64,000 nucleotides of DNA, from positions 806,001 through 870,000 of the forward strand of contig NZ_CP007129.1 in the NCBI RefSeq assembly GCF_000522985.1. The letters are read 5' to 3'. Origin of the DNA: Gemmatirosa kalamazoonensis. Lineage in GTDB: Bacteria > Gemmatimonadota > Gemmatimonadetes > Gemmatimonadales > Gemmatimonadaceae. The stretch's first letter is position 1. Each line of letters opens with the position of its first letter. The position numbers were made by a program, and so were the translations under genes. The notes below the pieces were generated by a model, which was given only the letters and a program-made list of their open reading frames with translations, did no database searches and was not told where the DNA came from. Below are positions 1 to 64,000 of this stretch, piece after piece.

Positions 1-622
1 CGCGACGGAAAAGCCACACGTAGAGCCCGACGATCACCAGCGTGGGCGCGAAGCTCGCGAGCAGGCCGAGGACTCCGCCGCCCTGCTGGATCGGCTGCGC
101 GCTGATCTCCGCGCCGCTCGCGATGAGCAGCGTCTCGAGGCCCGGATCGACGAAGGCCGGGAGCTCGGTCGCGAAGTCGGTCACGGGCCGCGGCGCGGGC
201 CGCGACCTGGCGAAGAACGTCGTGCGCCTCGCCGTGTCGCGCCTCGAGGAGTCGCGCGGCGTGGAGTCTCGCGTCGCCGCCGAGTCGCCGCGCGGATACA
301 TGACCGGCGTGCGGAAGCGGCCGGTGATGCTCGTGCCGCGGCTATAGATCGCCTGAACGTTGTGCCTCGTGATCTCCTCGCGGAACAGCGTGTACGGCAC
401 CTTCACCGGCGCGTTGCCGCTCGGGAACAGGAACCGCGCGAGCAGGAAGTTGACGAGCAGGATGAACAGGAACGACAGCCACGTCCGGCGGGGCGGCATC
501 CGCCGCTGCGCCGCGGGCGGCTCCCCGGCGCTGCCGGGGCTTCCGGTGCTGGGCGGCGTCCGCGTCGGCACGCTCGGGGCGGGGGCGCCACGGGCTCCTG
601 GCTCTGCCTGCCGACTCGCCAT
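1..622 (-). CDS. ftsH: ATP-dependent zinc metalloprotease FtsH, N-terminal part (runs off left edge)
   Basis: Membrane-anchored AAA+ protease that degrades misfolded membrane and short-lived proteins. Only about 207 N-terminal residues are in the window. They show a proline/glycine-rich cytoplasmic tail, a first membrane segment at about residues 49-66, then the typical FtsH extracytoplasmic start (VPYTLFREEI, followed by a V..I...G..I.G.F pattern). A second membrane segment begins near residue 187 at the edge. The periplasmic loop carries an unusual Arg/Asp/Ser-rich stretch (about residues 105-130). The AAA+ and HEXXH domains lie outside the window, so the identification rests on the N-terminal domain. 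ATG at 622 was chosen because it opens this reading frame. Confidence 0.8.
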   Translation of the reverse strand, partial: MASRQAEPGARGAPAPSVPTRTPPSTGSPGSAGEPPAAQRRMPPRRTWLSFLFILLVNFLLARFLFPSGNAPVKVPYTLFREEITRHNVQAIYSRGTSITGRFRTPVMYPRGDSAATRDSTPRDSSRRDTARRTTFFARSRPAPRPVTDFATELPAFVDPGLETLLIASGAEISAQPIQQGGGVLGLLASFAPTLVIVGLYVWLFRR

Positions 623-779
623 CGTTCCCCCGTCGTGACGGGCGCGCGTGCCCTCATGGCGCCATGTCGCCGACATGGCGGCGTAGTACGACACGGCACA
701 TTGTGGTACATCGTCGCGCCGCACAACTCGACGGTCCCCACGCGGCCGCAAACCGCCAGGTCTGGTGCGGAGGATCGAC

Positions 780-3557
780 GTGACAGCAGTCCACCATCAG
801 TCGGTGGCGGTCGTCGCCGCGGCGCTCGACGTCGATCCGCGCCGCGGCCTCTCCGAGACCGAGGCGCGGGCGCGGCTCGCGCGTGCGGGGCGCAACGAGC
901 TGGAGGCGGCGCCGGCGGCACCGGCGTGGCGCCGATTCCTCGCGCAGTTCCAGGACGTGCTCGTGCTCCTGCTGCTCGCCGCGACCGCGATCTCGACGGC
1001 GCTCTGGCTCTACGAGCGCGACACCGCGCTGCCGTACGAGTCGATCGCGATCCTCGCCGTCGTGCTGCTCAACGCCGCGATGGGATACATACAGGAGGCG
1101 CGAGCGGAGGCGGCCGTGGCGGCACTGCGCGCGATGTCGGCGGCGGAAGCGACCGTGGTCCGTGATGGTGAGCGACGGCGCGTCCCCGCGGCGGAGCTCG
1201 TGCCCGGCGACGTCGTGCTCATCGAAGAGGGCGACACGATCCCCGCCGACGCGCGGCTCGTCGAGTCGACGGCGCTGCAGACCGCCGAAGCGGCGCTCAC
1301 CGGCGAGAGCCTGCCAGTCTCGAAGGACCCCGCGCCGCTCGACGCGGACGCGCCGTTAGGCGACCGGCACGACATGGTGTTCAGCGGCACGGCGGCGACC
1401 TACGGGCGCGGCCGGGCCATCGTCACGGCGACCGGGATGCGCACCGAGATGGGGCACATCGCCGGCCTGCTGAAGGGGACGCGCGACGAGGCGACGCCGC
1501 TGCAGCGGGAGCTCGACCGCACGGGGAAGCTGCTCGGCCTCGTCGTCGTCGTCATCGCCGTGGTGATGATCGCGACCATCATCCTCGTCGAGGACGTGCG
1601 GGGGTTCGGAGCGATCGTCGACGTCCTCATCCTCGGCGTGGCGCTCGCGGTCGCCGCGGTGCCGGAGGGGCTGCCGGCGGTCGTCACGGCGGTGCTCTCC
1701 ATCGGCGTGCAGCGCATGGCGCGGCGGAACGCGGTCGTCAGGCATCTCGCGGCCGTGGAGACGTTAGGCTCGGCGAGCGTGATCGCGTCGGACAAGACGG
1801 GGACGCTCACGCGCAACGAGATGACGGTACGGGTGGTGGCGACGGCGAGCGGCCGTGTGACGTTCGGCGGCACCGGCTACGCGCCACTCGGCGAGGTGAC
1901 GCGGGACGGCGGCGGCCCGGTCGACGGCGCGCTCCGTCACGAGCTCGAGCGCGCGCTCGCCGCGGCCGATCGCGCGAACAACGCGGCGGTGACGGAGCGT
2001 GACGGACGGTGGACGGTACAGGGCGATCCGACCGAGGGCGCGCTGCTCGTCGCGGCGCGCAAGGCCGGGCTGCGCGCCGACACGTTAGGCGCGCGCTTCC
2101 CGCGCGTCGCCGAGGTGCCGTTCTCGTCCGAGCGGAAGCTCATGAGCACCGTGCACCGCGACACCGAGCGCGCCGAACGCGTGCTCGTCTTCACCAAGGG
2201 CGCGCCCGACGTGCTGCTCGGCCGGTGCACGCGCGAGCTGGTCGGAGACGACGTGCGGCCGCTCACGCCCGAGCGACGCGCCGAGATCGCCCGGGCCAAC
2301 GAGGCGCTCGCCGGCGAAGCGCTCCGCACGCTCGGCGTCGCCGCGCGCTTCCTGCCGTCCGACGCCCTCGACGGGGATGGCGATCCGGACCCCGAGATCG
2401 AGCGGGACCTGGCGTTCGCGGGACTGATCGGGATGATCGACCCGCCCCGGCCCGAGGCGCGGCAGGCGGTCGCACGCGCGCGGCGCGCCGGTGTGCGGCC
2501 CGTCATGATCACCGGCGATCACCCACGCACGGCGTCGGTCATCGCGCAGGAGCTGGGCATCGCCGACGACGACCGCGTCGTGACGGGCGCGGAGCTGGAG
2601 GCGCTGCCCGAGGCGGCGCGCGAGCACACCGTGCGCGACGTCTCGGTGTATGCGCGCGTCGCCCCCGAGCACAAGCTCCGCATCGTGAAAGCGCTGCAAC
2701 GCGGCGGGGCGATCGTCGCGATGACCGGCGACGGCGTGAACGACGCGCCGGCGCTCAAGACGGCCGACATCGGCGTCGCGATGGGCATCACCGGCACCGA
2801 CGTGTCGAAGGAGGCGGCCGACATCGTGCTCGCCGACGACGACTTCGCGACGATCGTCGCCGCCGTCGAGGAGGGGCGCGCCATCTTCGACAACATCCGC
2901 AAGTTCCTGCGCTTCCTCCTGTCGTCGAACATCGGCGAAGTCCTCACGATGTTCTTCGGCGTCCTCCTCGCCGAGCGGATCGGGCTCCGCACCGGGGGCG
3001 ACGGCACCGTGCTGCCGCTGCTCGCGACGCAGATCCTGTGGGTGAACCTGCTGACCGATGTCGCCCCGGCGCTGGCGTTAGGCGTGGACCCGGCGGACGC
3101 AGGTTTGATGGAGCGCCCGCCGCGGCCAGCAGGGGAGCGCGTCATCACGCCGCGGATGTGGCGCGGCATCGCGTTCGTCGGCGTGGTCACCGCGGCCGTC
3201 ACGCTGCTCGTGCTCGACGCGTCGCTGCCGGGAGGCTTCGTCGCCGGCACGGGCACGGTGCCCTACGCGCAGACGATGACGTTCACCACACTCGTGCTGG
3301 CGCAGCTGTTCAACGTGTTCAACGCGCGGTCCGACGAGCGGAGCGCGTTCAGGCGTCTCTTCACGAACCGCTGGCTGTGGGGCTCGATCGGCGCGGCGCT
3401 CGCGCTGCAGGCGCTCGTGCTCTACGCGCCGCCGCTACAGCGCGCGTTCGGCACGGTACCGTTAGGCGCGGGCGACTGGCTGCGCTGCGTCGCGGCGGGG
3501 AGCGCGGTGCTCTGGCTTCGGGAGGTCGCCAAGCTCGTCGGTCATCGGCGGGTGTGA
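780..3557 (+). CDS. Cation-translocating P-type ATPase, type II (Ca2+-ATPase-like)
   Basis: Inner-membrane ATP-driven cation pump of about 925 residues, a normal length for bacterial type II P-type ATPases. Seen in order: N-terminal cation-ATPase domain; actuator loop with TGES (174-177); PEGLP in membrane helix 4; phosphorylation motif DKTGT (D338); nucleotide-binding domain; hinge TGDGVND (649-655); C-terminal membrane helices with SSNIGE and NLLTD, which place acidic residues where SERCA-type pumps bind Ca2+. Ca2+ is the likeliest ion, but Mg2+ or Mn2+ cannot be excluded. GTG at 780 has GGAGG 7 bases upstream; an in-frame GTG at 765 would add five residues. All five GTTAGGC heptamers in the gene read as Leu-Gly using the otherwise avoided TTA codon. 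Confidence 0.9.
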   Translation: MTAVHHQSVAVVAAALDVDPRRGLSETEARARLARAGRNELEAAPAAPAWRRFLAQFQDVLVLLLLAATAISTALWLYERDTALPYESIAILAVVLLNAAMGYIQEARAEAAVAALRAMSAAEATVVRDGERRRVPAAELVPGDVVLIEEGDTIPADARLVESTALQTAEAALTGESLPVSKDPAPLDADAPLGDRHDMVFSGTAATYGRGRAIVTATGMRTEMGHIAGLLKGTRDEATPLQRELDRTGKLLGLVVVVIAVVMIATIILVEDVRGFGAIVDVLILGVALAVAAVPEGLPAVVTAVLSIGVQRMARRNAVVRHLAAVETLGSASVIASDKTGTLTRNEMTVRVVATASGRVTFGGTGYAPLGEVTRDGGGPVDGALRHELERALAAADRANNAAVTERDGRWTVQGDPTEGALLVAARKAGLRADTLGARFPRVAEVPFSSERKLMSTVHRDTERAERVLVFTKGAPDVLLGRCTRELVGDDVRPLTPERRAEIARANEALAGEALRTLGVAARFLPSDALDGDGDPDPEIERDLAFAGLIGMIDPPRPEARQAVARARRAGVRPVMITGDHPRTASVIAQELGIADDDRVVTGAELEALPEAAREHTVRDVSVYARVAPEHKLRIVKALQRGGAIVAMTGDGVNDAPALKTADIGVAMGITGTDVSKEAADIVLADDDFATIVAAVEEGRAIFDNIRKFLRFLLSSNIGEVLTMFFGVLLAERIGLRTGGDGTVLPLLATQILWVNLLTDVAPALALGVDPADAGLMERPPRPAGERVITPRMWRGIAFVGVVTAAVTLLVLDASLPGGFVAGTGTVPYAQTMTFTTLVLAQLFNVFNARSDERSAFRRLFTNRWLWGSIGAALALQALVLYAPPLQRAFGTVPLGAGDWLRCVAAGSAVLWLREVAKLVGHRRV

Positions 3558-3603
3558 ACCTTGCCGGCTCATCCACGATCCCATTGCCCGTGGAGCGATC
3601 ACC

Positions 3604-4173
3604 ATGTTCACGGTCGGCTACTTCGTCGGCAGCCTCGCGCGAGCGTCGATCAATCGCAAGCTCGCGCTCGCCCTCACGCGTCTCGCGCCGCCGGAGCTCG
3701 CCCTGCGCGAGATCCCGATCGGCGACCTGCCGCTGTACAGCTACGACTACGACGCCGACTACCCGCCGCCGGCGCGCGCGCTCAAGGACGCCATCGCCGC
3801 CGTGGACGCGGTGCTGTTCGTGACCCCCGAGTACAATCGCTCGATCCCGGGTGCGCTCAAGAACGCCATCGACTGGGCCAGCCGGCCATGGGGCAAGAAC
3901 TCCTTCACCCGAAAGCCGTCGGCCGTGATCGGCACGTCGCCCGGCAAGATCGGCACGGCGGTCGGCCAGCAGCACCTTCGCAGCATCATGGCCTTCTGCA
4001 ACTCGCCGCTGTTCAACGCCATCGAGGCGTACATCCAGTTCGAGCCGGGGCTCATCGGCGACGACGGCGAGGTGACGAACAAGTCCACCGCCGAGTTCCT
4101 GCGCAACTATCTGGCGGAGTTCCACGCCTACATCACACGCGTCTACACCGCCCTGCCGCGCGGAGGCGGGTGA
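3604..4173 (+). CDS. NADPH-dependent FMN reductase family protein (ChrR/YieF-like)
   Basis: Flavodoxin-like NAD(P)H:quinone or chromate reductase of 189 residues, the usual length. It has an N-terminal GSLARASINRKLA flavin phosphate loop (expected pattern GS.R..S.N) and the family hallmark TPEYNRSIPGALKNAIDW near residue 80. The substrate is not evident; quinones, azo dyes or chromate are typical for the family, and the enzyme would be cytosolic. It starts 46 bp after the ATPase stop with GGAG shortly upstream, so it may be co-transcribed with it. It is the last conventional gene before the integron array. Confidence 0.85.
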   Translation: MFTVGYFVGSLARASINRKLALALTRLAPPELALREIPIGDLPLYSYDYDADYPPPARALKDAIAAVDAVLFVTPEYNRSIPGALKNAIDWASRPWGKNSFTRKPSAVIGTSPGKIGTAVGQQHLRSIMAFCNSPLFNAIEAYIQFEPGLIGDDGEVTNKSTAEFLRNYLAEFHAYITRVYTALPRGGG

Positions 4174-4261
4174 GGCGGGGCCGCGGGAAGCGTGATCGCC
4201 CGCGCGTCGTGCAGGTCGTCGAGGAAGATCGCGTCCATGCGCGCGCAGAACGATGATGCGT
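4174..4261. other. Host/array boundary region
   Basis: 88 bp between the reductase stop and the first attC-like sequence. No complete attC left arm (R'-L') is present here, so the distal end of the array appears eroded. On the minus strand an ATG near 4224 opens about 30 codons that run back into the reductase gene; this is not convincing as a gene. Confidence 0.4.
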
Positions 4262-4295
4262 GACGGACCGCGTCAGCTGCAACGATTCGTTAGGC
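4262..4295 (-). repeat. Half attC, distal end of array
   Basis: Only the right arm is present: CAGCTGCAAC, spacer, GTTAGGC. The left arm (R'-L') that should lie near 4200 is missing, so this last site is probably not a recombination partner. Confidence 0.75.
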
Positions 4296-4310
4296 CGGCC
4301 AGTAGACCGG

Positions 4311-4802
4311 TCATCGAGGCGTGGGCGTACCCGAGTTTCGAATGTGTCGTGAGATGAGCCAGTGACCGTCGGGCTGGCGGCGGAGGATGTCGAGATGTCG
4401 GACCGCCTGGTTGCTGATCTGTCCCGTGCGACGGTTTCGGAAACGCGACGTCGAGGTGCCTCGCGAATACGCGAGGTCGCCGGCAACGACAATCTCACCC
4501 GGATCGAGGTCGAATACCTCGAGCGAGTCGTCAGCTTCGCGCGATGTCCACCACGCGCGCAGCGCGGCCTTCCCGGCAACGTCGGGCATGCCGGGCGGCG
4601 TGTACACGGCATCATCCGTCACGAAGCTCAATTCCCTCTCGACATCCCGGGCAAGCTTCGCCGCGACGAAGGCCGGGTAAATCTGCCTGATGGCATCCGC
4701 GTCTGTCGCCGAACTCGGCGAAGTCGTCGCGGGTCGTTGCGTCGTCGCCTGGGAGCAGGCAACGCAGGCAAGAACCAGCATCGGGTGGATTCGAGAAATC
4801 AC
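4311..4802 (-). CDS. SnoaL/DUF4440-like (NTF2 fold) lipoprotein
   Basis: 163 residues. A lipoprotein-type signal (hydrophobic MLVLACVAC, candidate lipid-bearing Cys near residue 16) is followed by one NTF2-like domain: an N-terminal helix (DADAIRQIYPAFVAAKLARD), 'DDAVYTPPGMPDVAGKAALRAWW' type strand-helix, and a C-terminal W.I.RHI strand. Such domains act as small ligand pockets or enzymes; no ligand is evident. Likely periplasmic or anchored to the outer membrane. It is the last gene of the array, with a half attC after its stop. Confidence 0.7.
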   Translation of the reverse strand: MISRIHPMLVLACVACSQATTQRPATTSPSSATDADAIRQIYPAFVAAKLARDVERELSFVTDDAVYTPPGMPDVAGKAALRAWWTSREADDSLEVFDLDPGEIVVAGDLAYSRGTSTSRFRNRRTGQISNQAVRHLDILRRQPDGHWLISRHIRNSGTPTPR

Positions 4803-4838
4803 GCTCCAGACCTCCTCTCGAGCGGAAGGGGTAGTGCG

Positions 4839-4935
4839 GCCTAACGCGGGATCTCAGCTGCGGAGCGGCCATCACGGGGCCGTCACGCCAGGTCGAGCGG
4901 CGGGCCGCTCCGTCAGCTGCAACGATTCGTCAGCC
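4839..4935 (-). repeat. attC site
   Basis: 97 bp. R' GCCTAAC; R'' is GTCAGCC, one change from GTTAGCC. Class A-like L-boxes, outer stem GGAGCGGCC/GGCCGCTCC. Serves the two-gene cassette to its right. Confidence 0.88.
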
Positions 4936-5280
4936 GTCGGTTTCATCCGCGCCCGCTCGCCGAACGCTGCGGGCCCACGCCGGGACTGACGTACCGTCGG
5001 CATCGAACAGCGTGAACACCAGCAGCTCGCCGGGGGCCGCGAGCCACACGTCGACGCGGGCCGCCACCACGACCGCGCCCAGCGCGTCGCGCCACTCCAC
5101 GCCGTCGCTCAGACCCCCTGCGCCGACCGCCGTCACGCCCGCCGCCTTCCAGCGCGGCACCGAGCGCTGCAGCACCTCCAGGCTCGCCAGCGGCGACGCG
5201 TGCACGACGCCGAGGCCCGCCGGCCCCGACGCCTCGACGCTGCCGAATGGGACTCCGTGGTGGAAGAGCGTGTACAGCAT
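4930..5280 (-). CDS. Hypothetical protein
   Basis: 116 residues, no recognised family. A largely beta-type, Ala/Val/Gly-rich sequence with W at the 'GVEWRDALG' and 'VDVWLAAPGE' positions. The stop overlaps the R'' end of the attC at 4839. It shares a cassette with the larger lipoprotein gene upstream: no attC lies in the 25 bp between them, so the two may be co-expressed. Confidence 0.6.
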   Translation of the reverse strand: MLYTLFHHGVPFGSVEASGPAGLGVVHASPLASLEVLQRSVPRWKAAGVTAVGAGGLSDGVEWRDALGAVVVAARVDVWLAAPGELLVFTLFDADGTSVPAWARSVRRAGADETDG

Positions 5281-5305
5281 GTGGGCGAGACGCGGGTGCC
5301 GGGCT

Positions 5306-6109
5306 TCACGAGGACCGATCGAGGAGTGCCACGACGCTGGCGGTTTGCACGTGGCAGTCCGCGCCGCGTGTGACCGCCACGTTCTGCTTCGTCCAGCGCT
5401 CGTACCCGGGCGTGTCGACGCTGACCTGATACGTACCCGGTCGTTCGGCCACGCCGTAGTAGCTCGGGGGAGCGGCGACGCCCGGCATGCCCGGCCCCGG
5501 CGACAGGACTTCCTGAAAGCTGCCGTCCGTTGCTACCACCGTCGCCGGCAGCCACGCACCGGTGGCGGCGTCTCTCACGGCCACGCTCACCGCATAGTGG
5601 ATGCTGGGGTCGGTCGCGGGACACGTGACCGCGTTCCGCACCACGAGCGGCCGCGCGACGACAGGCGACCGCCCAGCCGGGTCCACGTAGCTCGCCTCGA
5701 GCTGCGATCGCGGGCTTGCGCCGACTCCCAGGTCGGCACCGGTGAGCGTGGCGATCAGCGAATCGTTAGGCGCCAGCGTCGCGGGGCCGGCGACCGCGCC
5801 GCCACAGGGGCCGGCATCCAGATCCCGCGCATAGCCGGACGACACCACGCGAACCCGGAACCCCTGCTCGGCGCACGGCGACAGGATCGTCACCACGCCG
5901 CGGGTGCGATTGTACGCCGCGACGGTCACGGTGAACGCCCCCGCGAACCCGAGCGTGTCCGGAGCGCGCACGAATGCGACCTGGAGCGACTCGGGACCAA
6001 ACGTGGGCAGGCGGCGAAGCTCCTCCGATGCCTCACGGCAGCCCCCGATACCGAGGGCAACGGGGAGGAGGACTGCGGCAGCGACAGCAGACCGACGAAT
6101 CAGGGCCAT
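5306..6109 (-). CDS. Lipoprotein with C-terminal carboxypeptidase-regulatory-like domain
   Basis: 267 residues. Start chosen at ATG 6109 because it opens a classic lipoprotein signal (MALIRRSAVAA..., lipobox GIGGC near residue 24). The middle is beta-rich. The C-terminal about 85 residues (VSVAVRDAATGAWLPATV through GTYQVSVDTPGY) match the pattern of a CarboxypepD_reg/CNA-B-like beta sandwich. Predicted surface or periplasmic; function unknown. It contains an internal GTTAGGC at 5765-5771 that reads APND on the coding strand. Confidence 0.7.
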   Translation of the reverse strand: MALIRRSAVAAAVLLPVALGIGGCREASEELRRLPTFGPESLQVAFVRAPDTLGFAGAFTVTVAAYNRTRGVVTILSPCAEQGFRVRVVSSGYARDLDAGPCGGAVAGPATLAPNDSLIATLTGADLGVGASPRSQLEASYVDPAGRSPVVARPLVVRNAVTCPATDPSIHYAVSVAVRDAATGAWLPATVVATDGSFQEVLSPGPGMPGVAAPPSYYGVAERPGTYQVSVDTPGYERWTKQNVAVTRGADCHVQTASVVALLDRSS

Positions 6110-6139
6110 GCAGTATCTCCGGCAAGAAGGTGGCGGTCC

Positions 6140-6230
6140 GCCCAACACCAGCGTTCAGCCGCGGCGTGGTTGGGCCTTTGAATCTCGAGGGACGCTGCGC
6201 GGCTCCGCCAGCTGCAACGATGCCTTAGCC
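6140..6230 (-). repeat. attC site, degenerate
   Basis: 91 bp. R' GCCCAAC; the right core is CTTAGCC instead of GTTAGCC, and the left L-box is altered (GTTCAGCCGC). The right arm CAGCTGCAAC is intact. Pairing of the outer stem is weakened. Confidence 0.7.
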
Positions 6231-6445
6231 GGCGGGCAGGAGGCCGAGCGCGCGTGCGGCGAGGAATGCGCCGGCGACGGCCGCTCCGATCAGCGCGAAG
6301 ATCAGCAGCTGCACGACGCGGCCGCGGGCGGTGATCTGGATCTCCACGGTCGACACGACCGCGCCTCGCTCCCGCGCGGCCTCCCGCTCGGCGAGCGCCC
6401 GCGCGACATGATGCCCAAGACCGGGCCGGCGATCAAACGGAGCAT
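6225..6445 (-). CDS. Small membrane protein, reading frame probably broken
   Basis: The C-terminal 43 residues (from VSTVEIQITARGR, GTG start possible) form a small protein with one membrane segment (VVQLLIFALIGAAVAGAFLAA). ATG at 6445 with AAGGAGG about 10 bases upstream opens MLRLIAGPVLGIMS in a different frame that would join the C-terminal part through a one-base shift near 6405. Either the gene is frameshifted, or only the short GTG form is made. Function unknown. Confidence 0.4.
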
Positions 6446-6530
6446 GAAGCGGCTGCCTCCTTCTCGAGGATGGCCAGATAGGCCGGAGGAAGCGGGGCTC
6501 GACCTCCAGCTCCGCGATTCGAACCATCAT
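6433..6530 (-). pseudogene. Fragment of an antibiotic-biosynthesis-monooxygenase-like (ABM) gene
   Basis: Starts MMVRIAELEVEP and, after a one-base frame change, continues PPAYLAILEKEAAAS before a stop that overlaps the next start codon. This resembles the N-terminal strand and helix of ABM-family dimeric alpha/beta-barrel proteins, of which only about 30 residues remain. Judged a truncated, frameshifted remnant. Confidence 0.45.
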
Positions 6531-6549
6531 CGGCGGCGGCCAGCGGGAT

Positions 6550-6590
6550 GGTGAACGCTCGGTCCGCTCGGCTTCGACGTTTCGTTAGGC
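6550..6590 (-). repeat. attC-like site, short and degenerate
   Basis: A good R'' (GTTAGGC at 6584) but the left partner is only GTGAAC-like and the L-boxes are not of the array type. About 41 bp. Placed here because a cassette junction is expected between the GNAT gene and the broken genes to the left. Confidence 0.4.
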
Positions 6591-7052
6591 GGCGTGCACG
6601 GGAGCGGCGAGCGCAAGACTCAAAAGGAGGTGCCCGCTGTCCACGTACCCGGCACGTGCGTACAGCCGACGCGCGACCGCGTTCCCCGGCCCGACCTCGA
6701 CGTGCAGCGCACGGACGCCCCGCGCGGCGGCCCCGGCCCGCGCCGCCGCCAGGAGGCCCGCGCCCGCGCCGCGGCCGCGCGCGGCAGGCCGCACGTACAG
6801 GTCGTCGATGAACGCCCGCAGCCCGCCGTACTCCATGCTGAAGCACACCGTCAGCACGACGTGCCCCACCGCCTCGGCGCCCTCGACGGCGAGCCAGGCC
6901 CCGCCGAGCCGCGGCTCGGAGAGCAAGGCCTCGAAGGCGTGCGCGGCCGGCCCGGCCGACAACGGGAAGTCCGCCTCGGCGTAGAAGGCCTGCATGAGCG
7001 CCACGAGGGTGGCCACATCCGGGAGGCCCGCCGGCCGGACTTCGACAGCCAT
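6585..7052 (-). CDS. GNAT family N-acetyltransferase
   Basis: 155 residues, full-length GNAT fold. Seen: an N-terminal VRPAGLPDVATLVALM strand-helix; the acetyl-CoA binding motif DDLYVRPAARGRGAGAGLL (R/Q-x-x-G-x-G/A) in the middle; and a C-terminal NAVARRLYARAGY motif. It would transfer acetyl from acetyl-CoA to an unknown amine. Cytosolic. The stop lies at the R'' core of the degenerate attC to the left. Confidence 0.85.
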   Translation of the reverse strand: MAVEVRPAGLPDVATLVALMQAFYAEADFPLSAGPAAHAFEALLSEPRLGGAWLAVEGAEAVGHVVLTVCFSMEYGGLRAFIDDLYVRPAARGRGAGAGLLAAARAGAAARGVRALHVEVGPGNAVARRLYARAGYVDSGHLLLSLALAAPVHAA

Positions 7053-7084
7053 TCGGATTCACCCCCCGAACTGAGGTTGGTGCC

Positions 7085-7177
7085 GCCTAACGCTGGAGCT
7101 CACTCGCGGAGCGCCTGGAGCCGGCGCGTCGGTACGGGACGCTGCGCCGCTCCGTCAGCTGCAACGATTCGTTGGCC
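7085..7177 (-). repeat. attC site
   Basis: 93 bp. R' GCCTAAC, R'' GTTGGCC. The left L-box is divergent (GCTCACTCGCGG); the right is CAGCTGCAAC. Stem GGAGCG/CGCTCC. Confidence 0.85.
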
Positions 7178-7197
7178 CGCGGGACGGGCTGCATGCA

Positions 7198-7494
7198 TCA
7201 CCACCGGCCAACGCGCCAGCTCCATACCCCGTACAGGAGCGCCGCCACCCCCAGCGGGCACCAGATCGTGAAGATCCGGCCGAGCCCGACGAGCGGGTCG
7301 CGGGTGGGGGTCAGGACGTACACCACGGCCGCCGCCGCCACGGAGAGCCCTACCGCGCTGCGCCGCACGATGGCGCCGACGAACGGGGGCCATGCCGGCG
7401 CACTCGCCGCCCCGATCAGCAGCACCAGCGCGAGCGCCACCAGGAGGAACAGGAGCGACTCGTCGTACGGCGTCGAGACGGAGGAGCCAAGCAT
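7198..7494 (-). CDS. Small integral membrane protein
   Basis: 98 residues with three predicted membrane segments (about 14-34, 46-63, 74-92) and almost no soluble loops. No family recognised. The single gene of its cassette, with attC at 7085 after its stop. Confidence 0.6.
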   Translation of the reverse strand: MLGSSVSTPYDESLLFLLVALALVLLIGAASAPAWPPFVGAIVRRSAVGLSVAAAAVVYVLTPTRDPLVGLGRIFTIWCPLGVAALLYGVWSWRVGRW

Positions 7495-7526
7495 CGCAGG
7501 GCGCGGACCTCGATTGGCTGTGAGCG

Positions 7527-7622
7527 GGCTAACGCTGGAGTTCTGCGGCAGAGCCGCAAATCGGAGTCATGCGTGCATTCGGAGCGCCGGGCGGCTCCGC
7601 CAGCTGCAACGATTCGTTAGGC
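7527..7622 (-). repeat. attC site
   Basis: 96 bp. R' GGCTAAC, R'' GTTAGGC. The left arm is altered (GTTCTGCGGCAGAGCCGC) so that the inner stem begins earlier; the right arm is CAGCTGCAAC. Confidence 0.82.
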
Positions 7623-8156
7623 AGCCGGTGTCGGCGGATCCCGCTGGGCGTCCGATCCCACGGTCCCACAATCCACCGTCACGGTCGCGAGATCGCGCCA
7701 CCCGTAGCCCCCGTGAAACTCGCCGCCCGCGGAACACAACCGCTCGGCGTGCAGGTGCTCGTAGAACCCGTTGGATCGACTCCGCGCGTCGCCAAACAGC
7801 AGCATCGAGCGCACCCCGAGACTCAGGAAGCGCTCAGCCACTCGCCGAACGAGAAGCCGCCCAAGTCCGTGCCCCTGGTGCCGCCTCAGCACGTAGATCT
7901 TGTTCAGCTCGCCCCCGAACCCGGGCACGCCGCCGTCGTGCGGAGCTCCGCGGGCGAAGGCCACCAGCCTGCCGTCGGCGTCCTCGACGAGGAACGTGAA
8001 ATCCTGCGCGTCGGCCCGGCCGAGGATCGCTTCCCACTGGGCCTGGCGTACGGCGACGCTGGGACCGCCGCCGTGCGTCTCCTGGAACGCGCGGACGTGG
8101 AGGAGCGCGAGGGTCACCGCGTCACTCGGGGTCGCGTCACGAATGCGGTATGTCAT
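7617..8156 (-). CDS. GNAT family N-acetyltransferase
   Basis: 179 residues. YRIRDATPSDAVTLALLH at the N-terminus, the acetyl-CoA motif YVLRRHQGHGLGRLLVRRV near residue 100, and SNGFYEHLHAER (motif B) towards the end. Unrelated in detail to the GNAT gene at 6585. Acceptor unknown; small-molecule or antibiotic acetylation is common for such cassette genes but is not shown here. Confidence 0.88.
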   Translation of the reverse strand: MTYRIRDATPSDAVTLALLHVRAFQETHGGGPSVAVRQAQWEAILGRADAQDFTFLVEDADGRLVAFARGAPHDGGVPGFGGELNKIYVLRRHQGHGLGRLLVRRVAERFLSLGVRSMLLFGDARSRSNGFYEHLHAERLCSAGGEFHGGYGWRDLATVTVDCGTVGSDAQRDPPTPAA

Positions 8157-8174
8157 GCGACTCCTTCGGTGGCT

Positions 8175-8272
8175 GCCTAACGCCGGAGTTCGGGTGCGGA
8201 GCGGCGGCGCCGGAGCGCGGCTGCCAGTGCGGGACGCCGCGCCGCTCCGTGAGCTGCAACGATTCGTTAGGC
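8175..8272 (-). repeat. attC site
   Basis: 98 bp. R' GCCTAAC, R'' GTTAGGC. Left L-box divergent (GTTCGGGTGC), right GAGCTGCAAC, stem GGAGCGGC/GCCGCTCC. Confidence 0.85.
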
Positions 8273-8576
8273 CGCGGATCAGCGGGGGACGGCCGAAACT
8301 GCTTCACCAGCCTCCGGAGCGTTCCCACGGGGACGGCGAGCGTGAGCGCGCCATAGCCCGTCAGAAAGATGATGCCCGGAATGCCGCCGCGCACGACGCC
8401 GGGCACGTACCGCGCGCCATTCAGGCCGAGCACGGTGCCCAGCAGCGCGAGCGGCATCGCCGGCTCGCGGTAGTCGCCACGCCGGCTGCAGGGCGGCCGC
8501 GCTCGGGCCCGAGCACGGCGAGCACCGCCAGCTGCGCCGCCACCGTGGTTCCAATCAGCAACCAGGCCAGCTTCAC
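8273..8576 (-). pseudogene. Small membrane protein gene, frameshifted
   Basis: GTG at 8576 opens MKLAWLLIGTTVAAQ with a first membrane segment. After about 30 residues the frame must shift (near 8475) to continue MPLALLGTVLGLNGARYVPG and two further hydrophobic segments. The shifted frame has no stop before the attC and would read on through it as PNESLQL. No single frame gives a complete protein, so I call it broken; an indel error in the sequence would give the same picture. Confidence 0.55.
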
Positions 8577-8611
8577 AAGAATCCTCCGTCCGTACGAACG
8601 ACTCCGTCGCG

Positions 8612-8630
8612 GCCCAACGCGGGAGTTCAG
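8612..8630 (-). repeat. Left half of a split attC (R'-L')
   Basis: GCCCAAC followed by GCGGGAGTTCAG, breaking off exactly after the left L-box start. The matching right half lies at 8846-8901, with the lipoprotein gene between. Confidence 0.75.
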
Positions 8631-8839
8631 TCAGCCGCCACCAGCGTCTCCGGGGGCGTCTTGGCGAGCACACGCTTCGGCGCGTACCCCAGCACCACGC
8701 CGGTGTCGCCATACACCGCTCCCGTCGCCGGATCGCTTCGCACGGGAACCGGTTGCCGCACACATCCACTGAGGAGAAGGCTGCCGGCAACGAGTACGTG
8801 TGAAGTGCGCACGCGATTCCGTCCCGGCGATGGATTCAT
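8627..8839 (-). CDS. Small lipoprotein lying inside a split attC
   Basis: 70 residues. Signal peptide with lipobox LLSGC near residue 26, then a short Pro/Val-rich mature part (VVLGYAPKRVLAK); no family recognised. Its TGA stop is made by the L' box of the left attC half. No crossover core separates its start from the neighbouring stem at 8846. Confidence 0.6.
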   Translation of the reverse strand: MNPSPGRNRVRTSHVLVAGSLLLSGCVRQPVPVRSDPATGAVYGDTGVVLGYAPKRVLAKTPPETLVAAD

Positions 8840-8845
8840 GCCGTA

Positions 8846-8901
8846 CGAAGGCGCTCGTCACTACGTTGCGCGTCTTCGTCAGCTGCAACGATTCGTCAGG
8901 C
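8846..8901 (-). repeat. Right part of a split attC (stem, L'', R'')
   Basis: Retains the stem CGAAGGCGC/GCGCGTCTTCG, the right L-box CAGCTGCAAC and R'' GTCAGGC, but no R'-L' arm. Follows the histidine phosphatase gene. Confidence 0.75.
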
Positions 8902-8912
8902 CGCCCGCGCGA

Positions 8913-9452
8913 TCACACCCAGATTCGACGGAATCGCGTCGGCCCATCGTTGTCGACGTCGACCACGAAGGCATCAGGATTCGAGAGACTCGACCAGACG
9001 TCGAAGCCCACCGTGGCGTCGATCGAGTTCAGGATCAGTGCCAGCAGGTTGCCGTGTGTCACCAGCACACACAGCGCCCCCGACGCCAGGGCCGACCGCA
9101 CGACCGAGGTCCCGCGCGCCTGCGCGGCTCGAGCGGATTCCCCACCGTCCAATCGATAGTCCAGGTCTTCGAACGACCGACGCAGGTGCCCGCGCCAATC
9201 CACCAGCGGTCGCCCGCTGAGCACCCGCTCGACCAACCGACCGTCCGTTTCCAGGCGCAGGGTGGCGCGGTCGCAGAGCGGTCTGATCGACTCGGTTGCC
9301 CGAGCGAACGGACTCGAGATCACTCGCTGAACCCGATAGGGGGACAGCAAGTCGGCTAGCATGTGCGCCTGGCGTTGGCCCTCGCCGGTGAGGGCTGCCG
9401 CCGGGTCCTGGCCGGTCGCGGCCGCGTGCCGCACGAGGATGATCTCTTGCAT
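8913..9452 (-). CDS. Histidine phosphatase superfamily protein (phosphoglycerate-mutase fold)
   Basis: 179 residues. The catalytic histidine sits in the N-terminal LVRHAAATG (canonical LVRHG.T with Gly to Ala). The second conserved histidine is in VLVTHGNLL near residue 132, and SSPFARATES supplies the usual S.-.RA-.T motif. Probable cytosolic phosphatase or SixA-like enzyme; substrate unknown. Ends just before the split attC at 8846. Confidence 0.82.
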   Translation of the reverse strand: MQEIILVRHAAATGQDPAAALTGEGQRQAHMLADLLSPYRVQRVISSPFARATESIRPLCDRATLRLETDGRLVERVLSGRPLVDWRGHLRRSFEDLDYRLDGGESARAAQARGTSVVRSALASGALCVLVTHGNLLALILNSIDATVGFDVWSSLSNPDAFVVDVDNDGPTRFRRIWV

Positions 9453-9475
9453 TCGGTCGACGTCCGACTGGGTCG

Positions 9476-9572
9476 GTCTAACGCTGGAGTTCAGCTGCGA
9501 GGCGGTAGGGCCAGGGCTTCGGGCGTCGGTGGAGTCATGCGCCGCCTCGTCAGCTGTAAGGATTCGTTAGGC
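9476..9572 (-). repeat. attC site
   Basis: 97 bp. R' GTCTAAC, R'' GTTAGGC, class A with one change in the right arm (CAGCTGTAAG). Stem GAGGCGG/CCGCCTC. Confidence 0.9.
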
Positions 9573-9893
9573 TGCCGGCGAGTCCGGCGTGGCCGTCCCG
9601 AGCACCAGCGCGTGGATTGCCTCGGCGAGCGCCCACCGCTCCGCCGCCGTCGATCGCGGGAACACGAAGCGGTCCTCCTCGGCGCGCCGCAGGTAGCCCA
9701 CGACGTCCGCGAGCGGGCCGCCGCCGCCCAGCACCCCGAGGACGGCCCCGGCGTGCGCTGCCGGCTCGCAGGTGCCGTCCGGCGCGGCCAGCTCCGCGCC
9801 CGGGTCCCAGCGCTCGGCCAGCAGCACGGCGACTTGCCGTACGATCTCGGGGTTCGTGCCCGCTCGGGCCAGGCGATCAAGCGGTCGGTCCAT
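9567..9893 (-). CDS. Hypothetical protein
   Basis: 108 residues, helical and acidic, no family recognised. Contains a Gly run (VLGVLGGGGPLADVVGYL) in the middle. The frame begins MDRPLDRLARAGTNPEIVRQ. Sole gene of its cassette. Confidence 0.55.
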   Translation of the reverse strand: MDRPLDRLARAGTNPEIVRQVAVLLAERWDPGAELAAPDGTCEPAAHAGAVLGVLGGGGPLADVVGYLRRAEEDRFVFPRSTAAERWALAEAIHALVLGTATPDSPAA

Positions 9894-9910
9894 CGATGAT
9901 CCGTGTGGCG

Positions 9911-10007
9911 GCGTAACGGTGGAGTTCAGCTGCGGAGCCGCGCGGCTGGAGTGTTGAATGCAGTAGGAACGCTGCGCGGCTGCATCAGCTGCAACGATTC
10001 GTTAGCT
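9911..10007 (-). repeat. attC site
   Basis: 97 bp. R' GCGTAAC, R'' GTTAGCT. Class A L-boxes, stem GGAGCCGCG/CGCGGCTGC with one mismatch. Confidence 0.88.
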
Positions 10008-10334
10008 GGGGGGACGCCGACGCCCACGCCGTGAGAACCGCAGGGACTCGCGTACCCGCTCCTCGTGCACCTCCGACCGCACCTGATGGACGAACACCAT
10101 CGCGTACGCCAGCACCAAGCCGCCGAGCGCCAGAAGACCGGACAGGCGCGGCGCGGTATGGGCCGTAACCACGCCGCCATACCAGCACCCGACCTCGCCC
10201 GCGACCAAGAGGGCCCAGGAAATCCGAGCGACAGCCACCGACCAGGCGCGGATGGCGCGCGCGACCGGGCCTTCCGTGAGAGCCCTGGGGATGCCGTAGA
10301 CGAACGCGCGGGCCAGGAGGCGATCAAATGGCAT
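10002..10334 (-). CDS. Small membrane protein
   Basis: 110 residues with two predicted membrane segments (about 31-50 and 66-84) and a basic tail (RFSRRGRRRPP). No family recognised. The stop overlaps the R'' core to the left. Confidence 0.6.
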   Translation of the reverse strand: MPFDRLLARAFVYGIPRALTEGPVARAIRAWSVAVARISWALLVAGEVGCWYGGVVTAHTAPRLSGLLALGGLVLAYAMVFVHQVRSEVHEERVRESLRFSRRGRRRPPS

Positions 10335-10353
10335 GCGTAGATGCGTGTGAGCC

Positions 10354-10447
10354 AGCTAACGCGGGAGTTCAGCGGCCGGCGGAGACAACCAATGCGAGCG
10401 AAGCGAGCTTCCATCGCCCGCCGGTCAGCTGCAACGACTCGTTAGAT
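10354..10447 (-). repeat. attC site with GCGAGCGAAGCGAGC loop
   Basis: 94 bp. R' AGCTAAC, R'' GTTAGAT. Inner stem GGCCGGCGG/CCGCCGG and a loop CAATGCGAGCGAAGCGAGCT that recurs in the attC sites at 16089 and 44116. Confidence 0.88.
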
Positions 10448-10858
10448 CTCAGGAGTGCGATGCTTGGCCGTCCGAGCCCCGACCCAGCCGAGGCTCCGGA
10501 GCGCCGCGCACACCTCGGGTCGCAGTCGGCACGCAAACTCCCCGAGCTCGTCAATCGCCGGCGCCGGCCACGTCGCCAGCACCCAGATCTCGAACTTCGG
10601 CCGCGGCACGTCGAGCTCGCGCCGTACTCGCGCCGCGAAGCTCCCATAGACCCAGTTCGCCAGCCGATGATCCGGCTTCCCGTACACGTCGCGCGCCAGA
10701 TGCCGCATCGTCGTGATGCGGTCCGGCTTCCCGTAATGCGCGACCAGCATTGCGCGTCCGGCCGCGAAGATCTCGCGTTGCGCCAACATCTCGAACACCG
10801 CCTCGTAGGCGTCGGCCGGTGCCAGGGGTGCGTACACGGGAGCGTGGTTGAGGTCCAA
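10442..10858 (-). CDS. Hypothetical protein
   Basis: 138 residues, soluble, with even composition. Contains HYGKPDRITTMRHLARDVYG and, at the centre, NWVYGSFAARVRREL. I do not recognise the family. Both ends fit neatly between attC sites, supporting a real gene. Confidence 0.6.
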   Translation of the reverse strand: MDLNHAPVYAPLAPADAYEAVFEMLAQREIFAAGRAMLVAHYGKPDRITTMRHLARDVYGKPDHRLANWVYGSFAARVRRELDVPRPKFEIWVLATWPAPAIDELGEFACRLRPEVCAALRSLGWVGARTAKHRTPEI

Positions 10859-10950
10859 CGCTGGAGTTCAGCTGCGGAGCGGCGTGGCTCGAGCTAGGCT
10901 GCCAGCGCGGCGCGTTGCGCCGCTGCGTCAGCTGCAACGAATCGTTTGCC
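10853..10950 (-). repeat. attC site
   Basis: 98 bp. R' GTCCAAC, R'' GTTTGCC. Class A L-boxes, stem GGAGCGGCG/CGCCGCTGC. Confidence 0.87.
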
Positions 10951-10960
10951 GGCGGCGGCG

Positions 10961-11197
10961 TTACGGGTCGCTAGCCGGTAGTGCATATGACTCCAGCCAG
11001 CCGCAGCGGGAGCAGCGAAACGTCACCACCGGCAACACCTGGCGCTCGCCGAGCTTCAGACCCGTCCAGATGCTGCTCTCCGGCGCACCCTCGATCCACT
11101 TCGTGACCGACCGCGCGCCGTGATCGCCGGATTCGAGCAGAAAGCCGCGCTCCATTTCGTGGTGACACCGCAGACATTCGGGAGAGGACGCTCGCAT
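10961..11197 (-). CDS. Small zinc-ribbon protein (PF20097-like nucleic-acid-binding type)
   Basis: 78 residues from ATG 11197. Two CxxC pairs (CLRC at about residue 9 and CSRC near 63, the latter followed by GWLESYAL) fit the two-knuckle zinc ribbon seen in small proteins with a W.G. and CGYLE.YA pattern. Longer upstream reading runs into the neighbouring attC and is unlikely. Probably binds zinc; role unknown. Confidence 0.65.
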   Translation of the reverse strand: MRASSPECLRCHHEMERGFLLESGDHGARSVTKWIEGAPESSIWTGLKLGERQVLPVVTFRCSRCGWLESYALPASDP

Positions 11198-11229
11198 GTG
11201 CACCAGAAGCAGGAGGGAACGTGGTGACC

Positions 11230-11326
11230 GGCTAACGCCGGAGTTCAGCTGCGGAGGCTTGGGATTGGCGCTCTGGATGCCGTCGGAGGCTCGCACGCCT
11301 CCGTCAGTTGCAACGATTCGTTAGGC
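11230..11326 (-). repeat. attC site
   Basis: 97 bp. R' GGCTAAC, R'' GTTAGGC. Class A with a right-arm T (CAGTTGCAAC), stem GGAGGC/GCCTCC. Confidence 0.9.
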
Positions 11327-11347
11327 CGCGCCGCGCGGCGGCCGCGG

Positions 11348-11653
11348 TCAGCGCAGCCCGATGGGCGCCAGCATGAGACACCCGACGCCCACCACGCCCC
11401 CCATTGCCGTTCCAACGATGAGGAAGAGTGGGAGGGCGAGACCGAACATGCCCAGCCCCTGCCCGCGCCGCGCGTCCCACAGGAAGCTGACGATGACCAC
11501 CAGACCCGCCAGCGCACCGCCGGCCGCTCCGGCGCCGACCGACCCCCAGGCCCCGGCGTGCCAGTAATGCCGCGCCAGCCAGTACCCTCCTGCTGGAAGC
11601 GCCAGGACTAGCGTGGTGAAGACTTCGAGTTGGTAGGGCCCGTCGAGGTGCAC
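11348..11653 (-). CDS. Small membrane protein
   Basis: 101 residues with three hydrophobic segments (about 10-27, 40-59, 68-97), glycine-rich (AGAAGGALAGLVVIVSF). No family recognised. Confidence 0.6.
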   Translation of the reverse strand: MHLDGPYQLEVFTTLVLALPAGGYWLARHYWHAGAWGSVGAGAAGGALAGLVVIVSFLWDARRGQGLGMFGLALPLFLIVGTAMGGVVGVGCLMLAPIGLR

Positions 11654-11683
11654 GCAGTACCCGTGATGGGGGACTTCGTTGCG

Positions 11684-11780
11684 GCCTAACGCCAGAGTTT
11701 AGCTGCAAGGCCGCGGGGCTGGAGCCGTGCTCTGCCGATGGCCGCTGCGCGGCCTTATCAGCTGCAACGATTCGTTAGGC
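11684..11780 (-). repeat. attC site
   Basis: 97 bp. R' GCCTAAC, R'' GTTAGGC. Left TTTAGCTGC, right CAGCTGCAAC, stem AAGGCCGCG/GCGCGGCCTT. Confidence 0.9.
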
Positions 11781-11851
11781 CGACGGTGGGGAGAGCCTCC
11801 TTCGGCGAGCGCCCGCGAGCGGCGTGGCCGCGACCCTCGGGTGGACGCCAC

Positions 11852-12157
11852 CTAGGGCCGCGCCCGAGATTGCACTGGCGGGTCGGCCTCATAGCGAAAC
11901 TCTACCACGAACACGCGCCGCCCGGGCCCATGCTTGGCCACCTTCAGTAGATCAACGAGCCCCGCGAATCCGGAAGCCCGGGCGAGATCGGGTGTTATGT
12001 CAGCCAGGGACACCTCGGCAATCTTGGTCACGACGACCGCCCCGGGCCGCAACGCATAGCGACCGCCGACCCTCACGTGAGGGCGCTGCCACAGGCGAAC
12101 GGTCGTGGTGATCTCGCCGCGGCGGATACGATCCCGAAGTGGTTCCAAGAATTGCAT
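11852..12157 (-). CDS. ASCH-domain-like protein
   Basis: 101 residues from ATG 12157. Starts MQFLEPLRDRIRRGEITTTVR, then VRVGGRYAL, VVVTKIAEVSLADITPDLARASGF and a terminal VFVVEFRYE strand. This is the order of a small ASCH (PUA-like beta barrel, RNA-associated) domain. Nucleotide or RNA binding is inferred from the fold only. About 70 bp of non-coding sequence separates the stop from the attC. Confidence 0.6.
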   Translation of the reverse strand: MQFLEPLRDRIRRGEITTTVRLWQRPHVRVGGRYALRPGAVVVTKIAEVSLADITPDLARASGFAGLVDLLKVAKHGPGRRVFVVEFRYEADPPVQSRARP

Positions 12158-12165
12158 GTCGGTCG

Positions 12166-12261
12166 GCCTAACGGCAGAGTTCAGCTGCGGGCGGATTCCA
12201 ACCCTCGCAGGCGTAGCCCGCCATCCGAAGACCACCCGTCAGCTGCAACGATTCGTTATGC
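12166..12261 (-). repeat. attC site
   Basis: 96 bp. R' GCCTAAC, R'' GTTATGC. Class A L-boxes, stem GGGCGG/CCACCC. Confidence 0.88.
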
Positions 12262-12274
12262 CGCGGCTGAGAGC

Positions 12275-12475
12275 TCAGTGCGCGCGTGGGCGGCGCATCC
12301 TGCTCGCCAGCCAGACGCCCGCGGTGAGGTACAACGCGGCATCAACCCAATCGCCGCCGCGCGTACCGCGTAGGAGCCAGCTGCTAAGCACCAGCATCAG
12401 TGCCCACACGGTCGCGATGGCGTACGGGTGGATTTGACGTCGCGACATGGGCACCACCGTTTGGGAGTGAAGCAT
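12275..12475 (-). CDS. Very small membrane protein
   Basis: 66 residues; an internal ATG (MSRRQIHPYAIATV) could be the true start. One clear membrane segment (ATVWALMLVLSSWLL) and a second weak one (AALYLTAGVWLA). No family recognised. Confidence 0.5.
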   Translation of the reverse strand: MLHSQTVVPMSRRQIHPYAIATVWALMLVLSSWLLRGTRGGDWVDAALYLTAGVWLASRMRRPRAH

Positions 12476-12485
12476 CGGTGAGTCG

Positions 12486-12583
12486 GCCTAACGCCAGAGC
12501 TACGCTGCGAAGGCGCGGGGGTTGGAGCTGTGAATGCGGTTGGAGCGCTGCGCGCCTTCGTCGGCTTCAGCGACTCGTTAGGC
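12486..12583 (-). repeat. attC site, divergent L-boxes
   Basis: 98 bp. R' GCCTAAC, R'' GTTAGGC. Left GCTACGCTGC, right CGGCTTCAGC, a variant between classes D and A. Stem GAAGGCGCG/GCGCGCCTTC. Confidence 0.86.
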
Positions 12584-12943
12584 CGCACCGCGCCGGATGA
12601 TGTGGTCCTGCCGCCACCGCAGCATGAGTGCCGCATTCAGCAGCGCCAGCCCGGCGAACCCGAGACCGAGCCGCCCGTGGCCCCGGTCGCCGAGCGCCAG
12701 CGCCGCGCCCGCAAGCACCAGCAGCCCGAGCGCCATCCGCGCGCCGGTCGGCAGCACCACCCGGGCCCGCGGCGCGACGAACATACCCCAGAACACCGCC
12801 GCGGCCAGCGGCAGCCCGACCGCAAGCGCCGTCTGCGCGGCGGCGCCGGTGGGTGCCGTCCCGCCCCAGTACCCTAGCGAGGCCAGGGCGGCCAGCTCGA
12901 GGAGGAAGCGGAGGGCGAGGTTCGCGGCCTTGGCGGCTGCCAT
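12578..12943 (-). CDS. YrdB-family (DUF2568) membrane protein
   Basis: 121 residues. LALRFLLELAALASLGYWG, GLPLAAAVFWGMFVAPRA and the later LALGLLVLAGAAL segment reproduce the YrdB pattern of four membrane helices with the conserved W-G-x-F-V-A-P-R motif. Function of the family is unknown. The stop lies in the attC R''. Confidence 0.75.
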   Translation of the reverse strand: MAAAKAANLALRFLLELAALASLGYWGGTAPTGAAAQTALAVGLPLAAAVFWGMFVAPRARVVLPTGARMALGLLVLAGAALALGDRGHGRLGLGFAGLALLNAALMLRWRQDHIIRRGAA

Positions 12944-12962
12944 ACGTTCGAGTCTGCTTGCG

Positions 12963-13060
12963 GTCTAACGCTGGAGTTCAGCTGCGGAGGCGCAGGGTTG
13001 GAGCGGTGCCGCCGGCGTGGAGCGATGCGCGGCTTCGTTAGGTGCAACGATTCGTTAGGT
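12963..13060 (-). repeat. attC site with doubled core
   Basis: 98 bp. R' GTCTAAC, R'' GTTAGGT. The right arm reads TTCGTTAGGTGCAACGATTCG, so a second GTTAGGT sits where CAGCTGC normally is. Confidence 0.86.
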
Positions 13061-13363
13061 GGCGGGTCGTGAACGCCGATCGCCCTCGGCCAGAATGCCG
13101 CGTGCGAGTTCGAGGCATGCCGCACAGATGGCGAGTGACGGCCACGCACTCGGGATCGGCACGTCGCGCCGCCCGCAGAACGAGCACCGCTTGGCGGTGC
13201 CGGCCGCCGACTCTCGGGTGGCGATCGAGGCGATACATGACTCACAGATGTAGACGCTGGGGCCGGCGATCAGCCGCCGACCTTCGGCGCTGGGCAGGCG
13301 GCAGACGCGACAGCAGGGGACGCGATGCGCGAAGCGACGGACCCGCTCAGTAGTGTTTGCCAC
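13055..13363 (-). CDS. Protein with two ClpX-type zinc fingers
   Basis: 102 residues from GTG 13363, chosen for AAGGAGG five bases upstream. Two C4 knuckle pairs: CCRVC...YICESC and CSFCG...AICAAC. The second matches the N-terminal zinc-binding domain of ClpX (CSFCGK...IC..C...). No AAA+ domain follows, so it may act as a stand-alone adaptor or substrate-recognition piece; this is inference. Confidence 0.65.
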   Translation of the reverse strand: MANTTERVRRFAHRVPCCRVCRLPSAEGRRLIAGPSVYICESCIASIATRESAAGTAKRCSFCGRRDVPIPSAWPSLAICAACLELARGILAEGDRRSRPAT

Positions 13364-13393
13364 AGACCCTCCTTTCCGAGAATGCATGTCGCC

Positions 13394-13490
13394 ATCTAAC
13401 GCTAGAGTTCAACTGCGGAGCGGCGGGGTTGGAGCCCTGGATGCTCGCGGGAGCCTGCACGACTCCATCAGCTGCAACGATTCGTTAGGC
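13394..13490 (-). repeat. attC site
   Basis: 97 bp. R' ATCTAAC, R'' GTTAGGC. Left TTCAACTGC (one mismatch to the right CAGCTGCAAC). Confidence 0.9.
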
Positions 13491-13505
13491 CGCGCCCCCG
13501 CGGCC

Positions 13506-13892
13506 TCAGCTCTCGTCGACCAGCTCCGCGATCAGTCCGTCACGGAACACGAAGGTTGAGCGCCCGGTCAGACGGAGCGTGTCGCCCGCCCGCAGCTCCG
13601 GGCCGAGGTCGGCCGCGAGCACGCCCTCGTACTCGACAGTAATCCACGCCCGCTCTCCCTCCGCTCGGTACCCGCGCACCGCCTGCCGCCGGCTGCGGAA
13701 GAGCGTGACGGCGCGCTCGGCCAGCGCGCGGAACTCCGCGCGGCCGTGTGCCTCCGCCGTCACCTCGCCGCCGGCAAGGTTCCGGAACTCCACCTCCGGG
13801 TGCAGGACCTCGAGCATGCCCGGGACGTTGAAGCCGTTGTACGCGGCCAGGTAGCGGTCGATCACCGCGCGGTGCGGGTCGGGCGGAGCCAT
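13506..13892 (-). CDS. SnoaL-like (NTF2 fold) protein
   Basis: 128 residues, soluble. VIDRYLAAYNGFNVPGMLEVLHPEVEFRN, HGRAEFRALAERA and a terminal DTLRLTGRSTFVFRDGLI strand follow the SnoaL-like/NTF2 pattern closely. Could be an isomerase-like or ligand-binding protein; no catalytic set can be assigned. CACCTCC (RBS AGGAGGTG) lies just upstream of the ATG. Confidence 0.75.
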   Translation of the reverse strand: MAPPDPHRAVIDRYLAAYNGFNVPGMLEVLHPEVEFRNLAGGEVTAEAHGRAEFRALAERAVTLFRSRRQAVRGYRAEGERAWITVEYEGVLAADLGPELRAGDTLRLTGRSTFVFRDGLIAELVDES

Positions 13893-13917
13893 GGCACCTC
13901 CTTGAATGTCTCTGCCG

Positions 13918-14014
13918 GCCTAACGCTGGAGTTCACCTGCGAAGGCGCGCACGTGATCTGTGCTGCCGGCGCGGAACGATGTGCGCCTTCGTCAGGTGCA
14001 ACGATTCGTTAGCC
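13918..14014 (-). repeat. attC site, class C
   Basis: 97 bp. R' GCCTAAC, R'' GTTAGCC. L-boxes TTCACCTG/CAGGTGCAA, stem GAAGGCGCGC/TGCGCCTTC. Confidence 0.9.
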
Positions 14015-14020
14015 GGCGGC

Positions 14021-14431
14021 TCAGTGATGTTGGCCCAACGACTTGCGCGGGTCCAGGCCGACGACGGTGACGCCGGCGCCCCGCGCGATGTCGATCGCGG
14101 TCACGACGTCCTGATACCTCGCCGCGCCGTCCCCGCGGACCGTGATCGTCTTGTCCGGACGCCCAGCGTACACCGCCCGCAGCCGAGCGCCGAGATCCCC
14201 GAACGTCAACGCTTGCTGGTTCAGAGCCAGCCGGCCGCCAGGCCCGACCTCCAGGACAATGGGCGTCCCCGGCCCGCCGGGCTGCTCCACCGGCAGCTGC
14301 ACGTACGTCGCCCGCTGGCTCATGGGGACCATGAACATGAAGATGATCAGCAACACCATCAGCACATCGATCATCGGCGTCACGTTCGGCTCCGCCTGCA
14401 TCGTCACCGCCCTCGATCCTAGCTCGCGCAT
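14021..14431 (-). CDS. exbD: ExbD/TolR-type biopolymer transport protein
   Basis: 136 residues. MQAEPNVTPMIDVLMVLLIIFM is the hallmark ExbD N-terminus (N-T-P-x-I-D-V with the proton-pathway Asp at the start of the single membrane helix). It is followed by a periplasmic domain ending GVTVVGLDPR. An internal ATG gives the usual short cytoplasmic tail. ExbD works with ExbB and TonB to power outer-membrane transport; no ExbB or TonB gene accompanies it in the cassette, so it would need partners encoded elsewhere. Upstream 14432-14572 holds no gene I can support. Confidence 0.88.
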   Translation of the reverse strand: MRELGSRAVTMQAEPNVTPMIDVLMVLLIIFMFMVPMSQRATYVQLPVEQPGGPGTPIVLEVGPGGRLALNQQALTFGDLGARLRAVYAGRPDKTITVRGDGAARYQDVVTAIDIARGAGVTVVGLDPRKSLGQHH

Positions 14432-14572
14432 ACCGTCCCCCGGCGGGTGTCGCCCGGAGGCTACGCCGCGCTCGTGAGGCGCTCATGAACGCGAGATTGC
14501 GGGACGGTGAAGGCGCGATGACGTCTGGATGAGCGCGCCGGCGCTCGGCTGCCCCCGAGGCGCGTGTGAGCC

Positions 14573-14669
14573 GGCTAACGCTGGAGTTCAGCTGCGGAGC
14601 GGCGGGGCTGGAGCCGTGGACGCGGCTGGAGCGCTGCGCTGCTCCGTCAGCTGCAACGATTCGTTAGGC
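14573..14669 (-). repeat. attC site
   Basis: 97 bp. R' GGCTAAC, R'' GTTAGGC, class A, stem GGAGCGGCG/GCTGCTCC. Confidence 0.9.
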
Positions 14670-15209
14670 GGCGCCGCGCGGGCACCCGTCGGCTTCCGGC
14701 CTCCCCTGCGCCTCATTCTGTTCGGCCGCGAGGCCCGCGTCCACCGGCGGGTCGAACAGCCCCCGCTCCTCCTCGGTCGGTACTTGGAACGCGTCGCTCC
14801 ACCGCAGGATGTCCGCTAGCTCCATGGGCGGGTCCTCCCGTCCCCGGCGCCGCACCCGCTCCAGGAGCACGTGCGGCGGCGCGGTGAGGTAGTGCAACTC
14901 CACGGTGGCGCCGAGCGCCCGGGCGCCGAGCCGGAGCGCGTCCCGCTCCGCGCGCCCCCACGTGCCCCACTCGATGACCACCGTGAGCCCCCGCGCGAGC
15001 AGGGTGCGAGCGAGATCCCACTGCAGCGCCTCGACCCTGGCGCGCGCCTGCTCGTCGTAGAGGTCCAGCGCGAGGGCCTCCATCCACTCGTCGGGGGCTA
15101 GCCGCACGGCCCCGAGGGCCGCCTCCAGCTGCCGGGCGCGCGTCGTCTTGCCCGATCCGGGCAGCCCACAGATGATGATCAGTCGCGCACCGCTACTGGG
15201 CGTGCTCAT
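14664..15209 (-). CDS. P-loop kinase/ATPase (AAA_33 type, zeta-toxin-like)
   Basis: 181 residues from ATG 15209. Walker A GLPGSGKTT at about residue 15, LAPDEWMEAL (substrate Asp typical of the AAA_33/polynucleotide-kinase-like group), and a lid region RVRRRGREDPPMEL. This fits small nucleotide or aminoglycoside-type phosphotransferases and zeta toxins; which one is open. No antitoxin partner lies in the cassette. Confidence 0.75.
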   Translation of the reverse strand: MSTPSSGARLIIICGLPGSGKTTRARQLEAALGAVRLAPDEWMEALALDLYDEQARARVEALQWDLARTLLARGLTVVIEWGTWGRAERDALRLGARALGATVELHYLTAPPHVLLERVRRRGREDPPMELADILRWSDAFQVPTEEERGLFDPPVDAGLAAEQNEAQGRPEADGCPRGAA

Positions 15210-15260
15210 CGGAATAGGTGAGGCGAGGGCCGGACTCGGTACACCACGGAGGCCGATGCC

Positions 15261-15390
15261 GCCTAACGCCAGAGTTAAGCTGCGTGGCCGACGCGTGCCG
15301 GCATGATAGAGATCGCTCCGCTCGATGCAGACGGCGGGCGCTTCAACAGTTTGCGTGACGGGCCACGTCAGCTTCAACGATTCGTTAGGC
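15261..15390 (-). repeat. attC site, long subtype, class B
   Basis: 130 bp. R' GCCTAAC, R'' GTTAGGC. L-boxes TTAAGCTG/CAGCTTCAA, outer stem CGTGGCC/GGCCACG and a long loop with TGATAGAGATCGCTCC shared with the sites at 17524, 44537 and 45132. Confidence 0.9.
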
Positions 15391-15412
15391 GGCGATTCGG
15401 ACGTCCGCCCCG

Positions 15413-15619
15413 TCAGCGCGGAGTGCGCCGCGCTTTGCGGAGCGTCACGAGCCCGAGGACTTCGAGCCCCAGGCAGACGCCGAGCCAGACGCCGTGCGCC
15501 GCATCACCGGCGAGGGCCGCGGGGAGGCCGGCGCGGGCCGCGACCGGGTAGAGGGCCGCGCCGAGGAGGCCACCGGCGAGGAGGGCGAAGGGCAGACGAG
15601 GACGAGGCTGAACGACCAT
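15413..15619 (-). CDS. Very small membrane protein
   Basis: 68 residues with two hydrophobic segments (LPFALLAGGLLGAALYPVA and HGVWLGVCLGLEVLGLV) and a basic tail. No family recognised. Confidence 0.5.
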   Translation of the reverse strand: MVVQPRPRLPFALLAGGLLGAALYPVAARAGLPAALAGDAAHGVWLGVCLGLEVLGLVTLRKARRTPR

Positions 15620-15644
15620 CGTGAGTTCTCCGGAGGGGTAAGCC

Positions 15645-15742
15645 GCCTAACGCCAGAGTTAAGCTGCGGAGGCGCAGGGCTGGAGCTATGCTGCCGGGCC
15701 GGGACGATACGCGCCTCCGTCAGCTTCAACGATTCGTTAGCC
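15645..15742 (-). repeat. attC site, class B
   Basis: 98 bp. R' GCCTAAC, R'' GTTAGCC. L-boxes TTAAGCTG/CAGCTTCAA, stem GGAGGCGC/GCGCCTCC. Confidence 0.9.
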
Positions 15743-15756
15743 AGCGGGTTGACGGA

Positions 15757-16050
15757 CTATGCTTGCGGACGCGCTGGGTCGGCGTCACTCCGAGCCGATT
15801 CTCGCCACAGGTTGTTGGGGAGCAAGCGATTGATCTCGGCCAAGAAGCCCTCTCGGTACGCCGGCTTCGAGAACCGGAACGTCACTCGGTGACCGTCTCG
15901 CTCCCAGTCCTTGTCCTTGGTGCCACCCCAGCAGATCCGGTTGTTGCCTGTCTTCTGGCTGAACTGGCTGAGCGATCGCAAGCAGTTCACCAGCGCCGGG
16001 TCATCAGACTGAATCGTGATGCTATAGCGGTAGTCTGCGTGGTCGCCCAT
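15757..16050 (-). CDS. Hypothetical protein
   Basis: 97 residues from ATG 16050. Soluble and charged: YRYSITIQSDDPALVNCLRS, then ICWGGTKDKDWERDGHRVTFRF. Looks like a compact alpha/beta domain; I do not recognise it. Lower GC than its neighbours. Confidence 0.6.
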   Translation of the reverse strand: MGDHADYRYSITIQSDDPALVNCLRSLSQFSQKTGNNRICWGGTKDKDWERDGHRVTFRFSKPAYREGFLAEINRLLPNNLWRESARSDADPARPQA

Positions 16051-16088
16051 GGGAGGAAACGGGTTGCGATTCGAGGATGCGCGTCGCT

Positions 16089-16182
16089 GGCTAACGCTCG
16101 AGTTCAGCTGCCGGCGGATACAACCAATGCGAGCGAAGCGAGCTTCCATAGCCCGCCGGTCAGCTGCAACGATTCGTTCGGC
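16089..16182 (-). repeat. attC site with GCGAGCGAAGCGAGC loop
   Basis: 94 bp. R' GGCTAAC, R'' GTTCGGC, class A L-boxes, stem CCGGCGG/CCGCCGG. The loop is nearly identical to the one at 10354. Confidence 0.88.
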
Positions 16183-16537
16183 CGCAGCCCGTCGAGTTCA
16201 ACCTACTCGACCACCGGCCGCAGCCGACGCGGCGCTCCCGGATGCGCCACCCCACCGACCATAGCGCGTAACCGAGGCCCAGCGCCAGCGTGTCCACCAC
16301 CACCCCAGCCACCGCGCCGAGCGCGTATGAGTCGTTGCCCGGCGCGAGCCGTCCGTCCGCCGCGGGCGGCCCGCTCCACCAGAGATAGCCCAGCATCACA
16401 ACGCCCCCCGCCGCGAGCGCCAATAGCATGGCACCGAGCAGCAGCGAGAGGCACGCGGCCGCGCGGTGCAGCGGGGGCACGGGTTTTTGCCACGGCGATG
16501 CGTGAGAGATCAGTGGGCTGGACTGTGCCGGAGACAA
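16160..16537 (-). CDS. Small membrane protein ending inside its attC
   Basis: 125 residues with two membrane segments (about 27-52 and 71-95). The frame has no stop before the attC; the last residues (TNRCS) are encoded by R''-L'' and the TGA is the one built into the attC. No family recognised. Confidence 0.6.
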   Translation of the reverse strand: MSPAQSSPLISHASPWQKPVPPLHRAAACLSLLLGAMLLALAAGGVVMLGYLWWSGPPAADGRLAPGNDSYALGAVAGVVVDTLALGLGYALWSVGWRIRERRVGCGRWSSRLNSTGCGRTNRCS

Positions 16538-16549
16538 TGCGTGTATGCG

Positions 16550-16646
16550 GCCGAACGCTGGAGTTCACCTGCGGAGGCGCGAGCGTGAACCATGCGGCCG
16601 GCGCGGAGAGTTGCGCGCCTCCGTCAGGTGCAACGATTCGTTAGAC
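16550..16646 (-). repeat. attC site, class C
   Basis: 97 bp. R' GCCGAAC, R'' GTTAGAC. L-boxes TTCACCTG/CAGGTGCAA, stem GGAGGCGCG/GCGCGCCTCC. Confidence 0.9.
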
Positions 16647-17092
16647 ACCGGCCTCGCTGGAGAGTCCCCACACCTCGCGGGCCCGTAGTCGGGCTTTCAG
16701 GATTGCGTGCACGGCGCCGAGGGAGGCCGCGCAGCAGAGTAGCCCGATGCCGCCCCCGGTGTCCCGAACATCGAGGCCGTTCGGCAGGAGCCACGCGCGG
16801 CGAAGCACGCCGCCGCGAGCCACAACCCGGGCCGCCCGATGCCGGGGACGGCGAGCGCGAGCCAGATCCACGTCAGCCCGAGACCGAACACTCCGCCCCA
16901 GAGGCTGATCCCGAGCAGGGCGAGCACCGCCATCGCGCCGAGCTGCCCCTGCCCGCCGGGCGACGGCGCGGCCCGGGCGACCCTGGCGGTGGTCACGGCG
17001 GTCCAGAGGAAGAGCGCCGCCCACGGGACCAGCAACCAGAGCACCGGCACCGGGCGGAGGGGACGCGAGTCGAGCGGCGAAGTCCAGGCCAT
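16641..17092 (-). pseudogene. Membrane protein gene, frameshifted
   Basis: From ATG 17092 the frame gives about 100 residues with three membrane segments (VLWLLVPWAALFLWTAV, GAMAVLALLGISLWGG, GLTWIWLALAVPG). Near 16795 the sensible sequence changes frame and continues LLCCAASLGAVHAILKARLRAREVWG to a stop at 16641 beside the attC. One indel would restore a single gene of about 150 residues. Confidence 0.6.
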
Positions 17093-17115
17093 GCTCTACA
17101 AAGGGGCGTGTCGGT

Positions 17116-17211
17116 GTCTAACGCCAGAGTTAAGCTGCAAACGCGCGAGCGTGATCTCTGCTACCACGAGGAGAGTCGCGCGCGTTTGTCAGCTTCAACG
17201 ATTCGTTAGGG
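17116..17211 (-). repeat. attC site, class B
   Basis: 96 bp. R' GTCTAAC, R'' GTTAGGG. L-boxes TTAAGCTG/CAGCTTCAA, stem CAAACGCGC/GCGCGTTTG. Confidence 0.9.
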
Positions 17212-17497
17212 AGCGGGTGGATCCGGCCTGGCTGCCACGTCGTCGGCGCCACGCGCGGAGGGCGATTGCCACGACGCCGACGACGAGCAGGAAGCTGCCG
17301 CCGGCCATGCCGTAGAGCGCGAGGACGAACCGGCCCATCCCACATTGGCCATCCCGATCGCCCGGACCGCATGTATCGAAGCGGCCGATCGCCGCCATCG
17401 TCAGCGCGAATAGCACCGCGACCGCGAGCGTCGCCCTCAACTGCAGCGTTACGTTCTCAGCAAGGCGGCGCCGGAACCGGTCGATGGGCGAGGTCAC
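17195..17497 (-). CDS. Small membrane protein ending inside its attC
   Basis: 100 residues from GTG 17497, the first start clear of the preceding attC. Two membrane segments (LRATLAVAVLFALTMAA and GMAGGSFLLVVGVVAIAL) flank a loop with two Cys (CGPGDRDGQCG). The final TNR and stop come from the attC R'' region. No family recognised. Confidence 0.55.
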   Translation of the reverse strand: MTSPIDRFRRRLAENVTLQLRATLAVAVLFALTMAAIGRFDTCGPGDRDGQCGMGRFVLALYGMAGGSFLLVVGVVAIALRAWRRRRGSQAGSTRSLTNR

Positions 17498-17523
17498 TGT
17501 GAGTGTGGACGATGGGGGTCGCT

Positions 17524-17653
17524 CCCTAACGCCAGAGTTCAGCTGCGTGGCCGACGTATGCCGGCGCGACGGTGGTCGCTCCGCTTGATGGAGGCGGCCG
17601 GCGCAGCACAATCATGCGTGACGGGCCACGTCAGCTGCAACGATTCGTTGGGC
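17524..17653 (-). repeat. attC site, long subtype, class A
   Basis: 130 bp. R' CCCTAAC, R'' GTTGGGC, outer stem CGTGGCC/GGCCACG, loop of the long subtype (GCCGGCGCGACGGTGGTCGC). Confidence 0.88.
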
Positions 17654-17663
17654 AGCTGCTGGA

Positions 17664-17930
17664 TTACGGATGCGTGATACCCGCCGCTTTGAGCGCCTGG
17701 TGGATCAGCGCGCGAGCCTCCGAGACTACCGCGCGCTCCTCGTCCGTGAGCGCATCAGGCCCCAGTCCGCGCAGGTCGTCGACGGCCTGGGCGAGGTCCA
17801 GCCAGGCATCGGTCAGCCCGCTGAACGCGAGGTACGCCGGCAGCAGTACCGCCAGCGGCTCGAGCGCGCGCCGCGCACACCAGCCGTCGACCAGGGCGCC
17901 GAGGAGTTCAGCGAGTCGGGACTCTGTCAT
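17664..17930 (-). CDS. Hypothetical protein
   Basis: 88 residues from ATG 17930 (MTESRLAELLGALVDGWCAR). All-helical, with LPAYLAFSGLTDAWLDLAQAVDDLRG in the middle. It resembles small helical proteins of unknown function; no family named. Confidence 0.55.
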   Translation of the reverse strand: MTESRLAELLGALVDGWCARRALEPLAVLLPAYLAFSGLTDAWLDLAQAVDDLRGLGPDALTDEERAVVSEARALIHQALKAAGITHP

Positions 17931-17951
17931 GCCGAAGGGGGACGTAAAGCT

Positions 17952-18049
17952 GCCCAACGCTGGAGTTCAGCTGCGGAGCGGCAGGGCCGGAGCTCGGCAG
18001 CCGGCGCGGAGAGACGCGCCGCTCCGTCAGCTGCAACGACCTGTTGGTC
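17952..18049 (-). repeat. attC site
   Basis: 98 bp. R' GCCCAAC, R'' GTTGGTC (spacer CGACCT altered), class A, stem GGAGCGGC/GCCGCTCC. Confidence 0.88.
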
Positions 18050-18063
18050 AGCGGCGCACGGGC

Positions 18064-18360
18064 TCAGTCCAGCACCTCGACCGAAGCGTAGCGCCGCGTC
18101 CCCTTCTCGAACAGCCGGAGGTGCGTCCCAGGCTGAAGCCGCTCATGCGGAGCATGCGCCATCCAGAAGCTGACGCGGGCGACGGAGGGGTTTCCTTGCT
18201 CCGAGGGCGGGACTGCGAACCGACAGACCAAGCTCCAGCCGTCGGCCCCTGGTGGGTCATCGACGAACCACGCCGGATCGACCGTCTCGCGCACCGATGG
18301 CAGCCCGCGCGCGACGTATTCGGGTGTCCAGTGGATACGCGCTTGGTGCTCCCGTTCCAT
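18064..18360 (-). CDS. Hypothetical beta-rich protein
   Basis: 98 residues. GWSLVCRFAVPP, SVARVSFWMAHAPHERLQPGT and LRLFEKGTRRYASVEVL suggest a small beta barrel reminiscent of the domain-2 barrel of translation GTPases. That likeness is only a pattern impression. Sole cassette gene. Confidence 0.55.
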   Translation of the reverse strand: MEREHQARIHWTPEYVARGLPSVRETVDPAWFVDDPPGADGWSLVCRFAVPPSEQGNPSVARVSFWMAHAPHERLQPGTHLRLFEKGTRRYASVEVLD

Positions 18361-18385
18361 GCTGCCGGTGAGTGGGTCGTTTGCT

Positions 18386-18482
18386 GCCCAACGCCAGAGT
18401 TCAGCTGCGGAGGCGCGGGGCAGGAGCTGTGGACGCCGTCAGAGCCTTGCGCGCCTCCGCCAGCTGCAACGATTCGTTAGCC
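18386..18482 (-). repeat. attC site
   Basis: 97 bp. R' GCCCAAC, R'' GTTAGCC, class A, stem GGAGGCGCG/GCGCGCCTCC. Confidence 0.9.
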
Positions 18483-18535
18483 GGCGGCGCACCGTACCTC
18501 GCACGCCGGGCCGACGAATGCTGTGCCAGCGGCCA

Positions 18536-18997
18536 CTACGGGAGCTCGAGGTCCACGCGGACGCTGTCTCGGACCTGCGGCGGCGTGGTCAGGGTGGAGA
18601 TTCTGAATGGCACCGCGTCGACACGCGACTCGGCGAGCACGGCACCGCCGGACCCGATCGCCTGCACCGTGACGCAGAGCGTCATCGACCGGGGTGTGTT
18701 CAGCACCGTGGCGTAGCGTCCCGCGCTATCGGTTAGAACAATGCGTTCGCTGCGGTACGCATATCGCTCGCCGATTCCGCAGGCGCCAAACACCCACCCG
18801 GCGGCCTCTATCTCGACGCCAGCGCGCACAGCGCCCGAGGGGGCATGGACCTGGCCGTAGATCAGCGCCAGCGACGGGTACACGGTTGCCTCAGTGGGCG
18901 CATCGCCACACGCTGCCAGCGGCAACGCGAGCGCAAGCAGCCCGACATGCGCTGCGACGCTGCTCCGAGCGGAAAGAGAGGATGAAGGATGCGACAT
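18536..18997 (-). CDS. Lipoprotein with carboxypeptidase-regulatory-like domain
   Basis: 153 residues. Lipoprotein signal with lipobox PLAAC near residue 30, then a beta-sandwich-type sequence: YGQVHAPSGAVRAGVEIEA, VLTDSAGRYATVL, and a closing DSVRVDLELP strand. This G.V....G.P..G..V / T...G.Y pattern is that of CarboxypepD_reg-like domains, common in Gemmatimonadota and Bacteroidota surface proteins. About 50 non-coding bases precede the attC. Confidence 0.7.
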   Translation of the reverse strand: MSHPSSSLSARSSVAAHVGLLALALPLAACGDAPTEATVYPSLALIYGQVHAPSGAVRAGVEIEAAGWVFGACGIGERYAYRSERIVLTDSAGRYATVLNTPRSMTLCVTVQAIGSGGAVLAESRVDAVPFRISTLTTPPQVRDSVRVDLELP

Positions 18998-19050
18998 TCG
19001 TGTTGCTAGGACTGGAAGGCAGCTAAACTCGAGAGCGGAACTGGGCGGCC

Positions 19051-19147
19051 GGCTAACGCCAGAGTTAAGCTGCGAAGGCGCGAACGTGGTCTCTGCTGCC
19101 GGGTGGGAGCCGCGCGCGCCTTCGTCAGCTTCAACGATTCGTTAGAC
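19051..19147 (-). repeat. attC site, class B
   Basis: 97 bp. R' GGCTAAC, R'' GTTAGAC. L-boxes TTAAGCTG/CAGCTTCAA, stem GAAGGCGCG/GCGCGCCTTC. Confidence 0.9.
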
Positions 19148-19172
19148 CGCGGGCCATTCCCGATCGCTCGTC

Positions 19173-19577
19173 CTAGGTCCGTGGCGCGATGCTTTGCCAC
19201 CAGCTCACGCCGATGAAGGTGCCGCAGAGTACCGCCACGCCGACCACTCCGAACCAGTCCAGGCGCTGCCCATCCACGATAGTGAAGAGTGTCCCGACCG
19301 TTAGACCGAGCGGCAGCGCCGCGAGCACGCCGATCGCCACGCACCGCGCCCGGGACGCGCCGAGCGGCCGCATCAGGCCGAGGACCGCCCCCACTGCGAG
19401 ACCTGAGACGAAGTAGACGGCGACCACGCCGAGGACCCGCCCGAGCGCCGGCGGCCCGAGGCGCAAGAGCACGATGCCGCCTCCGACGATCGAGTAGAGG
19501 GCCGCGTACAGGATTCCGCCGCCGATGCGCCATCGCAGGTCGGCGGTGAGTGAGCGCTGCGGCGGCGGATCAGCCAT
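19173..19577 (-). CDS. Integral membrane protein
   Basis: 134 residues with four predicted membrane segments (about 19-37, 45-68, 80-98, 107-125) after a cytosolic-looking N-terminus MADPPPQRSLTADLRWRIG. No family recognised. Confidence 0.6.
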   Translation of the reverse strand: MADPPPQRSLTADLRWRIGGGILYAALYSIVGGGIVLLRLGPPALGRVLGVVAVYFVSGLAVGAVLGLMRPLGASRARCVAIGVLAALPLGLTVGTLFTIVDGQRLDWFGVVGVAVLCGTFIGVSWWQSIAPRT

Positions 19578-19601
19578 GAAGCGGCGAAGAATTATGTCGC
19601 G

Positions 19602-19699
19602 GTCTAACGCTAGAGTTCAGCTGCGGAGCCGCAGGGTTGGAGCCGGGCTGCCGGGTCGGGATGTTGCGCGGCTCCGCCAGCTGCAACGATTCGTTAGAC
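19602..19699 (-). repeat. attC site
   Basis: 98 bp. R' GTCTAAC, R'' GTTAGAC, class A, stem GGAGCCGC/GCGGCTCC. Same sequence as the sites at 35310 and (except the last bases) 40295. Confidence 0.9.
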
Positions 19700-20008
19700 G
19701 CCGGCGCGCCGAATCAGCGGCGCGATCGCGAACAGCAGCGCTAAGGCAATCACTGCCGCGGCGGCCCAGCGCCAACCGGAACGACGCAGACGCTTGCCCC
19801 TCGCGGAAAGTAGCGCCCCCGGCGGCGGCACGTAGTCCCGGCTCAATGGCGCCCACCAACGGCCGGCACGGATGTTCGCGTGGTCAGCGTCCGAGAACCC
19901 CGCGTTCGTGTCCGCCCGCGCAAACTGAACCACGGCCGCCAGCCCAGACACACCCGCAATAGCGGCGAGGATGCCGGCAAGGACGATAAGGATCGATCGA
20001 AAGCTCAC
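19694..20008 (-). CDS. Membrane protein, duplicated cassette copy 1
   Basis: 104 residues. N-terminal membrane segment (ILIVLAGILAAIAGVSGLAAVV), an extracytoplasmic loop with GRWWAPLSRDYVPPPG, then a second segment (WAAAAVIALALLFAIA). No family recognised. The whole cassette recurs at 35310-35750 with no difference noticed by eye. Confidence 0.65.
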   Translation of the reverse strand: MSFRSILIVLAGILAAIAGVSGLAAVVQFARADTNAGFSDADHANIRAGRWWAPLSRDYVPPPGALLSARGKRLRRSGWRWAAAAVIALALLFAIAPLIRRAGV

Positions 20009-20035
20009 TCAGCTACTTGGCAATGGTGGTTGTGC

Positions 20036-20131
20036 GTCTAACGCGGGAGTTCAGCTGCGGAGGCGCGGGGCTGGAGCTGTGAGTGCCGGGGAGCGGCGCG
20101 CGCCTCCGTCAGCTGCAACGATTCGTTAGCC
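20036..20131 (-). repeat. attC site
   Basis: 96 bp. R' GTCTAAC, R'' GTTAGCC, class A, stem GGAGGCGCG/GCGCGCCTCC. Confidence 0.9.
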
Positions 20132-20380
20132 GGCGGTGCCATTGGGCCACGGGTGCGCGGGCACCCGGCGGTTCCGCTGTCGCCACTCCTCGGCTAGCGC
20201 CGGCAGCTCCTCCACCGGCATGCCGTCCGGGACGGTCCGGAAGAACTCCAGAGCGTCCTCCTCGCCGAAGCCGGGCAGACAGAACGAGAACGAGGCCGTC
20301 TCCAGGTTCCCGAGAACCCGCGTCAGCTCGCGGTACATCGGATCATTGCGGTAGTCACCGGAGCCGGGCGAGTCAGACAT
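20126..20380 (-). CDS. Hypothetical protein
   Basis: 84 residues, soluble and acidic. MYRELTRVLGNLETASFSFCLPGFGEEDALEFFRT suggests a helical adaptor-like protein. No family recognised; the stop is at the attC R'' core. Confidence 0.55.
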   Translation of the reverse strand: MSDSPGSGDYRNDPMYRELTRVLGNLETASFSFCLPGFGEEDALEFFRTVPDGMPVEELPALAEEWRQRNRRVPAHPWPNGTAG

Positions 20381-20405
20381 ATCGGTGTAATGACTGGTGT
20401 GTGTC

Positions 20406-20503
20406 CGGCTAACGCTGGAGTTCAGCTGCGAAGCCGCAGGCCTGGAGTCTTGGATGTCGCCGGAGAGCTGCGCGGCTTCGTCAGCTGCAACGATTCGTTC
20501 GGC
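20406..20503 (-). repeat. attC site
   Basis: 98 bp. R' GGCTAAC, R'' GTTCGGC, class A, stem GAAGCCGC/GCGGCTTC. Serves the HicAB cassette. Confidence 0.9.
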
Positions 20504-20523
20504 AGCAGCACGCAGATGCGTGT

Positions 20524-20709
20524 CTACGGCGGCGGCACGTCGAGGTCGCGGCAGATCTTCCGCGCGAGGAAGTCGTCGACCTCGCGGTGCCGCGGTACCG
20601 TCGACGTCTTGCGCGCCGCCGGGTTCACGTAGACGGAATGGCTGCCGCCCTCGCGCAGGAGGCGGCAGCCCTGTGACTCCAAGTGCCGGATCAGGTCGAC
20701 GCGCTTCAC
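20524..20709 (-). CDS. hicA: HicA family mRNA interferase toxin
   Basis: 61 residues, usual HicA size. The double-stranded-RNA-binding-like fold is visible: MKRVDLIRHLESQGCRLLREGGSHSVYVNP with the catalytic His in GGSHSVY, then TVPRHREVDDFLARKI. It would cleave mRNA when not held by HicB. GTG start, 13 bp after the HicB stop. The gene order antitoxin-toxin is less usual for HicAB, which is often hicA first. Confidence 0.88.
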   Translation of the reverse strand: MKRVDLIRHLESQGCRLLREGGSHSVYVNPAARKTSTVPRHREVDDFLARKICRDLDVPPP

Positions 20710-20722
20710 CGCGCCGTCGGCC

Positions 20723-20944
20723 TCACGCCGAGAGGCGGAGCGGCTCCCGGATGACCTCCGCGCCGGCCAGCTCCTCCTCGGCCAGCGCGCGGTTCGCCTC
20801 GATCACCAGCGCCACGGCCTCGCGTAGGTTCTCGCGCGCCTCCTCGAGGGTCGCCCCCTGCGTGTTCGCGCCGGGGAGTTCCTCGACGTAGGCCACGTAC
20901 CCCTGGGGGCCGGGGCGGAAGACAGCGGTCAGTTCCAGCTGCAT
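20723..20944 (-). CDS. hicB: HicB family antitoxin
   Basis: 73 residues from ATG 20944. MQLELTAVFRPGPQGYVAYVEELPGANTQGATLEEARENL is the degenerate RNase-H-like HicB fold (partial HicB_3 domain) that neutralises HicA. No C-terminal DNA-binding domain can be seen, so autoregulation is uncertain. First gene of the two-gene cassette. Confidence 0.85.
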   Translation of the reverse strand: MQLELTAVFRPGPQGYVAYVEELPGANTQGATLEEARENLREAVALVIEANRALAEEELAGAEVIREPLRLSA

Positions 20945-20997
20945 GGCGGGGCTCGGGAAGCGGTGGACTCTGAATCTACGTCGGAGGCCGGTGTGCT

Positions 20998-21095
20998 GCC
21001 GAACGCTGGAGTTCAGCTGCGAAGGCGCGGGGTTGGAGTTCTGCTGCCGGGTCGGGGCGACGCGCGCCTTCGTCAGCTGCAACGATTCGTTATGC
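20998..21095 (-). repeat. attC site
   Basis: 98 bp. R' GCCGAAC, R'' GTTATGC, class A, stem GAAGGCGCG/GCGCGCCTTC. Confidence 0.9.
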
Positions 21096-21105
21096 AGCCA
21101 AGCGC

Positions 21106-21561
21106 TCAACTCGCCGGCCCGGCGGCCGCCGCCGGGCAGTTCTCGCGCAACATGGCCTCGCCCGTCCGGGGATTCGCCAGCGTGACATTCTCGAGCGCCT
21201 GGATACGCCACTGGCCATCCCGGCGCGTGATCACCGTGAGGATCAGCGTATCGATGTCGTGCGCGCCCGCCGGATGCGCCACACCCGTACGGAGCCGGCT
21301 CCAGAAATGGACGATCGCGGCGTCGGCGCTGATCGCGGTCGCCTCGATCAGCTCGTTCTCGAGCGCGGAGTCGCGGTAGATGGTCTCGTGGAGGGGCCGG
21401 CGGAGGGCCACGATCGCGTCGACGCCTAGCACGTAGTGGGCGAACCGGTTGACGAACGTCGCGTCCGCCTGGAAGAGGCGAGCGAAGGCCGACATGTCGT
21501 GCGCGTTCCAGGCGGACTGAAAGGCCGCTGGGACCTCCTCAGGTGAGTCGATCGCGCTCAT
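21106..21561 (-). CDS. SgcJ/EcaC-like, DUF4440 (NTF2 fold) protein
   Basis: 151 residues. VPAAFQSAWNAHDMSAFARLFQADATFVN followed by HYVLGVDAIVALRRPLHETIYRDS and ITRRDGQWRIQALENVTL is the typical SgcJ/EcaC/DUF4440 layout. No signal peptide. Ligand or reaction unknown. The 110 bp to the next attC (21562-21671) show nothing recognisable. Confidence 0.8.
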   Translation of the reverse strand: MSAIDSPEEVPAAFQSAWNAHDMSAFARLFQADATFVNRFAHYVLGVDAIVALRRPLHETIYRDSALENELIEATAISADAAIVHFWSRLRTGVAHPAGAHDIDTLILTVITRRDGQWRIQALENVTLANPRTGEAMLRENCPAAAAGPAS

Positions 21562-21671
21562 GGGGCTCGGGCGGGTTGCATGCTTGAGGGTTTGCTGGAA
21601 CGGGCCTACGGCGATCGAGCGTTGTTATGTCACCGCGGTTCACGCCGACAACGGCGCGGATGATCGTGCCT

Positions 21672-21767
21672 GCATAACGCTAGAGTTCAGCTGCGGAGCG
21701 GGCTGCGTGATCTTGGCTGCCGCGAGGAGCGGTGGCCCACTCCGTCAGCTGCAACGATTCGTTAGCC
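21672..21767 (-). repeat. attC site
   Basis: 96 bp. R' GCATAAC, R'' GTTAGCC, class A, stem GGAGCGGGC/GGCCCACTCC with a bulge. Confidence 0.88.
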
Positions 21768-21776
21768 AGCGGCGCG

Positions 21777-22109
21777 TCACCCCGATTGTATGACCGTCGC
21801 GCCCTCGCCGCACGTCAGGCAGAGGAAGACGTAGACCATGCCGACGTCGCCGAACATGTATTGCTGGTCGTCCGAGAGGGCGTCGATCGCGTGCGGGTTC
21901 TTCGGGTCCTCATGCTCGATCGAGTCGATCTGCGCAAGGAACGACATCGGCTCGCTGCACCGGGCGCAGGCTGGCGTTTGGCCCCCGTGCTCCCACGTCG
22001 GCTTGCCGCCGAGCTTACTGCGCCGGCCCAGGGCGCGGCGGTCGACCGCACGCGTCCCCGGTGGGACGCGCTCGAACTGCATGCGATACTCGCGGAATTC
22101 GAATGCCAT
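21777..22109 (-). CDS. DUF1963-like protein with zinc knuckles
   Basis: 110 residues. SKLGGKPTWEHGGQTPACARCSEPMSFLAQID is the DUF1963/YwqG-type signature (GG.P.W, C..C..M.F..Q). It is followed by QQYMFGDVGMVYVFLCLTCGE with a second CxxC. Probably a small zinc-binding soluble protein; function unknown. Confidence 0.75.
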   Translation of the reverse strand: MAFEFREYRMQFERVPPGTRAVDRRALGRRSKLGGKPTWEHGGQTPACARCSEPMSFLAQIDSIEHEDPKNPHAIDALSDDQQYMFGDVGMVYVFLCLTCGEGATVIQSG

Positions 22110-22128
22110 GAGGGAGTGTGCAATCGCT

Positions 22129-22225
22129 GGCTAACGCTAGAGTTCAGCTGCGAGCGCGCGGGGCTGGGGCTCTCGGTGCGGTTGGAGCGGTGCGCGCGCT
22201 CGTCAGCTGCAACGATTCGTTAGGC
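22129..22225 (-). repeat. attC site
   Basis: 97 bp. R' GGCTAAC, R'' GTTAGGC, class A, stem GAGCGCGC/GCGCGCTC. Confidence 0.9.
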
Positions 22226-22231
22226 CACCGC

Positions 22232-22600
22232 TCATTTCTGTTCGAATTGCGCGAACGGCACTCGACCCGGCCCGCGCTCGTCCCGGAAGAGGCTTCCGGG
22301 CTCGGCGGACAAGAAGAGGTTGATCTTGTCCTCTCCGAGGATCGCCAGTTCGTCTATGTGCTGCTGGAAGTACTCGGCGGGGACTCAGAGGTGACGGAAC
22401 CGCGCGGAGCCCGGCGCGGCCTCGCAGAGGATTTCGATCGTCTTCTCGGAGCGGATCGCGGCAGAGGGTATCTGGACCCACCAGGCGTTCTCCTTCGTCC
22501 ATGACTCGTCCGGTGTGTACCACTTCGAGGTCACAACGTGACCCCTCGGGCCGGGACGCCTGGTGGCTAGCCAGCTGAGGGCCTGGGAGCGAATGGTCAT
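22232..22600 (-). pseudogene. Hypothetical gene, frameshifted
   Basis: ATG at 22600 opens MTIRSQALSWLATRR ... KTIEILCEAAPGSARFRHL then a stop. One base later the frame continues EYFQQHIDELAILGEDKINLF ... VPFAQFEQK to a stop at 22232 beside the attC. Joined, the protein would be about 122 residues, soluble, of unknown family. The break near 22387 is a single-base shift. Confidence 0.6.
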
Positions 22601-22642
22601 GGACGCCGTAAGCCTCTACGTTGCGGGACGATCGCGATGGTG

Positions 22643-22739
22643 GCCTAACGCTTGAGTTCACCTGCGAAGCCGCGGGGCTGGGCCTGTGGATGCTCGCGGA
22701 GGCCCGCGCGGCTTCGTCAGGTGCAACGAAACGTTAGGC
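22643..22739 (-). repeat. attC site, class C
   Basis: 97 bp. R' GCCTAAC, R'' GTTAGGC. L-boxes TTCACCTG/CAGGTGCAA, stem GAAGCCGCG/CGCGGCTTC. The spacer is GAAA instead of GATT. Confidence 0.9.
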
Positions 22740-23137
22740 CGCGGGCTGCCGGGCGCGAGGACGCCTCACAACGCGACGACGGCAAGGTGCGGCGCCGCGA
22801 GCCACGGCGCCACCCGCGCCCCGCCCGACGCCCGCCCGGCGCGCCGCACCTCGCCCGGCGCGGCCGGCCGCCACTACCTGATGCCGCAGTCGCCGGTGCC
22901 GGCCGCGCCGCTCCCCTCGGGCCCCGGCCCCGCGGCGCGCCCGTCTCGGCGCCGCGCGCCCGCCCCGCGCGCTACCTGATGCCGGGCGCCGCCAGCCGCT
23001 CGCCCGCGCGCCCCGTGCACCTCACCACCTGATGCCTGGGCGCGCCACCTCGTCCGCGGCTCCGGCCGAGCACCCAACTCCCGCCGCGCACCCTGGCGGT
23101 GTCACCCGCACACGTGCGTGGCCTGAGTGCCTACGCG
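22740..23137. other. Cassette without a convincing gene
   Basis: 398 bp, extremely GC- and proline-codon-rich. No minus-strand frame looks like protein, and the open frames on both strands are of low complexity. Contains GGTGCGGCGCCGCG (near-palindrome) and three copies of ACCTGATGCC (near 22875, 22974 and 23030). Both motifs recur in the gene-less cassette at 36512. Confidence 0.55.
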
Positions 23138-23234
23138 GCCTAACGCTGGAGTTCAGCTGCGAGGGCGCGCGGCTGGAGATGTGAGTGCGGCTGGAGAGAT
23201 GCGCGCCATCGTCAGCTGCAACGATTCGTTAGCC
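23138..23234 (-). repeat. attC site
   Basis: 97 bp. R' GCCTAAC, R'' GTTAGCC, class A, stem GAGGGCGCGC/GCGCGCCATC. Confidence 0.9.
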
Positions 23235-23258
23235 CGCGGCTGGGCCGCGCCCGCATAC

Positions 23259-23692
23259 CTACGTGCCCGGCGTGAGGAGTTCCCCGCCCCACGTGGCGGG
23301 GTCGACGTCGGCGACCGTCGCGGAGAACGTCCAGCGGTGCCCCCCGAGGTCCCGCGCGTGGTACTGGCGCTCGCCGAACGGGAACGTCGTTGGGGGCTGC
23401 AGGATCTCCGCGCCGGCCGCCGCCGCCCGGGCGCAGTGCGCGTCGGCGTCCTCCACGCGGACGAGCACCCCGTGCTGGCCCGACCCGCGGCGCCCGGTGC
23501 TTCGCGCGATTGGTCCGTGACCACGACCGCGCCGACGCCGGCGCCGGCGAGGAGCTGTACCCGGTGGTCGCCGATGCGCAGCCGCTCCACGAACCCGAAC
23601 GCCCGGCACAGCCACGCCGCCGCCGCGGGCACGTCCGCGTACGCTAGTTCCGGCATCACGCCGACGTCGGGGATGGACCGATTTGCGCGCAT
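23259..23692 (-). pseudogene. VOC/glyoxalase-family gene, frameshifted
   Basis: From ATG 23692: SIPDVGVMPELAYADVPAAAAWLCRAFGF and HRVQLLAGAGVGAVVVTD form the first beta-alpha-beta-beta-beta half. Near 23505 the frame shifts to GSGQHGVLVRVEDADAHCARAAAAGAEIL and RQYHARDLGGHRWTFS, the second half with the metal-ligand region. Full family length (about 145 residues) is there but split by a one-base shift. Confidence 0.7.
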
Positions 23693-23739
23693 GGATCGCT
23701 GAGGGCGAGGTGTGCGATGAAACGTCGGACTTCGTCGCG

Positions 23740-23836
23740 GGCTAACGCTGGAGTTCAGCTGCGAACGCGCAGGGCTGGCGTTGTGGGTGCGGCTGGGACG
23801 ATGCGCGCGTTCGCCAGCTGCAACGATTCGTTAGGG
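23740..23836 (-). repeat. attC site
   Basis: 97 bp. R' GGCTAAC, R'' GTTAGGG, class A, stem GAACGCGC/GCGCGTTC. Confidence 0.9.
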
Positions 23837-24442
23837 AGCGGACTCTCGGACGACGGCTGGGGCACCGCGAGCGGCGAGTTCTCCCGGGACTGGCCGCGGA
23901 ACGTTCTGACTCTCCGCTTCAGGTTGCGTCAATGGTAACGCCTGGCGGAGCCACCGGTTCGCAGCTTGGACCACTGAAGCAGGACACCGGCGGTCATGAG
24001 GATCACGTTGCTCTGCCAGGGCGAAACGAGCGCGAGATGCGAGTCTGCGTAGGACTGGGCGAGCCAGCGCACCACCACGACCGCGGGGAGGAAGATGAGC
24101 GCCCGGCCCGGTCTCAAGAGGTCAAGCAGGTAGGCCGGCAGTCCGAGCAAGAAGCCGATCGCAAGCCACGCCTCGTGGGGTCGACTCCAATCGAACCATC
24201 CGCTCAATGCGCCTCCCCAGAGCGTGTCGCAGAGTGCCAACGCCCACCCGGCCCAAAATGCCGCGCGTTCGCCGACGCTAGTGTTCATTGGAGGATGCGC
24301 ACACGATGAGCGGATGACACGCTGCGGCGGAGATGAGAAGCCGCCCGCACCAGCGCAACCTCCCGCTGTCCGGGGACAGGCCCTGCCCAACCGATCTCGT
24401 ACTCCGGCGCTATCCCTCGGAGAATGTGTGTCGCTCCCTAAC
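23800..24442. repeat. Duplicated cassette A, copy 1
   Basis: About 640 bp matching 30735-31377 (offset 6935) with a handful of substitutions near 23883-23905. The similarity covers the right half of the attC and the whole gene and leader, ending at the R' core; the loop and left arm of the attC differ between copies. Confidence 0.85.
23929..24288 (-). CDS. Membrane protein, duplicated cassette copy 1
   Basis: 119 residues from ATG 24288 (MNTSVGERAAFWAGWALALC). Three predicted membrane segments (about 9-27, 40-58, 64-80) and a C-terminal hydrophobic stretch (NVILMTAGVLLQWSK). No family recognised. The long leader 24289-24435 is conserved in the second copy. Confidence 0.6.
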   Translation of the reverse strand: MNTSVGERAAFWAGWALALCDTLWGGALSGWFDWSRPHEAWLAIGFLLGLPAYLLDLLRPGRALIFLPAVVVVRWLAQSYADSHLALVSPWQSNVILMTAGVLLQWSKLRTGGSARRYH

Positions 24443-24532
24443 GCTAGAGTTCAGCTGCAAGGCCGCAGGGTTGGAGCCATGCGCCGGTGAGGAACACTGC
24501 GCGGCCTTGTCAGCTGCAACGACTCGTTAGGT
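24436..24532 (-). repeat. attC site
   Basis: 97 bp. R' CCCTAAC, R'' GTTAGGT, class A, stem AAGGCCGC/GCGGCCTT. A further GTTAGGC sits just outside, at 24540-24546. Confidence 0.9.
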
Positions 24533-24549
24533 GGCCGCGCGTTAGGCCC

Positions 24550-24939
24550 TCAGGCCGGCAGCGGCGTGACATGCTGCGCCACCCATTCGGCCAGCCCCTC
24601 GCGCGACAGCTCGCCGGCCGCCAGGGCGAGCATCGTCGCCTCCGCCTCGTCGACGCTCGCCGCCAACTCGTACCCGTTCAACATCAGGAACGTCTCCAAC
24701 GCCGCGTGCGCCACGCGCTTGTTCCCGTCGACGAACGCGTGGTTCAGCGCGAGCGAGTAGCCGAGCGCCGCCGCCTTCGCCGCCAGCGTCGCGTAGAGAT
24801 CCGCGCCGTCGAACGTCGCGCGCGGCTGCGCCACCGCCGACTCCAGCGCGCCCAAATCCCGCAGCCCCGCCGCGCCGCCCGCCTGCTCGACCACCAGCCG
24901 GTGGAGCTCGATCACCTCGGCGAGGCTCAGGTACCGCAC
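24550..24939 (-). CDS. doc: Doc (death-on-curing) family toxin
   Basis: 129 residues. The Fic/Doc active-site motif is present as HAFVDGNKR (H.F.D.NKR) near residue 66, preceded by the helix SLALN. Doc toxins phosphorylate EF-Tu and stop translation. Follows its antitoxin by 13 bp in the same cassette. An N-terminal MRYLSLAEVIELHRLV matches the family start. Confidence 0.9.
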   Translation of the reverse strand: MRYLSLAEVIELHRLVVEQAGGAAGLRDLGALESAVAQPRATFDGADLYATLAAKAAALGYSLALNHAFVDGNKRVAHAALETFLMLNGYELAASVDEAEATMLALAAGELSREGLAEWVAQHVTPLPA

Positions 24940-24952
24940 CGCGGCCCTCGCC

Positions 24953-25147
24953 TCAGGCGAGGCGCCGGTACAGCTCCCGGTTCTTCTCGAGCACCCGCCC
25001 CGCCGCCGCCTGGAAATCCGCCTCCCGCTGCGCGAGCAGGTCGCGCAGCGCCGCGGCGGCCAGGTCCTCGGCGCTCACGTTTAGCCGCGCGGCCACGGCG
25101 GCCAACTGGGCTTCGAGGGCGGGGGTCAGCTCGACAGAGAGGCGCAT
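24953..25147 (-). CDS. Antitoxin partner of Doc
   Basis: 64 residues from ATG 25147. MRLSVELTPALEAQLAAVAARLNVSAEDLAAAALRDLL looks like a ribbon-helix-helix (CopG-like) DNA-binding start. The C-terminal EADFQAAAGRVLEKNRELYRRL resembles the toxin-binding helix found in Doc partners. The call rests mainly on position directly upstream of doc. Confidence 0.75.
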   Translation of the reverse strand: MRLSVELTPALEAQLAAVAARLNVSAEDLAAAALRDLLAQREADFQAAAGRVLEKNRELYRRLA

Positions 25148-25199
25148 AGGTGGAATCTGTCCGGGGACCCGGGCGCCGGGTAGGGCGCCTGCCCAGGCC

Positions 25200-25293
25200 A
25201 CCTAACGCCGGAGTTCAGCTGCGGAGGCGCAGGCGGAGCTTTCCCGTTCATGGAGCCTTGCGCGCCTCCGTCAGCTGCAACGATTCGTTAGGC
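25200..25293 (-). repeat. attC site
   Basis: 94 bp. R' ACCTAAC, R'' GTTAGGC, class A, stem GGAGGCGC/GCGCCTCC. Confidence 0.9.
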
Positions 25294-25303
25294 CGCCGCC
25301 ATG

Positions 25304-26062
25304 TCAGCGCGTGCCCCACTCGTGCAGGGCAGCGTATCCGTCTTCACCATGACGACGGAAGAATATTTCGAACGCCCGAAGCAGCTGGATAGCCCAGAGG
25401 CGTGCCGCGCCGACCGGGTCCATGAAGTCAGCGAATCGCGGATCGTCGGGGTCGCGCTGATAGTGGAATACGCCGTGGCGGAACCGGAAAAGCGTGCTGC
25501 GATGGCCGGCCTCCTTCCCGCTTGCAAGAAGGGCGTCGATTCTTTCATCGGCCAACTTCAATTCTTCCCACCCTTCGATCACGGGACAGAGCGCCGCGAG
25601 CCAATGCCCCAGCAGGCCGCCGATCCGGTACTCCGGGAGGTCGATCGCTAGAGTATCGGAGGGGGAGGAACGCTCACCCTCCTCACCTACCAGCCGATCC
25701 GTCGCCTCAAGCAGGCCCTGGCACCAAGCGAAGTAGCGCTCAAGCATCAGGTAGCCACGCATGCGACTTTGACGGACTTGCTTCTGGTCTGGCGTCTCAA
25801 CGCATGCGCCGATCGCGATCACCGCGGCCCTTCCCAGCTCCTCAGCCGAGGCGCCGCAGAACGGTTCGAGGATCCTAGCGTCGCGCTTCGGGTCGATTCT
25901 CCGGTCTTCGGGGAGTTGGGCATTGAGTTCGGCCGCCCAGTGTACGAGGGCGGGTCGAATCGCCAACCCACCGAAATGCGGATCCGCGTTCGCGAGCCGG
26001 AGAAGGTACAGGACCGCATCGGGAGTACTTCGATCTGGGAGGCCCTCGGGATGAAAGGACAT
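25304..26062 (-). CDS. Hypothetical protein, 252 residues
   Basis: One of the largest genes in the array. Mostly helical and soluble: YLLRLANADPHFGG, RGYLMLERYFAWCQGL, and FRFRHGVFHYQRDPDDPRF. The last segment has an R-x-x-x-x-H-like spacing reminiscent of HEPN proteins, but I cannot assign the family. Codon use is less GC-skewed than neighbours. Ends beside the attC. Confidence 0.65.
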   Translation of the reverse strand: MSFHPEGLPDRSTPDAVLYLLRLANADPHFGGLAIRPALVHWAAELNAQLPEDRRIDPKRDARILEPFCGASAEELGRAAVIAIGACVETPDQKQVRQSRMRGYLMLERYFAWCQGLLEATDRLVGEEGERSSPSDTLAIDLPEYRIGGLLGHWLAALCPVIEGWEELKLADERIDALLASGKEAGHRSTLFRFRHGVFHYQRDPDDPRFADFMDPVGAARLWAIQLLRAFEIFFRRHGEDGYAALHEWGTR

Positions 26063-26090
26063 TGTGTGCGATCCGATGATCCTTGTAGCG

Positions 26091-26187
26091 GCCTAACGCC
26101 AGAGTTCAGCTGCGTGGCGGCCCACCAGGAGCCGTCCGGCCACCTGGAGGGTTGGGCCGCCACGTCAGCTGCAACGATTCGTTAGGC
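26091..26187 (-). repeat. attC site
   Basis: 97 bp. R' GCCTAAC, R'' GTTAGGC, class A, stem GTGGCGGCCC/GGGCCGCCAC. Confidence 0.9.
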
Positions 26188-26588
26188 CGCAGGGAGGCGG
26201 CCCCACCCTCGGAGGCGCAGTGCGGGTCACTCTGGCCGACCAGGTACCCGCCGAGCGCCCCGGCCGCGGCGCCGGCGAGGATCTGCCCCGCACTCGCCCC
26301 GTGCCCGCCCAGGGTGCCCAGCCGGACGGCAAAATCCACCCCGCCCCCGATAATCACAGCTCCCCAGAACGCGTCTCGCAACTTCGCGCCCCGACACGTC
26401 AGCCCCGTGTCGGGCTGCCTTGGCTGGGCCGCTGCCGCGGTCGCGCGCCGGCGGACGCGCGGCCCCGGGAGCAAGGCGCTGCCCGCCGTTCGTTCTTCAG
26501 GCACGGTCGACGGCTGCGCAAGCGCGGGCACGCTCGTCGTGACCGTCAGCGCGAGCATGACCCATCGGCGCCAGGGCATCCGGGGCAT
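26106..26588 (-). CDS. Secreted protein read through its attC
   Basis: 160 residues. A signal peptide (WVMLALTVTTSVPALAQ) and a hydrophobic glycine-rich region (FWGAVIIGGGVDFAVRLG, ILAGAAAGALGGYLVGQ). No stop lies before the attC; the frame passes through it as PNESLQL and stops inside the left arm at 26106. The last 26 or so residues are therefore attC-encoded. Function unknown. Confidence 0.55.
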   Translation of the reverse strand: MPRMPWRRWVMLALTVTTSVPALAQPSTVPEERTAGSALLPGPRVRRRATAAAAQPRQPDTGLTCRGAKLRDAFWGAVIIGGGVDFAVRLGTLGGHGASAGQILAGAAAGALGGYLVGQSDPHCASEGGAASLRPNESLQLTWRPNPPGGRTAPGGPPRS

Positions 26589-26618
26589 TGCTCAATCCCT
26601 CGCTATGAGTTGATTGCG

Positions 26619-26715
26619 GCCTAACGCTGGAGTTCAGCTGCGGAGCCGCAGCTTCGGAGCTGCGTAGGCGGTTGGAGCGTTGCGCGGCTCCGCCAGCTGC
26701 AACGATTCGTTAGGC
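26619..26715 (-). repeat. attC site
   Basis: 97 bp. R' GCCTAAC, R'' GTTAGGC, class A, stem GGAGCCGC/GCGGCTCC. Confidence 0.9.
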
Positions 26716-26819
26716 CGCGGCTATGCGATGTGACCGCCGCCATGTCCCGTGAGAGCGGTCAGAGCGGCGATGTGCTCACTGACAGCGGACCTCATCACAT
26801 TGCTGCACCACGCCGCGCC

Positions 26820-27230
26820 TCAGGCCCTCCAGCCCGGGACCGACTCCAACCGCGCCTCGACCGCGCGCATCAGCGGGAGCGTGGCGTCGACCGCCGCCTG
26901 CGACGGGTCGCCAGTACCTGCGTCTGAGATGGCGTGCGAGAAGTACACGGAGTCTCGCACCGGCGTGCGGCCGAACTGGACGATCGCCCGGGCCCCGTCA
27001 CGCCCCCAGTATATATAGCCGACGTACTCGCTCGAGTCACGATGCGGCGGTAGGCGCGAGAGGTCCTGGACGCTGTCCACGCCCGGGGTCCCGCGGATCG
27101 CTGCCTCGACGAGGCCACGCGATGGCACGCGCGTCACCCGCCCCTCGCGAGTCACCCCACGGATAGGGGGCTCGCACCCAGTGAGCGACGCCGCGAGCAG
27201 GAGCATCGGGAGGGTCGGCCGTCGGGACAT
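26820..27230 (-). CDS. Lipoprotein, hypothetical
   Basis: 136 residues. Lipoprotein signal with lipobox SLTGC near residue 19. The mature part has alternating strand and helix (YVGYIYWGRDGARAIVQFG, DSVYFSHAISDAGTG). No family recognised. The 104 bp between the stop and the attC R'' show no gene. Confidence 0.6.
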   Translation of the reverse strand: MSRRPTLPMLLLAASLTGCEPPIRGVTREGRVTRVPSRGLVEAAIRGTPGVDSVQDLSRLPPHRDSSEYVGYIYWGRDGARAIVQFGRTPVRDSVYFSHAISDAGTGDPSQAAVDATLPLMRAVEARLESVPGWRA

Positions 27231-27247
27231 GGTCGAGTGTGAGAGCG

Positions 27248-27343
27248 GCCTAACGCTGGAGTTCAGCTGCGAAGGCGCGAGCGTGATCCAGGCTGCCGCG
27301 AGGGGTGCTGCGCGCCTTCGTCAGCTGCAACGATTCGTTAGCC
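27248..27343 (-). repeat. attC site
   Basis: 96 bp. R' GCCTAAC, R'' GTTAGCC, class A, stem GAAGGCGCG/GCGCGCCTTC. Confidence 0.9.
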
Positions 27344-27994
27344 CGCAGGCTCGGGATCCCCCGCTTCCTGCAGGGCGGACTTGAGTGCGTCGATTAAAGA
27401 CGTGACGAACTCGCACGCGTTGTCCGGTAAGCCTGCGTCGTTGAACGACGCCGGCGCACTCGCGCGGCGGAGTGACCCAAGGCGTGGACCAGACACTGAT
27501 ATTACGGTGCTTACGATCTGATTCCCACCGGGCTTGTTCGAGTGCTCCAAAACGTTGTTTCGGACGCGACCGACGCCCTCAGCTCGAACCCTGCCAACGC
27601 CCGGCAGCCCAGCACCACACTGGCGCAGCACGACGAGGATCCTGTGCGCGATGTAGTAGAAGGACTCTGCGTAGGTTCGCACCGCCTCATCCTCAGCGAA
27701 CGGCTGGTCGCCGAAGATCGTCGCTATGAGCCCAGGCGGAAGCTGGGGCAGTTGGTCGTACGGCTCGGTATGGATCGCGACGCGCTGCACGCCCTCTTCC
27801 TCGTCATTGGGCTGCTTCTGTGCATCCCATAGTCGGTCGTGCACTTCCATAGCCTGCTCGTACAGGAACTTGGCCTGTCGAAGTCGAACTCTGAGCTCGA
27901 GTACGACGGTGGGGTCGGCCCGCCCGACGTACGACTCATAGTATCGCCCGAGCAGTAGCAGTGCCTCGGTGAACGGAACGTCAGGTCGTGCCAT
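27338..27994 (-). CDS. Hypothetical protein, 218 residues
   Basis: From ATG 27994 (MARPDVPFTEALLLLGRYYE). Helical and charged throughout, with FLYEQAMEVHDRLWDAQ, AVRTYAESFYYIAHRILVVLRQ and a C-terminal VTSLIDALKSALQEAG. Likely a soluble helical-bundle protein. RNVLEHSNKPGGNQ near residue 150 resembles HEPN-type R/N..EH motifs, but this is a weak hint. Confidence 0.6.
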   Translation of the reverse strand: MARPDVPFTEALLLLGRYYESYVGRADPTVVLELRVRLRQAKFLYEQAMEVHDRLWDAQKQPNDEEEGVQRVAIHTEPYDQLPQLPPGLIATIFGDQPFAEDEAVRTYAESFYYIAHRILVVLRQCGAGLPGVGRVRAEGVGRVRNNVLEHSNKPGGNQIVSTVISVSGPRLGSLRRASAPASFNDAGLPDNACEFVTSLIDALKSALQEAGDPEPAG

Positions 27995-28023
27995 TGCTCT
28001 TCGTCGCGATGACGTCTGTTGCG

Positions 28024-28120
28024 GGCTAACGCTGGAGTTCAGCTGCGGAGCGGCCGACACAGATCCGTCCCGCCACGAAGATGGCTGGGCCGCTCCGTCA
28101 GCTGCAACGATTCGTTAGGC
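28024..28120 (-). repeat. attC site
   Basis: 97 bp. R' GGCTAAC, R'' GTTAGGC, class A, stem GGAGCGGCC/GGCCGCTCC. Confidence 0.9.
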
Positions 28121-28382
28121 CGGCCGGTTGTCGGAGGCCGGTGGCTCGGCCAGAACGTGGGCCGCGGCGAGGAGCTGCGCGAGGGCGCCGCGGCACCCGG
28201 CGCGCAGGCTGAGCTGCGGTGCCGGCATCGGCTCGCCACCCTCGGGCGCGCCGGCGCGCATCCAAGCCTCGAGTGCCCGGCGTGTCGCCCGGACCTCTTC
28301 CCGAAATCCATGCCGTGCAGCCCGCCGGGCGGCGGGCCAGCAGCGGAAGCAGTACCGTGTCTAGGCCATTGCATCCCCCTCC
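28116..28382 (-). pseudogene. Hypothetical gene with in-frame stop near its start
   Basis: The best protein-like minus frame reads TRYCFRCW, HGFREEVRATRRALEAWM and LAQLLAAAHVLAEPPAS, ending in the TAA of the attC R''. Upstream, GGAGGGGG and ATG are followed by GCC TAG in this frame, so codon 3 is a stop. Either a nonsense-mutated gene of about 85 codons or no gene. 28383-28553 upstream holds nothing I can identify. Confidence 0.4.
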
Positions 28383-28553
28383 CCCCGCTCGATGACGCCG
28401 ACCGTTCCCCGCCGGCCACACCGTCCGCACCGCCCATCGCGCGTCTCCGGCGGATCCGCGTTCACAATCGAAACGGAGGCCCGGCGCCCAAAGGAACTTG
28501 TGGAGACGTGTCTCATCGACGGTTACGCTTCTTATCTCACGTGGGCTGTGGCG

Positions 28554-28650
28554 GCCTAACGCTGGAGTTCAGCTGCGTGGGCGCGGGGCTGGAGCAATGA
28601 ATTCGCGAGGGACGCCGCGCGCCCACGCCAGCTGCAACGATTCGTTCGGC
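28554..28650 (-). repeat. attC site
   Basis: 97 bp. R' GCCTAAC, R'' GTTCGGC, class A, stem CGTGGGCGCG/CGCGCCCACG. Confidence 0.9.
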
Positions 28651-28660
28651 AGCCGCGCAA

Positions 28661-29062
28661 CTACGGCGTGCTGGTGGCCGCGGCGCCGTCCAGCACGAGA
28701 GTGTCGGCGATCGCCTGCCCCGGGTCGGTCACCACGAAGTCCCCGCTAATCCACGCCCGGAGCGTGGCCCCCACGCCAAACTCCGACAGCGCTGCGCGCG
28801 AGCCATCTCGGTGCAGCAAGACCGTCGACGCGCTGACACCGAGCCACGTGCGGCCTGTTTGGATCGGTGGCAGCGGCGCGCGACCCTGGACAAGGAGCCG
28901 GGGGCGGGCGCCAGTGTCGCACGCGACGACGGGGCCGGCGAGCGTGGCGGCGCTCCGCGGCAGCGGTCGCACGTCGGGCGCATCAGGCCCCGCCTCCGTC
29001 CCGCAGGCACTGGCGGCGAGGAGGATGGCGACTAGGCGATATAGGGGCACAACTCTTTGCAT
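28661..29062 (-). CDS. Lipoprotein, hypothetical
   Basis: 133 residues with a short lipoprotein signal (LVAILLAASACG, Cys near residue 20). The mature part is beta-rich (TWLGVSASTVLLHRDGS, LRAWISGDFVVTD). No family recognised. Confidence 0.6.
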   Translation of the reverse strand: MQRVVPLYRLVAILLAASACGTEAGPDAPDVRPLPRSAATLAGPVVACDTGARPRLLVQGRAPLPPIQTGRTWLGVSASTVLLHRDGSRAALSEFGVGATLRAWISGDFVVTDPGQAIADTLVLDGAAATSTP

Positions 29063-29079
29063 CTTGGGATCCTGTTGCT

Positions 29080-29175
29080 GCCGAACGCCAGAGTTCAGCT
29101 GCGAGGGCGCGACCGTGATCTCTGCCGCCGCGAGGGACGCTGCGCGCCCTCGTCAGCTGCAACGATTCGTTAGGT
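29080..29175 (-). repeat. attC site
   Basis: 96 bp. R' GCCGAAC, R'' GTTAGGT, class A, stem GAGGGCGCG/GCGCGCCCTC. Confidence 0.9.
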
Positions 29176-29571
29176 AGCAGCGTGTACGCCGGCACGATGC
29201 GCCGCCCACCCAAAGCGCGCGAGGACCACCCCGACTACGAGCGCGACGGCCGCGCCCAGCGCCAGTGGCCAGGCCGGCGCGTTCGGCACCTGTCGGTAGG
29301 CATAGGCGAGCGCCGCTAGAACGCGCGCCACGCCCGTGGCGAGACCGAGGAGCCACAGCCTAGGCGCCCAGCGACGCCCGAGCGCTCCCCCAGCGGCCGC
29401 GACCACGAGCAGCGCGCCGGCGGCAGCGGCGAGCGCGCACTCCGGCACCTGGTCTCCAGCACCGAGCGCGAGACGGGCGGCGCCGTGCACGAGGTTCAGC
29501 GCGGCTATCGGCGAAACGATGAGCGCCAGCATGCGGAAGCGCCGCATCGCGAGTGAGGCGGAGGACTCCAT
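29170..29571 (-). CDS. Integral membrane protein
   Basis: 133 residues with four predicted membrane segments (about 13-35, 45-64, 70-93, 102-120), alanine-rich. No family recognised. Confidence 0.6.
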   Translation of the reverse strand: MESSASLAMRRFRMLALIVSPIAALNLVHGAARLALGAGDQVPECALAAAAGALLVVAAAGGALGRRWAPRLWLLGLATGVARVLAALAYAYRQVPNAPAWPLALGAAVALVVGVVLARFGWAAHRAGVHAAT

Positions 29572-29594
29572 CCAGTTCTCGTGGGTAGGGTGCT

Positions 29595-29692
29595 ACCTAA
29601 CGCTGGAGTTCAGCTGCGAAGCCGCAGGGTTGGAGCTATGCCGCCGGCGAGGAGCGCCTGCGCGGCTTCGTCAGCTGCAACGCTCGTTAGGC
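29595..29692 (-). repeat. attC site
   Basis: 98 bp. R' ACCTAAC, R'' GTTAGGC with a shortened spacer (CAACGCTCG), class A, stem GAAGCCGC/GCGGCTTC. Confidence 0.88.
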
Positions 29693-29699
29693 CGCACGG

Positions 29700-30101
29700 T
29701 CATTGAAACCGTGCGATGACCGCGACCCACACGGAATCCGTGAGCGTCCGCCCGCCGACAACTACCGTGCCGACGACCCAGGTCTGCCCGAACTGGTCCC
29801 CGGTGGTCAGGATCGCCGTCCCGGGCTCGGCCGCCAGCAAGTCCACCCGGGCAATCCGCGCGTCCCGGACCGTGAAGGTCGGCTGGACGAGGCTGTCGAC
29901 GCCGCGCCGCGCGTCGATAAACCGCGCTCTGAGCACGATCTGTGCTCGGGTGCCACTGAAGATCGAGTCGGCGTCCAGTTCGAGGCGCAATGGCGGAATC
30001 CCGGGCTCGGACGCCGAGTCTTGGCACGCGAGGGCGAGGGCGAGCACCGCTACGGAACCCGCTCCCATGCAATGGATACGGCGGCTTGAGAGCTGCTTCA
30101 T
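29700..30101 (-). CDS. Lipoprotein with Ig-like/BIG2-type domain
   Basis: 133 residues. Lipobox LALAC near residue 26, then one domain: LRLELDADSIFSGTRAQIVLRAR, PTFTVRDARIARVDLLAAEPGTAILT, and a closing LTDSVWVAVI strand. This I....V.V...G.A.I.A pattern is typical of bacterial Ig-like (BIG2) domains. Probably surface or periplasmic. Confidence 0.6.
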   Translation of the reverse strand: MKQLSSRRIHCMGAGSVAVLALALACQDSASEPGIPPLRLELDADSIFSGTRAQIVLRARFIDARRGVDSLVQPTFTVRDARIARVDLLAAEPGTAILTTGDQFGQTWVVGTVVVGGRTLTDSVWVAVIARFQ

Positions 30102-30123
30102 ACGACGGAATCCTATGGTGGCG

Positions 30124-30220
30124 GCCTAACGCTGGAGTTCAGCTGCGGAGGCGCAGGGCCGGAGCCATGCTGCCGAGAGGAGCATTGCGCGCCTCCGTCA
30201 GCTGCAACGATTCGTTAGGC
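30124..30220 (-). repeat. attC site
   Basis: 97 bp. R' GCCTAAC, R'' GTTAGGC, class A, stem GGAGGCGC/GCGCCTCC. Confidence 0.9.
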
Positions 30221-30667
30221 GTCCGCACGACCGTCTTGGTCGCGCCGTGCGGACAATCGCCGCACCCCTGCCGTGGCGAGCGATACGCCCGTGCTCAGGA
30301 CGAGCACCGCCAGTAGGGCCCAGACCCACAAGGCATGCCACGTGAGATAGGCGGGCGCGTGCAGAAAGCCAAGGAACGTTGACGGGACTGTCCACACCGC
30401 GAAGGCGGTAGCGCCGAGCGCTCCCCGGCGCCAGAGCGGGCCTTCGGGTCGCGGGTCCAGCGCGGTCAGGACCACAAGGGCCTCGCCGAGCATGAGTAGA
30501 CAGACGAACGCGAGGGCCAGCCACGGCACCGTCCACGTCGCGCGTTGCTCCGGTGTGGAAAAGAAGTAGGTCCGCGGATTGAGGCCGAGCCGGACGACGA
30601 AGCCGGCGCTGGCCACGTAGGCGAGGCCGAGTAGCAGTGTGATGCGGTGGTACGGCACTCGTGGCAT
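30215..30667 (-). CDS. Integral membrane protein
   Basis: 150 residues with four membrane segments (about 8-27, 47-68, 84-104, 110-132), aromatic-rich, basic C-terminus. No family recognised. Confidence 0.62.
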   Translation of the reverse strand: MPRVPYHRITLLLGLAYVASAGFVVRLGLNPRTYFFSTPEQRATWTVPWLALAFVCLLMLGEALVVLTALDPRPEGPLWRRGALGATAFAVWTVPSTFLGFLHAPAYLTWHALWVWALLAVLVLSTGVSLATAGVRRLSARRDQDGRADA

Positions 30668-30674
30668 GGTGGAC

Positions 30675-30771
30675 GCCTAACGCTGGAGTTCAGCTGCGAA
30701 CGCGCGCGGCTGGAGCCGTGAAGGTACTCGGCGGGATGCGCGCGTTCGCCAGCTGCAACGATTCGTTAGGG
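30675..30771 (-). repeat. attC site
   Basis: 97 bp. R' GCCTAAC, R'' GTTAGGG, class A, stem GAACGCGCGC/GCGCGCGTTC. Confidence 0.9.
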
Positions 30772-31377
30772 AGCGGACTCTCGGACGACGGCTGGGGCAC
30801 CGCGAGCGGCGAGTTCTCTGGGGACCGGCCGCGGAACGTCCTGACTCTCCGCTTCAGGTTGCGTCAATGGTAACGCCTGGCGGAGCCACCGGTTCGCAGC
30901 TTGGACCACTGAAGCAGGACACCGGCGGTCATGAGGATCACGTTGCTCTGCCAGGGCGAAACGAGCGCGAGATGCGAGTCTGCGTAGGACTGGGCGAGCC
31001 AGCGCACCACCACGACCGCGGGGAGGAAGATGAGCGCCCGGCCCGGTCTCAAGAGGTCAAGCAGGTAGGCCGGCAGTCCGAGCAAGAAGCCGATCGCAAG
31101 CCACGCCTCGTGGGGTCGACTCCAATCGAACCATCCGCTCAATGCGCCTCCCCAGAGCGTGTCGCAGAGTGCCAACGCCCACCCGGCCCAAAATGCCGCG
31201 CGTTCGCCGACGCTAGTGTTCATTGGAGGATGCGCACACGATGAGCGGATGACACGCTGCGGCGGAGATGAGAAGCCGCCCGCACCAGCGCAACCTCCCG
31301 CTGTCCGGGGACAGGCCCTGCCCAACCGATCTCGTACTCCGGCGCTATCCCTCGGAGAATGTGTGTCGCTCCCTAAC
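30735..31377. repeat. Duplicated cassette A, copy 2
   Basis: Matches 23800-24442; see that entry. Few substitutions (for example TCTGGGGACCGG here versus TCCCGGGACTGG there). Confidence 0.85.
30864..31223 (-). CDS. Membrane protein, duplicated cassette copy 2
   Basis: 119 residues from ATG 31223, identical in amino-acid sequence to the protein at 23929-24288. Same three to four hydrophobic segments. That the protein is unchanged while the attC loop differs suggests duplication by cassette movement or conversion. Confidence 0.6.
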   Translation of the reverse strand: MNTSVGERAAFWAGWALALCDTLWGGALSGWFDWSRPHEAWLAIGFLLGLPAYLLDLLRPGRALIFLPAVVVVRWLAQSYADSHLALVSPWQSNVILMTAGVLLQWSKLRTGGSARRYH

Positions 31378-31468
31378 GCCGGAGTTCACCTACGAAGGCG
31401 CAGGGCTGGAACTCGGCTGCCGGTGCGGCGTGCTGCGCGCCTTCGTCAGGTGCAACGATTCGTTAGGT
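31371..31468 (-). repeat. attC site, class C
   Basis: 98 bp. R' CCCTAAC, R'' GTTAGGT. L-boxes TTCACCT(A)/CAGGTGCAA with one mismatch, stem GAAGGCGC/GCGCCTTC. Confidence 0.9.
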
Positions 31469-31483
31469 GGCGGCCCGGCGATC

Positions 31484-31930
31484 TTAGGGGCGTTGCACGG
31501 GGACAGCGTTGCCACAGTCGTCGATGGCCTGCACGGCCAACTCGATCCTGAGACGATAGCCTCCCCGTTCAACGACCAGCGTATCCGTCACCAGCCGCGC
31601 ATAGCCCAGTCGCCGGACATCGATGACATACCGACCCGAGGGCAGCGAGTCAAACCGGAATCGGCCCGCGCTGTCCGTATTTGTCCGGCGCGGTAGCGAC
31701 GCGATGCTCACGCTCGCCATCCCGACAGGACGCCCGGACCCACGCTCGACCACCGTGCCCACCAGGACGCCCGACTCGCCTGGGAGCGCATTCCGGGAGG
31801 CAACGCGGGACACTTCGTGGGGCACCGGACAAGCACCCGAGGCACCGCTGCTCGCGCAGCCGAGCGCACCGCACACCGAGAGCGACAACACTACAACTGC
31901 GGGATTCCTGGTTCGAGGATTCGGCGGCAT
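31484..31930 (-). CDS. Lipoprotein with carboxypeptidase-regulatory-like domain
   Basis: 148 residues from ATG 31930. Lipobox ALGC at about residue 25, then a CarboxypepD_reg-like domain: GVLVGTVVERGSGRPVGMASVSI, TDSAGRFRFDSLPSGRYVIDVRRLGY, and the terminal LRIELAV strand. This is one of the clearest examples of the fold in the array. Predicted surface-exposed. Confidence 0.8.
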   Translation of the reverse strand: MPPNPRTRNPAVVVLSLSVCGALGCASSGASGACPVPHEVSRVASRNALPGESGVLVGTVVERGSGRPVGMASVSIASLPRRTNTDSAGRFRFDSLPSGRYVIDVRRLGYARLVTDTLVVERGGYRLRIELAVQAIDDCGNAVPVQRP

Positions 31931-31961
31931 GCCCTCCTGACGACCGAGGATGCCCGTCGCC

Positions 31962-32058
31962 ACCTAACGCCAGAGTTCAGCTGCGGAGGCGCGGGGCTGG
32001 AGCTGTGGATGCGGTCGGGACGCTGCGCGGCTCCGTCAGCTGCAACGATTCGTTGGGC
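31962..32058 (-). repeat. attC site
   Basis: 97 bp. R' ACCTAAC, R'' GTTGGGC, class A, stem GGAGGCGC/GCGGCTCC with mismatches. Confidence 0.89.
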
Positions 32059-32064
32059 GGCGGC

Positions 32065-32469
32065 TCACTGGACTGCGTTGATCATCTGGAACTCAGGCAG
32101 GACCTCCGCGGCGAACCGGCCGCCCGGGACGGCGACAACGAGGCCCGCCGCGACCGCCGCCACCGCCGCGCGCCAGCGGGACCGAGTGGCCCAACGCCGC
32201 GCCGCCCGGCGCCCGGCCCACCCGGCAGCCAGGGCCGGAGCGGATAGCGCGGCGAAATAGGCAGCGCCGGTCTGCCACCACGGGGCGAGCGCGCCGAGGC
32301 CGGCCGCGTGCGCCGCCGCCAACATCGCCACGCCAACCCCCGCGCTCAACACGCTGTGGGCGAACCAGGCACGTCGCCCGGCCCCACAGTACGTGAGCAC
32401 GATCGCGGCCCCGGCGAGGACCGCCGCCGCTGCCATGAGGCACCGCGCTTGCCAGAAGAAAGTCTCCAT
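32065..32469 (-). CDS. Membrane protein, paralogue of the gene at 44673
   Basis: 134 residues. Start placed at ATG 32469 (METFFWQ) because the paralogue begins METLVW. Shared features: about four membrane helices, a central PWWQTGA.Y.AALSAP motif and the C-terminal INAVQ. The two are clearly homologous but diverged. Family unknown. Confidence 0.65.
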   Translation of the reverse strand: METFFWQARCLMAAAAVLAGAAIVLTYCGAGRRAWFAHSVLSAGVGVAMLAAAHAAGLGALAPWWQTGAAYFAALSAPALAAGWAGRRAARRWATRSRWRAAVAAVAAGLVVAVPGGRFAAEVLPEFQMINAVQ

Positions 32470-32526
32470 ACTCGAGGGACGCGCGAGCGACATAACCGCC
32501 ACCACTCGCGCCGGCGCGTGTGAGCC

Positions 32527-32623
32527 GCCCAACGCCAGAGTTCACCTGCGGAGGCGCAGGGTTGGAACTATCCGGCCGTGAGGAGCGTTGCGCGCCTCCG
32601 TCAGGTGCAACGATTCGTTAGAC
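32527..32623 (-). repeat. attC site, class C
   Basis: 97 bp. R' GCCCAAC, R'' GTTAGAC. L-boxes TTCACCTG/CAGGTGCAA, stem GGAGGCGC/GCGCCTCC. Confidence 0.9.
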
Positions 32624-32923
32624 ATCCGATTCGGAAGTGCCTGCTTCGTCGGCGTCCGGCGCGATCAACCCGAACGCGTTCAAGCTCCCGAATCGTTCCC
32701 TGAGCCGCTGCTCCAAGCCGGCCAGCCCCAGCCCCGTCGGAGCGGCGTAGAGTACGTCGAGGACCTCGCCCTCGTCGATCGTCGGCAGAAGCCAGTTGAA
32801 CGTCACGGCATCGGGCCTGTCCAGCGGGCCGAGGACCCGCTCCAACTGCGCGATGAGGGCCGCCGCGAGGACCGGATCCTCCCAGCCCCGTGCCGGAATG
32901 CGGTCGTCGGGAGAGTCCGCCAT
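32618..32923 (-). CDS. Hypothetical protein
   Basis: 101 residues, acidic and soluble. VLAAALIAQLERVLGPLDRPDAVTFNWLLPTIDEGEVL and LGLAGLEQRLRERFGSL. No family recognised. Confidence 0.55.
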   Translation of the reverse strand: MADSPDDRIPARGWEDPVLAAALIAQLERVLGPLDRPDAVTFNWLLPTIDEGEVLDVLYAAPTGLGLAGLEQRLRERFGSLNAFGLIAPDADEAGTSESDV

Positions 32924-32946
32924 GCGTTACGAAGATGCGTGTGGAT

Positions 32947-33044
32947 GTCTAACGCTGGAGTTCAGCTGCGGAGCGGCGGGGCCGGAGCCATGCTGCCGGA
33001 GTGGGACGCCGCGCCGCTCCGTCAGCTGCAACGATTCGTTAGGC
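32947..33044 (-). repeat. attC site
   Basis: 98 bp. R' GTCTAAC, R'' GTTAGGC, class A, stem GGAGCGGC/GCCGCTCC. Confidence 0.9.
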
Positions 33045-33401
33045 AGCCGGCGGCGCAGGCTTCCCATCGGCGAAGGGCAGCCCGCCACACGAGACACCGC
33101 CTGGGCGGAAGTGAAGCACCGGCACCGGCGCGACCCCACAGCCTCGTGCCGCCGGCTGGCCGCCCACCTCGCACGCGAACTCGGCGACCACCGGCCGCGC
33201 CGGGTCGCGGGGTCGGACCACGACCGTAACCTCGCCGTCGGGAACTGCCAGCTCGAACGGCGTCTCGCCCACAACGGCCCGCATCTCGCCGCCGCGTGCG
33301 CCGCCGAGCACCAGGAGCGCGTCGAACGTCGCTGGTGCGCCGGCGCTTCGGATGCGGAGGGTCGCCCGCCAGCGATCCTCGGGGGCGGAAACGGGATCCA
33401 T
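33039..33401 (-). CDS. Hypothetical beta-rich protein
   Basis: 120 residues. RWRATLRIRSAGAPATFDALLVL, ELAVPDGEVTVVVRP and VPVLHFRPGG point to a beta-sandwich-like domain. No signal peptide seen. Family unknown. Confidence 0.55.
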   Translation of the reverse strand: MDPVSAPEDRWRATLRIRSAGAPATFDALLVLGGARGGEMRAVVGETPFELAVPDGEVTVVVRPRDPARPVVAEFACEVGGQPAARGCGVAPVPVLHFRPGGVSCGGLPFADGKPAPPAA

Positions 33402-33426
33402 GCTCGTCCTCAGATGTGTGTGGGAT

Positions 33427-33523
33427 GCCTAACGCTGGAGTTCAGCTGCGGAGCCGCGCGGTTGGAGCCGTGCGCCAGCGAGGGCCCCTGCGTGGCTCCG
33501 TCAGCTGCAACGATTCGTTAGGC
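33427..33523 (-). repeat. attC site
   Basis: 97 bp. R' GCCTAAC, R'' GTTAGGC, class A, stem GGAGCCGCG/CGTGGCTCC. The gene in the cassette to the right is on the opposite strand. Confidence 0.9.
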
Positions 33524-33626
33524 CGCCGGCGCGGGGCTCCGGACCGGCGGGGCCCGTTGATTCTTGCGCTCCACGCTAGTTTCCACCGGCGCGCCCGGTA
33601 GTACCAGCACCCGGAATTCGGCCTCA

Positions 33627-34094
33627 ATGACGCTCTGGCTCGACGCTGACGCCACCCCGCGCGACGTGAAGGACATCTGCCTGCGGGCGGCTGAGCGCCT
33701 GCGACTCGAGACGATCCTGGTCGCCAACCAGCGTGTGCCGCTGCCGCCGGGCTACGCGCACGTCTTGGCCGTGCGCGTGGAGGGCGGTCCCGACGCGGCC
33801 GACCGCTACATCGTCGAGCACGCGGCGCCAGGCGACGTGGCCGTGACCGCCGACATCCCGCTCGCCGCGCTGCTCGTGCCGAAGGGCGTCGCCGTCATCG
33901 ACCCGCGCGGCGAGGAGTACACCAGCGAGAGCGTCGGCGAGCGGCTCTCGGTGCGGAACTTCATGGACGGGCTCCGGGGCGCCGGGGTCGAGACGGGTGG
34001 GCACGCCGCCTACGGCCCGCGCGAGAAGCAGGCGTTCGCGAACACGCTGGACCGGGTGCTCACTCGGGCGCTCCGGCGGGGCGGAGCCCGGTAG
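33627..34094 (+). CDS. yaiI: YaiI/YqxD family (UPF0178, DUF188) protein, inverted in the array
   Basis: 155 residues from ATG 33627. [17 protein letters not shown] matches the family start (.I.VDAD.CP...), and [16 protein letters not shown] and [14 protein letters not shown] match the PIN-like core. A putative metal-dependent nuclease fold of unknown role. It is on the + strand: its start, not its stop, faces its attC, and its stop lies next to the R' of the neighbouring attC. It cannot be read from a promoter at the attI end and must have its own. Confidence 0.88.
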
Positions 34095-34096
34095 CG

Positions 34097-34192
34097 GCCT
34101 AACGCTGGAGTTCAGCTGCGGAGCCGCAGGGTTGGAGCTCTGGAGCTCGAGGAGCGCCGCGCGGCTCCGTCAGCTGCAACGATTCGTTAGGC
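34097..34192 (-). repeat. attC site
   Basis: 96 bp. R' GCCTAAC, R'' GTTAGGC, class A, stem GGAGCCGC/GCGGCTCC, loop GAGCTCTGGAGCTCGAGG. Same loop as the site at 42899. Confidence 0.9.
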
Positions 34193-34263
34193 CACCGGCG
34201 CGCGACTCGCCAGCCACGTGCCCGCTGTCGCCCGCTTGCTCGGGTGGCTAAGTTACCGGCGCT

Positions 34264-34554
34264 ATGCGACTTCGCGACAGACTACCCGAACTCCGCGACG
34301 AGATTCGCCGCGCCGCCGCGGAGAGCGGCGCGCGCGACGTCCGCGTGTTCGGCTCTGTAGCGCGCGGGGAGGAGCGAGACGATAGCGACGTGGACTTCCT
34401 CGTCGCCTTGGAGCCCGGTCGCTCCCTCCTCGACCTGGCCCGCCTAGAACTCCGGCTCGAGCGGCTCTTCGGCCGCCGGGTCGACGTCGTGACGGAAGCG
34501 GGGCTCCGGGAGCCCATCCGCGCAGCCGCGCTGCGCGACGCCATCGGTGTCTGA
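34264..34554 (+). CDS. mntA: MntA-type minimal nucleotidyltransferase antitoxin, copy 1
   Basis: 96 residues. Nucleotidyltransferase signature VFGSVARGEERDDSDVDFLV (GS.ARG...S.SD.D) at residues 29-48. In MntA-HepT modules this enzyme AMPylates the HEPN toxin and so neutralises it. It overlaps the next gene by 8 bp. The module is on the + strand, against the array direction, so it likely has its own promoter. Confidence 0.9.
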   Translation: MRLRDRLPELRDEIRRAAAESGARDVRVFGSVARGEERDDSDVDFLVALEPGRSLLDLARLELRLERLFGRRVDVVTEAGLREPIRAAALRDAIGV

Positions 34555-34906
34555 GCGCGGGCCCGCAGCTGCGCGGAACCGTCTCCGCCACATGGCGGAC
34601 GCCGCGGACGCGATCGCCGGCTATGTGGCGCGCGGGCGAGAGGCGTTTGACGCCGATCCGGCTGTCCGCGACGCGATCCTCTACCAGATCATCGTGCTCG
34701 GGGAGGCCGCCAAGGCGGCCCTCGCGGCGGACCCCGACCTTGAAGCCGCCCACCCCAGTGTGGACTGGTCGCCCGTGGCCCGCATGCGCGACCGGGTGGC
34801 GCACCACTACTGGGCGACCGACGGCGAGGTCGTCTGGGCCACGGCGCGCGACGCCGTGCCAGCCCTGCGGCGGGCGGTGGCAGCGGCGCTCGCGGCCGCG
34901 GGATGA
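34547..34906 (+). CDS. hepT: HepT-type HEPN ribonuclease toxin
   Basis: 119 residues. All-helical HEPN protein with active-site motif RDRVAHHYW (R-x4-H followed by Y). YQIIVLGEAAKAA is the usual HepT helix. Together with the overlapping MntA it forms a type VII toxin-antitoxin pair. This copy is intact, unlike the one at 43349. Confidence 0.9.
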   Translation: MSERGPAAARNRLRHMADAADAIAGYVARGREAFDADPAVRDAILYQIIVLGEAAKAALAADPDLEAAHPSVDWSPVARMRDRVAHHYWATDGEVVWATARDAVPALRRAVAAALAAAG

Positions 34907-34932
34907 CTCTGCGTTCCACGAACTTCGTGGTG

Positions 34933-35029
34933 GCCTAACGCTGGAGCTAAGCTGCGAAGGCGCGAGGCTGGAGCCATGCGCCGGGTCGGGACGATGCGCG
35001 CCTTCGTCAGCTTCAGCGATTCGTTAGAC
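34933..35029 (-). repeat. attC site, class D
   Basis: 97 bp. R' GCCTAAC, R'' GTTAGAC. L-boxes GCTAAGCTG/CAGCTTCAGC, stem GAAGGCGCG/GCGCGCCTTC. Repeated at 39918 and 43739. Confidence 0.9.
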
Positions 35030-35045
35030 AACGGCCTCGGTGATG

Positions 35046-35291
35046 TCAGCGAGGCGGCGGTCCGGGAGTCCACTCACTGAGGTCTCGCGGCGCCTGCGCT
35101 CCTCGCAGCAGGTCCCAGTCCGACCACCCGGTGACCTGGTCGCCCATGTCGCTCGCGGCTGCCTCGGGTGAGTGGTACGAGCCAAGCGGCATCTCGTCCC
35201 CGACACCGAGCCACCACCGGCCATCGCTGTTCGGCTGCGGCCGAATCCAGAACACGCCAACGGGTGTGCGATAGTGCCAGATGGTCGTCAT
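35046..35291 (-). CDS. Hypothetical protein, triplicated cassette copy 1
   Basis: 81 residues. TIWHYRTPVGVFWIRPQPNSDGRWWLGVGDEMPLGSYHSP: a tryptophan-rich start (six Trp in 81 residues) suggesting a small beta-domain. All three copies in the array encode the same protein. No family recognised. Confidence 0.65.
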   Translation of the reverse strand: MTTIWHYRTPVGVFWIRPQPNSDGRWWLGVGDEMPLGSYHSPEAAASDMGDQVTGWSDWDLLRGAQAPRDLSEWTPGPPPR

Positions 35292-35309
35292 TCGAAGATG
35301 GGTGTCGTT

Positions 35310-35407
35310 GTCTAACGCTAGAGTTCAGCTGCGGAGCCGCAGGGTTGGAGCCGGGCTGCCGGGTCGGGATGTTGCGCGGCTCCGCCAGCTGCAACGATTC
35401 GTTAGAC
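35310..35407 (-). repeat. attC site
   Basis: 98 bp. R' GTCTAAC, R'' GTTAGAC, class A, same as the site at 19602. Confidence 0.9.
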
Positions 35408-35716
35408 GCCGGCGCGCCGAATCAGCGGCGCGATCGCGAACAGCAGCGCTAAGGCAATCACTGCCGCGGCGGCCCAGCGCCAACCGGAACGACGCAGACG
35501 CTTGCCCCTCGCGGAAAGTAGCGCCCCCGGCGGCGGCACGTAGTCCCGGCTCAATGGCGCCCACCAACGGCCGGCACGGATGTTCGCGTGGTCAGCGTCC
35601 GAGAACCCCGCGTTCGTGTCCGCCCGCGCAAACTGAACCACGGCCGCCAGCCCAGACACACCCGCAATAGCGGCGAGGATGCCGGCAAGGACGATAAGGA
35701 TCGATCGAAAGCTCAC
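35402..35716 (-). CDS. Membrane protein, duplicated cassette copy 2
   Basis: 104 residues, the same protein as at 19694-20008: two membrane segments with a Trp/Pro-containing loop between. Near-identity of the DNA points to recent copying. Confidence 0.65.
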   Translation of the reverse strand: MSFRSILIVLAGILAAIAGVSGLAAVVQFARADTNAGFSDADHANIRAGRWWAPLSRDYVPPPGALLSARGKRLRRSGWRWAAAAVIALALLFAIAPLIRRAGV

Positions 35717-35743
35717 TCAGCTACTTGGCAATGGTGGTTGTGC

Positions 35744-35841
35744 GTCTAACGCTGGAATTAAGCTGCGAACGCGCAGGGCTGGAGCCGCGCTGCCGGCGAG
35801 GAGAGTTGCGCGCGTTCGTCAGCTTCAATGACTCGTTAGCT
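35744..35841 (-). repeat. attC site, class E
   Basis: 98 bp. R' GTCTAAC, R'' GTTAGCT. L-boxes ATTAAGCTG/CAGCTTCAAT, stem GAACGCGC/GCGCGTTC. Confidence 0.9.
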
Positions 35842-36399
35842 AGCAGGGGGATGGACTCTGCTCGTCACCCGCTGCTTGCGCTGCGCCCACGGGGGCCGGC
35901 GCTTCGGCCGCGCCTCCAACTCGAAGCCGGCCAGGATCGACCCGAACAGCACGCTGAGGGCGACCACGATGACCCACTCGACCGGGTCGCGTAGCGCGAA
36001 GTGGTGCCTCGGGTCGACCTCATCCCTGCTCAGGAGCGCGAACGCGGTGGCCATGTACACGGCGACGGCGAGCCACCACTTCACGTAGGTCCCCGGCCGG
36101 CCAACACGGCGGGGCGCCGTGCGGGCCAGCGACCACGCGGTGCCGCCGGCGAGGCCGGCCAGCCCGCCGACAATCGCGACCCACAGCGCCTGCAGCACGA
36201 ACTCCGGTCCCTTCACCAGCACGCCGATGGCGAGCAACGGCAGCAGCAGGATCGCGCGGCCGGCCATGAGCGCGTAGACGAAGAACGCGCCGTAGAACGG
36301 CGGGCGTGCCCACTCCGGCAGGCTCTCGACGTTCTTGAGGACCTCGTCGAGTCGCGATGGCGGCGGCTTCGGCTCCTGCTCCTGCTCTGTGTCGGTCAC
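35836..36399 (-). CDS. Integral membrane protein, 187 residues
   Basis: GTG start at 36399, giving an acidic soluble N-terminus (DTEQEQEPKPPPSRLDEVLKN) and about five membrane segments, including FFVYALMAGRAILLLPLLAIG and EWVIVVALSVLFGSILAGF. Basic C-terminus. Family unknown. Confidence 0.65.
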   Translation of the reverse strand: MTDTEQEQEPKPPPSRLDEVLKNVESLPEWARPPFYGAFFVYALMAGRAILLLPLLAIGVLVKGPEFVLQALWVAIVGGLAGLAGGTAWSLARTAPRRVGRPGTYVKWWLAVAVYMATAFALLSRDEVDPRHHFALRDPVEWVIVVALSVLFGSILAGFELEARPKRRPPWAQRKQRVTSRVHPPAS

Positions 36400-36414
36400 G
36401 GATGCTTGGTTGCT

Positions 36415-36511
36415 AGCTAACGCCGGAGTTCTGCTGCGAAGGCGCGAACGTGATCTGTGCTGCCGGTGCGGAGAGCTGCGCGCCTTCGTCAGCAGCAACG
36501 AATCGTTAGGC
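36415..36511 (-). repeat. attC site, class F
   Basis: 97 bp. R' AGCTAAC, R'' GTTAGGC. L-boxes TTCTGCTG/CAGCAGCAA, the only site of this class; stem GAAGGCGCG/GCGCGCCTTC. Confidence 0.9.
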
Positions 36512-36849
36512 TGCGGGATGACCGGCGCTGCCGCGCTCCGACAAGCGACAGCGGAAGGGTGCGGCGCCGCGCGCACCGCCGCCAGCGCCGCGCCGGGTTC
36601 GCGGGCATCGCGCCGCCGAGCGAGCCGCCGGCACCGGGCTCCGCCCCCGCGGCGCACCTCTCTCTCCCGCCACGCGCCGTCGCGTCCACAACCTGATGCC
36701 CGGGCGCGACGACCCGCGGCGCGCCGGCGGCGGCTCGACACCGCGCCACCGGCGTCGCGCCCAGCCGATCACCGCCGCTGCCCCCCGCCGGCCAGCGGCT
36801 CACGCGCTCCAATGCGCCGCACACGTGAGATGCGTGCATGGTCCACGCG
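36512..36849. other. Cassette without a convincing gene
   Basis: 338 bp with very high GC. Minus-strand frames are Arg/Ala/Pro-rich and do not look like protein. Shares GGTGCGGCGCCGCG, a preceding GCGACAGCGG-like stretch, and ACCTGATGCCCGGGCGCG with the gene-less cassette at 22740. A structured RNA or other non-coding role is possible. Confidence 0.5.
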
Positions 36850-36946
36850 GCCTAACGCTGGAGTTCAGCTGCGAAGGCGCGAACGTGATCTCGGCTGCCG
36901 GTGAGGGACGATGCGCGCCTTCGTCAGCTGCAACGATTCGTTGGGC
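36850..36946 (-). repeat. attC site
   Basis: 97 bp. R' GCCTAAC, R'' GTTGGGC, class A, stem GAAGGCGCG/GCGCGCCTTC. Confidence 0.9.
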
Positions 36947-37075
36947 GGCACGCGCTCGGGGGTCACAGCAGGCCACCAGGCCGAGCGACTCGGCGCTCCC
37001 ACCTGACCGGCGGATCCGTAGCGCGTGACGGGTGAGCGACTGTCTGGCTACGCGCATCCCCACGGCCGCGGACGA

Positions 37076-37393
37076 TCATCGCCGCGCGCGTCGCGATGCC
37101 AGTCTTGCCATCGTCTCAGCGGATGCTGGAAAACAGAACGCTGCTTTCTTGCGCGAGGGTCCCTCCCCGAACTCCGCATTGTAGTGCGGCCCCTTGGCGG
37201 GGTCGTCGTCAATGCGCAGGCGCCAGAACGGCTTCGACCTCGGGCTGACCCCGACTTCTGCTCCCTCGAAGGTTCCAAGCCGGCCAATCTCGACGTTGTG
37301 ATTGAGGCTGAAGTGCGCACCCTTCGCCTCTAGCCACGCAATCGCAGCATTGCGCGCCTGCTCGAGATGCTGATAACGGAAAATTTCCTCCAT
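37076..37393 (-). CDS. Hypothetical protein
   Basis: 105 residues, soluble. MEEIFRYQHLEQARNAAIAWLEAKG helix, then RLGTFEGAEVGVSP, DDDPAKGPHYNAEFG and a basic end. The KGPHYN motif recalls proteins that carry nuclease or toxin-immunity modules, but I cannot name a family. 36947-37075 between the stop and the attC is empty. Confidence 0.6.
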   Translation of the reverse strand: MEEIFRYQHLEQARNAAIAWLEAKGAHFSLNHNVEIGRLGTFEGAEVGVSPRSKPFWRLRIDDDPAKGPHYNAEFGEGPSRKKAAFCFPASAETMARLASRRARR

Positions 37394-37418
37394 CTCATCA
37401 CCTCCATGTTTGACGTCC

Positions 37419-37516
37419 GCCCAACGCTGGAGTTCAGCTGCGAGGCGGCAGGGTCGGAGCCATGCTGCCGGCGAGGAACGCCGCGCCGCCTCGTCAGCTG
37501 CAACGATTCGTTAGAC
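37419..37516 (-). repeat. attC site
   Basis: 98 bp. R' GCCCAAC, R'' GTTAGAC, class A, stem GAGGCGGC/GCCGCCTC. Confidence 0.9.
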
Positions 37517-37538
37517 CGCGGCTGCGTGAAGTGTGCGG

Positions 37539-37853
37539 TCAGGCGCTGTCCGTGACAACCACGCTGGTGACACGGCCGGCACGGGTCACGTCCACGACGC
37601 CCATGCCGTCGAGCGTGTGCGGGTTCGCCGGCACCGTCACGACGCGGAACCCGTCGGCGGTATGCTCCACCCGGAACACCCGCGACGGCAGCCGCGCCCC
37701 GCGGGCCAGCGTATCGAGCGCGACGCACACCGCCCGCGCACTGTCGCCCGCCGCGCGCGAGCAGTCCGCAGCCCGGCGCGCAGTCCGCCCGCAGGCCGCA
37801 GCCGCTCCGGCGAGCGTGAAGATGGTGAAGAGGATGGCGGCTCGTCCGACCAT
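37539..37853 (-). CDS. Secreted protein or lipoprotein, hypothetical
   Basis: 104 residues. N-terminal signal (ILFTIFTLAGAAAACG, possible lipid Cys at residue 21), a Cys-containing helix (ARRAADCSRAAGDSARAVCVALD) and a beta part ending GVVDVTRAGRVTSVVV. Function unknown. Confidence 0.6.
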   Translation of the reverse strand: MVGRAAILFTIFTLAGAAAACGRTARRAADCSRAAGDSARAVCVALDTLARGARLPSRVFRVEHTADGFRVVTVPANPHTLDGMGVVDVTRAGRVTSVVVTDSA

Positions 37854-37863
37854 GGATGTCGCG

Positions 37864-37960
37864 GGCTAACGCTGGAGTTAAGCTGCGAAGGCGCGGGCGT
37901 GATCCATGCCGCCGGGGAGGAGCGATGCGCGCCTTCGTCAGCTTCAACGATTCGTTAGCC
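37864..37960 (-). repeat. attC site, class B
   Basis: 97 bp. R' GGCTAAC, R'' GTTAGCC. L-boxes TTAAGCTG/CAGCTTCAA, stem GAAGGCGCG/GCGCGCCTTC. Confidence 0.9.
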
Positions 37961-38179
37961 AGCTCGGCGTAGGACTCGACGGCGCGCGATCGCAGCCGTG
38001 AGTCCGGGGCCAAGAGTGATGAATAGCAGAAGTGGCGCGTGCCACCAGCGCTCCCCGTCCCACGTACAACTCGGGTCAGCAGCGCACTGCATCTGCGGGC
38101 CAATATGGAAAAGGGCGTAGACCCCGGCGACAAGACCGAGGCCCCAGCATGCGGCGACGAAGAGGCGGCTGCGGACCAT
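37955..38179 (-). CDS. Very small membrane protein
   Basis: 74 residues with two membrane segments (RLFVAACWGLGLVAGVYALF and APLLLFITLGPGLTAAIA) and two Cys in the loop between. No family recognised. Confidence 0.55.
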   Translation of the reverse strand: MVRSRLFVAACWGLGLVAGVYALFHIGPQMQCAADPSCTWDGERWWHAPLLLFITLGPGLTAAIARRRVLRRAG

Positions 38180-38203
38180 GCTTAGAAATGATGCGTGCTA
38201 GCT

Positions 38204-38300
38204 GGCTAACGCTTGAGTTCAGCTGCGAAGGCGCAGGGCTGGAGCTGTGCATGCGGCTGGGCCGCTGCGCGCCTTCGTCAGCTGCAACGATTCGTTATGC
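38204..38300 (-). repeat. attC site
   Basis: 97 bp. R' GGCTAAC, R'' GTTATGC, class A, stem GAAGGCGC/GCGCCTTC. Confidence 0.9.
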
Positions 38301-38639
38301 CGCCGGCGTGCGGACCGGTGCTCCGTCATGCCACGCGTCCTCGAGCGGGCCGGCGCGTACGTCGGACACGCCCGGCTGTGCAGCGAGCCAGTCGAGGAGC
38401 GCGTCCCGCTGGGCCGGCGAAACCGTCCCACGCTCCGCGAGAGACGAGACGTACACGTCCCAGCACGTCCCGGTCCCGCCGCCGATTGCGAGGCCGAGCG
38501 CCTCGATCTGCGCGATGGCGGCATCCCAGAAGTCAAGCTGCTCGTCGTCGGACCAGTCCGCGGGCGTGCAAAACCCCAGTTCGAACCCGAGCTCCTGAAA
38601 TTCGCCGAGGCGATACTTCTTCCGCTGACGCTTGTTCAC
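38295..38639 (-). CDS. yggL: YggL family (DUF469) 50S-ribosome-binding protein
   Basis: 114 residues from GTG 38639. NKRQRKKYRLGEFQELGFEL is the YggL N-terminal signature, and LDFWDAAIAQIEALGLAIGGG with a later DWL.AQP segment completes the domain. YggL binds the large ribosomal subunit; a mobile copy could tune translation, which is inference. Confidence 0.88.
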   Translation of the reverse strand: MNKRQRKKYRLGEFQELGFELGFCTPADWSDDEQLDFWDAAIAQIEALGLAIGGGTGTCWDVYVSSLAERGTVSPAQRDALLDWLAAQPGVSDVRAGPLEDAWHDGAPVRTPAA

Positions 38640-38673
38640 GCGAGGTATCCAGGCCGTAAGAGTTTGGTGGTCG

Positions 38674-38769
38674 GCATAACGCTGGAGTTCAGCTGCGAGG
38701 GCGCGAGCGTGAATTATGCGGCCGCGAGGAGCGCTGCGCGCCCTCGCCAGCTGCAACGATTCGTTAGCC
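38674..38769 (-). repeat. attC site
   Basis: 96 bp. R' GCATAAC, R'' GTTAGCC, class A, stem GAGGGCGCG/GCGCGCCCTC. Same sequence as the site at 50073 except at R'. Confidence 0.9.
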
Positions 38770-39111
38770 GGCCCTCGAGGGTGCGTCGGGCTCGCGAAGC
38801 ACAGCACCCCGGCGCACCTCCTCCAGCAATTGGCGTTGGGCGGTGGCGTTCGCGTCGAACGCCACCCTCTGCGCCTCGGTGGCGAGCAGCGCCCGGAGCT
38901 TGACGTTGCGCTCGACCATCGAGCGGAGATCGCGCTCCCAACCATCTTCTCCCGGGGCCGGCGGCTCGCTCCGCGCGAGCACATCGGCGCGGATGACTGC
39001 CTCCGCGCCCTCCCGCTCGGCGTCGCTCAACGCCACGCCGCGGAAGAGCGCAGCGAGCGCGAAGTCGACCTGCTGGTCCGGCGTCGCCCGAATCTCGAGT
39101 ATCGGGGACAT
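38764..39111 (-). CDS. Hypothetical protein, duplicated cassette (internal copy)
   Basis: 115 residues from ATG 39111, with GGAGG eight bases upstream. Helical and acidic: LEIRATPDQQVDFALAAL, DLRSMVERNVKLRALLATEA. No family recognised. Its twin at 50163 is the cassette next to attI; the two proteins are essentially identical. Confidence 0.65.
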   Translation of the reverse strand: MSPILEIRATPDQQVDFALAALFRGVALSDAEREGAEAVIRADVLARSEPPAPGEDGWERDLRSMVERNVKLRALLATEAQRVAFDANATAQRQLLEEVRRGAVLREPDAPSRAG

Positions 39112-39149
39112 GGCGTTTCCTCCCAGAGTCTCTGTGAGCTTGCGCGTCC

Positions 39150-39246
39150 GGCTAACGCCGGAGTTAAGCTGCAAACGCGCGGGGTTGGGACTATGGATGC
39201 GGTTGGAGCGGTGCGCGCGTTTGTCAGCTTCAACGACTCGTTAGGC
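39150..39246 (-). repeat. attC site, class B
   Basis: 97 bp. R' GGCTAAC, R'' GTTAGGC. L-boxes TTAAGCTG/CAGCTTCAA, stem CAAACGCGC/GCGCGTTTG. Confidence 0.9.
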
Positions 39247-39247
39247 A

Positions 39248-39559
39248 TCAGCGCGCCGGCGGGCGCCAGGCGTCTAGGTCCTGTCGGTGATGGAGGCACG
39301 CGAGCACAACGATCTCGGCGCTCGTGACCCGGTACACGACGCTGTACGGGAACCGTCGGAGGAGGGCGCGCCGATCGCCGCTGCTGTCCGCGATCGCCTG
39401 GTACATCTCTGGGCGCTCGACAATGTGGGTCATCGTCGCGTCGAGGTCCGCTAGGAACCGGCGCCCCAATCCCGCCACGCGGGCCTCATACCACCCACGG
39501 GCCTCCCGAATCTCGGCCCGGGCGCCCGGCCGGAAGACCAGGCGCCGGCGCGGGCTCAC
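39248..39559 (-). CDS. parE: RelE/ParE family toxin
   Basis: 103 residues from GTG 39559. LVFRPGARAEIREARGWYE, RRFLADLDATMTHIVERP and the terminal RRFPYSVVYRVTSAEIVVLACLHHRQD are the ParE/RelE fold strands. It overlaps its antitoxin by 4 bp, so translation is coupled. ParE-type proteins poison gyrase; RelE types cut ribosome-bound mRNA. The sequence fits ParE better. Confidence 0.88.
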   Translation of the reverse strand: MSPRRRLVFRPGARAEIREARGWYEARVAGLGRRFLADLDATMTHIVERPEMYQAIADSSGDRRALLRRFPYSVVYRVTSAEIVVLACLHHRQDLDAWRPPAR

Positions 39560-39822
39560 CCCTCCCGCCCGGCAGCGCGCTCGGCGGCCGCCCGCTCGTC
39601 GGCCTCCTGGTCGGCGAATAGCTCCGCGCGGACGACGTCCCACGGGACCGCGCTCCCCGGGTCGCGCTCCTGCTCGGCGCGCCGCTCGGCGACAAGCGCG
39701 AGCTGCGCCGGCGTGAGCGGGAGCAGGTCGGGACGGGCCGCGAGCGAGGCCCAGAGCTCCTCGATGAGCTCGAGCCGCTCAGCCACGGTCAGCTGGGCGA
39801 TGTCGAAGGCGGGGCGGACCAT
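39556..39822 (-). CDS. Addiction module antitoxin (TIGR02574 type)
   Basis: 88 residues. LTVAERLELIEELWASLAARPDLLPLTPAQLALVAERRAE is the signature of putative addiction-module components found upstream of ParE-like toxins. Upstream 39823-39917 holds the likely promoter, though none is obvious. Confidence 0.85.
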   Translation of the reverse strand: MVRPAFDIAQLTVAERLELIEELWASLAARPDLLPLTPAQLALVAERRAEQERDPGSAVPWDVVRAELFADQEADERAAAERAAGREG

Positions 39823-39917
39823 GGCCGAAATCTGCTCCCCGGCGCTCCGGCAAGCAACTCGGCAGCGGGAGACGGCGCAGGCAGTGACGCGCGCGGAACG
39901 CCGATACCTGCGATGAT

Positions 39918-40014
39918 GCCTAACGCTGGAGCTAAGCTGCGAAGGCGCGAGGCTGGAGCCATGCGCCGGGTCGGGACGATGCGCGCCTTCGTCAGCTTCA
40001 GCGATTCGTTAGAC
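39918..40014 (-). repeat. attC site, class D
   Basis: 97 bp, same sequence as the site at 34933. R' GCCTAAC, R'' GTTAGAC. Confidence 0.9.
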
Positions 40015-40030
40015 AACGGCCTCGGTGATG

Positions 40031-40276
40031 TCAGCGAGGCGGCGGTCCGGGAGTCCACTCACTGAGGTCTCGCGGCGCCTGCGCTCCTCGCAGCAGGTCC
40101 CAGTCCGACCACCCGGTGACCTGGTCGCCCATGTCGCTCGCGGCTGCCTCGGGTGAGTGGTACGAGCCAAGCGGCATCTCGTCCCCGACACCGAGCCACC
40201 ACCGGCCATCGCTGTTCGGCTGCGGCCGAATCCAGAACACGCCAACGGGTGTGCGATAGTGCCAGATGGTCGTCAT
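40031..40276 (-). CDS. Hypothetical protein, triplicated cassette copy 2
   Basis: 81 residues, same protein as at 35046 and 43852 (Trp-rich, unknown family). Confidence 0.65.
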   Translation of the reverse strand: MTTIWHYRTPVGVFWIRPQPNSDGRWWLGVGDEMPLGSYHSPEAAASDMGDQVTGWSDWDLLRGAQAPRDLSEWTPGPPPR

Positions 40277-40294
40277 TCGAAGATGGGTGTCGTT

Positions 40295-40392
40295 GTCTAA
40301 CGCTAGAGTTCAGCTGCGGAGCCGCAGGGTTGGAGCCGGGCTGCCGGGTCGGGATGTTGCGCGGCTCCGCCAGCTGCAACGATTCGTTAGGC
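40295..40392 (-). repeat. attC site, shared with an unrelated cassette
   Basis: 98 bp. R' GTCTAAC, R'' GTTAGGC, class A. Same sequence as the attC of cassette B (19602, 35310) up to the R'' core, but the gene it serves is different. Confidence 0.9.
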
Positions 40393-40422
40393 GACGGCCA
40401 GCGTGTAGCCCGGATGCCACCC

Positions 40423-40866
40423 CTAAACCGACTCACACGGCCGCTCGCGGGCGGCGCGCGCCCATGCGACCCTCGATAGGCCAGACTCGCGGCGTAACCG
40501 CGCCTGGGCACGCCGGATCGCGGTCGAGGAGACATGCTCGCACAGCACCAACTCCCACGTGTCGCCGGTGACCCGATTGACCGCGTAGAACCCGCGGTTC
40601 ACGCTCGTCCCGCCCGACGTCTCCGGCACGATGAGCTGGTAGGCCACGAACCACTCGGGGTAGCCGATCGACGGCGCCCCGGCCAGCGCCTGCGGCTCGC
40701 AGACCAGCCGCGGGAGGGAGACGGGGCGCCCGTTCACCGAACGGGCCAGCGTACATGCCTCCGCCTCGCTCAGCCGCCGATGGCTCACGGACTGCGCGGT
40801 GACAGTCGGCACGTACGTCCAACTTGTCGCCACAAGGATCAAGGAGAGGGCCAGGGAGATTTTCAT
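40423..40866 (-). CDS. Secreted protein, hypothetical
   Basis: 147 residues. Signal peptide with AQ cleavage (ISLALSLILVATSWTYVPTV...TAQS), then a mature domain with four Cys (ACTLA, LVCEP, LVLCEH, RPCESV) that could form two disulfides. VSTVNRGFYAVNR-like strands in the centre. Family unknown; predicted periplasmic. Confidence 0.62.
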   Translation of the reverse strand: MKISLALSLILVATSWTYVPTVTAQSVSHRRLSEAEACTLARSVNGRPVSLPRLVCEPQALAGAPSIGYPEWFVAYQLIVPETSGGTSVNRGFYAVNRVTGDTWELVLCEHVSSTAIRRAQARLRRESGLSRVAWARAARERPCESV

Positions 40867-40891
40867 TGCGTGACCGTGGACGCGTGTCGTC

Positions 40892-40987
40892 GCCTAACGC
40901 TGGAGTTCAGCTGCGGAGGCGCAGGGCTGGAGCTGTGAATCCGGAGGAGCGCTGCGCGCCTCCGTCAGCTGCAACGAATCGTTAGGC
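40892..40987 (-). repeat. attC site
   Basis: 96 bp. R' GCCTAAC, R'' GTTAGGC, class A, stem GGAGGCGC/GCGCCTCC. Confidence 0.9.
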
Positions 40988-41020
40988 GGCTCGGGAGACC
41001 CGGGCGGGCGCCGCGCCGCC

Positions 41021-41407
41021 CTAGCGCACGTCGACCGTGTCTGAGACTACACGCGACGCAAACGTGTGCCGGAACGTGACGACCGCCCGTCCTCGCGCCA
41101 CCGTGCGCAAACGGAAGCGCTGCGTCGGCCCGCCGGGCAGCGCGCCTACGTACGACATCTCGACGAACTCCAGACTGGGCGAGCTGATCTCGGGTGGGCT
41201 GGCGAATTCCCCGGGCCGAACGGTTCCCAGCGTGATCACGACCTCGGTCCCGACGCCGGCCGAGACGCGCCGATTCTCGCCCGACACCGAAACGGGGTCG
41301 TCACACCCTCCGACGATCCCCACAAACAGCAGCAGCGCAGCGGCGCCGGCGGGCTGAGGGACACGCGCAACCAGCCTGCCATGTGGGCTGACTCTGCACT
41401 TCGACAT
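41021..41407 (-). CDS. Lipoprotein with chagasin-like domain
   Basis: 128 residues from ATG 41407. Lipobox IVGGC near residue 35, then one beta domain: VVITLGTVRPGEFASPPEIS, TQRFRLRTVARGRAVVTFRHTF and SDTVDV. The order resembles chagasin (I42) type protease inhibitors, whose GxxG/RPW loops are not all visible, so inhibition is speculative. Confidence 0.6.
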   Translation of the reverse strand: MSKCRVSPHGRLVARVPQPAGAAALLLFVGIVGGCDDPVSVSGENRRVSAGVGTEVVITLGTVRPGEFASPPEISSPSLEFVEMSYVGALPGGPTQRFRLRTVARGRAVVTFRHTFASRVVSDTVDVR

Positions 41408-41488
41408 CGGGACAACCTCGAGGCACGAGCGGGACGGCATCCAAGCGGACCAATGGACGCTATGTCGGCCCAACCAGGCTTGCAAGCC

Positions 41489-41584
41489 GCCTAACGCTGG
41501 AGTTCAGCTGCGGAGGCGCAAACGTGATCTCTGCTGCCGCGACGAGCGCTGCGCGTCTCCGTCGGCTGCAACGATTCGTTCGGC
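41489..41584 (-). repeat. attC site
   Basis: 96 bp. R' GCCTAAC, R'' GTTCGGC, class A with a right-arm change (CGGCTGCAAC), stem GGAGGCGCA/TGCGCGTCTCC. Confidence 0.88.
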
Positions 41585-41588
41585 GGCG

Positions 41589-41939
41589 CTACGGCGCGAA
41601 GAACTCGGTGAGGCGCTCCAACACGGCGAGCACCGTCGCGTCGGGCAGCGCGCCGAGCCGCTGCACCAGTCGCTCGCGATCCACGGTCCGGAGCTGATCT
41701 ACGGCGACGGTGCCCGCCTTATTGCGGAACCGACACGGCACGCGCCACGGGTACGGTTGCCCCGCGGTGGTCATCGGCGCGACGATTACCGTCCGCAGGT
41801 GGTGGTTCAACTCGTCCGGCGACACCACGACGCACGGCCGCGTCTTCCGGATCTCGCTCCCGCGCGTCGGGTCGAGCTCGACGAGGTAGACGGCCCCGCG
41901 GTCGGCCGCGTGCCGCACCGCCTTTAGCGCCACTCCCAC
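41589..41939 (-). CDS. mazF: MazF/PemK family mRNA interferase toxin
   Basis: 116 residues. RGAVYLVELDPTRGSEIRKTRPCVVVSP is the MazF N-terminal signature with the catalytic Arg in KTRP. TVIVAPMTT, GTVAVDQLRTVDR (with the catalytic Asp-Q pair) and LERLTEFF follow. Sequence-specific endoribonuclease. The start overlaps the MazE end by 16 bp, so translation is coupled. Confidence 0.93.
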   Translation of the reverse strand: MGVALKAVRHAADRGAVYLVELDPTRGSEIRKTRPCVVVSPDELNHHLRTVIVAPMTTAGQPYPWRVPCRFRNKAGTVAVDQLRTVDRERLVQRLGALPDATVLAVLERLTEFFAP

Positions 41940-42175
41940 TCCTCGTCGTCGAACCGCGTCGGCGTCGGCGCGTCGAGCAGCGCATCGTCGCCGCGCGCCG
42001 CCATCCGCCGCGCCGCCTCCGCCCAGCCGTCGCGCGGCCGCTTCACCGCCTCGATGACGATGCGGCCGGGCTCCGCATGAAGCTCGACGTGCTCAGCGAG
42101 CCCCGCCTGGTCCAGGAGGGGCTTCGGGATGCGGATGCCACGCGAGTTACCGACGCGGACGATGCGGGCCTTCAT
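41924..42175 (-). CDS. mazE: MazE/AbrB-type antitoxin
   Basis: 83 residues from ATG 42175. MKARIVRVGNSRGIRIPKPLLDQAGL is the AbrB/MazE swapped-hairpin DNA-binding domain; the acidic tail TRFDDEEWEWR is the MazF-binding end. Expected to repress its own promoter. First gene of the two-gene cassette. Confidence 0.92.
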   Translation of the reverse strand: MKARIVRVGNSRGIRIPKPLLDQAGLAEHVELHAEPGRIVIEAVKRPRDGWAEAARRMAARGDDALLDAPTPTRFDDEEWEWR

Positions 42176-42247
42176 GGCAGCCTGCCGGCGAGAGGGGTGT
42201 GCATACATTGTAAGCACTCTCGCCGGTGCCCACCAGGGCGTGAGTCC

Positions 42248-42343
42248 GCCGAACGCTGGAATTAAGCTGCGAACGCGCGAGCGTGATCTATGCTGCCGCG
42301 AGGAGAGCTGCGCGCGTTCGTCAGCTTCAATGACTCGTTAGGC
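42248..42343 (-). repeat. attC site, class E
   Basis: 96 bp. R' GCCGAAC, R'' GTTAGGC. L-boxes ATTAAGCTG/CAGCTTCAAT, stem GAACGCGC/GCGCGTTC. Confidence 0.9.
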
Positions 42344-42364
42344 GGCGGTGTCCGGGCGTCGGCG

Positions 42365-42870
42365 TCACATCTCTGGTGCGGGGCGGAGCGTGTTCGCCGA
42401 GAGCGCCGCGATCCGCCACGCCCCGCCGGGCCCTACCGGGCGCCACACTGCCACGTAGCGGCCCCCACATCAGTAGCAGGCTGCGTGCCTGCCGCCGGCG
42501 CGCTCAAGTGCCAGCGCCCGGTCACGTAGGCCAAGTCGCCCGACCGCGCGACGACGACCGAGTCGGTCGTGAGCGGGTGCAGCGCGCCGGGCCGGGCGAA
42601 CAGCGTCACCCACACTGCGGTGTTCGCGGCCCGCCCGACCGTCGGCTGCGGCCGCGGATACATCACGAAGGCGTCCTCGGCGAAGTACGCACCCATCGCC
42701 TCGCCGTCGCGCTCCGCGGCGGCGCGTACCCACTCCGCCGCCGCGGCCCGCACCGCGCGCTCGGTGGAGGTCGGCGGCGCGGTGGAGACGCGTGCGCCGC
42801 GGGCGCAGCCACCCCCGCACAGGGTCACGGCCGCAATCGTTACGATCGAGCGGCCGAGTCGCTCTAGCAT
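42365..42870 (-). pseudogene. DUF4440-like (NTF2 fold) lipoprotein gene, 3' frameshift
   Basis: From ATG 42870: a signal with lipobox GGGC near residue 22, then AAAEWVRAAAERDGEAMGAYFAEDAFVMYP and YVTGRWHLSAP, the DUF4440 pattern. Near 42465, in a G run, the frame must shift for the last strands (RYVAVWRP, AWRIAALSANT) to a stop at 42365. Unshifted, the protein ends at 42433 with an altered C-terminus. Confidence 0.65.
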
Positions 42871-42898
42871 GCGTCCTCCCTTGATGGAGTCCGGTGCC

Positions 42899-42994
42899 GC
42901 TTAACGCTGGAGTTCAGCTGCGGAGCCGCAGGGTTGGAGCTCTGGAGCTCGAGGAGCGCCGCGCGGCTCCGTCAGCTGCAACGATTCGTTAGGC
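42899..42994 (-). repeat. attC site
   Basis: 96 bp. R' GCTTAAC, R'' GTTAGGC, class A, same loop as the site at 34097. Confidence 0.9.
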
Positions 42995-43065
42995 CACCGG
43001 CGCGCGACTCGCCGGCCACGTGCCCGCTGTCGCCCGCTTGCTCGGGTGGCTAAGTTACCGGCGCT

Positions 43066-43356
43066 ATGCGACTTCGCGACAGACTACCCGAACTCCGCGA
43101 CGAGATTCGCCGCGCCGCCGCGGAGAGCGGCGCGCGCGACGTCCGCGTGTTCGGCTCTGTAGCGCGCGGGGAGGAGCGAGACGATAGCGACGTGGACTTC
43201 CTCGTCGCCTTGGAGCCCGGTCGCTCCCTCCTCGACCTGGCCCGCCTAGAACTCCGGCTCGAGCGGCTCTTCGGCCGCCGGGTCGACGTCGTGACGGAAG
43301 CGGGGCTCCGGGAGCCCATCCGCGCAGCCGCGCTGCGCGACGCCATCGGTGTCTGA
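43066..43356 (+). CDS. mntA: MntA-type nucleotidyltransferase antitoxin, copy 2
   Basis: 96 residues, identical protein to the copy at 34264, with the GS.ARG...SD.D active site intact. + strand, against the array. Its toxin partner here is damaged, so this antitoxin could still serve the intact HepT of copy 1. Confidence 0.9.
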   Translation: MRLRDRLPELRDEIRRAAAESGARDVRVFGSVARGEERDDSDVDFLVALEPGRSLLDLARLELRLERLFGRRVDVVTEAGLREPIRAAALRDAIGV

Positions 43357-43744
43357 GCGCGGGCCCGCAGCTGCGCGGAACCGTCTCCGCCACATGGCGG
43401 ACGCCGCGGACGCGATCGCCGGCTATGTGGCGCGCGGGCGAGAGGCGTTTGACGCCGATCCGGCTGTCCGCGACGCGATCCTCTACCAGATCATCGTGCT
43501 CGGGGAGGCCGTCAAGGCGGCCCTCGCGGCGGACCCCGACCTTGAAGCCGCCCACCCCAGTGTGGACTGGTCGCCCGTGGCCCGCATGCGCGACCGGGTG
43601 GCGCACCACTACTGGGCGACCCCCCGACCGCGAGGTCGTCTGGGCCACGGCGCGCGACGCCGTGCCAGCCCTGCGGCGGGCGGTGGCAGCGGCGCTCGCC
43701 GCCGCGGAATGACTCGGCGTTCCACGAACTTCGTGGTGGCCTAA
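43349..43744 (+). pseudogene. hepT: HepT toxin, frameshifted copy
   Basis: Same as the gene at 34547 up to YWAT, including the R-x4-H active site. Then a run of C (GCGACCCCCCGACCG) adds 4 bp compared with copy 1 and sends the C-terminal 40 residues out of frame, with a new stop at 43744 overlapping the next attC. The ancestral frame would end at 43712. Probably inactive or altered. Confidence 0.8.
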
Positions 43745-43835
43745 CGCTGGAGCTAAGCTGCGAAGGCGCGAGGCTGGAGCCATGCGCCGGGTCGGGACGA
43801 TGCGCGCCTTCGTCAGCTTCAGCGATTCGTTAGAC
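43739..43835 (-). repeat. attC site, class D
   Basis: 97 bp, third copy of the site at 34933. R' GCCTAAC, R'' GTTAGAC. Confidence 0.9.
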
Positions 43836-43851
43836 AACGGCCTCGGTGATG

Positions 43852-44097
43852 TCAGCGAGGCGGCGGTCCGGGAGTCCACTCACTGAGGTCTCGCGGCGCC
43901 TGCGCTCCTCGCAGCAGGTCCCAGTCCGACCACCCGGTGACCTGGTCGCCCATGTCGCTCGCGGCTGCCTCGGGTGAGTGGTACGAGCCAAGCGGCATCT
44001 CGTCCCCGACACCGAGCCACCACCGGCCATCGCTGTTCGGCTGCGGCCGAATCCAGAACACGCCAACGGGTGTGCGATAGTGCCAGATGGTCGTCAT
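43852..44097 (-). CDS. Hypothetical protein, triplicated cassette copy 3
   Basis: 81 residues, same Trp-rich protein as at 35046 and 40031. Here and at 35046 it follows MntA-HepT; at 40031 it follows the ParE cassette. Confidence 0.65.
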   Translation of the reverse strand: MTTIWHYRTPVGVFWIRPQPNSDGRWWLGVGDEMPLGSYHSPEAAASDMGDQVTGWSDWDLLRGAQAPRDLSEWTPGPPPR

Positions 44098-44115
44098 TCG
44101 AAGATGGGTGTCGTT

Positions 44116-44210
44116 GTCTAACGCTCGAGTTCAGCTGCGTGGGCATCTCAACCAATGCGAGCGAAGCGAGCTTCCGAAGCGCCCACGTCAGCTGCAACGA
44201 TTCGTTGGGC
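44116..44210 (-). repeat. attC site with GCGAGCGAAGCGAGC loop
   Basis: 95 bp. R' GTCTAAC, R'' GTTGGGC, class A, stem CGTGGGC/GCCCACG. Loop as in 10354 and 16089. Confidence 0.88.
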
Positions 44211-44223
44211 AGCGGCGGGACGA

Positions 44224-44520
44224 CTAGAGGTGCCGGCCCCGACCAATTACCTCGTCACGGCGATCCTGGTACACGGCCCGGTAGCGGCCTTCCTCGACCT
44301 GCTCGAAGAACACCGGGTTTCCGGGACGATAGCTCGTCGCTTGGGGGCATGCGGACTGGATCGCCTGACGGATGGTGCCTTGAAACGATTCCTGGCTCTC
44401 GTAGCGGGCGAGGAGATCCGGGTATAGCACGGCAAACTGCTTGTATATGTCCTGCAGGTTGGCGACTCCGCCGAGGCTGTCTAGGGCGCCGAACACGAGC
44501 GCAGGATTCATCGCGGTCAT
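44224..44520 (-). CDS. Hypothetical protein, possible winged-helix domain
   Basis: 98 residues. VFGALDSLGGVANLQDIYKQFAVLYPDLL and ESFQGTIRQAIQSACPQA followed by FFEQVEEGRYRAV read like a winged-helix unit with a beta wing, as found at the ends of some restriction-modification proteins. Stand-alone here. Lower GC than its neighbours. Confidence 0.55.
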   Translation of the reverse strand: MTAMNPALVFGALDSLGGVANLQDIYKQFAVLYPDLLARYESQESFQGTIRQAIQSACPQATSYRPGNPVFFEQVEEGRYRAVYQDRRDEVIGRGRHL

Positions 44521-44536
44521 AGAACCTCACTTGTCT

Positions 44537-44666
44537 GCCCAACGCTAGAGTTCAGCTGCGTGGCCGACGCCCGCCGGCGTGATGGAGATTGCTCACCTCG
44601 ATGCAGACGGCCGGGGCTGAACCATTATGCGTGACGGGCCACGTCAGCTGCAACGATTCGTTGGGC
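44537..44666 (-). repeat. attC site, long subtype, class A
   Basis: 130 bp. R' GCCCAAC, R'' GTTGGGC, outer stem CGTGGCC/GGCCACG with the long loop seen at 15261. Confidence 0.9.
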
Positions 44667-44672
44667 GGCGGC

Positions 44673-45071
44673 TCATTGCACCGCGTTGATGAGTTCAGGC
44701 AGCATCGCCGCGGCGACGCGCGCAGCGGCGCCCCCCACGCCGAGCAGCACCGCGAGCGTCACGACGCCGACGCGCCACCGGGCGTGCGTCGCCCAGCGGC
44801 GCGCGCCGGCCCGGGCCGCCCAGCCGGCGGCCAGCGGCGGCGCGCTGAGCGCCGCCAGGTACCCCGCGCCCGTCTGCCACCACGGTATCACGCCGCCGTA
44901 CACGGCGGCGTGCGCTGCGGCGACCAGCCCGGCGCCGACACCCACCGTGAGCACGCCGTGCGCCACCCACACGCGCCGCGGTGCGCGCCGGTACGCCAGT
45001 GGGATCGCGGCGAGCCCCAGCAACAGGGCTCCCGCGGCGAGGCTCCACGCGAGCCAGACCAGAGTCTCCAT
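44673..45071 (-). CDS. Membrane protein, paralogue of the gene at 32065
   Basis: 132 residues from ATG 45071. Four membrane helices; central IPWWQTGAGYLAALSAPPLAA and C-terminal INAVQ are shared with the paralogue. The two attC sites belong to different size classes, so the cassettes diverged long ago or exchanged attC sites. Confidence 0.65.
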   Translation of the reverse strand: METLVWLAWSLAAGALLLGLAAIPLAYRRAPRRVWVAHGVLTVGVGAGLVAAAHAAVYGGVIPWWQTGAGYLAALSAPPLAAGWAARAGARRWATHARWRVGVVTLAVLLGVGGAAARVAAAMLPELINAVQ

Positions 45072-45131
45072 GACAGATAGACGCGCGACGGCACCTCGGC
45101 GCCACGGCTGCCGCACCGGCGCGTGTGAGCC

Positions 45132-45261
45132 GCCCAACGCCAGAGTTAAGCTGCGTGGCCGACGCCGGCCGGCTTGATAGAGGTTGCTCCGCGCGATGGT
45201 ACTGGTGGGCGCTCCAACATCATGCGTGACGGGCCACGTCAGCTTCAACGACTCGTTAGGT
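45132..45261 (-). repeat. attC site, long subtype, class B
   Basis: 130 bp. R' GCCCAAC, R'' GTTAGGT. L-boxes TTAAGCTG/CAGCTTCAA, outer stem CGTGGCC/GGCCACG. Confidence 0.9.
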
Positions 45262-45498
45262 GTCCGCTCGAGCGTGGTCGGCGAACGCGCGCTCAGCCAA
45301 AGCGAGCGCGTCACGATAAAGTGCGCGGTGCGATGGCGCACGCTCGAGGCCCTCGGCAGCGAACACCGCGGCCGTGAAGCTCTCGGCGTCCGGCGGCGGG
45401 TCGTTCAGCAGCTTCCGCCGCGCCTCGGGCGGGAGACACAAGCCGAGCCGCTCACAGAGCGCCGCGAGAAGGAAGCCAGTTGCTCGAAGACTCAGCAT
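45256..45498 (-). CDS. Hypothetical protein
   Basis: 80 residues, helical: GFLLAALCERLGLCLPPEARRKLL and a second half ESFTAAVFAAEGL, LYRDALALAERAFADH. No family recognised. Confidence 0.55.
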   Translation of the reverse strand: MLSLRATGFLLAALCERLGLCLPPEARRKLLNDPPPDAESFTAAVFAAEGLERAPSHRALYRDALALAERAFADHARADT

Positions 45499-45518
45499 TA
45501 CGTCGATGCTCGTGGGAC

Positions 45519-45615
45519 ACCTAACGCTGGAGTTCAGCTGCGGAGGCGCGGGGCTGGAGCTGTGAATGCGCGCGGAGTGACGCGCGCCTCCGCCAGCTGC
45601 AACGATTCGTTAGAC
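45519..45615 (-). repeat. attC site
   Basis: 97 bp. R' ACCTAAC, R'' GTTAGAC, class A, stem GGAGGCGCG/GCGCGCCTCC. Confidence 0.9.
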
Positions 45616-46131
45616 ACCGGGCGGCGCAGAGGTTGGTGCCGCCGCTCGGGCGACCAGCTCCGTCACCAGCGTGTGCAGCACCCCGGCGCTGATGACGGCC
45701 GGCGCGATGAACAAGACGACCTGCGCCCATGGTGCCGCCGGCGCCGGCGAGGTGACCGCCAGCGCCCCGAGGGCGACGCCGGCGAGAGCCAGCCACTGGA
45801 AGCTTCCCCGCCGGACGGGAGGGAGCGCCAGCCACGCCAGCGCGAGCGGCAAGGCGAACAGCGCAAGCGCTCCGAGGGCGACGAGCGTCGGAAGCGCCAA
45901 AGCGAGTGCCTCCCCGAGGCCAGCGGCGAGCGTCAGCACGATACCACCGCCTGTGCCGGGGGGAACCGGCGATGCCGGGGTTGGACCCTGCACGGCACCC
46001 TGCCAGAAAGCCTCGACGCCGAACCACGCGAGCGGCACGAGCGCCGCCGTCAACGCCGCCCAGATGCCGGCGAGCACTACTACCGCCGAAGTGGAGGCCC
46101 GCTCGCGCGAAGAGCCGAGGGAAGGAAGCAT
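45610..46131 (-). CDS. Integral membrane protein, 173 residues
   Basis: About five membrane segments (near residues 16-40, 64-80, 82-103, 112-126, 135-158). Pro/Gly-rich loop GPTPASPVPPGTGGG after the first helix. Family unknown. Confidence 0.62.
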   Translation of the reverse strand: MLPSLGSSRERASTSAVVVLAGIWAALTAALVPLAWFGVEAFWQGAVQGPTPASPVPPGTGGGIVLTLAAGLGEALALALPTLVALGALALFALPLALAWLALPPVRRGSFQWLALAGVALGALAVTSPAPAAPWAQVVLFIAPAVISAGVLHTLVTELVARAAAPTSAPPGV

Positions 46132-46150
46132 GGCGACGATACTCGTCGGT

Positions 46151-46246
46151 GTCTAACGCCAGAGTTCAGCTGCGTGGGCGCACGGCTGGAGCTATCCCGT
46201 TCGCGGATCAAGGCGCGCCCACGTCAGCTGCAACGATTCGTTAGAC
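46151..46246 (-). repeat. attC site
   Basis: 96 bp. R' GTCTAAC, R'' GTTAGAC, class A, stem CGTGGGCGC/GCGCCCACG. Confidence 0.9.
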
Positions 46247-46840
46247 GTCACGGGTCGCGATATCGGCGTGCGTGAAGGCGGCAGGCGTGGGCAGCAGGTT
46301 CGCCACCGCTCGCGCATCCTTCAGCCCGAAGAATCCCACGTCACGGTAGACCGTCCGGCCCTTGCTGCCCTTTGATACTACGCGCTCGAAGATCAGCTCC
46401 CCCCGCCCGAGCCAATCCTCGCGCCGGATCACGTCCGTGAGCCGCTCGCCGGAGAACCCCTGCACCGTCGTCCGACCGAGGGGCCGCTCGACGAGCAGCG
46501 CCCGGCGGTCCGTGACCGCGTACACGGTATGGCGCGCGACCCACCACGCCCACAGCGGGGAGAGCACCATCGCCGCGCCGAAGAACACGAACATGCCGCC
46601 CCACAGGTAGCCGAACCAGCCGAAGCTATCCGTGCCGTGCTTCTGAGCGTTGAAGCCGCGGGTCGCGCCCCACGTCCAGAAGAGCGCGAAGCCAAGGAAC
46701 GGGATGCCGAACAGGAACGTGCCCGCTGACGCGAGCGCTCGGCTGCTCGGTGCGGGCTGGCCGTACCACACGACCCGCTCGCCGCGAGCGAGCTCGTACT
46801 GGAGCACCTGCTGAAGCGCCAGGGGAATGGACTCGGCCAT
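46241..46840 (-). CDS. PH-domain-containing membrane protein
   Basis: 199 residues. An N-terminal GERVVWYGQPAP motif, two membrane helices (about 36-58, 73-100), then a bacterial PH-like domain starting YAVTDRRALLVERP with GELIFERV and VGFFGLKDARAV. This layout matches small YdbT/YvcR-like membrane PH proteins of unknown function. Confidence 0.75.
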   Translation of the reverse strand: MAESIPLALQQVLQYELARGERVVWYGQPAPSSRALASAGTFLFGIPFLGFALFWTWGATRGFNAQKHGTDSFGWFGYLWGGMFVFFGAAMVLSPLWAWWVARHTVYAVTDRRALLVERPLGRTTVQGFSGERLTDVIRREDWLGRGELIFERVVSKGSKGRTVYRDVGFFGLKDARAVANLLPTPAAFTHADIATRDV

Positions 46841-46859
46841 GCAAGAATGCCTGGGTGAC

Positions 46860-46956
46860 GTCTAACGCTAGAGTTCAGCTGCGGAGCCGCAGGGCTGGAG
46901 CTATGCCGCCGCGAGGGAAACTGCGCGGCTCCGTCAGCTGCAACGATTCGTTAGGC
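46860..46956 (-). repeat. attC site
   Basis: 97 bp. R' GTCTAAC, R'' GTTAGGC, class A, stem GGAGCCGC/GCGGCTCC. Confidence 0.9.
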
Positions 46957-47184
46957 GGCGGGCGGGTCCGCCTCTAGCCGGGACTCCCACGGGAACCGAA
47001 CGAAGGCCCCATACGCCGCCCCGTAGCCTACCAGGGCGCCGAGTAGCCCCGTCACCGTCGGCCCCCACGCCCGATCCAGTCCCGCCTTGAGCGCGCCGCC
47101 GAGCCCACCCACGAGCCAAAGCGCTCCGGCCGCGCCCAGGAGGAATCGGAGCAGGGAGAAGATCACTGTGTTGAGCTTCTTCAT
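46951..47184 (-). CDS. Very small membrane protein
   Basis: 77 residues with two membrane segments (FSLLRFLLGAAGALWLVGGL and PTVTGLLGALVGYGAAYGAF). Starts MKKLNTVI. No family recognised. Confidence 0.6.
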   Translation of the reverse strand: MKKLNTVIFSLLRFLLGAAGALWLVGGLGGALKAGLDRAWGPTVTGLLGALVGYGAAYGAFVRFPWESRLEADPPAA

Positions 47185-47207
47185 GGTCGATGTTGAGAGT
47201 TGGAGCC

Positions 47208-47306
47208 GCCTAACGCCAGAGTTCAGCTGCGGAGCCGCGAGGCTGGAGCTATGCTGCCGGCGTGGAGAGCATGCGCGGCTCCGTCAGCTGCAACGATTCG
47301 TTAGCC
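47208..47306 (-). repeat. attC site
   Basis: 99 bp. R' GCCTAAC, R'' GTTAGCC, class A, stem GGAGCCGCG/CGCGGCTCC. Confidence 0.9.
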
Positions 47307-47687
47307 AGCCGTTCGACGGACGTAGGCTGCCGGATCGGGGAAGCGCAACAGCGTCCAGCGGAGCCGCTCGCCGAACGTACCCCAGTCATCAACCACGCCG
47401 CCGTCGGCCACCGCGCCTAAGACACGACCGATCCCCCACTCCTCCTCCACTTCGTCGTACCCAAGCACCACGGGTCCGTCGCGCGCCACGACCCACACCG
47501 GCGCGCCAACCTGTCGGCCATCGAACTCCCAGCGGTGCTCCATCCGCACCGGCGGCACCTGGCATCGCCGGTACGTGGGCAGTACCTCGGCGTCGAGGCT
47601 TGCGACCTCGTCGGCCAAGAGCGCCTGGAACTCCGCAGACGTCAAATCCGGGACTTGGTCGGAGAGCGCGGGCTCGCTTGGGGACAC
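47301..47687 (-). CDS. Hypothetical protein
   Basis: 128 residues, acidic. MEHRWEFDGRQVGAPVWVVARDGPVVLGYDEVEEEWG looks like an immunity-type or SMI1-like beta segment, followed by ERLRWTLLRFPDPAAY. Family not assigned. Confidence 0.58.
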   Translation of the reverse strand: MSPSEPALSDQVPDLTSAEFQALLADEVASLDAEVLPTYRRCQVPPVRMEHRWEFDGRQVGAPVWVVARDGPVVLGYDEVEEEWGIGRVLGAVADGGVVDDWGTFGERLRWTLLRFPDPAAYVRRTAG

Positions 47688-47713
47688 TTTCCGCTCCTAC
47701 GAAATGTGTGGCT

Positions 47714-47809
47714 GGCTAACGCCAGAGTTAAGCTGCGAAGGCGCGAGCGTGAATTCCGCCGCCGCGAGGGGCGCTGCGCGCCTTCGTCAGCTTCAACGAT
47801 TCGTTAGAC
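47714..47809 (-). repeat. attC site, class B
   Basis: 96 bp. R' GGCTAAC, R'' GTTAGAC. L-boxes TTAAGCTG/CAGCTTCAA, stem GAAGGCGCG/GCGCGCCTTC. Confidence 0.9.
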
Positions 47810-47825
47810 GTCGGCTCGCAGGGCG

Positions 47826-48200
47826 CTAGCGTATCGGCTCGCCGGTCCGCGCGCGCCGCTCGACGGCACGGACGAGGTGCCGCTCACCCGACGCCGCGGC
47901 GGCCGCGAGGACGGACGCCGGGCACTCCGGCAGCTCCACGATGCGGTGCCGCATCGCGGCGCCCATCCCGTGCGCGTCGGGGTCACGCGCCCCGAGTTCG
48001 TAGAGCGCCGCGGCCAGCTCGGCGCTGAGCGGCCGCCGCTCGGCGAGGAACTCAACGAAGGCCTGCCACCGGTAGTGCTCCGGGCTCCGGTCCTCACCCG
48101 ACGCCCACTCGGCCCGCAGGGCCGCCAGGCGCTCGGGCGTGACCAGACCGAGCGCGAACCAGGCGTCGCCGAACTGGAACGGCGTCTCCTCAGGTGTCAT
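47826..48200 (-). CDS. Hypothetical protein
   Basis: 124 residues, helical. PFQFGDAWFALGLVTPERLAALRAEWA and EHYRWQAFVEFLAERRPLSAELAAALYELG. It may be related to short helical scaffold proteins; family unknown. Confidence 0.58.
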   Translation of the reverse strand: MTPEETPFQFGDAWFALGLVTPERLAALRAEWASGEDRSPEHYRWQAFVEFLAERRPLSAELAAALYELGARDPDAHGMGAAMRHRIVELPECPASVLAAAAASGERHLVRAVERRARTGEPIR

Positions 48201-48215
48201 CGGATGCTCGTCGAC

Positions 48216-48313
48216 GTCTAACGCTGGAGCTCAGCTGCGAAGCCGCAGGGTTGGAGCTATGCCGCCGGCGCGGAACGTGGCGCGGCTTCGTCAGCTGCAG
48301 CGATTCGTTATGT
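48216..48313 (-). repeat. attC site, class G
   Basis: 98 bp. R' GTCTAAC, R'' GTTATGT. L-boxes GCTCAGCTG/CAGCTGCAGC, the only site of this class; stem GAAGCCGC/GCGGCTTC. Confidence 0.9.
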
Positions 48314-48610
48314 GGCTGGCTCGGAGACTTCAGCAGGGGGATCGTCGAGCGTGAGCTCCGACAGCGCGTTTAGCGCGGCGATCCATGCCTGCCGCTCAGC
48401 TGGGCCGTCGGGCGAGCCCAGGTCCAGCGAGACCTGCTCCGCCCCGTCGCCTTGCCGCACGAACTCGACGGCCCGCACGACAGCGGTGAACCCGCCCGCC
48501 GCCCGCGCAACCATCCCCGGCCGCACCTCGCCGTCGAGCACCTTCCCGCCGACCGCGACACGCCGGCCAGAGAAGAGCGCCCAGACATCGTCAACTCGGA
48601 ATCGTGCCAT
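48308..48610 (-). CDS. Hypothetical beta-barrel-like protein
   Basis: 100 residues from ATG 48610. MARFRVDDVWALFSGRRVAVGGKVLDGEVRPGM resembles the start of a translation-GTPase domain-2 barrel (V.DVF...G.G.V..G.V..G). The similarity to the gene at 18064 is only in the general pattern. Function unknown. Confidence 0.58.
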   Translation of the reverse strand: MARFRVDDVWALFSGRRVAVGGKVLDGEVRPGMVARAAGGFTAVVRAVEFVRQGDGAEQVSLDLGSPDGPAERQAWIAALNALSELTLDDPPAEVSEPAT

Positions 48611-48628
48611 TCGATGGTGTGTGTAGCC

Positions 48629-48722
48629 ACATAACGCCCGAGCTAAGCTGCGGGCCGACTTCATAATTGCGCGCGAAGCGCGCTTCCGCAGCCGACCCGT
48701 CAGCTTCAGCGATTCGTTAGGT
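48629..48722 (-). repeat. attC site, class D
   Basis: 94 bp. R' ACATAAC, R'' GTTAGGT. L-boxes GCTAAGCTG/CAGCTTCAGC, stem CGGGCCGAC..., loop GCGCGAAGCGCGCTTCC, a relative of the GCGAGCGAAGCGAGC loops. Confidence 0.88.
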
Positions 48723-48728
48723 AGCCGC

Positions 48729-49019
48729 TCAAAGCGGTCGGTTCGGTCGCTCAAGTCGCCAGTTCGCGACGTGCACGGACTGCAGTCGCGCTAGGTGCTC
48801 GTCGAGCTCGGCCGGCCGGAGCACGCTCCAGACCAACCCGCACTCCGAGCAGCCGCGCGCACCTCCTGCGAGGTCGACACCGACCCGCAGACTCGGCAGC
48901 CGGGCGGCATTCGCCCGAAAGCGGACGCCGTCGCTCTCGCCCGTGAACTCGCCGTGCACGAGACGACGCGACTCGCAGCGGGGGCAGGCGCTCAGCGCCT
49001 CGCGATGGACAGTTCCCAT
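48729..49019 (-). CDS. Zinc-ribbon protein
   Basis: 96 residues. Two CxxC knuckles (ACPRCESRRLVHG near residue 12 and GCSECGLVWS near residue 57) with a beta segment between, as in small zinc-ribbon proteins. The C-terminal half is a helix (PAELDEHLARLQSVH). Function unknown. Confidence 0.65.
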   Translation of the reverse strand: MGTVHREALSACPRCESRRLVHGEFTGESDGVRFRANAARLPSLRVGVDLAGGARGCSECGLVWSVLRPAELDEHLARLQSVHVANWRLERPNRPL

Positions 49020-49049
49020 TTCTGTGTGTGCGCGATGAGCCGTGTGGCT

Positions 49050-49147
49050 ACCTAACGCCAGAGTTAAGCTGCGGAGCGGCAGGGTTGGAGCCAGGCTGCC
49101 TGGTTGGAGCGGTGCGCCGCTTCGTCAGCTTCAACGATTCGTTAGAC
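49050..49147 (-). repeat. attC site, class B
   Basis: 98 bp. R' ACCTAAC, R'' GTTAGAC. L-boxes TTAAGCTG/CAGCTTCAA, stem GGAGCGGC/GCCGCTTC. Confidence 0.9.
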
Positions 49148-49453
49148 AGCTGCGCGCGCCTGTTTGCCTCTGGGACGGGCACGATGGACAAGCGATGCCG
49201 CGGCCGGGGCGCAGAGCGCCAGCGTCGCACCCAGCGCGAGAAGGGAAAGGATCAGCACCATCCCGAGGAAGGGGGCGGCGCGGAATAGCGCGCCCCAATC
49301 AGGCCACAGGAGTCGCCACGTCGGATACGGGATCAGCCAGTAGAACTTGCCAAGTCGGTGGAGCTGCAGCCAGAGCAGGCCGACGTCCAGGGCTACCGTC
49401 ACGACCCAGAGGGCGGCGAGTTGCTTCCACAGCGGCGCGGGCTGGAATGACAT
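49142..49453 (-). CDS. Small membrane protein
   Basis: 103 residues with two membrane segments (LAALWVVTVALDVGLLWLQL and FLGMVLILSLLALGATLAL), a Trp-rich loop between, and a basic tail. No family recognised. Confidence 0.6.
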   Translation of the reverse strand: MSFQPAPLWKQLAALWVVTVALDVGLLWLQLHRLGKFYWLIPYPTWRLLWPDWGALFRAAPFLGMVLILSLLALGATLALCAPAAASLVHRARPRGKQARAAV

Positions 49454-49468
49454 GATCTGTGAATAGCT

Positions 49469-49564
49469 GTCTAACGCCAGAGTTAAGCTGCGAAGGCGCA
49501 GACGTGATCGGTGCTGCCGGGAGGAGGCATGCGCGCCTTCGTCAGCTTCAACGCTTCGTTAGCT
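49469..49564 (-). repeat. attC site, class B
   Basis: 96 bp. R' GTCTAAC, R'' GTTAGCT. L-boxes TTAAGCTG/CAGCTTCAA, stem GAAGGCGC/GCGCCTTC. Confidence 0.9.
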
Positions 49565-50047
49565 CGCAGGGACGTACGGAGGCCGCCGACTCACGTACAC
49601 CGCGAGTTCGTCGCGGGCGACCGCCTCCGCTGCCTCAGTGTCCGAGATCCACGGGCGCTCGCCTGCGCGGACCGAGTGGAAGTGGATGATCGGATCGTCG
49701 AGCTTCGTCACATACACCCGGAACACGCGGTTGGGAAAGTCCTGGCCGAGCTTCGCCAGCCACATCTGCCCGATCCGCTTCGCCAGCTCCCAGGCAGCCG
49801 CGAACTCCGGGTGGGCCGCGTCCGGCCGGTCACTGTCCCACTCTGGGTCGTGGATCAGCGGTATCGCGTGGCGGAACTCGTCGAAGAGGTGCGTGTGGCC
49901 GAAGAACCGCTCGAACGCGGCGAGGTTCTCGAACTTCTCGGGCGGCGACGTGACCCGCGTGCCCGCCAGTAGCACCGCACCGTCGCGCTCCTCGAACGCG
50001 GGCCAGAACACGTCGGCGAGGCGGCGAGCGGTCGAGATCCGGATCAC
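49559..50047 (-). CDS. Hypothetical protein, 162 residues
   Basis: Soluble. RRLADVFWPAFEERDGAVLLAG, ERFFGHTHLFDEFRHAIPLIHD, FAAAWELAKRIGQMWLAKLGQDFPN and FRVYVTKLDDPIIHFHSVR. A well-formed alpha/beta protein of an unassigned family. Ends at its attC R'' core. Confidence 0.62.
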   Translation of the reverse strand: MIRISTARRLADVFWPAFEERDGAVLLAGTRVTSPPEKFENLAAFERFFGHTHLFDEFRHAIPLIHDPEWDSDRPDAAHPEFAAAWELAKRIGQMWLAKLGQDFPNRVFRVYVTKLDDPIIHFHSVRAGERPWISDTEAAEAVARDELAVYVSRRPPYVPAS

Positions 50048-50072
50048 TGGGTTGGCGACGGAGTGTGTTGCG

Positions 50073-50168
50073 AGCTAACGCTGGAGTTCAGCTGCGAGGG
50101 CGCGAGCGTGAATTATGCGGCCGCGAGGAGCGCTGCGCGCCCTCGCCAGCTGCAACGATTCGTTAGCC
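50073..50168 (-). repeat. attC site of the first cassette
   Basis: 96 bp. R' AGCTAAC, R'' GTTAGCC, class A, stem GAGGGCGCG/GCGCGCCCTC. Confidence 0.9.
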
Positions 50169-50510
50169 GGCCCTCGAGGGTGCGTCGGGCTCCCGAAGCA
50201 CAGCACCCCGGCGCACCTCCTCCAGCAATTGGCGTTGGGCGGTGGCGTTCGCGTCGAACGCCACCCTCTGCGCCTCGGTGGCGAGCAGCGCCCGGAGCTT
50301 GACGTTGCGCTCGACCATCGAACGGAGATCGCGCTCCCAACCATCTTCTCCCGGGGCCGGCGGCTCGCTCCGCGCGAGCACATCGGCGCGGATGACTGCC
50401 TCCGCGCCCTCCCGCTCGGCGTCGCTCAACGCCACGCCGCGGAAGAGCGCAGCGAGCGCGAAGTCGACCTGCTGGTCCGGCGTCGCCCGAATCTCGAGTA
50501 TCGGGGACAT
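50163..50510 (-). CDS. Hypothetical protein, duplicated cassette (first in array)
   Basis: 115 residues from ATG 50510, GGAGG eight bases upstream. Same helical protein as at 38764. Being first, it is the gene most likely to be transcribed from any promoter at the integrase end. Confidence 0.65.
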   Translation of the reverse strand: MSPILEIRATPDQQVDFALAALFRGVALSDAEREGAEAVIRADVLARSEPPAPGEDGWERDLRSMVERNVKLRALLATEAQRVAFDANATAQRQLLEEVRRGAVLREPDAPSRAG

Positions 50511-50548
50511 GGCGTTTCCTCCCAGAGTCTCTGTGAGCTTGCGCGTCC

Positions 50549-50620
50549 GGCTAACGCGGATTAGACAGGTCTGCGTCCGCCCCGCACCCGCCCCCTCTCG
50601 CGCAATGCCTGCCGACTGAC
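50549..50620 (-). promoter_or_regulatory. Presumed attI site
   Basis: The last crossover core (GGCTAAC on +, that is GTTAGCC on minus) with no attC stem to its right; the sequence after it (GCGGATTAGACAGGTCTGCG) is unlike every attC right arm. Position between the first cassette and intI makes this the attachment site. The right boundary is a guess. Confidence 0.65.
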
Positions 50621-50826
50621 AGAATGACATGGCGGTACCAGAACCGCCAGCGACGCAATCGGTTGGACGATCCGCCGCGGGCCACGCTCCACGACAACGC
50701 TGCGAGGAAACGCTGCGGAGCAACACCACGGTCCCGTCGCCGGCCGGCCGCCCACGGGACCCACGGGGCCGAGACGCGTGCGGGACCGCGGTGAACACGG
50801 GTGGACCCTCACGATCGATCGATCGC
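50621..50826. other. Intergenic region between intI and attI
   Basis: About 200 bp with no supported gene. A cassette promoter directed leftwards would be expected here, but I cannot point to a clear -35/-10 pair. Alternatively cassettes are read from intI transcription, since intI points towards the array. Confidence 0.4.
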
Positions 50827-51786
50827 TCAGTGCATGTCCAGCGGACTGCGCACGCCCGACGCGCTCCGGTTCAGCACGTGCGTGTAGATCATCGTCGTAC
50901 TCACGTCGCGGTGGCCGAGCAGCTCCTGGATCGTGCGGATGTCGTACCCACCCTCCAGGAGATGCGTCGCGAACGAGTGCCGGAAGGTGTGGCAGGTCGC
51001 ACGCTTCGTGAGTCCCGCCTGCAGCACCGCGACGCGGACCGCGCGCTGGACCGCGGACTCGTGGAGATGGTGGCGACGTCGAACGCCGGATGCCGCGTCG
51101 AGGTACGTGCGGGTCGCGGGAAAGATCCACTGCCAGGGCCACGCCGTCCCCAGCAATGGTGACTTCCGCAGCAGAGCGTTCGGCAGCACGACATACCCGC
51201 CACCAGCCGATCGGTCCGCGTCGTGCTGCGACCGAACGGCGTCGAGATGGTCGACCAGCGGTGCACACGCCGCGTCGGGCAGCATCGTGACGCGATCCTT
51301 GTCCCCCTTGCCGGCGCGCACGACGATCGAGCGCGACGCGACGTCGACGTCCTTGACCCGCAGGGTGAGCGCCTCGAGCAGTCGCAGCCCACTGCCGTAG
51401 AGGAGCATCGCCACGAGGCGCGAGGCGCCGTGCATGCACGAGAGGACGCGGTCGACCTCCTCGCGCGTGAGGACGACGGGGAGCCGCTTGGGACGCTTCG
51501 CGGGCGCGAGGCCCGGTACGACACCGAGCGGGTCGCCGAGGACGTCGCGATAGAGGAATTGCAGCGCCGCGAGCGCCTGGTTCTGCGTGGACGCAGTGAC
51601 CTGCGCGTCGGTCGCGAGCGACGTCAGGAAGCGGCCGACGTCGTGTGACGTGAGCTCGCTGGGATGGCGCAGCCCCGACCAGCGGACGTAGCGGCGCACC
51701 CACGCCACGTACGCGTCCTCGGTGCGCCGGCTGTAGTGCCGCACGCGCAGCGACGATCGGACGTTGTCGAGGAGGCGGGATCGCAT
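50827..51786 (-). CDS. intI: Integron integrase IntI
   Basis: 319-residue tyrosine recombinase that moves cassettes between attC and attI. All catalytic residues are visible: Arg in YGSGLRLLE, Lys in RAGKGDKDR, His-x-x-Arg in [16 protein letters not shown], His in [10 protein letters not shown], Tyr in MIYTHV. The IntI-specific extra helix between the Lys and the H-x-x-R box is present ([12 protein letters not shown] through [17 protein letters not shown]), which separates it from XerC/D. N-terminal SAM-like domain [24 protein letters not shown]. Its 3' end faces attI and the array, the reverse of class 1 integrons. It appears intact. Confidence 0.95.
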
Positions 51787-51810
51787 GGGACCGGGCGCGC
51801 GCCGGCGCGC

Positions 51811-52230
51811 TCACCACGTCACCGCCACCTCCCATCCGTCCAGCTCACCACCGTACTCCGCGGCGACCTCGCCGAGCTCCGTGCACGCGGCGTGGATCGC
51901 GCGCTCCGACGGGATCGCGTGCGTCGTCACGAGACAGAGCCACGAGGTCCCCATCGCCGCGCGCTCGATGCGCACCGCGAGCTTCGGCGCGTCGATCCGC
52001 AGCGCCGCCACCTGCGCGCTCGCGCTCTCCGCTGCACGCAGCGTGGGGAAGTGCAGGTAGTAGCTCACCTCCGTCGGCTGCGCGGCATCGACGCCGACCT
52101 CGCGCAGGGCGCGGAACACGTCGCGCTTGGGTCGCGCCGATCGCATCGCGCGCCGGCGCACGAGCAGCAGGACGAGCAGCAGATCGAGGGCGAGAAAGGC
52201 GCCGAGGATCGCGAGCACGGAGCGAGACAT
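51811..52230 (-). CDS. RraB-domain (ribonuclease E inhibitor-like) membrane protein
   Basis: 139 residues from ATG 52230. One N-terminal membrane helix (VLAILGAFLALDLLLVLLLV), then a soluble domain: EVSYYLHFPTLRAAESASAQ, GTSWLCLVTTHAIPSERAIH, VAAEYGGELDGWEVAV. This matches the RraB fold (regulator of ribonuclease E activity B). Membrane anchoring is unusual for RraB. Next to intI but not part of a cassette. Confidence 0.75.
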   Translation of the reverse strand: MSRSVLAILGAFLALDLLLVLLLVRRRAMRSARPKRDVFRALREVGVDAAQPTEVSYYLHFPTLRAAESASAQVAALRIDAPKLAVRIERAAMGTSWLCLVTTHAIPSERAIHAACTELGEVAAEYGGELDGWEVAVTW

Positions 52231-52372
52231 GGGACGCGGGGCACGGGGCGGCGAGAGGGTCCGGCACCCGCATGATGCCGCGCGGCCCTCGACCCACCGC
52301 ACCGCGGCGACGCGCGGCGGTCTCGCACGACGCACGACGGCCCGCCGCGATGAGAGGGCGGGCCGTCGAGGT

Positions 52373-52379
52373 GCCTAAC
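52373..52379. other. Intergenic GTTAGGC heptamer
   Basis: GCCTAAC on + strand, 19 bp past the protease gene stop, isolated from any attC arm. Confidence 0.5.
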
Positions 52380-52397
52380 GAACCGGCGATCGGGCCG

Positions 52398-55300
52398 TCA
52401 CGGCTCCGGTAGGCGCTTCCCCCACGTCGGCGGCGGCGGCTCCTTCGAGGCGCGCGCCACCGGGTGCTCGGCCAGCTGCTTCAGCGCCTCCTGCACGGCG
52501 CGCTCGAGCTGCGGGTCGTGCCCCGCGATGACCTCCTTCGGCCAGTTCTCGACGTCGACGTCGGGCGTCACGCCCTCGTTCTCCACCGCCCACTTCCCGT
52601 CGCGCGAGAAGAAGCCGAAGCGCGGGGCGATCATCGAGCCGCCGTCGACGAACGGCGGCGTGTCGGTCGTCGCGACGAGGCCGCCCCACGTGCGCTTGCC
52701 CACCAGCGTGCCGAGCTTCCGGCTCTTGAACATGTACGGCATCAGGTCGCCGCCGGAGCCGGCCATCTCGTTGACGACCATCACCTTCGGGCCCCAGATC
52801 CCCTCCGCGGGACTGGTGTACGGGTACCGGTCGCCGACGGGATTGTTGAAGTACCCGTCGAACGTGCGGCCTAACAGATCCACGATGTAGTCGGCCGCCG
52901 AGCCGCCGCCGTTGTACCGCTCGTCGATGATGGCGCCCTGCCGGTCCTGCTGCGCGAAGTAGTAGCGGTTGAAGCTCGTGTACCCGGGCTGCCCGGTGTT
53001 CGGCAGGTACACGTAGGCGAGCTTGCCCCCGGACAGCGAGTCGACGAGCCGGCGGTTCCCCTCCACCCACGCGCGCGTGCGCAGCCCCTGCTCGTTCGCG
53101 ATCGGGAGCACGGTCACCTGCCGCGCGCCGACGAGCGTCGGCTGCGCGTTCACGGTGAGCACGGTCTGACGGTTCGCGGTGCCGTCGAGCAGGCGGTAGA
53201 TGTTGTCGGGCGCGCGCAGCTCCACGCCGTTGATCGCGAGCACGTAGTCGCCGCGCTTCACGTTCACGCCGGGCATCGCCAGCGGCGCGCGCAGCTCGGG
53301 GTTCCACGACTCGGCGTCGTAGATCTTCGCGATGCGGTAGCGGCCGTTCTCCACGGTGAAGTCGGCGCCCAGCAGCCCGACGGCGGGCGGCGCGCCGGGA
53401 CCGGTCTGCGGCGGGCCACCCATGTCGCCGCCGCGCACGTACGAGTGCCCGATCGCGATCTCGGCCCCCATCATGTCCATGAGGTAGTTGAGATCCGCGC
53501 GATTCACGACGTACGGCAGGAACGGCGCGTACATCTGCTTGTCCTTCGCCCAGTCCGTGCCGTGCATGTTCGGCACGTACAGGTTGTTGCGCTCGTTGCG
53601 CCACCCCTCGTCGAAGATCTGCTTGAACTCCGCCCTCGGGTCGACGTACGCGCGCAGCGACGCGGTGAGGCGGCCGGTGTTCGCCGCCGGCGGCGCCTTG
53701 TCGGCGTCGACGAGATAGAGACCGCCCTGCCCGCCCGGCGCGCGGTACAGCAGCTTCTTGCCGTCCGCGCTCACGACGTACTGCGCGACGCCCTGCACGA
53801 ACGGCTGCGCGCGTCGCGTCGAGAGCTGGAAGCGGTGCACGGTGCCTAACGACCCGCCGCCGCCCTGGCCGCCGCCGGGCCGCTCGCTGGTCCCCGTCTC
53901 CGGCAGCGGCTCCAGGAAGAACACCGTCCCCGGCGCGCCGGCGTGGAGCTGCTCGTAGTCGCGCGCGGCGACGTTGTCCACGGCGACGATGCGCTGCTGG
54001 ATGCCGTCGAAGTCGATGCGCACGGGGAGCGTGGAGCGTGGAGCGGAGAGCGTGGAGCGTGCGGTATCGGACCGCTCCGCGCTCCCCGCTCCACGCTCCG
54101 CGCTCGGCGTGCGCCGCGTCGAATCGGTGTTAGGCGCTTCTCGGCCGGGCTCACGAGGAGCTCTGCCCGCACGCGCCGCCTCCTCGTCGCTCTCCGGCAG
54201 CAGCGGCGACGAGTCGGCCTTCGACAGCACCATCAGGTAGAGCGACTTCGTCTCCGGTCGGTCGTACGCCGACATGTCGAGCAGGCCGGAATGCAGCGCG
54301 AGGTTCGTCGACGCGAGGAACCACAGGTACTTGCCGCCCGCGTCCCACGCCGGCGACGTGGCGTCGGCGAGGCCGTCGGTGATCTGCCGCTTCTCGCCCG
54401 TGTCGACGTCGTACAGATAGAGCGCGCGGTAGAGCGACTTCAGGTGCTTCGGGTACGCGATCCACTTCGAGTCGGGGCTCCACACCGGCACGAGCGTGCG
54501 CGCGGCGTGGAAGTACGGATCGTTGTCGGCGATCTTCGCGGCGCCCGTCGCCACGTCGACGACCCACAGCCGCAGATGCGTGTCCTGGAACGCGATCTTG
54601 CGTCCGTCGGGCGACCACGCCGGCGCGTACGGTCGGCTCGGCTCCGGCAGCACGATCTCGCGCGGCGGCGTGAGCCCGTCCTGCGCCTCGATGTAGAGAC
54701 GATACTCGCCGCTCCTGTCGCTGAAGTACGACACGAACCGACCGTCGGGCGACCACTGCGGCAGGATCTCCGCCGACGCGCTCGCGTTCGTCAGGTTGCG
54801 CGGGTCGCCCTTCTCCGCCGGAATGGTGAAGATCTCGCCGCGTGCCTCGACCGCGGCGCGGCGCCCCGTCGGCGAGAGCGCGAGCGACGTGATGCGCGGC
54901 GTGACGTCCTTCCACTGCGGCATCATCCACGGGAAGTCGCCGGTGGCCGAGATGGGGACGACGTGCTCGCGGCCCGTCTTCGGATCGAGCTCGTGGATCT
55001 GGCCCGCCTGCTCGAACACCACCGCCGCGTTAGGCGCCCCGCCGGCGTCGAGCGCCTTCACGTCGAAGTCGCGGAAGTGCGTGAGTTCCGCGAGTGTCTT
55101 CGCGCGCGTGTCGTACGACCACACGTTCGCCACGCCGTCGCGGTCGGAGATGAAGTACACGACGTCGCCGATCCACGCGGGGTCCATCTCCTTCGAGTCC
55201 ACCCACGGCGTCGTGGTGACGTCGTGCGTGGCGAGGTCCATGATCCAGATCGGCCGGTTCTGTCCACCGCGATAGTTGCGGCGCTCCTCGTCCCACGAGT

Positions 55301-55832
55301 TGTTCATGCGATACGCGACGCGCTTGCCGTCGGGGGCGATCTTCCCCTGGTAGGCGCGTGGCATCGCCATCGGCTCCTCGACGCCGCCCGCCGCGGGCAC
55401 GGTCCAGAAGCGCGGCGCGGCGGTCGGCGCGGCGGTCGCGCGCGGCGACGCGAACACGATGCTCCGCCCGTCCGGCGTCCATCCCTGCACCATGTCGGCC
55501 GACGGGTGCCACGTCAGCCGCTTCGGCTCCCCGCCGGCGGCGGGCACGACGTAGACGTCGGTGTTGCCGCCGTAGTCGCCGCTGAACGCGACCCAGCGGC
55601 CGTCGGGGGAGAGCTTGGGGCTCGACTCGCCGCCGCCGCTCGTCAGCCGTCGCGCGGCACCGCCGGCACGGTCGACGATCCACACGTCGCCGCCATAGGC
55701 GAACGCGATCTGCGTCGCGCTCACCGACGGGGTCCGGAGCATCTTGGTCTGCGCGCCGGCGTTAGGCGCGGCGGCGAGGAGCGCGGCGCTCGACGCGAGC
55801 GCGGCGGCACGGGAGGCTGTGAGGCGCATCAT
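52398..55832 (-). CDS. Tricorn-type S41 peptidase
   Basis: 1144 residues, secreted (signal ending GAQ near residue 28). Order: an N-terminal TolB/PD40-type beta-propeller (repeats such as SSPKLSPDGRWVAFSGD and LPQWSPDGRFVSYFSD); a second propeller-like part; the tricorn C1 domain with LPYVVNRADLNYLMDMMGAEI and a His in IGHSYVRGGD; a PDZ segment (VKRGDYVLAINGVEL); and the S41 core with RYNGGGSAADYIVD and the nucleophile in VVNEMAGSGGDLMPY. Acts in the periplasm on peptides or misfolded protein. An odd low-complexity insert (about residues 575-600) is encoded by a palindromic DNA element (54029-54106). Alone in its direction. Confidence 0.9.
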   Translation of the reverse strand: MMRLTASRAAALASSAALLAAAPNAGAQTKMLRTPSVSATQIAFAYGGDVWIVDRAGGAARRLTSGGGESSPKLSPDGRWVAFSGDYGGNTDVYVVPAAGGEPKRLTWHPSADMVQGWTPDGRSIVFASPRATAAPTAAPRFWTVPAAGGVEEPMAMPRAYQGKIAPDGKRVAYRMNNSWDEERRNYRGGQNRPIWIMDLATHDVTTTPWVDSKEMDPAWIGDVVYFISDRDGVANVWSYDTRAKTLAELTHFRDFDVKALDAGGAPNAAVVFEQAGQIHELDPKTGREHVVPISATGDFPWMMPQWKDVTPRITSLALSPTGRRAAVEARGEIFTIPAEKGDPRNLTNASASAEILPQWSPDGRFVSYFSDRSGEYRLYIEAQDGLTPPREIVLPEPSRPYAPAWSPDGRKIAFQDTHLRLWVVDVATGAAKIADNDPYFHAARTLVPVWSPDSKWIAYPKHLKSLYRALYLYDVDTGEKRQITDGLADATSPAWDAGGKYLWFLASTNLALHSGLLDMSAYDRPETKSLYLMVLSKADSSPLLPESDEEAARAGRAPREPGREAPNTDSTRRTPSAERGAGSAERSDTARSTLSAPRSTLPVRIDFDGIQQRIVAVDNVAARDYEQLHAGAPGTVFFLEPLPETGTSERPGGGQGGGGSLGTVHRFQLSTRRAQPFVQGVAQYVVSADGKKLLYRAPGGQGGLYLVDADKAPPAANTGRLTASLRAYVDPRAEFKQIFDEGWRNERNNLYVPNMHGTDWAKDKQMYAPFLPYVVNRADLNYLMDMMGAEIAIGHSYVRGGDMGGPPQTGPGAPPAVGLLGADFTVENGRYRIAKIYDAESWNPELRAPLAMPGVNVKRGDYVLAINGVELRAPDNIYRLLDGTANRQTVLTVNAQPTLVGARQVTVLPIANEQGLRTRAWVEGNRRLVDSLSGGKLAYVYLPNTGQPGYTSFNRYYFAQQDRQGAIIDERYNGGGSAADYIVDLLGRTFDGYFNNPVGDRYPYTSPAEGIWGPKVMVVNEMAGSGGDLMPYMFKSRKLGTLVGKRTWGGLVATTDTPPFVDGGSMIAPRFGFFSRDGKWAVENEGVTPDVDVENWPKEVIAGHDPQLERAVQEALKQLAEHPVARASKEPPPPTWGKRLPEP
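54029..54106. repeat. Palindromic GAGCGTGGAGC element within the protease gene
   Basis: AGCGTGGAGCGTGGAGCGGAGAGCGT on the left is followed after a short loop by GCTCCCCGCTCCACGCTCCGCGCTC, largely its reverse complement. It keeps the reading frame and encodes a Ser/Arg/Glu-rich linker between propeller and C1 domain. Confidence 0.7.
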
Positions 55833-55923
55833 GGGGCCGTGTGGGCTCGGGGCGCGCCGGACGTCGGCGCGCGCGTGGAGTCTACGCGGGGGGCGGCGGG
55901 GGCGCTGACGAGGAGCGGCGAGA

Positions 55924-56043
55924 CGGCGGGACGCTGAAGCGCGGGACGATCGACGGCGGGACGCCTTACGGCGGGACGGCTTACGGCGGGACGGCTTACG
56001 GCGGGACGGCTTACGGCGGGACGGCTTACGGCGGGACGATCAA
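55924..56043 (+). repeat. Eight tandem 15-bp repeats, left array
   Basis: Units of CGGCGGGACGGCTTA with variants in the last five bases (four identical units in the middle). Intergenic between the divergent protease and hydrolase genes. Confidence 0.85.
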
Positions 56044-56166
56044 CCCCGGGACCGGGCGCCGGATCGTAGTTACCCGGGAGGGCTCCCCCCCCTTCGCCCA
56101 TAGTTCCACGACCGCCGCCGCGCCGCCGTACCAATCCGACGCCGACCGGCTCCCTCCGAACGCGCC

Positions 56167-56286
56167 GCGATCCCGCCGTTCGACGTCCCGCCGTTCGACG
56201 TCCCGCCGTAAGCCGTCCCGCCGTAGATCGTCCCGCCGTAGATCGTCCCGCCGTAGATCGTCCCGCCGTGAACCGTCCCGCCGTTC
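56167..56286 (-). repeat. Eight tandem 15-bp repeats, right array, inverted
   Basis: Units of ATCGTCCCGCCGTAG and variants, the reverse complement family of the left array. The two arrays, 123 bp apart, could pair into a stem of over 100 bp. Confidence 0.85.
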
Positions 56287-56386
56287 CTTCGCATGGCCGG
56301 ATCCGTCCATCTATTGCCCCACCCCGCCCCTCCGCGAGAGCCCGATCCGTCCTATCCTCCGAGCACACCCGCACCCGGCCCCCGCC

Positions 56387-56983
56387 ATGCTCACCACCGA
56401 CGCCGTCCCGCTCGCCCAGTCGGCGCTCCTCGTCGTCGACGCCCAGGAGTCGTTCCGCGCCGCCCCGCGCTGGGCGCGCCGCAGCAACCTCGCGTTCGAG
56501 GCGAACGTCGCCGCGCTCGTCGACGCGTACCGCGCCGCCGGACGGCCGGTCGTCTACTTCCTCCACACCGACGGCGACCCGGGGTTCGAGCCGGACAGCC
56601 CGCTGCTGCGGCTCATGGACTTCCTCGCGCCGCGCGCCGACGAGCCGGTGCTCCTGAAGGACACGCGCAACTGCTTCACGAGCACCAACCTCGCCGCCCG
56701 CCTCCTCGCGTTGGGCGTTAGGCGGCTCGCGGTCGCCGGGATCCAGACGGAGCAGTGCTGCGAGACGACGGCGCGCGTCGCCGCGGACCTCGGCTACGCG
56801 GTCGACTTCGTGCTCGACGCGACGCTCACGTTCCCGATCCCCGACCCCGATGTGCCGGGCGCGGAGCTCGACGTCGGCGCGGTGACGGAGCGCACGCGCT
56901 ACGCGCTCGCTCGCCGCTTCGCCCGCGTCGTCTCCACGACGACGCTCGTGCGCGAGCTCGCGCGCGAGCTCGCGGCGGCATGA
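56387..56983 (+). CDS. Isochorismatase-family cysteine hydrolase
   Basis: 198 residues from ATG 56387. Catalytic triad visible: Asp in LLVVDAQESF, Lys in LLKDTRNCF, Cys in GIQTEQCCETTAR with the preceding non-proline cis-peptide region. Lengths and spacing fit nicotinamidase-like hydrolases of unknown substrate. The stop TGA overlaps the ATG of the regulator gene (ATGA), so the two form an operon. Contains GTTAGGC read in a different frame (Val-Arg-Arg). Confidence 0.88.
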   Translation: MLTTDAVPLAQSALLVVDAQESFRAAPRWARRSNLAFEANVAALVDAYRAAGRPVVYFLHTDGDPGFEPDSPLLRLMDFLAPRADEPVLLKDTRNCFTSTNLAARLLALGVRRLAVAGIQTEQCCETTARVAADLGYAVDFVLDATLTFPIPDPDVPGAELDVGAVTERTRYALARRFARVVSTTTLVRELARELAAA

Positions 56984-57918
56984 GCGGACGGCCGCGGCGC
57001 GTCGTCTTCGCGCTCTTCCCTGGCTGCGAGATCCTCGACGTCGCGGGACCGCTGCAGGCGTTCCACGAGGCGGCGGCGTGCGGCGTGCCGTACGAGATCG
57101 GCTACGCCGCGGCGACGCCGGCGCTCGTCACGGCGCAGGGGCTCACGCTCGCCGCGCTGCCACCGTTCCCCGAGGTCGGGCCCGACGACCGCGTGTTCGT
57201 GCCCGGCTTCGCGTTAGGCACGGGGCGCCCGCCGGCGTCGCTCGCACGGTGGGTGCGCGACGCGTCGCGCGCCGGCGCGCAGGTGTGCTAGGTGTGCACG
57301 GGCACGTTCGTGCTCGGCGAGGCAGGGCTGCTCGACGGACGCCGCTGCACGACGCACTGGAAGCGCGTGCGCGAGCTGCAGGAGCGGTTCCCGCGCGCGA
57401 TCGTGGTCGGCGAGCGGCTGTTCGTCGAGGACGGGCCGATCGCGAGCTCCGCGGGGATCGCCGCCGGCATCGACCTCGCGCTCGCGCTGCTCGAGCGCGA
57501 CGGCGGCCCCGTGCTCGCGTCGCAGGTCGCGCGCGAGATGGTCGTCTACCTGCGCCGCGACGGCGCGCACGCGCAGGACAGCGTCTACCTCGACTACCAG
57601 ACGCACCTGAGCCCCCGCGTGCACGTCGTGCAGCAGCACCTCGTCGCGCACCCCGACGCGCGCGACTCGCTCGCCGACCTCGCGCGCCTCGCCGGCATGA
57701 GCGAGCGCCATCTCACGCGCACGTTCCGCCGCGCGACGGGGCTCTCCGTGCACGCGTTCCGCGAGCGGCTCCGCGTCGAGCGCGCGCGCGACCTGATGCG
57801 CAACCCCACGCTCACCCTCGCTGCGATCGCGACGGCGTGCGGGTACGAGGACGCGCGGCAGCTCCGGCGCGTGTGGCGAGCGCACCATGGACGGTCGCCG
57901 CGCGGTATGCGCGGCTAG
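56980..57918 (+). pseudogene. GlxA-type AraC-family regulator with in-frame amber stop
   Basis: 312 codons in one frame, interrupted by TAG at 57289. N-terminal DJ-1/PfpI domain (FALFPGCEILDVAGPLQAFHEA) and C-terminal AraC helix-turn-helix pair (LADLARLAGMSERHLTRTFRRATG and LAAIATACGYEDARQLRRVWR). The stop falls where relatives have the Ser of the S-V-C-T-G nucleophile-elbow segment (here VC-stop-VCTGTFVLGE). A TCG to TAG single-base change explains it. Otherwise intact, so it is a recent mutation, a sequence error, or a readthrough case. Probably regulates the upstream hydrolase. Confidence 0.8.
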
Positions 57919-57928
57919 CGCGGCTCCT

Positions 57929-58069
57929 GGACTCCACGGACGAGTTTCTGTAGGACTGAAGAAGGACTGAAGGAGGACGGAAGAAGGACCAACAACTCTG
58001 TTGGTGTTCTCCTCCTTCAGTCCTCCTTCAGTCCTTCTTCAGTCCTCCAAGAACACGTCCGTGGAGTCC
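57929..58069. terminator. Long nested inverted repeat between convergent genes
   Basis: Outer arms GGACTCCACGGACG / CGTCCGTGGAGTCC (57929-57942, 58056-58069); middle arms made of AGGACTGAAG/AAGG repeats and their complements (about 57952-57985 and 58011-58047); a perfect central hairpin ACCAACA-ACTC-TGTTGGT (57988-58005). Lies between the regulator (+) and the small secreted protein gene (-), so it could end transcription from both sides. It is far larger than a normal terminator. Confidence 0.65.
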
Positions 58070-58081
58070 GGAACGACGCGC

Positions 58082-58549
58082 CTAACGCTGTCCGCCGCCG
58101 CGCCGCCCGCCCCCACCGGGCCCGCGCATCCACGGCGCGGGGATCGAGTCGAACGCCGCGCGGTGCGCGGGGTCGAGCGCGGCACGCACGTCGGCGTGCA
58201 TCGAGTCCAGGATGGTGCGGAGCTGCTGCCCCGGGCCGCGCCAGAACGCCTCGACCTGCGGCTGGCGGCGCTTCACGGCGCTGTCGACGCGGGCCCGCTC
58301 GGCCGCCGAGACGCCGATGCGCGACAGCGGATCGCCGCCGCCGCCCGGGCCCCCGCCGCGGCGGCCGCACAGCCACGCGGGCGGATGGCTGTCGCCACGC
58401 CGCGGACGGCACACGCGCGGGCGCCCGCCCCACCCCGCACCCACTCCCGCCACGAAGACGAGCAGCAGCGCGGCCGCCGCCGCGAGCCGGGCGCGCGTGC
58501 GCGCGCCGGCGCGGTCGTCGGCCGGCAGCCGGTCGCCCGGCTCGGTCAT
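58082..58549 (-). CDS. Spy/LTXXQ-like periplasmic protein with membrane anchor
   Basis: 155 residues from ATG 58549. One N-terminal membrane helix (LAAAAALLLVFVAGVGAGWG), then a helical part: DPLSRIGVSAAERARVDSAVKRRQPQVEAFW and LRTILDSMHADVRAALDPAHRAAFDSI, the Spy/CpxP/heavy-metal-sensor pattern. Gly-rich tail. Last gene of the sigma-factor operon; overlaps the anti-sigma gene by 4 bp. The stop codon is supplied by a GTTAGGC heptamer (CGT TAG GC). Confidence 0.65.
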   Translation of the reverse strand: MTEPGDRLPADDRAGARTRARLAAAAALLLVFVAGVGAGWGGRPRVCRPRRGDSHPPAWLCGRRGGGPGGGGDPLSRIGVSAAERARVDSAVKRRQPQVEAFWRGPGQQLRTILDSMHADVRAALDPAHRAAFDSIPAPWMRGPGGGGRRGGGQR

Positions 58550-58983
58550 TCCGGATCTCCGTCGAGCATGGAGCGCACGAGGTCGTCCGCGTCGGGCGCG
58601 CGCTGCTCGGCGATCCACGCGCCGTCCGCGCCGAGCAGCGCCTGCTGCACCGTCTCCTCGCTCAGCGACCCCGCGGTCGCGACGACGTCGCCCGTCGCGG
58701 CCATCGGCGCCTCGATCTGGCGCGCCGACAGGAGCGCGATGACGATCGCCGCCGCCGCGGCGACGAACGCCGGCACGGCGAAGCGGGCGACCGCCGCGAC
58801 CACCCCGTCGACGACGCTGACGGCGGCGCTCCGGGTCAGCCGCCCGGCGCGGCGCGCGAGCTCCGGCGCGGCCGCGCTCTCGATGCGCGCGACGAGCGAC
58901 GCCCACCGGTCCGGCGTGCCGCGGTCCGGCCAGAGAGGGGTGAGATCCACCGCGGTGGTCTCGTCGGGGTCATGCGTCGTCAT
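58546..58983 (-). CDS. Probable anti-sigma factor (membrane)
   Basis: 145 residues. A soluble N-terminal part (WASLVARIESAAAPELARRAG), one membrane helix (ARFAVPAFVAAAAAIVIALLSA) and an extracytoplasmic acidic tail. No zinc-binding motif is visible. Called from topology and from overlapping both the ECF sigma gene (14 bp) and the Spy-like gene (4 bp). Confidence 0.65.
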   Translation of the reverse strand: MTTHDPDETTAVDLTPLWPDRGTPDRWASLVARIESAAAPELARRAGRLTRSAAVSVVDGVVAAVARFAVPAFVAAAAAIVIALLSARQIEAPMAATGDVVATAGSLSEETVQQALLGADGAWIAEQRAPDADDLVRSMLDGDPE

Positions 58984-59620
58984 CGTCTCTCCTCCACTCG
59001 GCGCTCAGCCGGCGCCGTAGGTCGCGACGGGCCCAGAACAGGTGTGCCCGGACCGTCCCTTCCGCCAATCCCAGATGCTCGCCGATCTCGCGGTGGCTCC
59101 ATCCCTCGAGATCGTGCAGCAGCACCACCTCGCGCCGCACGTCGGTGAGCGTGGCGAGCGCCGCGGCGAGGTGCGCCCGCGCGTCCGCCCGCTCCGCCGC
59201 GCGCAGGGGGCCCTGCGCCGGCGAGGCCGCCACCGTCTCGCCCACCACGTCGAGCGAGTCGGCGCGGCGCACGCGCGAGCGGCGCCGGAGGTCGATCGCC
59301 CGGTTGCGCACGATGGTGAGCAGCCACGGCCGGAACTTCTCCTCCGGCCGGCAGTCCTCGAGGCGGCGCAGCGCCGAGACGAACGCGTCCTGCACGGCGT
59401 CGTCCGCCTCTTCCGCGTCGCCGAGGACGACGAGGGCGGCGGCGTGCGCGGCCCGGACGTGCTTCCGCACGAGCGCGCCGAACGCCCCCTCGTCGCCGGC
59501 GCGCGCGCGACGCACGAGCGCCGCGTCCTCCGCCGCCGCCTCGTCGTTCGTCGCCCCGGTGCGGGGACTCCGCCGGGGGGAGGCATCGCCCCCCCCGGCC
59601 GGATCATCCCGATCGTGCAC
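58970..59620 (-). CDS. ECF-type RNA polymerase sigma factor
   Basis: About 216 residues if GTG 59620 is used; an ATG at 59677 would add 19 residues and overlap the upstream gene. Region 2: ALVRKHVRAAHAAALVVLGDAEEADDAVQDAFVSALRRL with the DAVQDAF core-binding motif. Region 4: LTDVRREVVLLHDLEGWSHREIGEHLGLAEGTVRAHLFWARRDLR. Likely controls this operon, with the Spy-like proteins as envelope-stress effectors. Confidence 0.9.
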   Translation of the reverse strand: MHDRDDPAGGGDASPRRSPRTGATNDEAAAEDAALVRRARAGDEGAFGALVRKHVRAAHAAALVVLGDAEEADDAVQDAFVSALRRLEDCRPEEKFRPWLLTIVRNRAIDLRRRSRVRRADSLDVVGETVAASPAQGPLRAAERADARAHLAAALATLTDVRREVVLLHDLEGWSHREIGEHLGLAEGTVRAHLFWARRDLRRRLSAEWRRDDDDA

Positions 59621-59651
59621 CGACGCGACGACGCATCGCGCGGTCAGCGGC

Positions 59652-60092
59652 TCACCGCGTGGCCGGGGGACGGCCACCGCCGCGGTTGCGCATCGCCGCC
59701 ATCAGCTCGTCGTACTTCGCCGACTGCTCGGGCGTGAGCACCGCCTTGATCGCGGTCGTACGCTCCTGCATCAGCTGCTGCCGCTTCGCGCGATCCTCGT
59801 CGCTCGGCGGGGTGCCCGGCGTGAACGCCGGCATCTTCGCCTGGAACGACGTGTTGATCGAATCGACCTTCGTGCGCTGCGCCGCGGTCAGGTTGAGGCT
59901 GTCCATCAGGGCAGCCATCATGCGCTGGCCCCCCATGCCCCGGCCCCCACCACCTCCCCCCCCTGCGGGCGGCTGATCCTTCGTCACCGGCTGCTGGGCC
60001 TGCGCGGCCGTCGCCAGCACGGCGACGAGGGACGTGGCGGTGGCGACCTGCGCGACGGCGCGGAAGGCGCGCCGGACGGACGGGTTGAACAT
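59652..60092 (-). CDS. Spy/CpxP-like periplasmic protein
   Basis: 146 residues from ATG 60092. Signal peptide (AVAQVATATSLVAVLATAAQAQQ), a glycine run, then LNLTAAQRTKVDSINTSFQAKMP and LMQERTTAIKAVLTPEQSAKYDELMA. The two LT..Q motifs (LTAAQ, LTPEQ) are the LTXXQ hallmark of Spy/CpxP chaperones and metal-sensing proteins. First gene of the operon, ahead of the sigma factor. Confidence 0.82.
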   Translation of the reverse strand: MFNPSVRRAFRAVAQVATATSLVAVLATAAQAQQPVTKDQPPAGGGGGGGRGMGGQRMMAALMDSLNLTAAQRTKVDSINTSFQAKMPAFTPGTPPSDEDRAKRQQLMQERTTAIKAVLTPEQSAKYDELMAAMRNRGGGRPPATR

Positions 60093-60378
60093 CGGTGTGG
60101 CTCCTACGGTGTGATGGGTCTCGTGCGGATCCCACCCCTCGCGCACCGGACGGAACGGGAGGGGGCCGAGCAAGACACGCGCGGCGCGCCAAGATCGTTT
60201 AGGGGCCAATCCATGTCGAGGCGACCCCCCACCGGGGCGTGCCGCGCGTCACCGCGCGTCCCCCGCATCACGCGCGCCCCGACGGGCGATCGACGTCCGA
60301 TTAAACGGTCGGCCCGGCGGCTGCGTCTCCGTCGCAGCGTCCTTTTCGTCGTCGGCCTCACCGCGTGGACTGAATTCC
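60093..60378. promoter_or_regulatory. Divergent intergenic region
   Basis: 286 bp between the start of the Spy-like operon (minus) and the TonB receptor (+), so promoters for both directions must be here. CGTCCGATTAAACGGTCGG (about 60294) is the only AT-containing palindrome-like stretch. I cannot assign a specific sigma-factor box. Confidence 0.45.
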
Positions 60379-63300
60379 GTGTCTCGTCATCGTCTGCTCC
60401 GCGCCGCGCGCACCGCGCGCGCGCTTCTCTACATCGGCAGCCTCGCCGCGGCGAGCGCCGAGTTCGCGATCCCCGCCGTCGCGTCCGCGCAGGTGGGAGC
60501 CACCACCGACATCCTCAGCGGCACCGTCAAGAACGCGCAGGGGCAGCCGCTCGCCGGCGCCACGGTGACCGCGATCTCCGTCGAGACGCAGCTGACGCGC
60601 ACGAAGACGACCGACGCGAAGGGACACTACGTCATCGTGTTCCCCGACGGCGGCGGACGCTATCAGCTCACCGTGCGCGCGATCGGCGTGCAGCCGCGCA
60701 CGCTCCTCGTGCAGCGCTCCGTCGACGAGGACCAGCTCATCACGAACGTGACGATGGGCGGCTCGTCGGTGCAGCAGCTCAGCGCCGTCACCGTGCGCGA
60801 CAACGCGCGCGACCGCGGCCTCGGCAACGCGAACGACCGCCCGACGCCGGGGTCGCAGGAGCGCACGTTCAACCCCGACCAGCTCTCGAAGCTCCCGCTG
60901 GCCGACGCGAGCGACCTCGCCGCGATCGCCGCGCTCACGCCGGGCGTCGTCGGCATCACGGGCAGCGACTCCACGTCGAACGCGTTCAGCGTCGCCGGCC
61001 AGCGGCTCACGGACAACAACGTCACGCTCGACGGCCTCTCGTTCGGCTCGGGCTCCGTGCCGCAGGACGCGGTGCGCAACACGCGCGTCATCACGAACAC
61101 GTACGACGCCGCGCGCGGCCAGTTCAGCGGCGGGCAGATCGCGAGCACGACGCGCCGCGGCACGAACCTCGTCCAGGGCTCCTTCACCGACCAGTTCCGC
61201 GATCCGTCGCTCGCGTTCCAGTCGGCCGAGGCGGGCGCGTTCGGCCGCGCGTATCATCAGAACACGCTGTCCGGCGGATTGGGCGGGCCGATCATCAAGA
61301 ACAAGCTGTTCGTCTTCGGCTCGTTCCAGGTGCGCGGCCGCACCGACCCGCTCCAGTCGCTGCTCTCGGCGAACGCCGCGACGCTGCAGCGCCTCGGCGT
61401 CAGCCCCGACTCGGTCGGGCAGTTCCTCGGCGCGCTCTCGCGCTACGGCATCGCGCCGACGACGTCGAGCATCCCCGGCGACCGGAGCAACGACCAGAAC
61501 CAGCTCTTCCTCCGCTTCGACGGGCGCCTCACCGAGTCGCACACGCTGATGCTGCGCTTCGACGGCCAGTGGAACGACGCCGCCGCGCAGCGCATCGCGT
61601 CGTTGGGCCTGCCGTCGTCGGGCGGGAGCCAGACGCGGAACGGGTTCGGCGTGATGGCGTCGCTCACGTCGCAGCTCACGCTGTTCAACGGCGCCGTGAT
61701 CAACGAGATCCGCGCCTACCGCTCGACGGCGGACCAGCAGAGCGACCCGTACCTCTCGCTCCCCGCGGGGCGCGTGCAGATCCTGTCGGCGCTCTCCGAC
61801 AACGCGCTCAGCACGTCGACGCTGCAGTTCGGCGGCAACGCGGGGCTGCCGCAGGCGAGCGACAACGTGACGTTCGAGAGCTCCGACGAGCTGTCGTTCA
61901 TCCCGGCGGGGAGCGGGCACCGCTTCAAGCTCGGCGCGCTGCTGAACCACGTGCAGAACGACCAGGACTTCACGGCCAATCGGTTAGGCACGTTCACGTA
62001 CAACTCGCTCGCCGACTTCCTCGCGAACCGGCCGTCGCAGTACACGCGCACGCTCACGCCGCAGCAGCGCAACGGGCAGTCGACGAACGCCGCGCTGTAC
62101 GCGGGCGACACGTGGCGCTGGAAGCCGACCGTGCAGCTCACGTACGGCGTGCGGCTCGAGGGCTCGGAGTACGGCGGCGCGCCGGCGCTGAACCCGCAGG
62201 TGGAGCAGTTCTTCGGCTATCGCACCGACCGCTTCCCGACCGAGGTGCACCTGTCGCCGCGCATCGGCTTCTCGTGGTCGCCGCGGTGGAACACGACGAG
62301 CGGCACGCCCGAGCAGCAGGGACGTGTTGCCGGGAACAACGGCGGCGGGAGCGGTGGGCGCGGGAACGGCGGCGGTGGTGGCGGTCGGTTCGGCGGCGGC
62401 TTCGGCGGCGCGGGCGGCGGGCCGGCGACGACGTTCCGCGGCGGCGTGGGCGAGTTCCGCGCGCTCGCGCCGACGCAGGTGTTCTCGAGCGCGCAGAGCG
62501 CCACGGGGCTGTCGAACACCGAGTCGCAGCTCGTGTGCATCGGCGCCGCGGTGCCGACGCCCGACTTCTCGGCCTACGCGTTAGGCACCGCGGCGCTCCC
62601 CACGCAGTGCGCGGGCGGGCTCGCGTCGAGCCCCATCAACACGGCGCGCCCGAACGTCACCGTGATCGACCCGGGCTTCCAGGCGCCGCGGTCGTGGCGC
62701 GGCTCGCTCGGCGTCACGCAGCGGGTCAAGGAGCGGCTGTCGCTGTCGCTCGACCTGAACTACGCGCGCGGCGTGGCGCAGTACGGCTTCCGCGACGCGA
62801 ACCTCGACGCGACGCCGGAGTTCACGCTGCGCGCCGAGGGCGGGCGGCCGGTGTTCGTCCCCGCGGCCACGATCGTGCCGACGACCGGCGCGGTGTCGCT
62901 GTTCGCGTCGCGCGTGCACCCCGAGTTCGGGCGCGTGCTCGTCGCCACGTCGAACCTCGCGAGCGACACGAAGCAGGCGACGCTCGGGCTGAACGCGTTC
63001 ACGCGGCGCGGCATCCAGGCGAACCTGTCGTACACGTTCATGCGGTCGCGCGACCAGACGTCGTTCCCGGGCGGCTTCGGCGGCTTCGGCGTCGCGAACA
63101 CGACGGCGGGCGACCCGAACGTGTCGGCGTGGGGACGCAGCGATCTCGAACGGCGACACCAGATCCAGGCGATCGTGTCGTGGCCCGCGGTGTCGTGGCT
63201 CGAGGTGAGCGCGGTCGGCCGGCTCAGCTCCGGCTCGCCGTACACGCCGGTCGTCGGCGGCGACATCAACGGCGACGGCTCGCGCAACGACCAGGCGTTC

Positions 63301-64000
63301 GTGTTCGACCCCGCGAGCGCGCCCGACACCGCCGTCGCGAACGGCATGCGCCGCCTGCTCGCCGCGGCGCCGAGCGCCGTGAGCGACTGCCTCACGCGGT
63401 CGTTAGGCAAGGTGGCCGGCCGCGCGTCGTGCACCGGTCCGTGGCAGCCGTCGCTCGACCTGTCGGCGAACTTCCGTCCGACGTTCCTCAACCTCGACCG
63501 GCGCCTCACGCTCACCGTGTCGACGCAGAACCTGCTCGGTGGCCTCGACCAGCTCGTGCACGGCGTCGACAACCTGCACGGGTGGGGCTCGCAGGTGCGC
63601 CCCGACGCGACGCTGCTCACGGTGCGCGGCTTCGACCCGCAGGCGCAGGCGTTCCGGTACACGGTGAACGAGCGGTTCGGCCAGACGCGCGGCTCGGCGA
63701 ACGCGTTCCGCGTGCCGTTCCAGCTCTCGCTGCAGGCGCGGCTCGCGGTCGGCCCGGACCCGGTGCGCGACCGGCTGCGCGGCGTGTTCGGCGGCGCGAC
63801 GGCGGCGAACGGCCGCTCCGCGCTCGACCGCCTCGCGTCGGCGATGCCGAGCGTCGTCGACTCCGTGCTCGCGCGCAAGGACTCGCTCGCGCTCACCGAC
63901 TCACAGGTCGTGAAGCTGCGCGCGCTCGGCGACAGCGTGAAGCAGGTGAACGGCCCGCTCGCCGACTCGCTCAGCGCGATGCTGCAGAAGGCCGGCAGCA
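60379..64000 (+). CDS. TonB-dependent receptor with carboxypeptidase-regulatory-like domain (runs off right edge)
   Basis: At least 1207 residues, GTG start at 60379, no stop before the edge. Signal peptide ending ASAQ near residue 39. A CarboxypepD_reg domain (DILSGTVKNAQGQPLAGATVTA ... GRYQLTVRAIGVQPR) comes next, then a plug (SSVQQLSAVTVRD, LPLADASDLAAIAALTPGVVG, NNVTLDGLSFGSG) and the start of an outer-membrane barrel with many strand-like segments. A Gly/Asn-rich linker occurs near residue 655 (GNNGGGSGGRGNGGGG). Imports an unknown substrate or acts as an OmpA/Oar-like receptor. Three TTA codons, each within GTTAGGC. Confidence 0.85.
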   Translation, partial: MSRHRLLRAARTARALLYIGSLAAASAEFAIPAVASAQVGATTDILSGTVKNAQGQPLAGATVTAISVETQLTRTKTTDAKGHYVIVFPDGGGRYQLTVRAIGVQPRTLLVQRSVDEDQLITNVTMGGSSVQQLSAVTVRDNARDRGLGNANDRPTPGSQERTFNPDQLSKLPLADASDLAAIAALTPGVVGITGSDSTSNAFSVAGQRLTDNNVTLDGLSFGSGSVPQDAVRNTRVITNTYDAARGQFSGGQIASTTRRGTNLVQGSFTDQFRDPSLAFQSAEAGAFGRAYHQNTLSGGLGGPIIKNKLFVFGSFQVRGRTDPLQSLLSANAATLQRLGVSPDSVGQFLGALSRYGIAPTTSSIPGDRSNDQNQLFLRFDGRLTESHTLMLRFDGQWNDAAAQRIASLGLPSSGGSQTRNGFGVMASLTSQLTLFNGAVINEIRAYRSTADQQSDPYLSLPAGRVQILSALSDNALSTSTLQFGGNAGLPQASDNVTFESSDELSFIPAGSGHRFKLGALLNHVQNDQDFTANRLGTFTYNSLADFLANRPSQYTRTLTPQQRNGQSTNAALYAGDTWRWKPTVQLTYGVRLEGSEYGGAPALNPQVEQFFGYRTDRFPTEVHLSPRIGFSWSPRWNTTSGTPEQQGRVAGNNGGGSGGRGNGGGGGGRFGGGFGGAGGGPATTFRGGVGEFRALAPTQVFSSAQSATGLSNTESQLVCIGAAVPTPDFSAYALGTAALPTQCAGGLASSPINTARPNVTVIDPGFQAPRSWRGSLGVTQRVKERLSLSLDLNYARGVAQYGFRDANLDATPEFTLRAEGGRPVFVPAATIVPTTGAVSLFASRVHPEFGRVLVATSNLASDTKQATLGLNAFTRRGIQANLSYTFMRSRDQTSFPGGFGGFGVANTTAGDPNVSAWGRSDLERRHQIQAIVSWPAVSWLEVSAVGRLSSGSPYTPVVGGDINGDGSRNDQAFVFDPASAPDTAVANGMRRLLAAAPSAVSDCLTRSLGKVAGRASCTGPWQPSLDLSANFRPTFLNLDRRLTLTVSTQNLLGGLDQLVHGVDNLHGWGSQVRPDATLLTVRGFDPQAQAFRYTVNERFGQTRGSANAFRVPFQLSLQARLAVGPDPVRDRLRGVFGGATAANGRSALDRLASAMPSVVDSVLARKDSLALTDSQVVKLRALGDSVKQVNGPLADSLSAMLQKAGS

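Follow-up and report, generated by a model that had tools for sequence, protein, structure and literature searches.

The fusion of gene cassettes through partial loss of the attC site between them has already been published, and the closest described case is the blaGES-1/aacA4 fused cassette of class 1 integrons, in which a truncated GES-1 attC, without its stem-loop region, is not used by the integrase (PMC4670013). One case of a truncated attC that was still excised is cited in the same work. As regards the organism considered here, the integron of the 1.1-Mb replicon of Gemmatirosa kalamazoonesis KBS708 is listed among large plasmid-borne integrons (PMC9024848), and, judged by size and content, the integron listed is probably the present array; the passage of that paper on KBS708 does not describe single degenerate sites.

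The window, i.e., the whole stretch of 64,000 nucleotides that was analysed, belongs to replicon C3 (1.106 Mb; 1,106,233 bases) of a 7.48-Mb genome, and C3 carries intI together with more than 80 attC sites. An integrase gene recognised by TIGR02249 stands beside the array, in which 82 strong sites of the R''L''...L'R' type with a stem were found by means of a covariance model trained on 58 array sites. These strong sites span 91-130 bp, with lengths of 93-99 bp nearly throughout, a subgroup of 130 bp and a minimum of 91 bp. The cassettes start near 50.2 kb and end near 4.2 kb, and they read on the minus strand, an orientation given by the gene ends at R'' and by the position of the integrase gene. 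Position 8901 is therefore the 5' (R'') side of the first of the two sites discussed here, while the second has its 3' (R') side at position 8612. The features concerned, in array direction, are listed below; the fused unit is the stretch between the two intact attC sites that bound it.

50827-51786, minus strand: integron integrase gene (TIGR02249, E 7.8e-127, score 423 bits, cut-off 265)
9476-9572, minus strand: intact attC that precedes the phosphatase cassette in array direction and bounds the fused unit on that side (covariance model, 87.1 bits)
8913-9452, minus strand: histidine phosphatase gene of 179 codons, first gene of the fused unit (ORF; PF00300 His_Phos_1, E 1.1e-17)
8880-8901, minus strand: R''L'' half of the attC of the phosphatase cassette, R'' being GCCTGAC (35.8 bits, shuffle maximum 18.3)
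8846-8879, minus strand: central stem of the same attC with both arms retained, 8846-8854 and 8869-8879 (covariance model alignment over 8822-8901, 29.3 bits; stem present in the predicted fold)
8822-8845, minus strand: expected L'R' position of the same attC, at most a worn remnant (aligned by the model; p 0.03-0.08 for the half alone)
8627-8839, minus strand: lipoprotein gene of 70 codons, 3'-truncated (ORF, ATG start, lipobox LLLSGC; C-terminus of the homologues missing)
8612-8630, minus strand: L'R' half of the attC of the lipoprotein cassette, R' being GTTGGGC, and source of the TGA of the gene (25.2 bits, shuffle maximum 12.3)
8279-8576, minus strand: third gene of the fused unit, GTG start at 8576, apparently frameshifted (hydrophobic protein-like stretches in two frames)
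8175-8272, minus strand: intact attC that bounds the fused unit on its other side (78.7 bits)
6569-6590: lone R''L'' half after a GNAT acetyltransferase gene, with no partner L'R'
4274-4295: lone R''L'' half, the final array site, adjacent to non-cassette genes, with no partner L'R'

Several other properties of the array can be noted. The integrase gene lies on the minus strand and hence points in the same direction as the cassettes. In class 1 integrons, intI points away from the cassettes, and the orientation found here differs in this respect. The 130-bp sites (15261-15390, 17524-17653, 44537-44666, and 45132-45261) form a second attC subtype, which has a conserved stem of its own (GCGTGGCCGAC...GACGGGCCACG), and are scattered among sites of the 97-bp type; similar long attC sites also occur in L010 and L011, from another genus. 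Identical or near-identical attC copies can be found at 34933-35029, 39918-40014, and 43739-43835, and likewise at 19602-19699, 35310-35407, and 40295-40392; two adjacent pairs occur among these copies, and the repetition suggests that cassettes were duplicated within the array. On chromosome C2 (5.31 Mb), sequence matching attC halves of the array is present at about 687.6-691.0 kb, so that a second cluster of cassettes is probably located there.

The commonest attC R box, GTTAGGC, is also abundant across the whole genome. Both strands carry it, and its 5,148 copies in the 7.48 Mb correspond to about one per 1.45 kb, whereas the reversed control occurs 314 times; 11 of the 12 relatives checked have 7-145 copies and the remaining one has 998. 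In 400 kb of sampled chromosome, 262 copies are distributed as 141 and 121 between the strands, G precedes every TTAGGC, and one-base variants are nearly absent (e.g., three TTAGCC, no TTAGGG). Across 172 long ORFs sampled, TTA codons are followed by GGC in 88 of 96 instances; since genes also carry the motif on their template strand, codon choice alone does not account for it. A preceding C and a following A or G are favoured (extended form C-GTTAGGC-R), and copies outside the array are found in the window at, e.g., 1355, 1763, 2084, 3077, 3461, 52869, 53844, 57213, 61983, 62580, 63402. Judged from its distribution, GTTAGGC looks like a selected genome-wide motif, either DNA-uptake-sequence-like or architectural.

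At 8612-8901, the sequence-only reading had reported two attC halves, and both were confirmed, its sequence and coordinates being right: GCCCAACGCGGGAGTTCAG at 8612-8630 and CAGCTGCAACGATTCGTCAGGC at 8880-8901, each with a score (in position-weight bits) above the largest maxima of 20 window-sized shuffles. Next to the second, the stem arm CGAAGGCGC at 8846-8854 pairs with GCGCGTCTTCG on its right. The 290-bp span is the only adjacent pair in the array with abnormal spacing, all other paired sites covering 91-130 bp. The description of these elements as matching left and right halves stood insofar as two good halves are present, whereas their orientation is the reverse of that described, the array being on the minus strand, and their match proved uninformative. 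Their complementarity amounts to 12 of 14 pairs, and halves of unrelated array sites average 12.45; since any two halves of the array match equally well, this complementarity was rejected as a sign of one original site. The idea that the 290-bp structure might still fold as an attC was likewise not borne out: the strand folds no better than its shuffles (z 0.12), and 0.5 pairs between the halves are expected in the predicted fold, against a median of 11.8 in ordinary sites. R' and R'' are thus not at attC distance, nor are they closed onto one stem in the predicted fold.

The intervening gene has the 70 codons, the lipobox, and the stop codon made from an L box that had been read from the sequence, its TGA (8627-8629) lying within the L' box; GTG 8810-8812 is an alternative start. 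It resembles a family of small lipoproteins of the Gemmatimonadaceae (alignment A2), whose pattern comprises a lipobox, KxV..K..P..LxAxD, and a motif resembling DGTxCxVxxxRFxxxxVxxxVxCxW at the C-terminus. In 16 other Gemmatimonadaceae genomes, all homologues extend to position 88-89 of the 90-position profile, while the window copy ends at position 66, at the L'-derived TGA, and the closest homologue, from another genus of the family, runs about 28 residues past this stop, as the others do in a similar manner. As the N-terminal part is present and the C-terminal motif absent, the window copy is read as a truncated member of the family, and its break falls exactly at the start of the L'R' half. 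No attC sites were found beside the homologues, none of which lies in an integron, so that intact forms of the lipoprotein are not known as cassettes. Further matches in about 30 genomes of another family were rejected, as they fall in a frame, interrupted by stops, that is antisense to a conserved peptidase. An R''L'' half between the lipoprotein gene and L'R', searched for within 8631-8800, is absent (best score -9.5 bits, null median -5.8). Both the break at L' and the missing R''L'' are explained by one deletion of the 3' end of the gene, R''L'', and the stem.

It is thus likely that 8612-8901 represents the remains of two neighbouring attC sites, and not one attC, at the distal end of a sedentary integron, where the array is old and decaying. 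Of the two possibilities raised by the sequence-only reading, the loss of complementary halves by neighbouring sites is the better supported, given the missing C-terminus, the absence of R''L'' by L'R', and the lone halves nearby. The attC of the phosphatase cassette would have lost its L'R' end by point decay or deletion while keeping R'', L'', and the central stem. The next cassette would originally have carried a small lipoprotein gene, and a deletion of some 150-170 bp, a size estimated from homologue and attC lengths, would have joined codon 70 of this gene to the L' of its own attC, taking with it the conserved C-terminus, R''L'', and the stem, so that a TGA in L' became the new stop. 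Two separate losses would be required. We infer the order of these events, deletion as their means, and a loss of recombination at both halves. Relatives with the same or undeleted cassettes were found neither in plasmids nor, at the DNA level, in 99 relative genomes, and the phosphatase had none in viral contigs; the ancestral state is therefore deduced from the protein homologues.

Decay is also apparent beyond this pair of sites. Between R'' and the R' with which the same cassette begins, mismatches number 0-0.06 per cassette in the 20-50 kb range but 1.0-1.5 below 11 kb, and the covariance scores of the attC sites also drop at the distal end. The lone R''L'' halves at 4274 and 6569 indicate that attC halves have been lost separately in this part of the array.

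How much of the attC of the phosphatase cassette persists is less clear-cut, and it is a real possibility, if somewhat short of an even chance, that this site is complete and heavily worn, with a length of 80 bp (8822-8901), and that only the second site lost a half. As a variant of the reading as two decayed sites, it has its probability counted inside that reading. The stretch 8822-8901 can be aligned to the covariance model from end to end, and the GTG start (8812) would lie about 9 nt after the R' so defined, near the 5th percentile of the array leaders (9.6 nt). The alignment score, however, comes mostly from the right half, and the R' core would be without its GTT (GCCGGGA). In view of the p value of the L'R' part alone, 8822-8845 is at most a candidate for a decayed L'R' box; it may be a worn L'R' remnant or replaced sequence. 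The loop of this attC is also about 20 nt below the usual length.

An insertion of about 215 bp (8631-8845) carrying the 3'-truncated lipoprotein gene into one attC, between the L' box and the stem, is unlikely. It has the merit that a single event suffices, and the flanks 8612-8630 and 8846-8901, put together, make up a complete, if short, attC layout (75 bp). This joined 75-mer would, however, be the shortest attC of the array, and its halves, without the intervening stretch, are expected to form 3.5 mutual pairs, below the 5th percentile of ordinary sites (4.45). Moreover, the break of the gene fragment would have to coincide exactly with the L' box, neither inverted nor direct repeats of an inserting element are seen at the two ends, and the lone halves elsewhere at the distal end show that halves can be lost without insertion. 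The proposal of a gene inside one split attC thus gives way on three points: a truncated family member breaking at L'R', an R' that is not closed onto R'', and unpaired halves elsewhere. It is highly improbable that a small gene was inserted in the arm of a single attC and that the enlarged site still recombines; if this were true, attC sites would be landing places for new genes. An assembly misjoin between similar attC sites can hardly be credited either, for while arrays of similar attC sites are noted in PMC9024848 to complicate assembly, and the gene is truncated at the joint, the genome is in four contigs and rated 100% complete, and a misjoin between attC copies would normally yield a whole chimeric attC and not a joint of codon 70 to L'.

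With the 290-bp span taken as the remains of two decayed sites, the outcome would be one unit between attC 9476-9572 and attC 8175-8272, comprising the phosphatase gene, the truncated lipoprotein gene, and a third, apparently frameshifted gene. At about 1.2 kb, the stretch between these two sites is two to three times the usual cassette body. In the third gene, one frame contains a hydrophobic N-terminal stretch and a different frame a longer hydrophobic stretch, and a search in the correct frame found no homologue to prove the frameshift. As in blaGES-1/aacA4, partial attC loss between two cassettes joins genes into one unit (PMC4670013), the first site here being without a recognisable L'R' and the second without R''L''. 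The coding regions are not all complete, the lipoprotein lacking its C-terminus; complete coding regions are a feature of the published fused cassette and not of fusion generally. In blaGES-1/aacA4, both genes are whole and one attC was hit. The present unit differs in that two consecutive sites have been hit, on opposite sides, in that its middle gene is truncated, and in its location at the distal end of an array that numbers more than 80 cassettes. By analogy with blaGES-1/aacA4, the fused unit would be expected to move, if at all, as one piece, and only the intact attC at its end would still be usable as its recombination end.

Taken together, these observations carry a warning that matching half-sites prove no split site, since all halves of one array match. 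On the reading preferred here, the locus would offer a snapshot of the oldest end of a sedentary integron wearing out, in which attC halves are lost, gene ends are lost, and cassettes become locked together.
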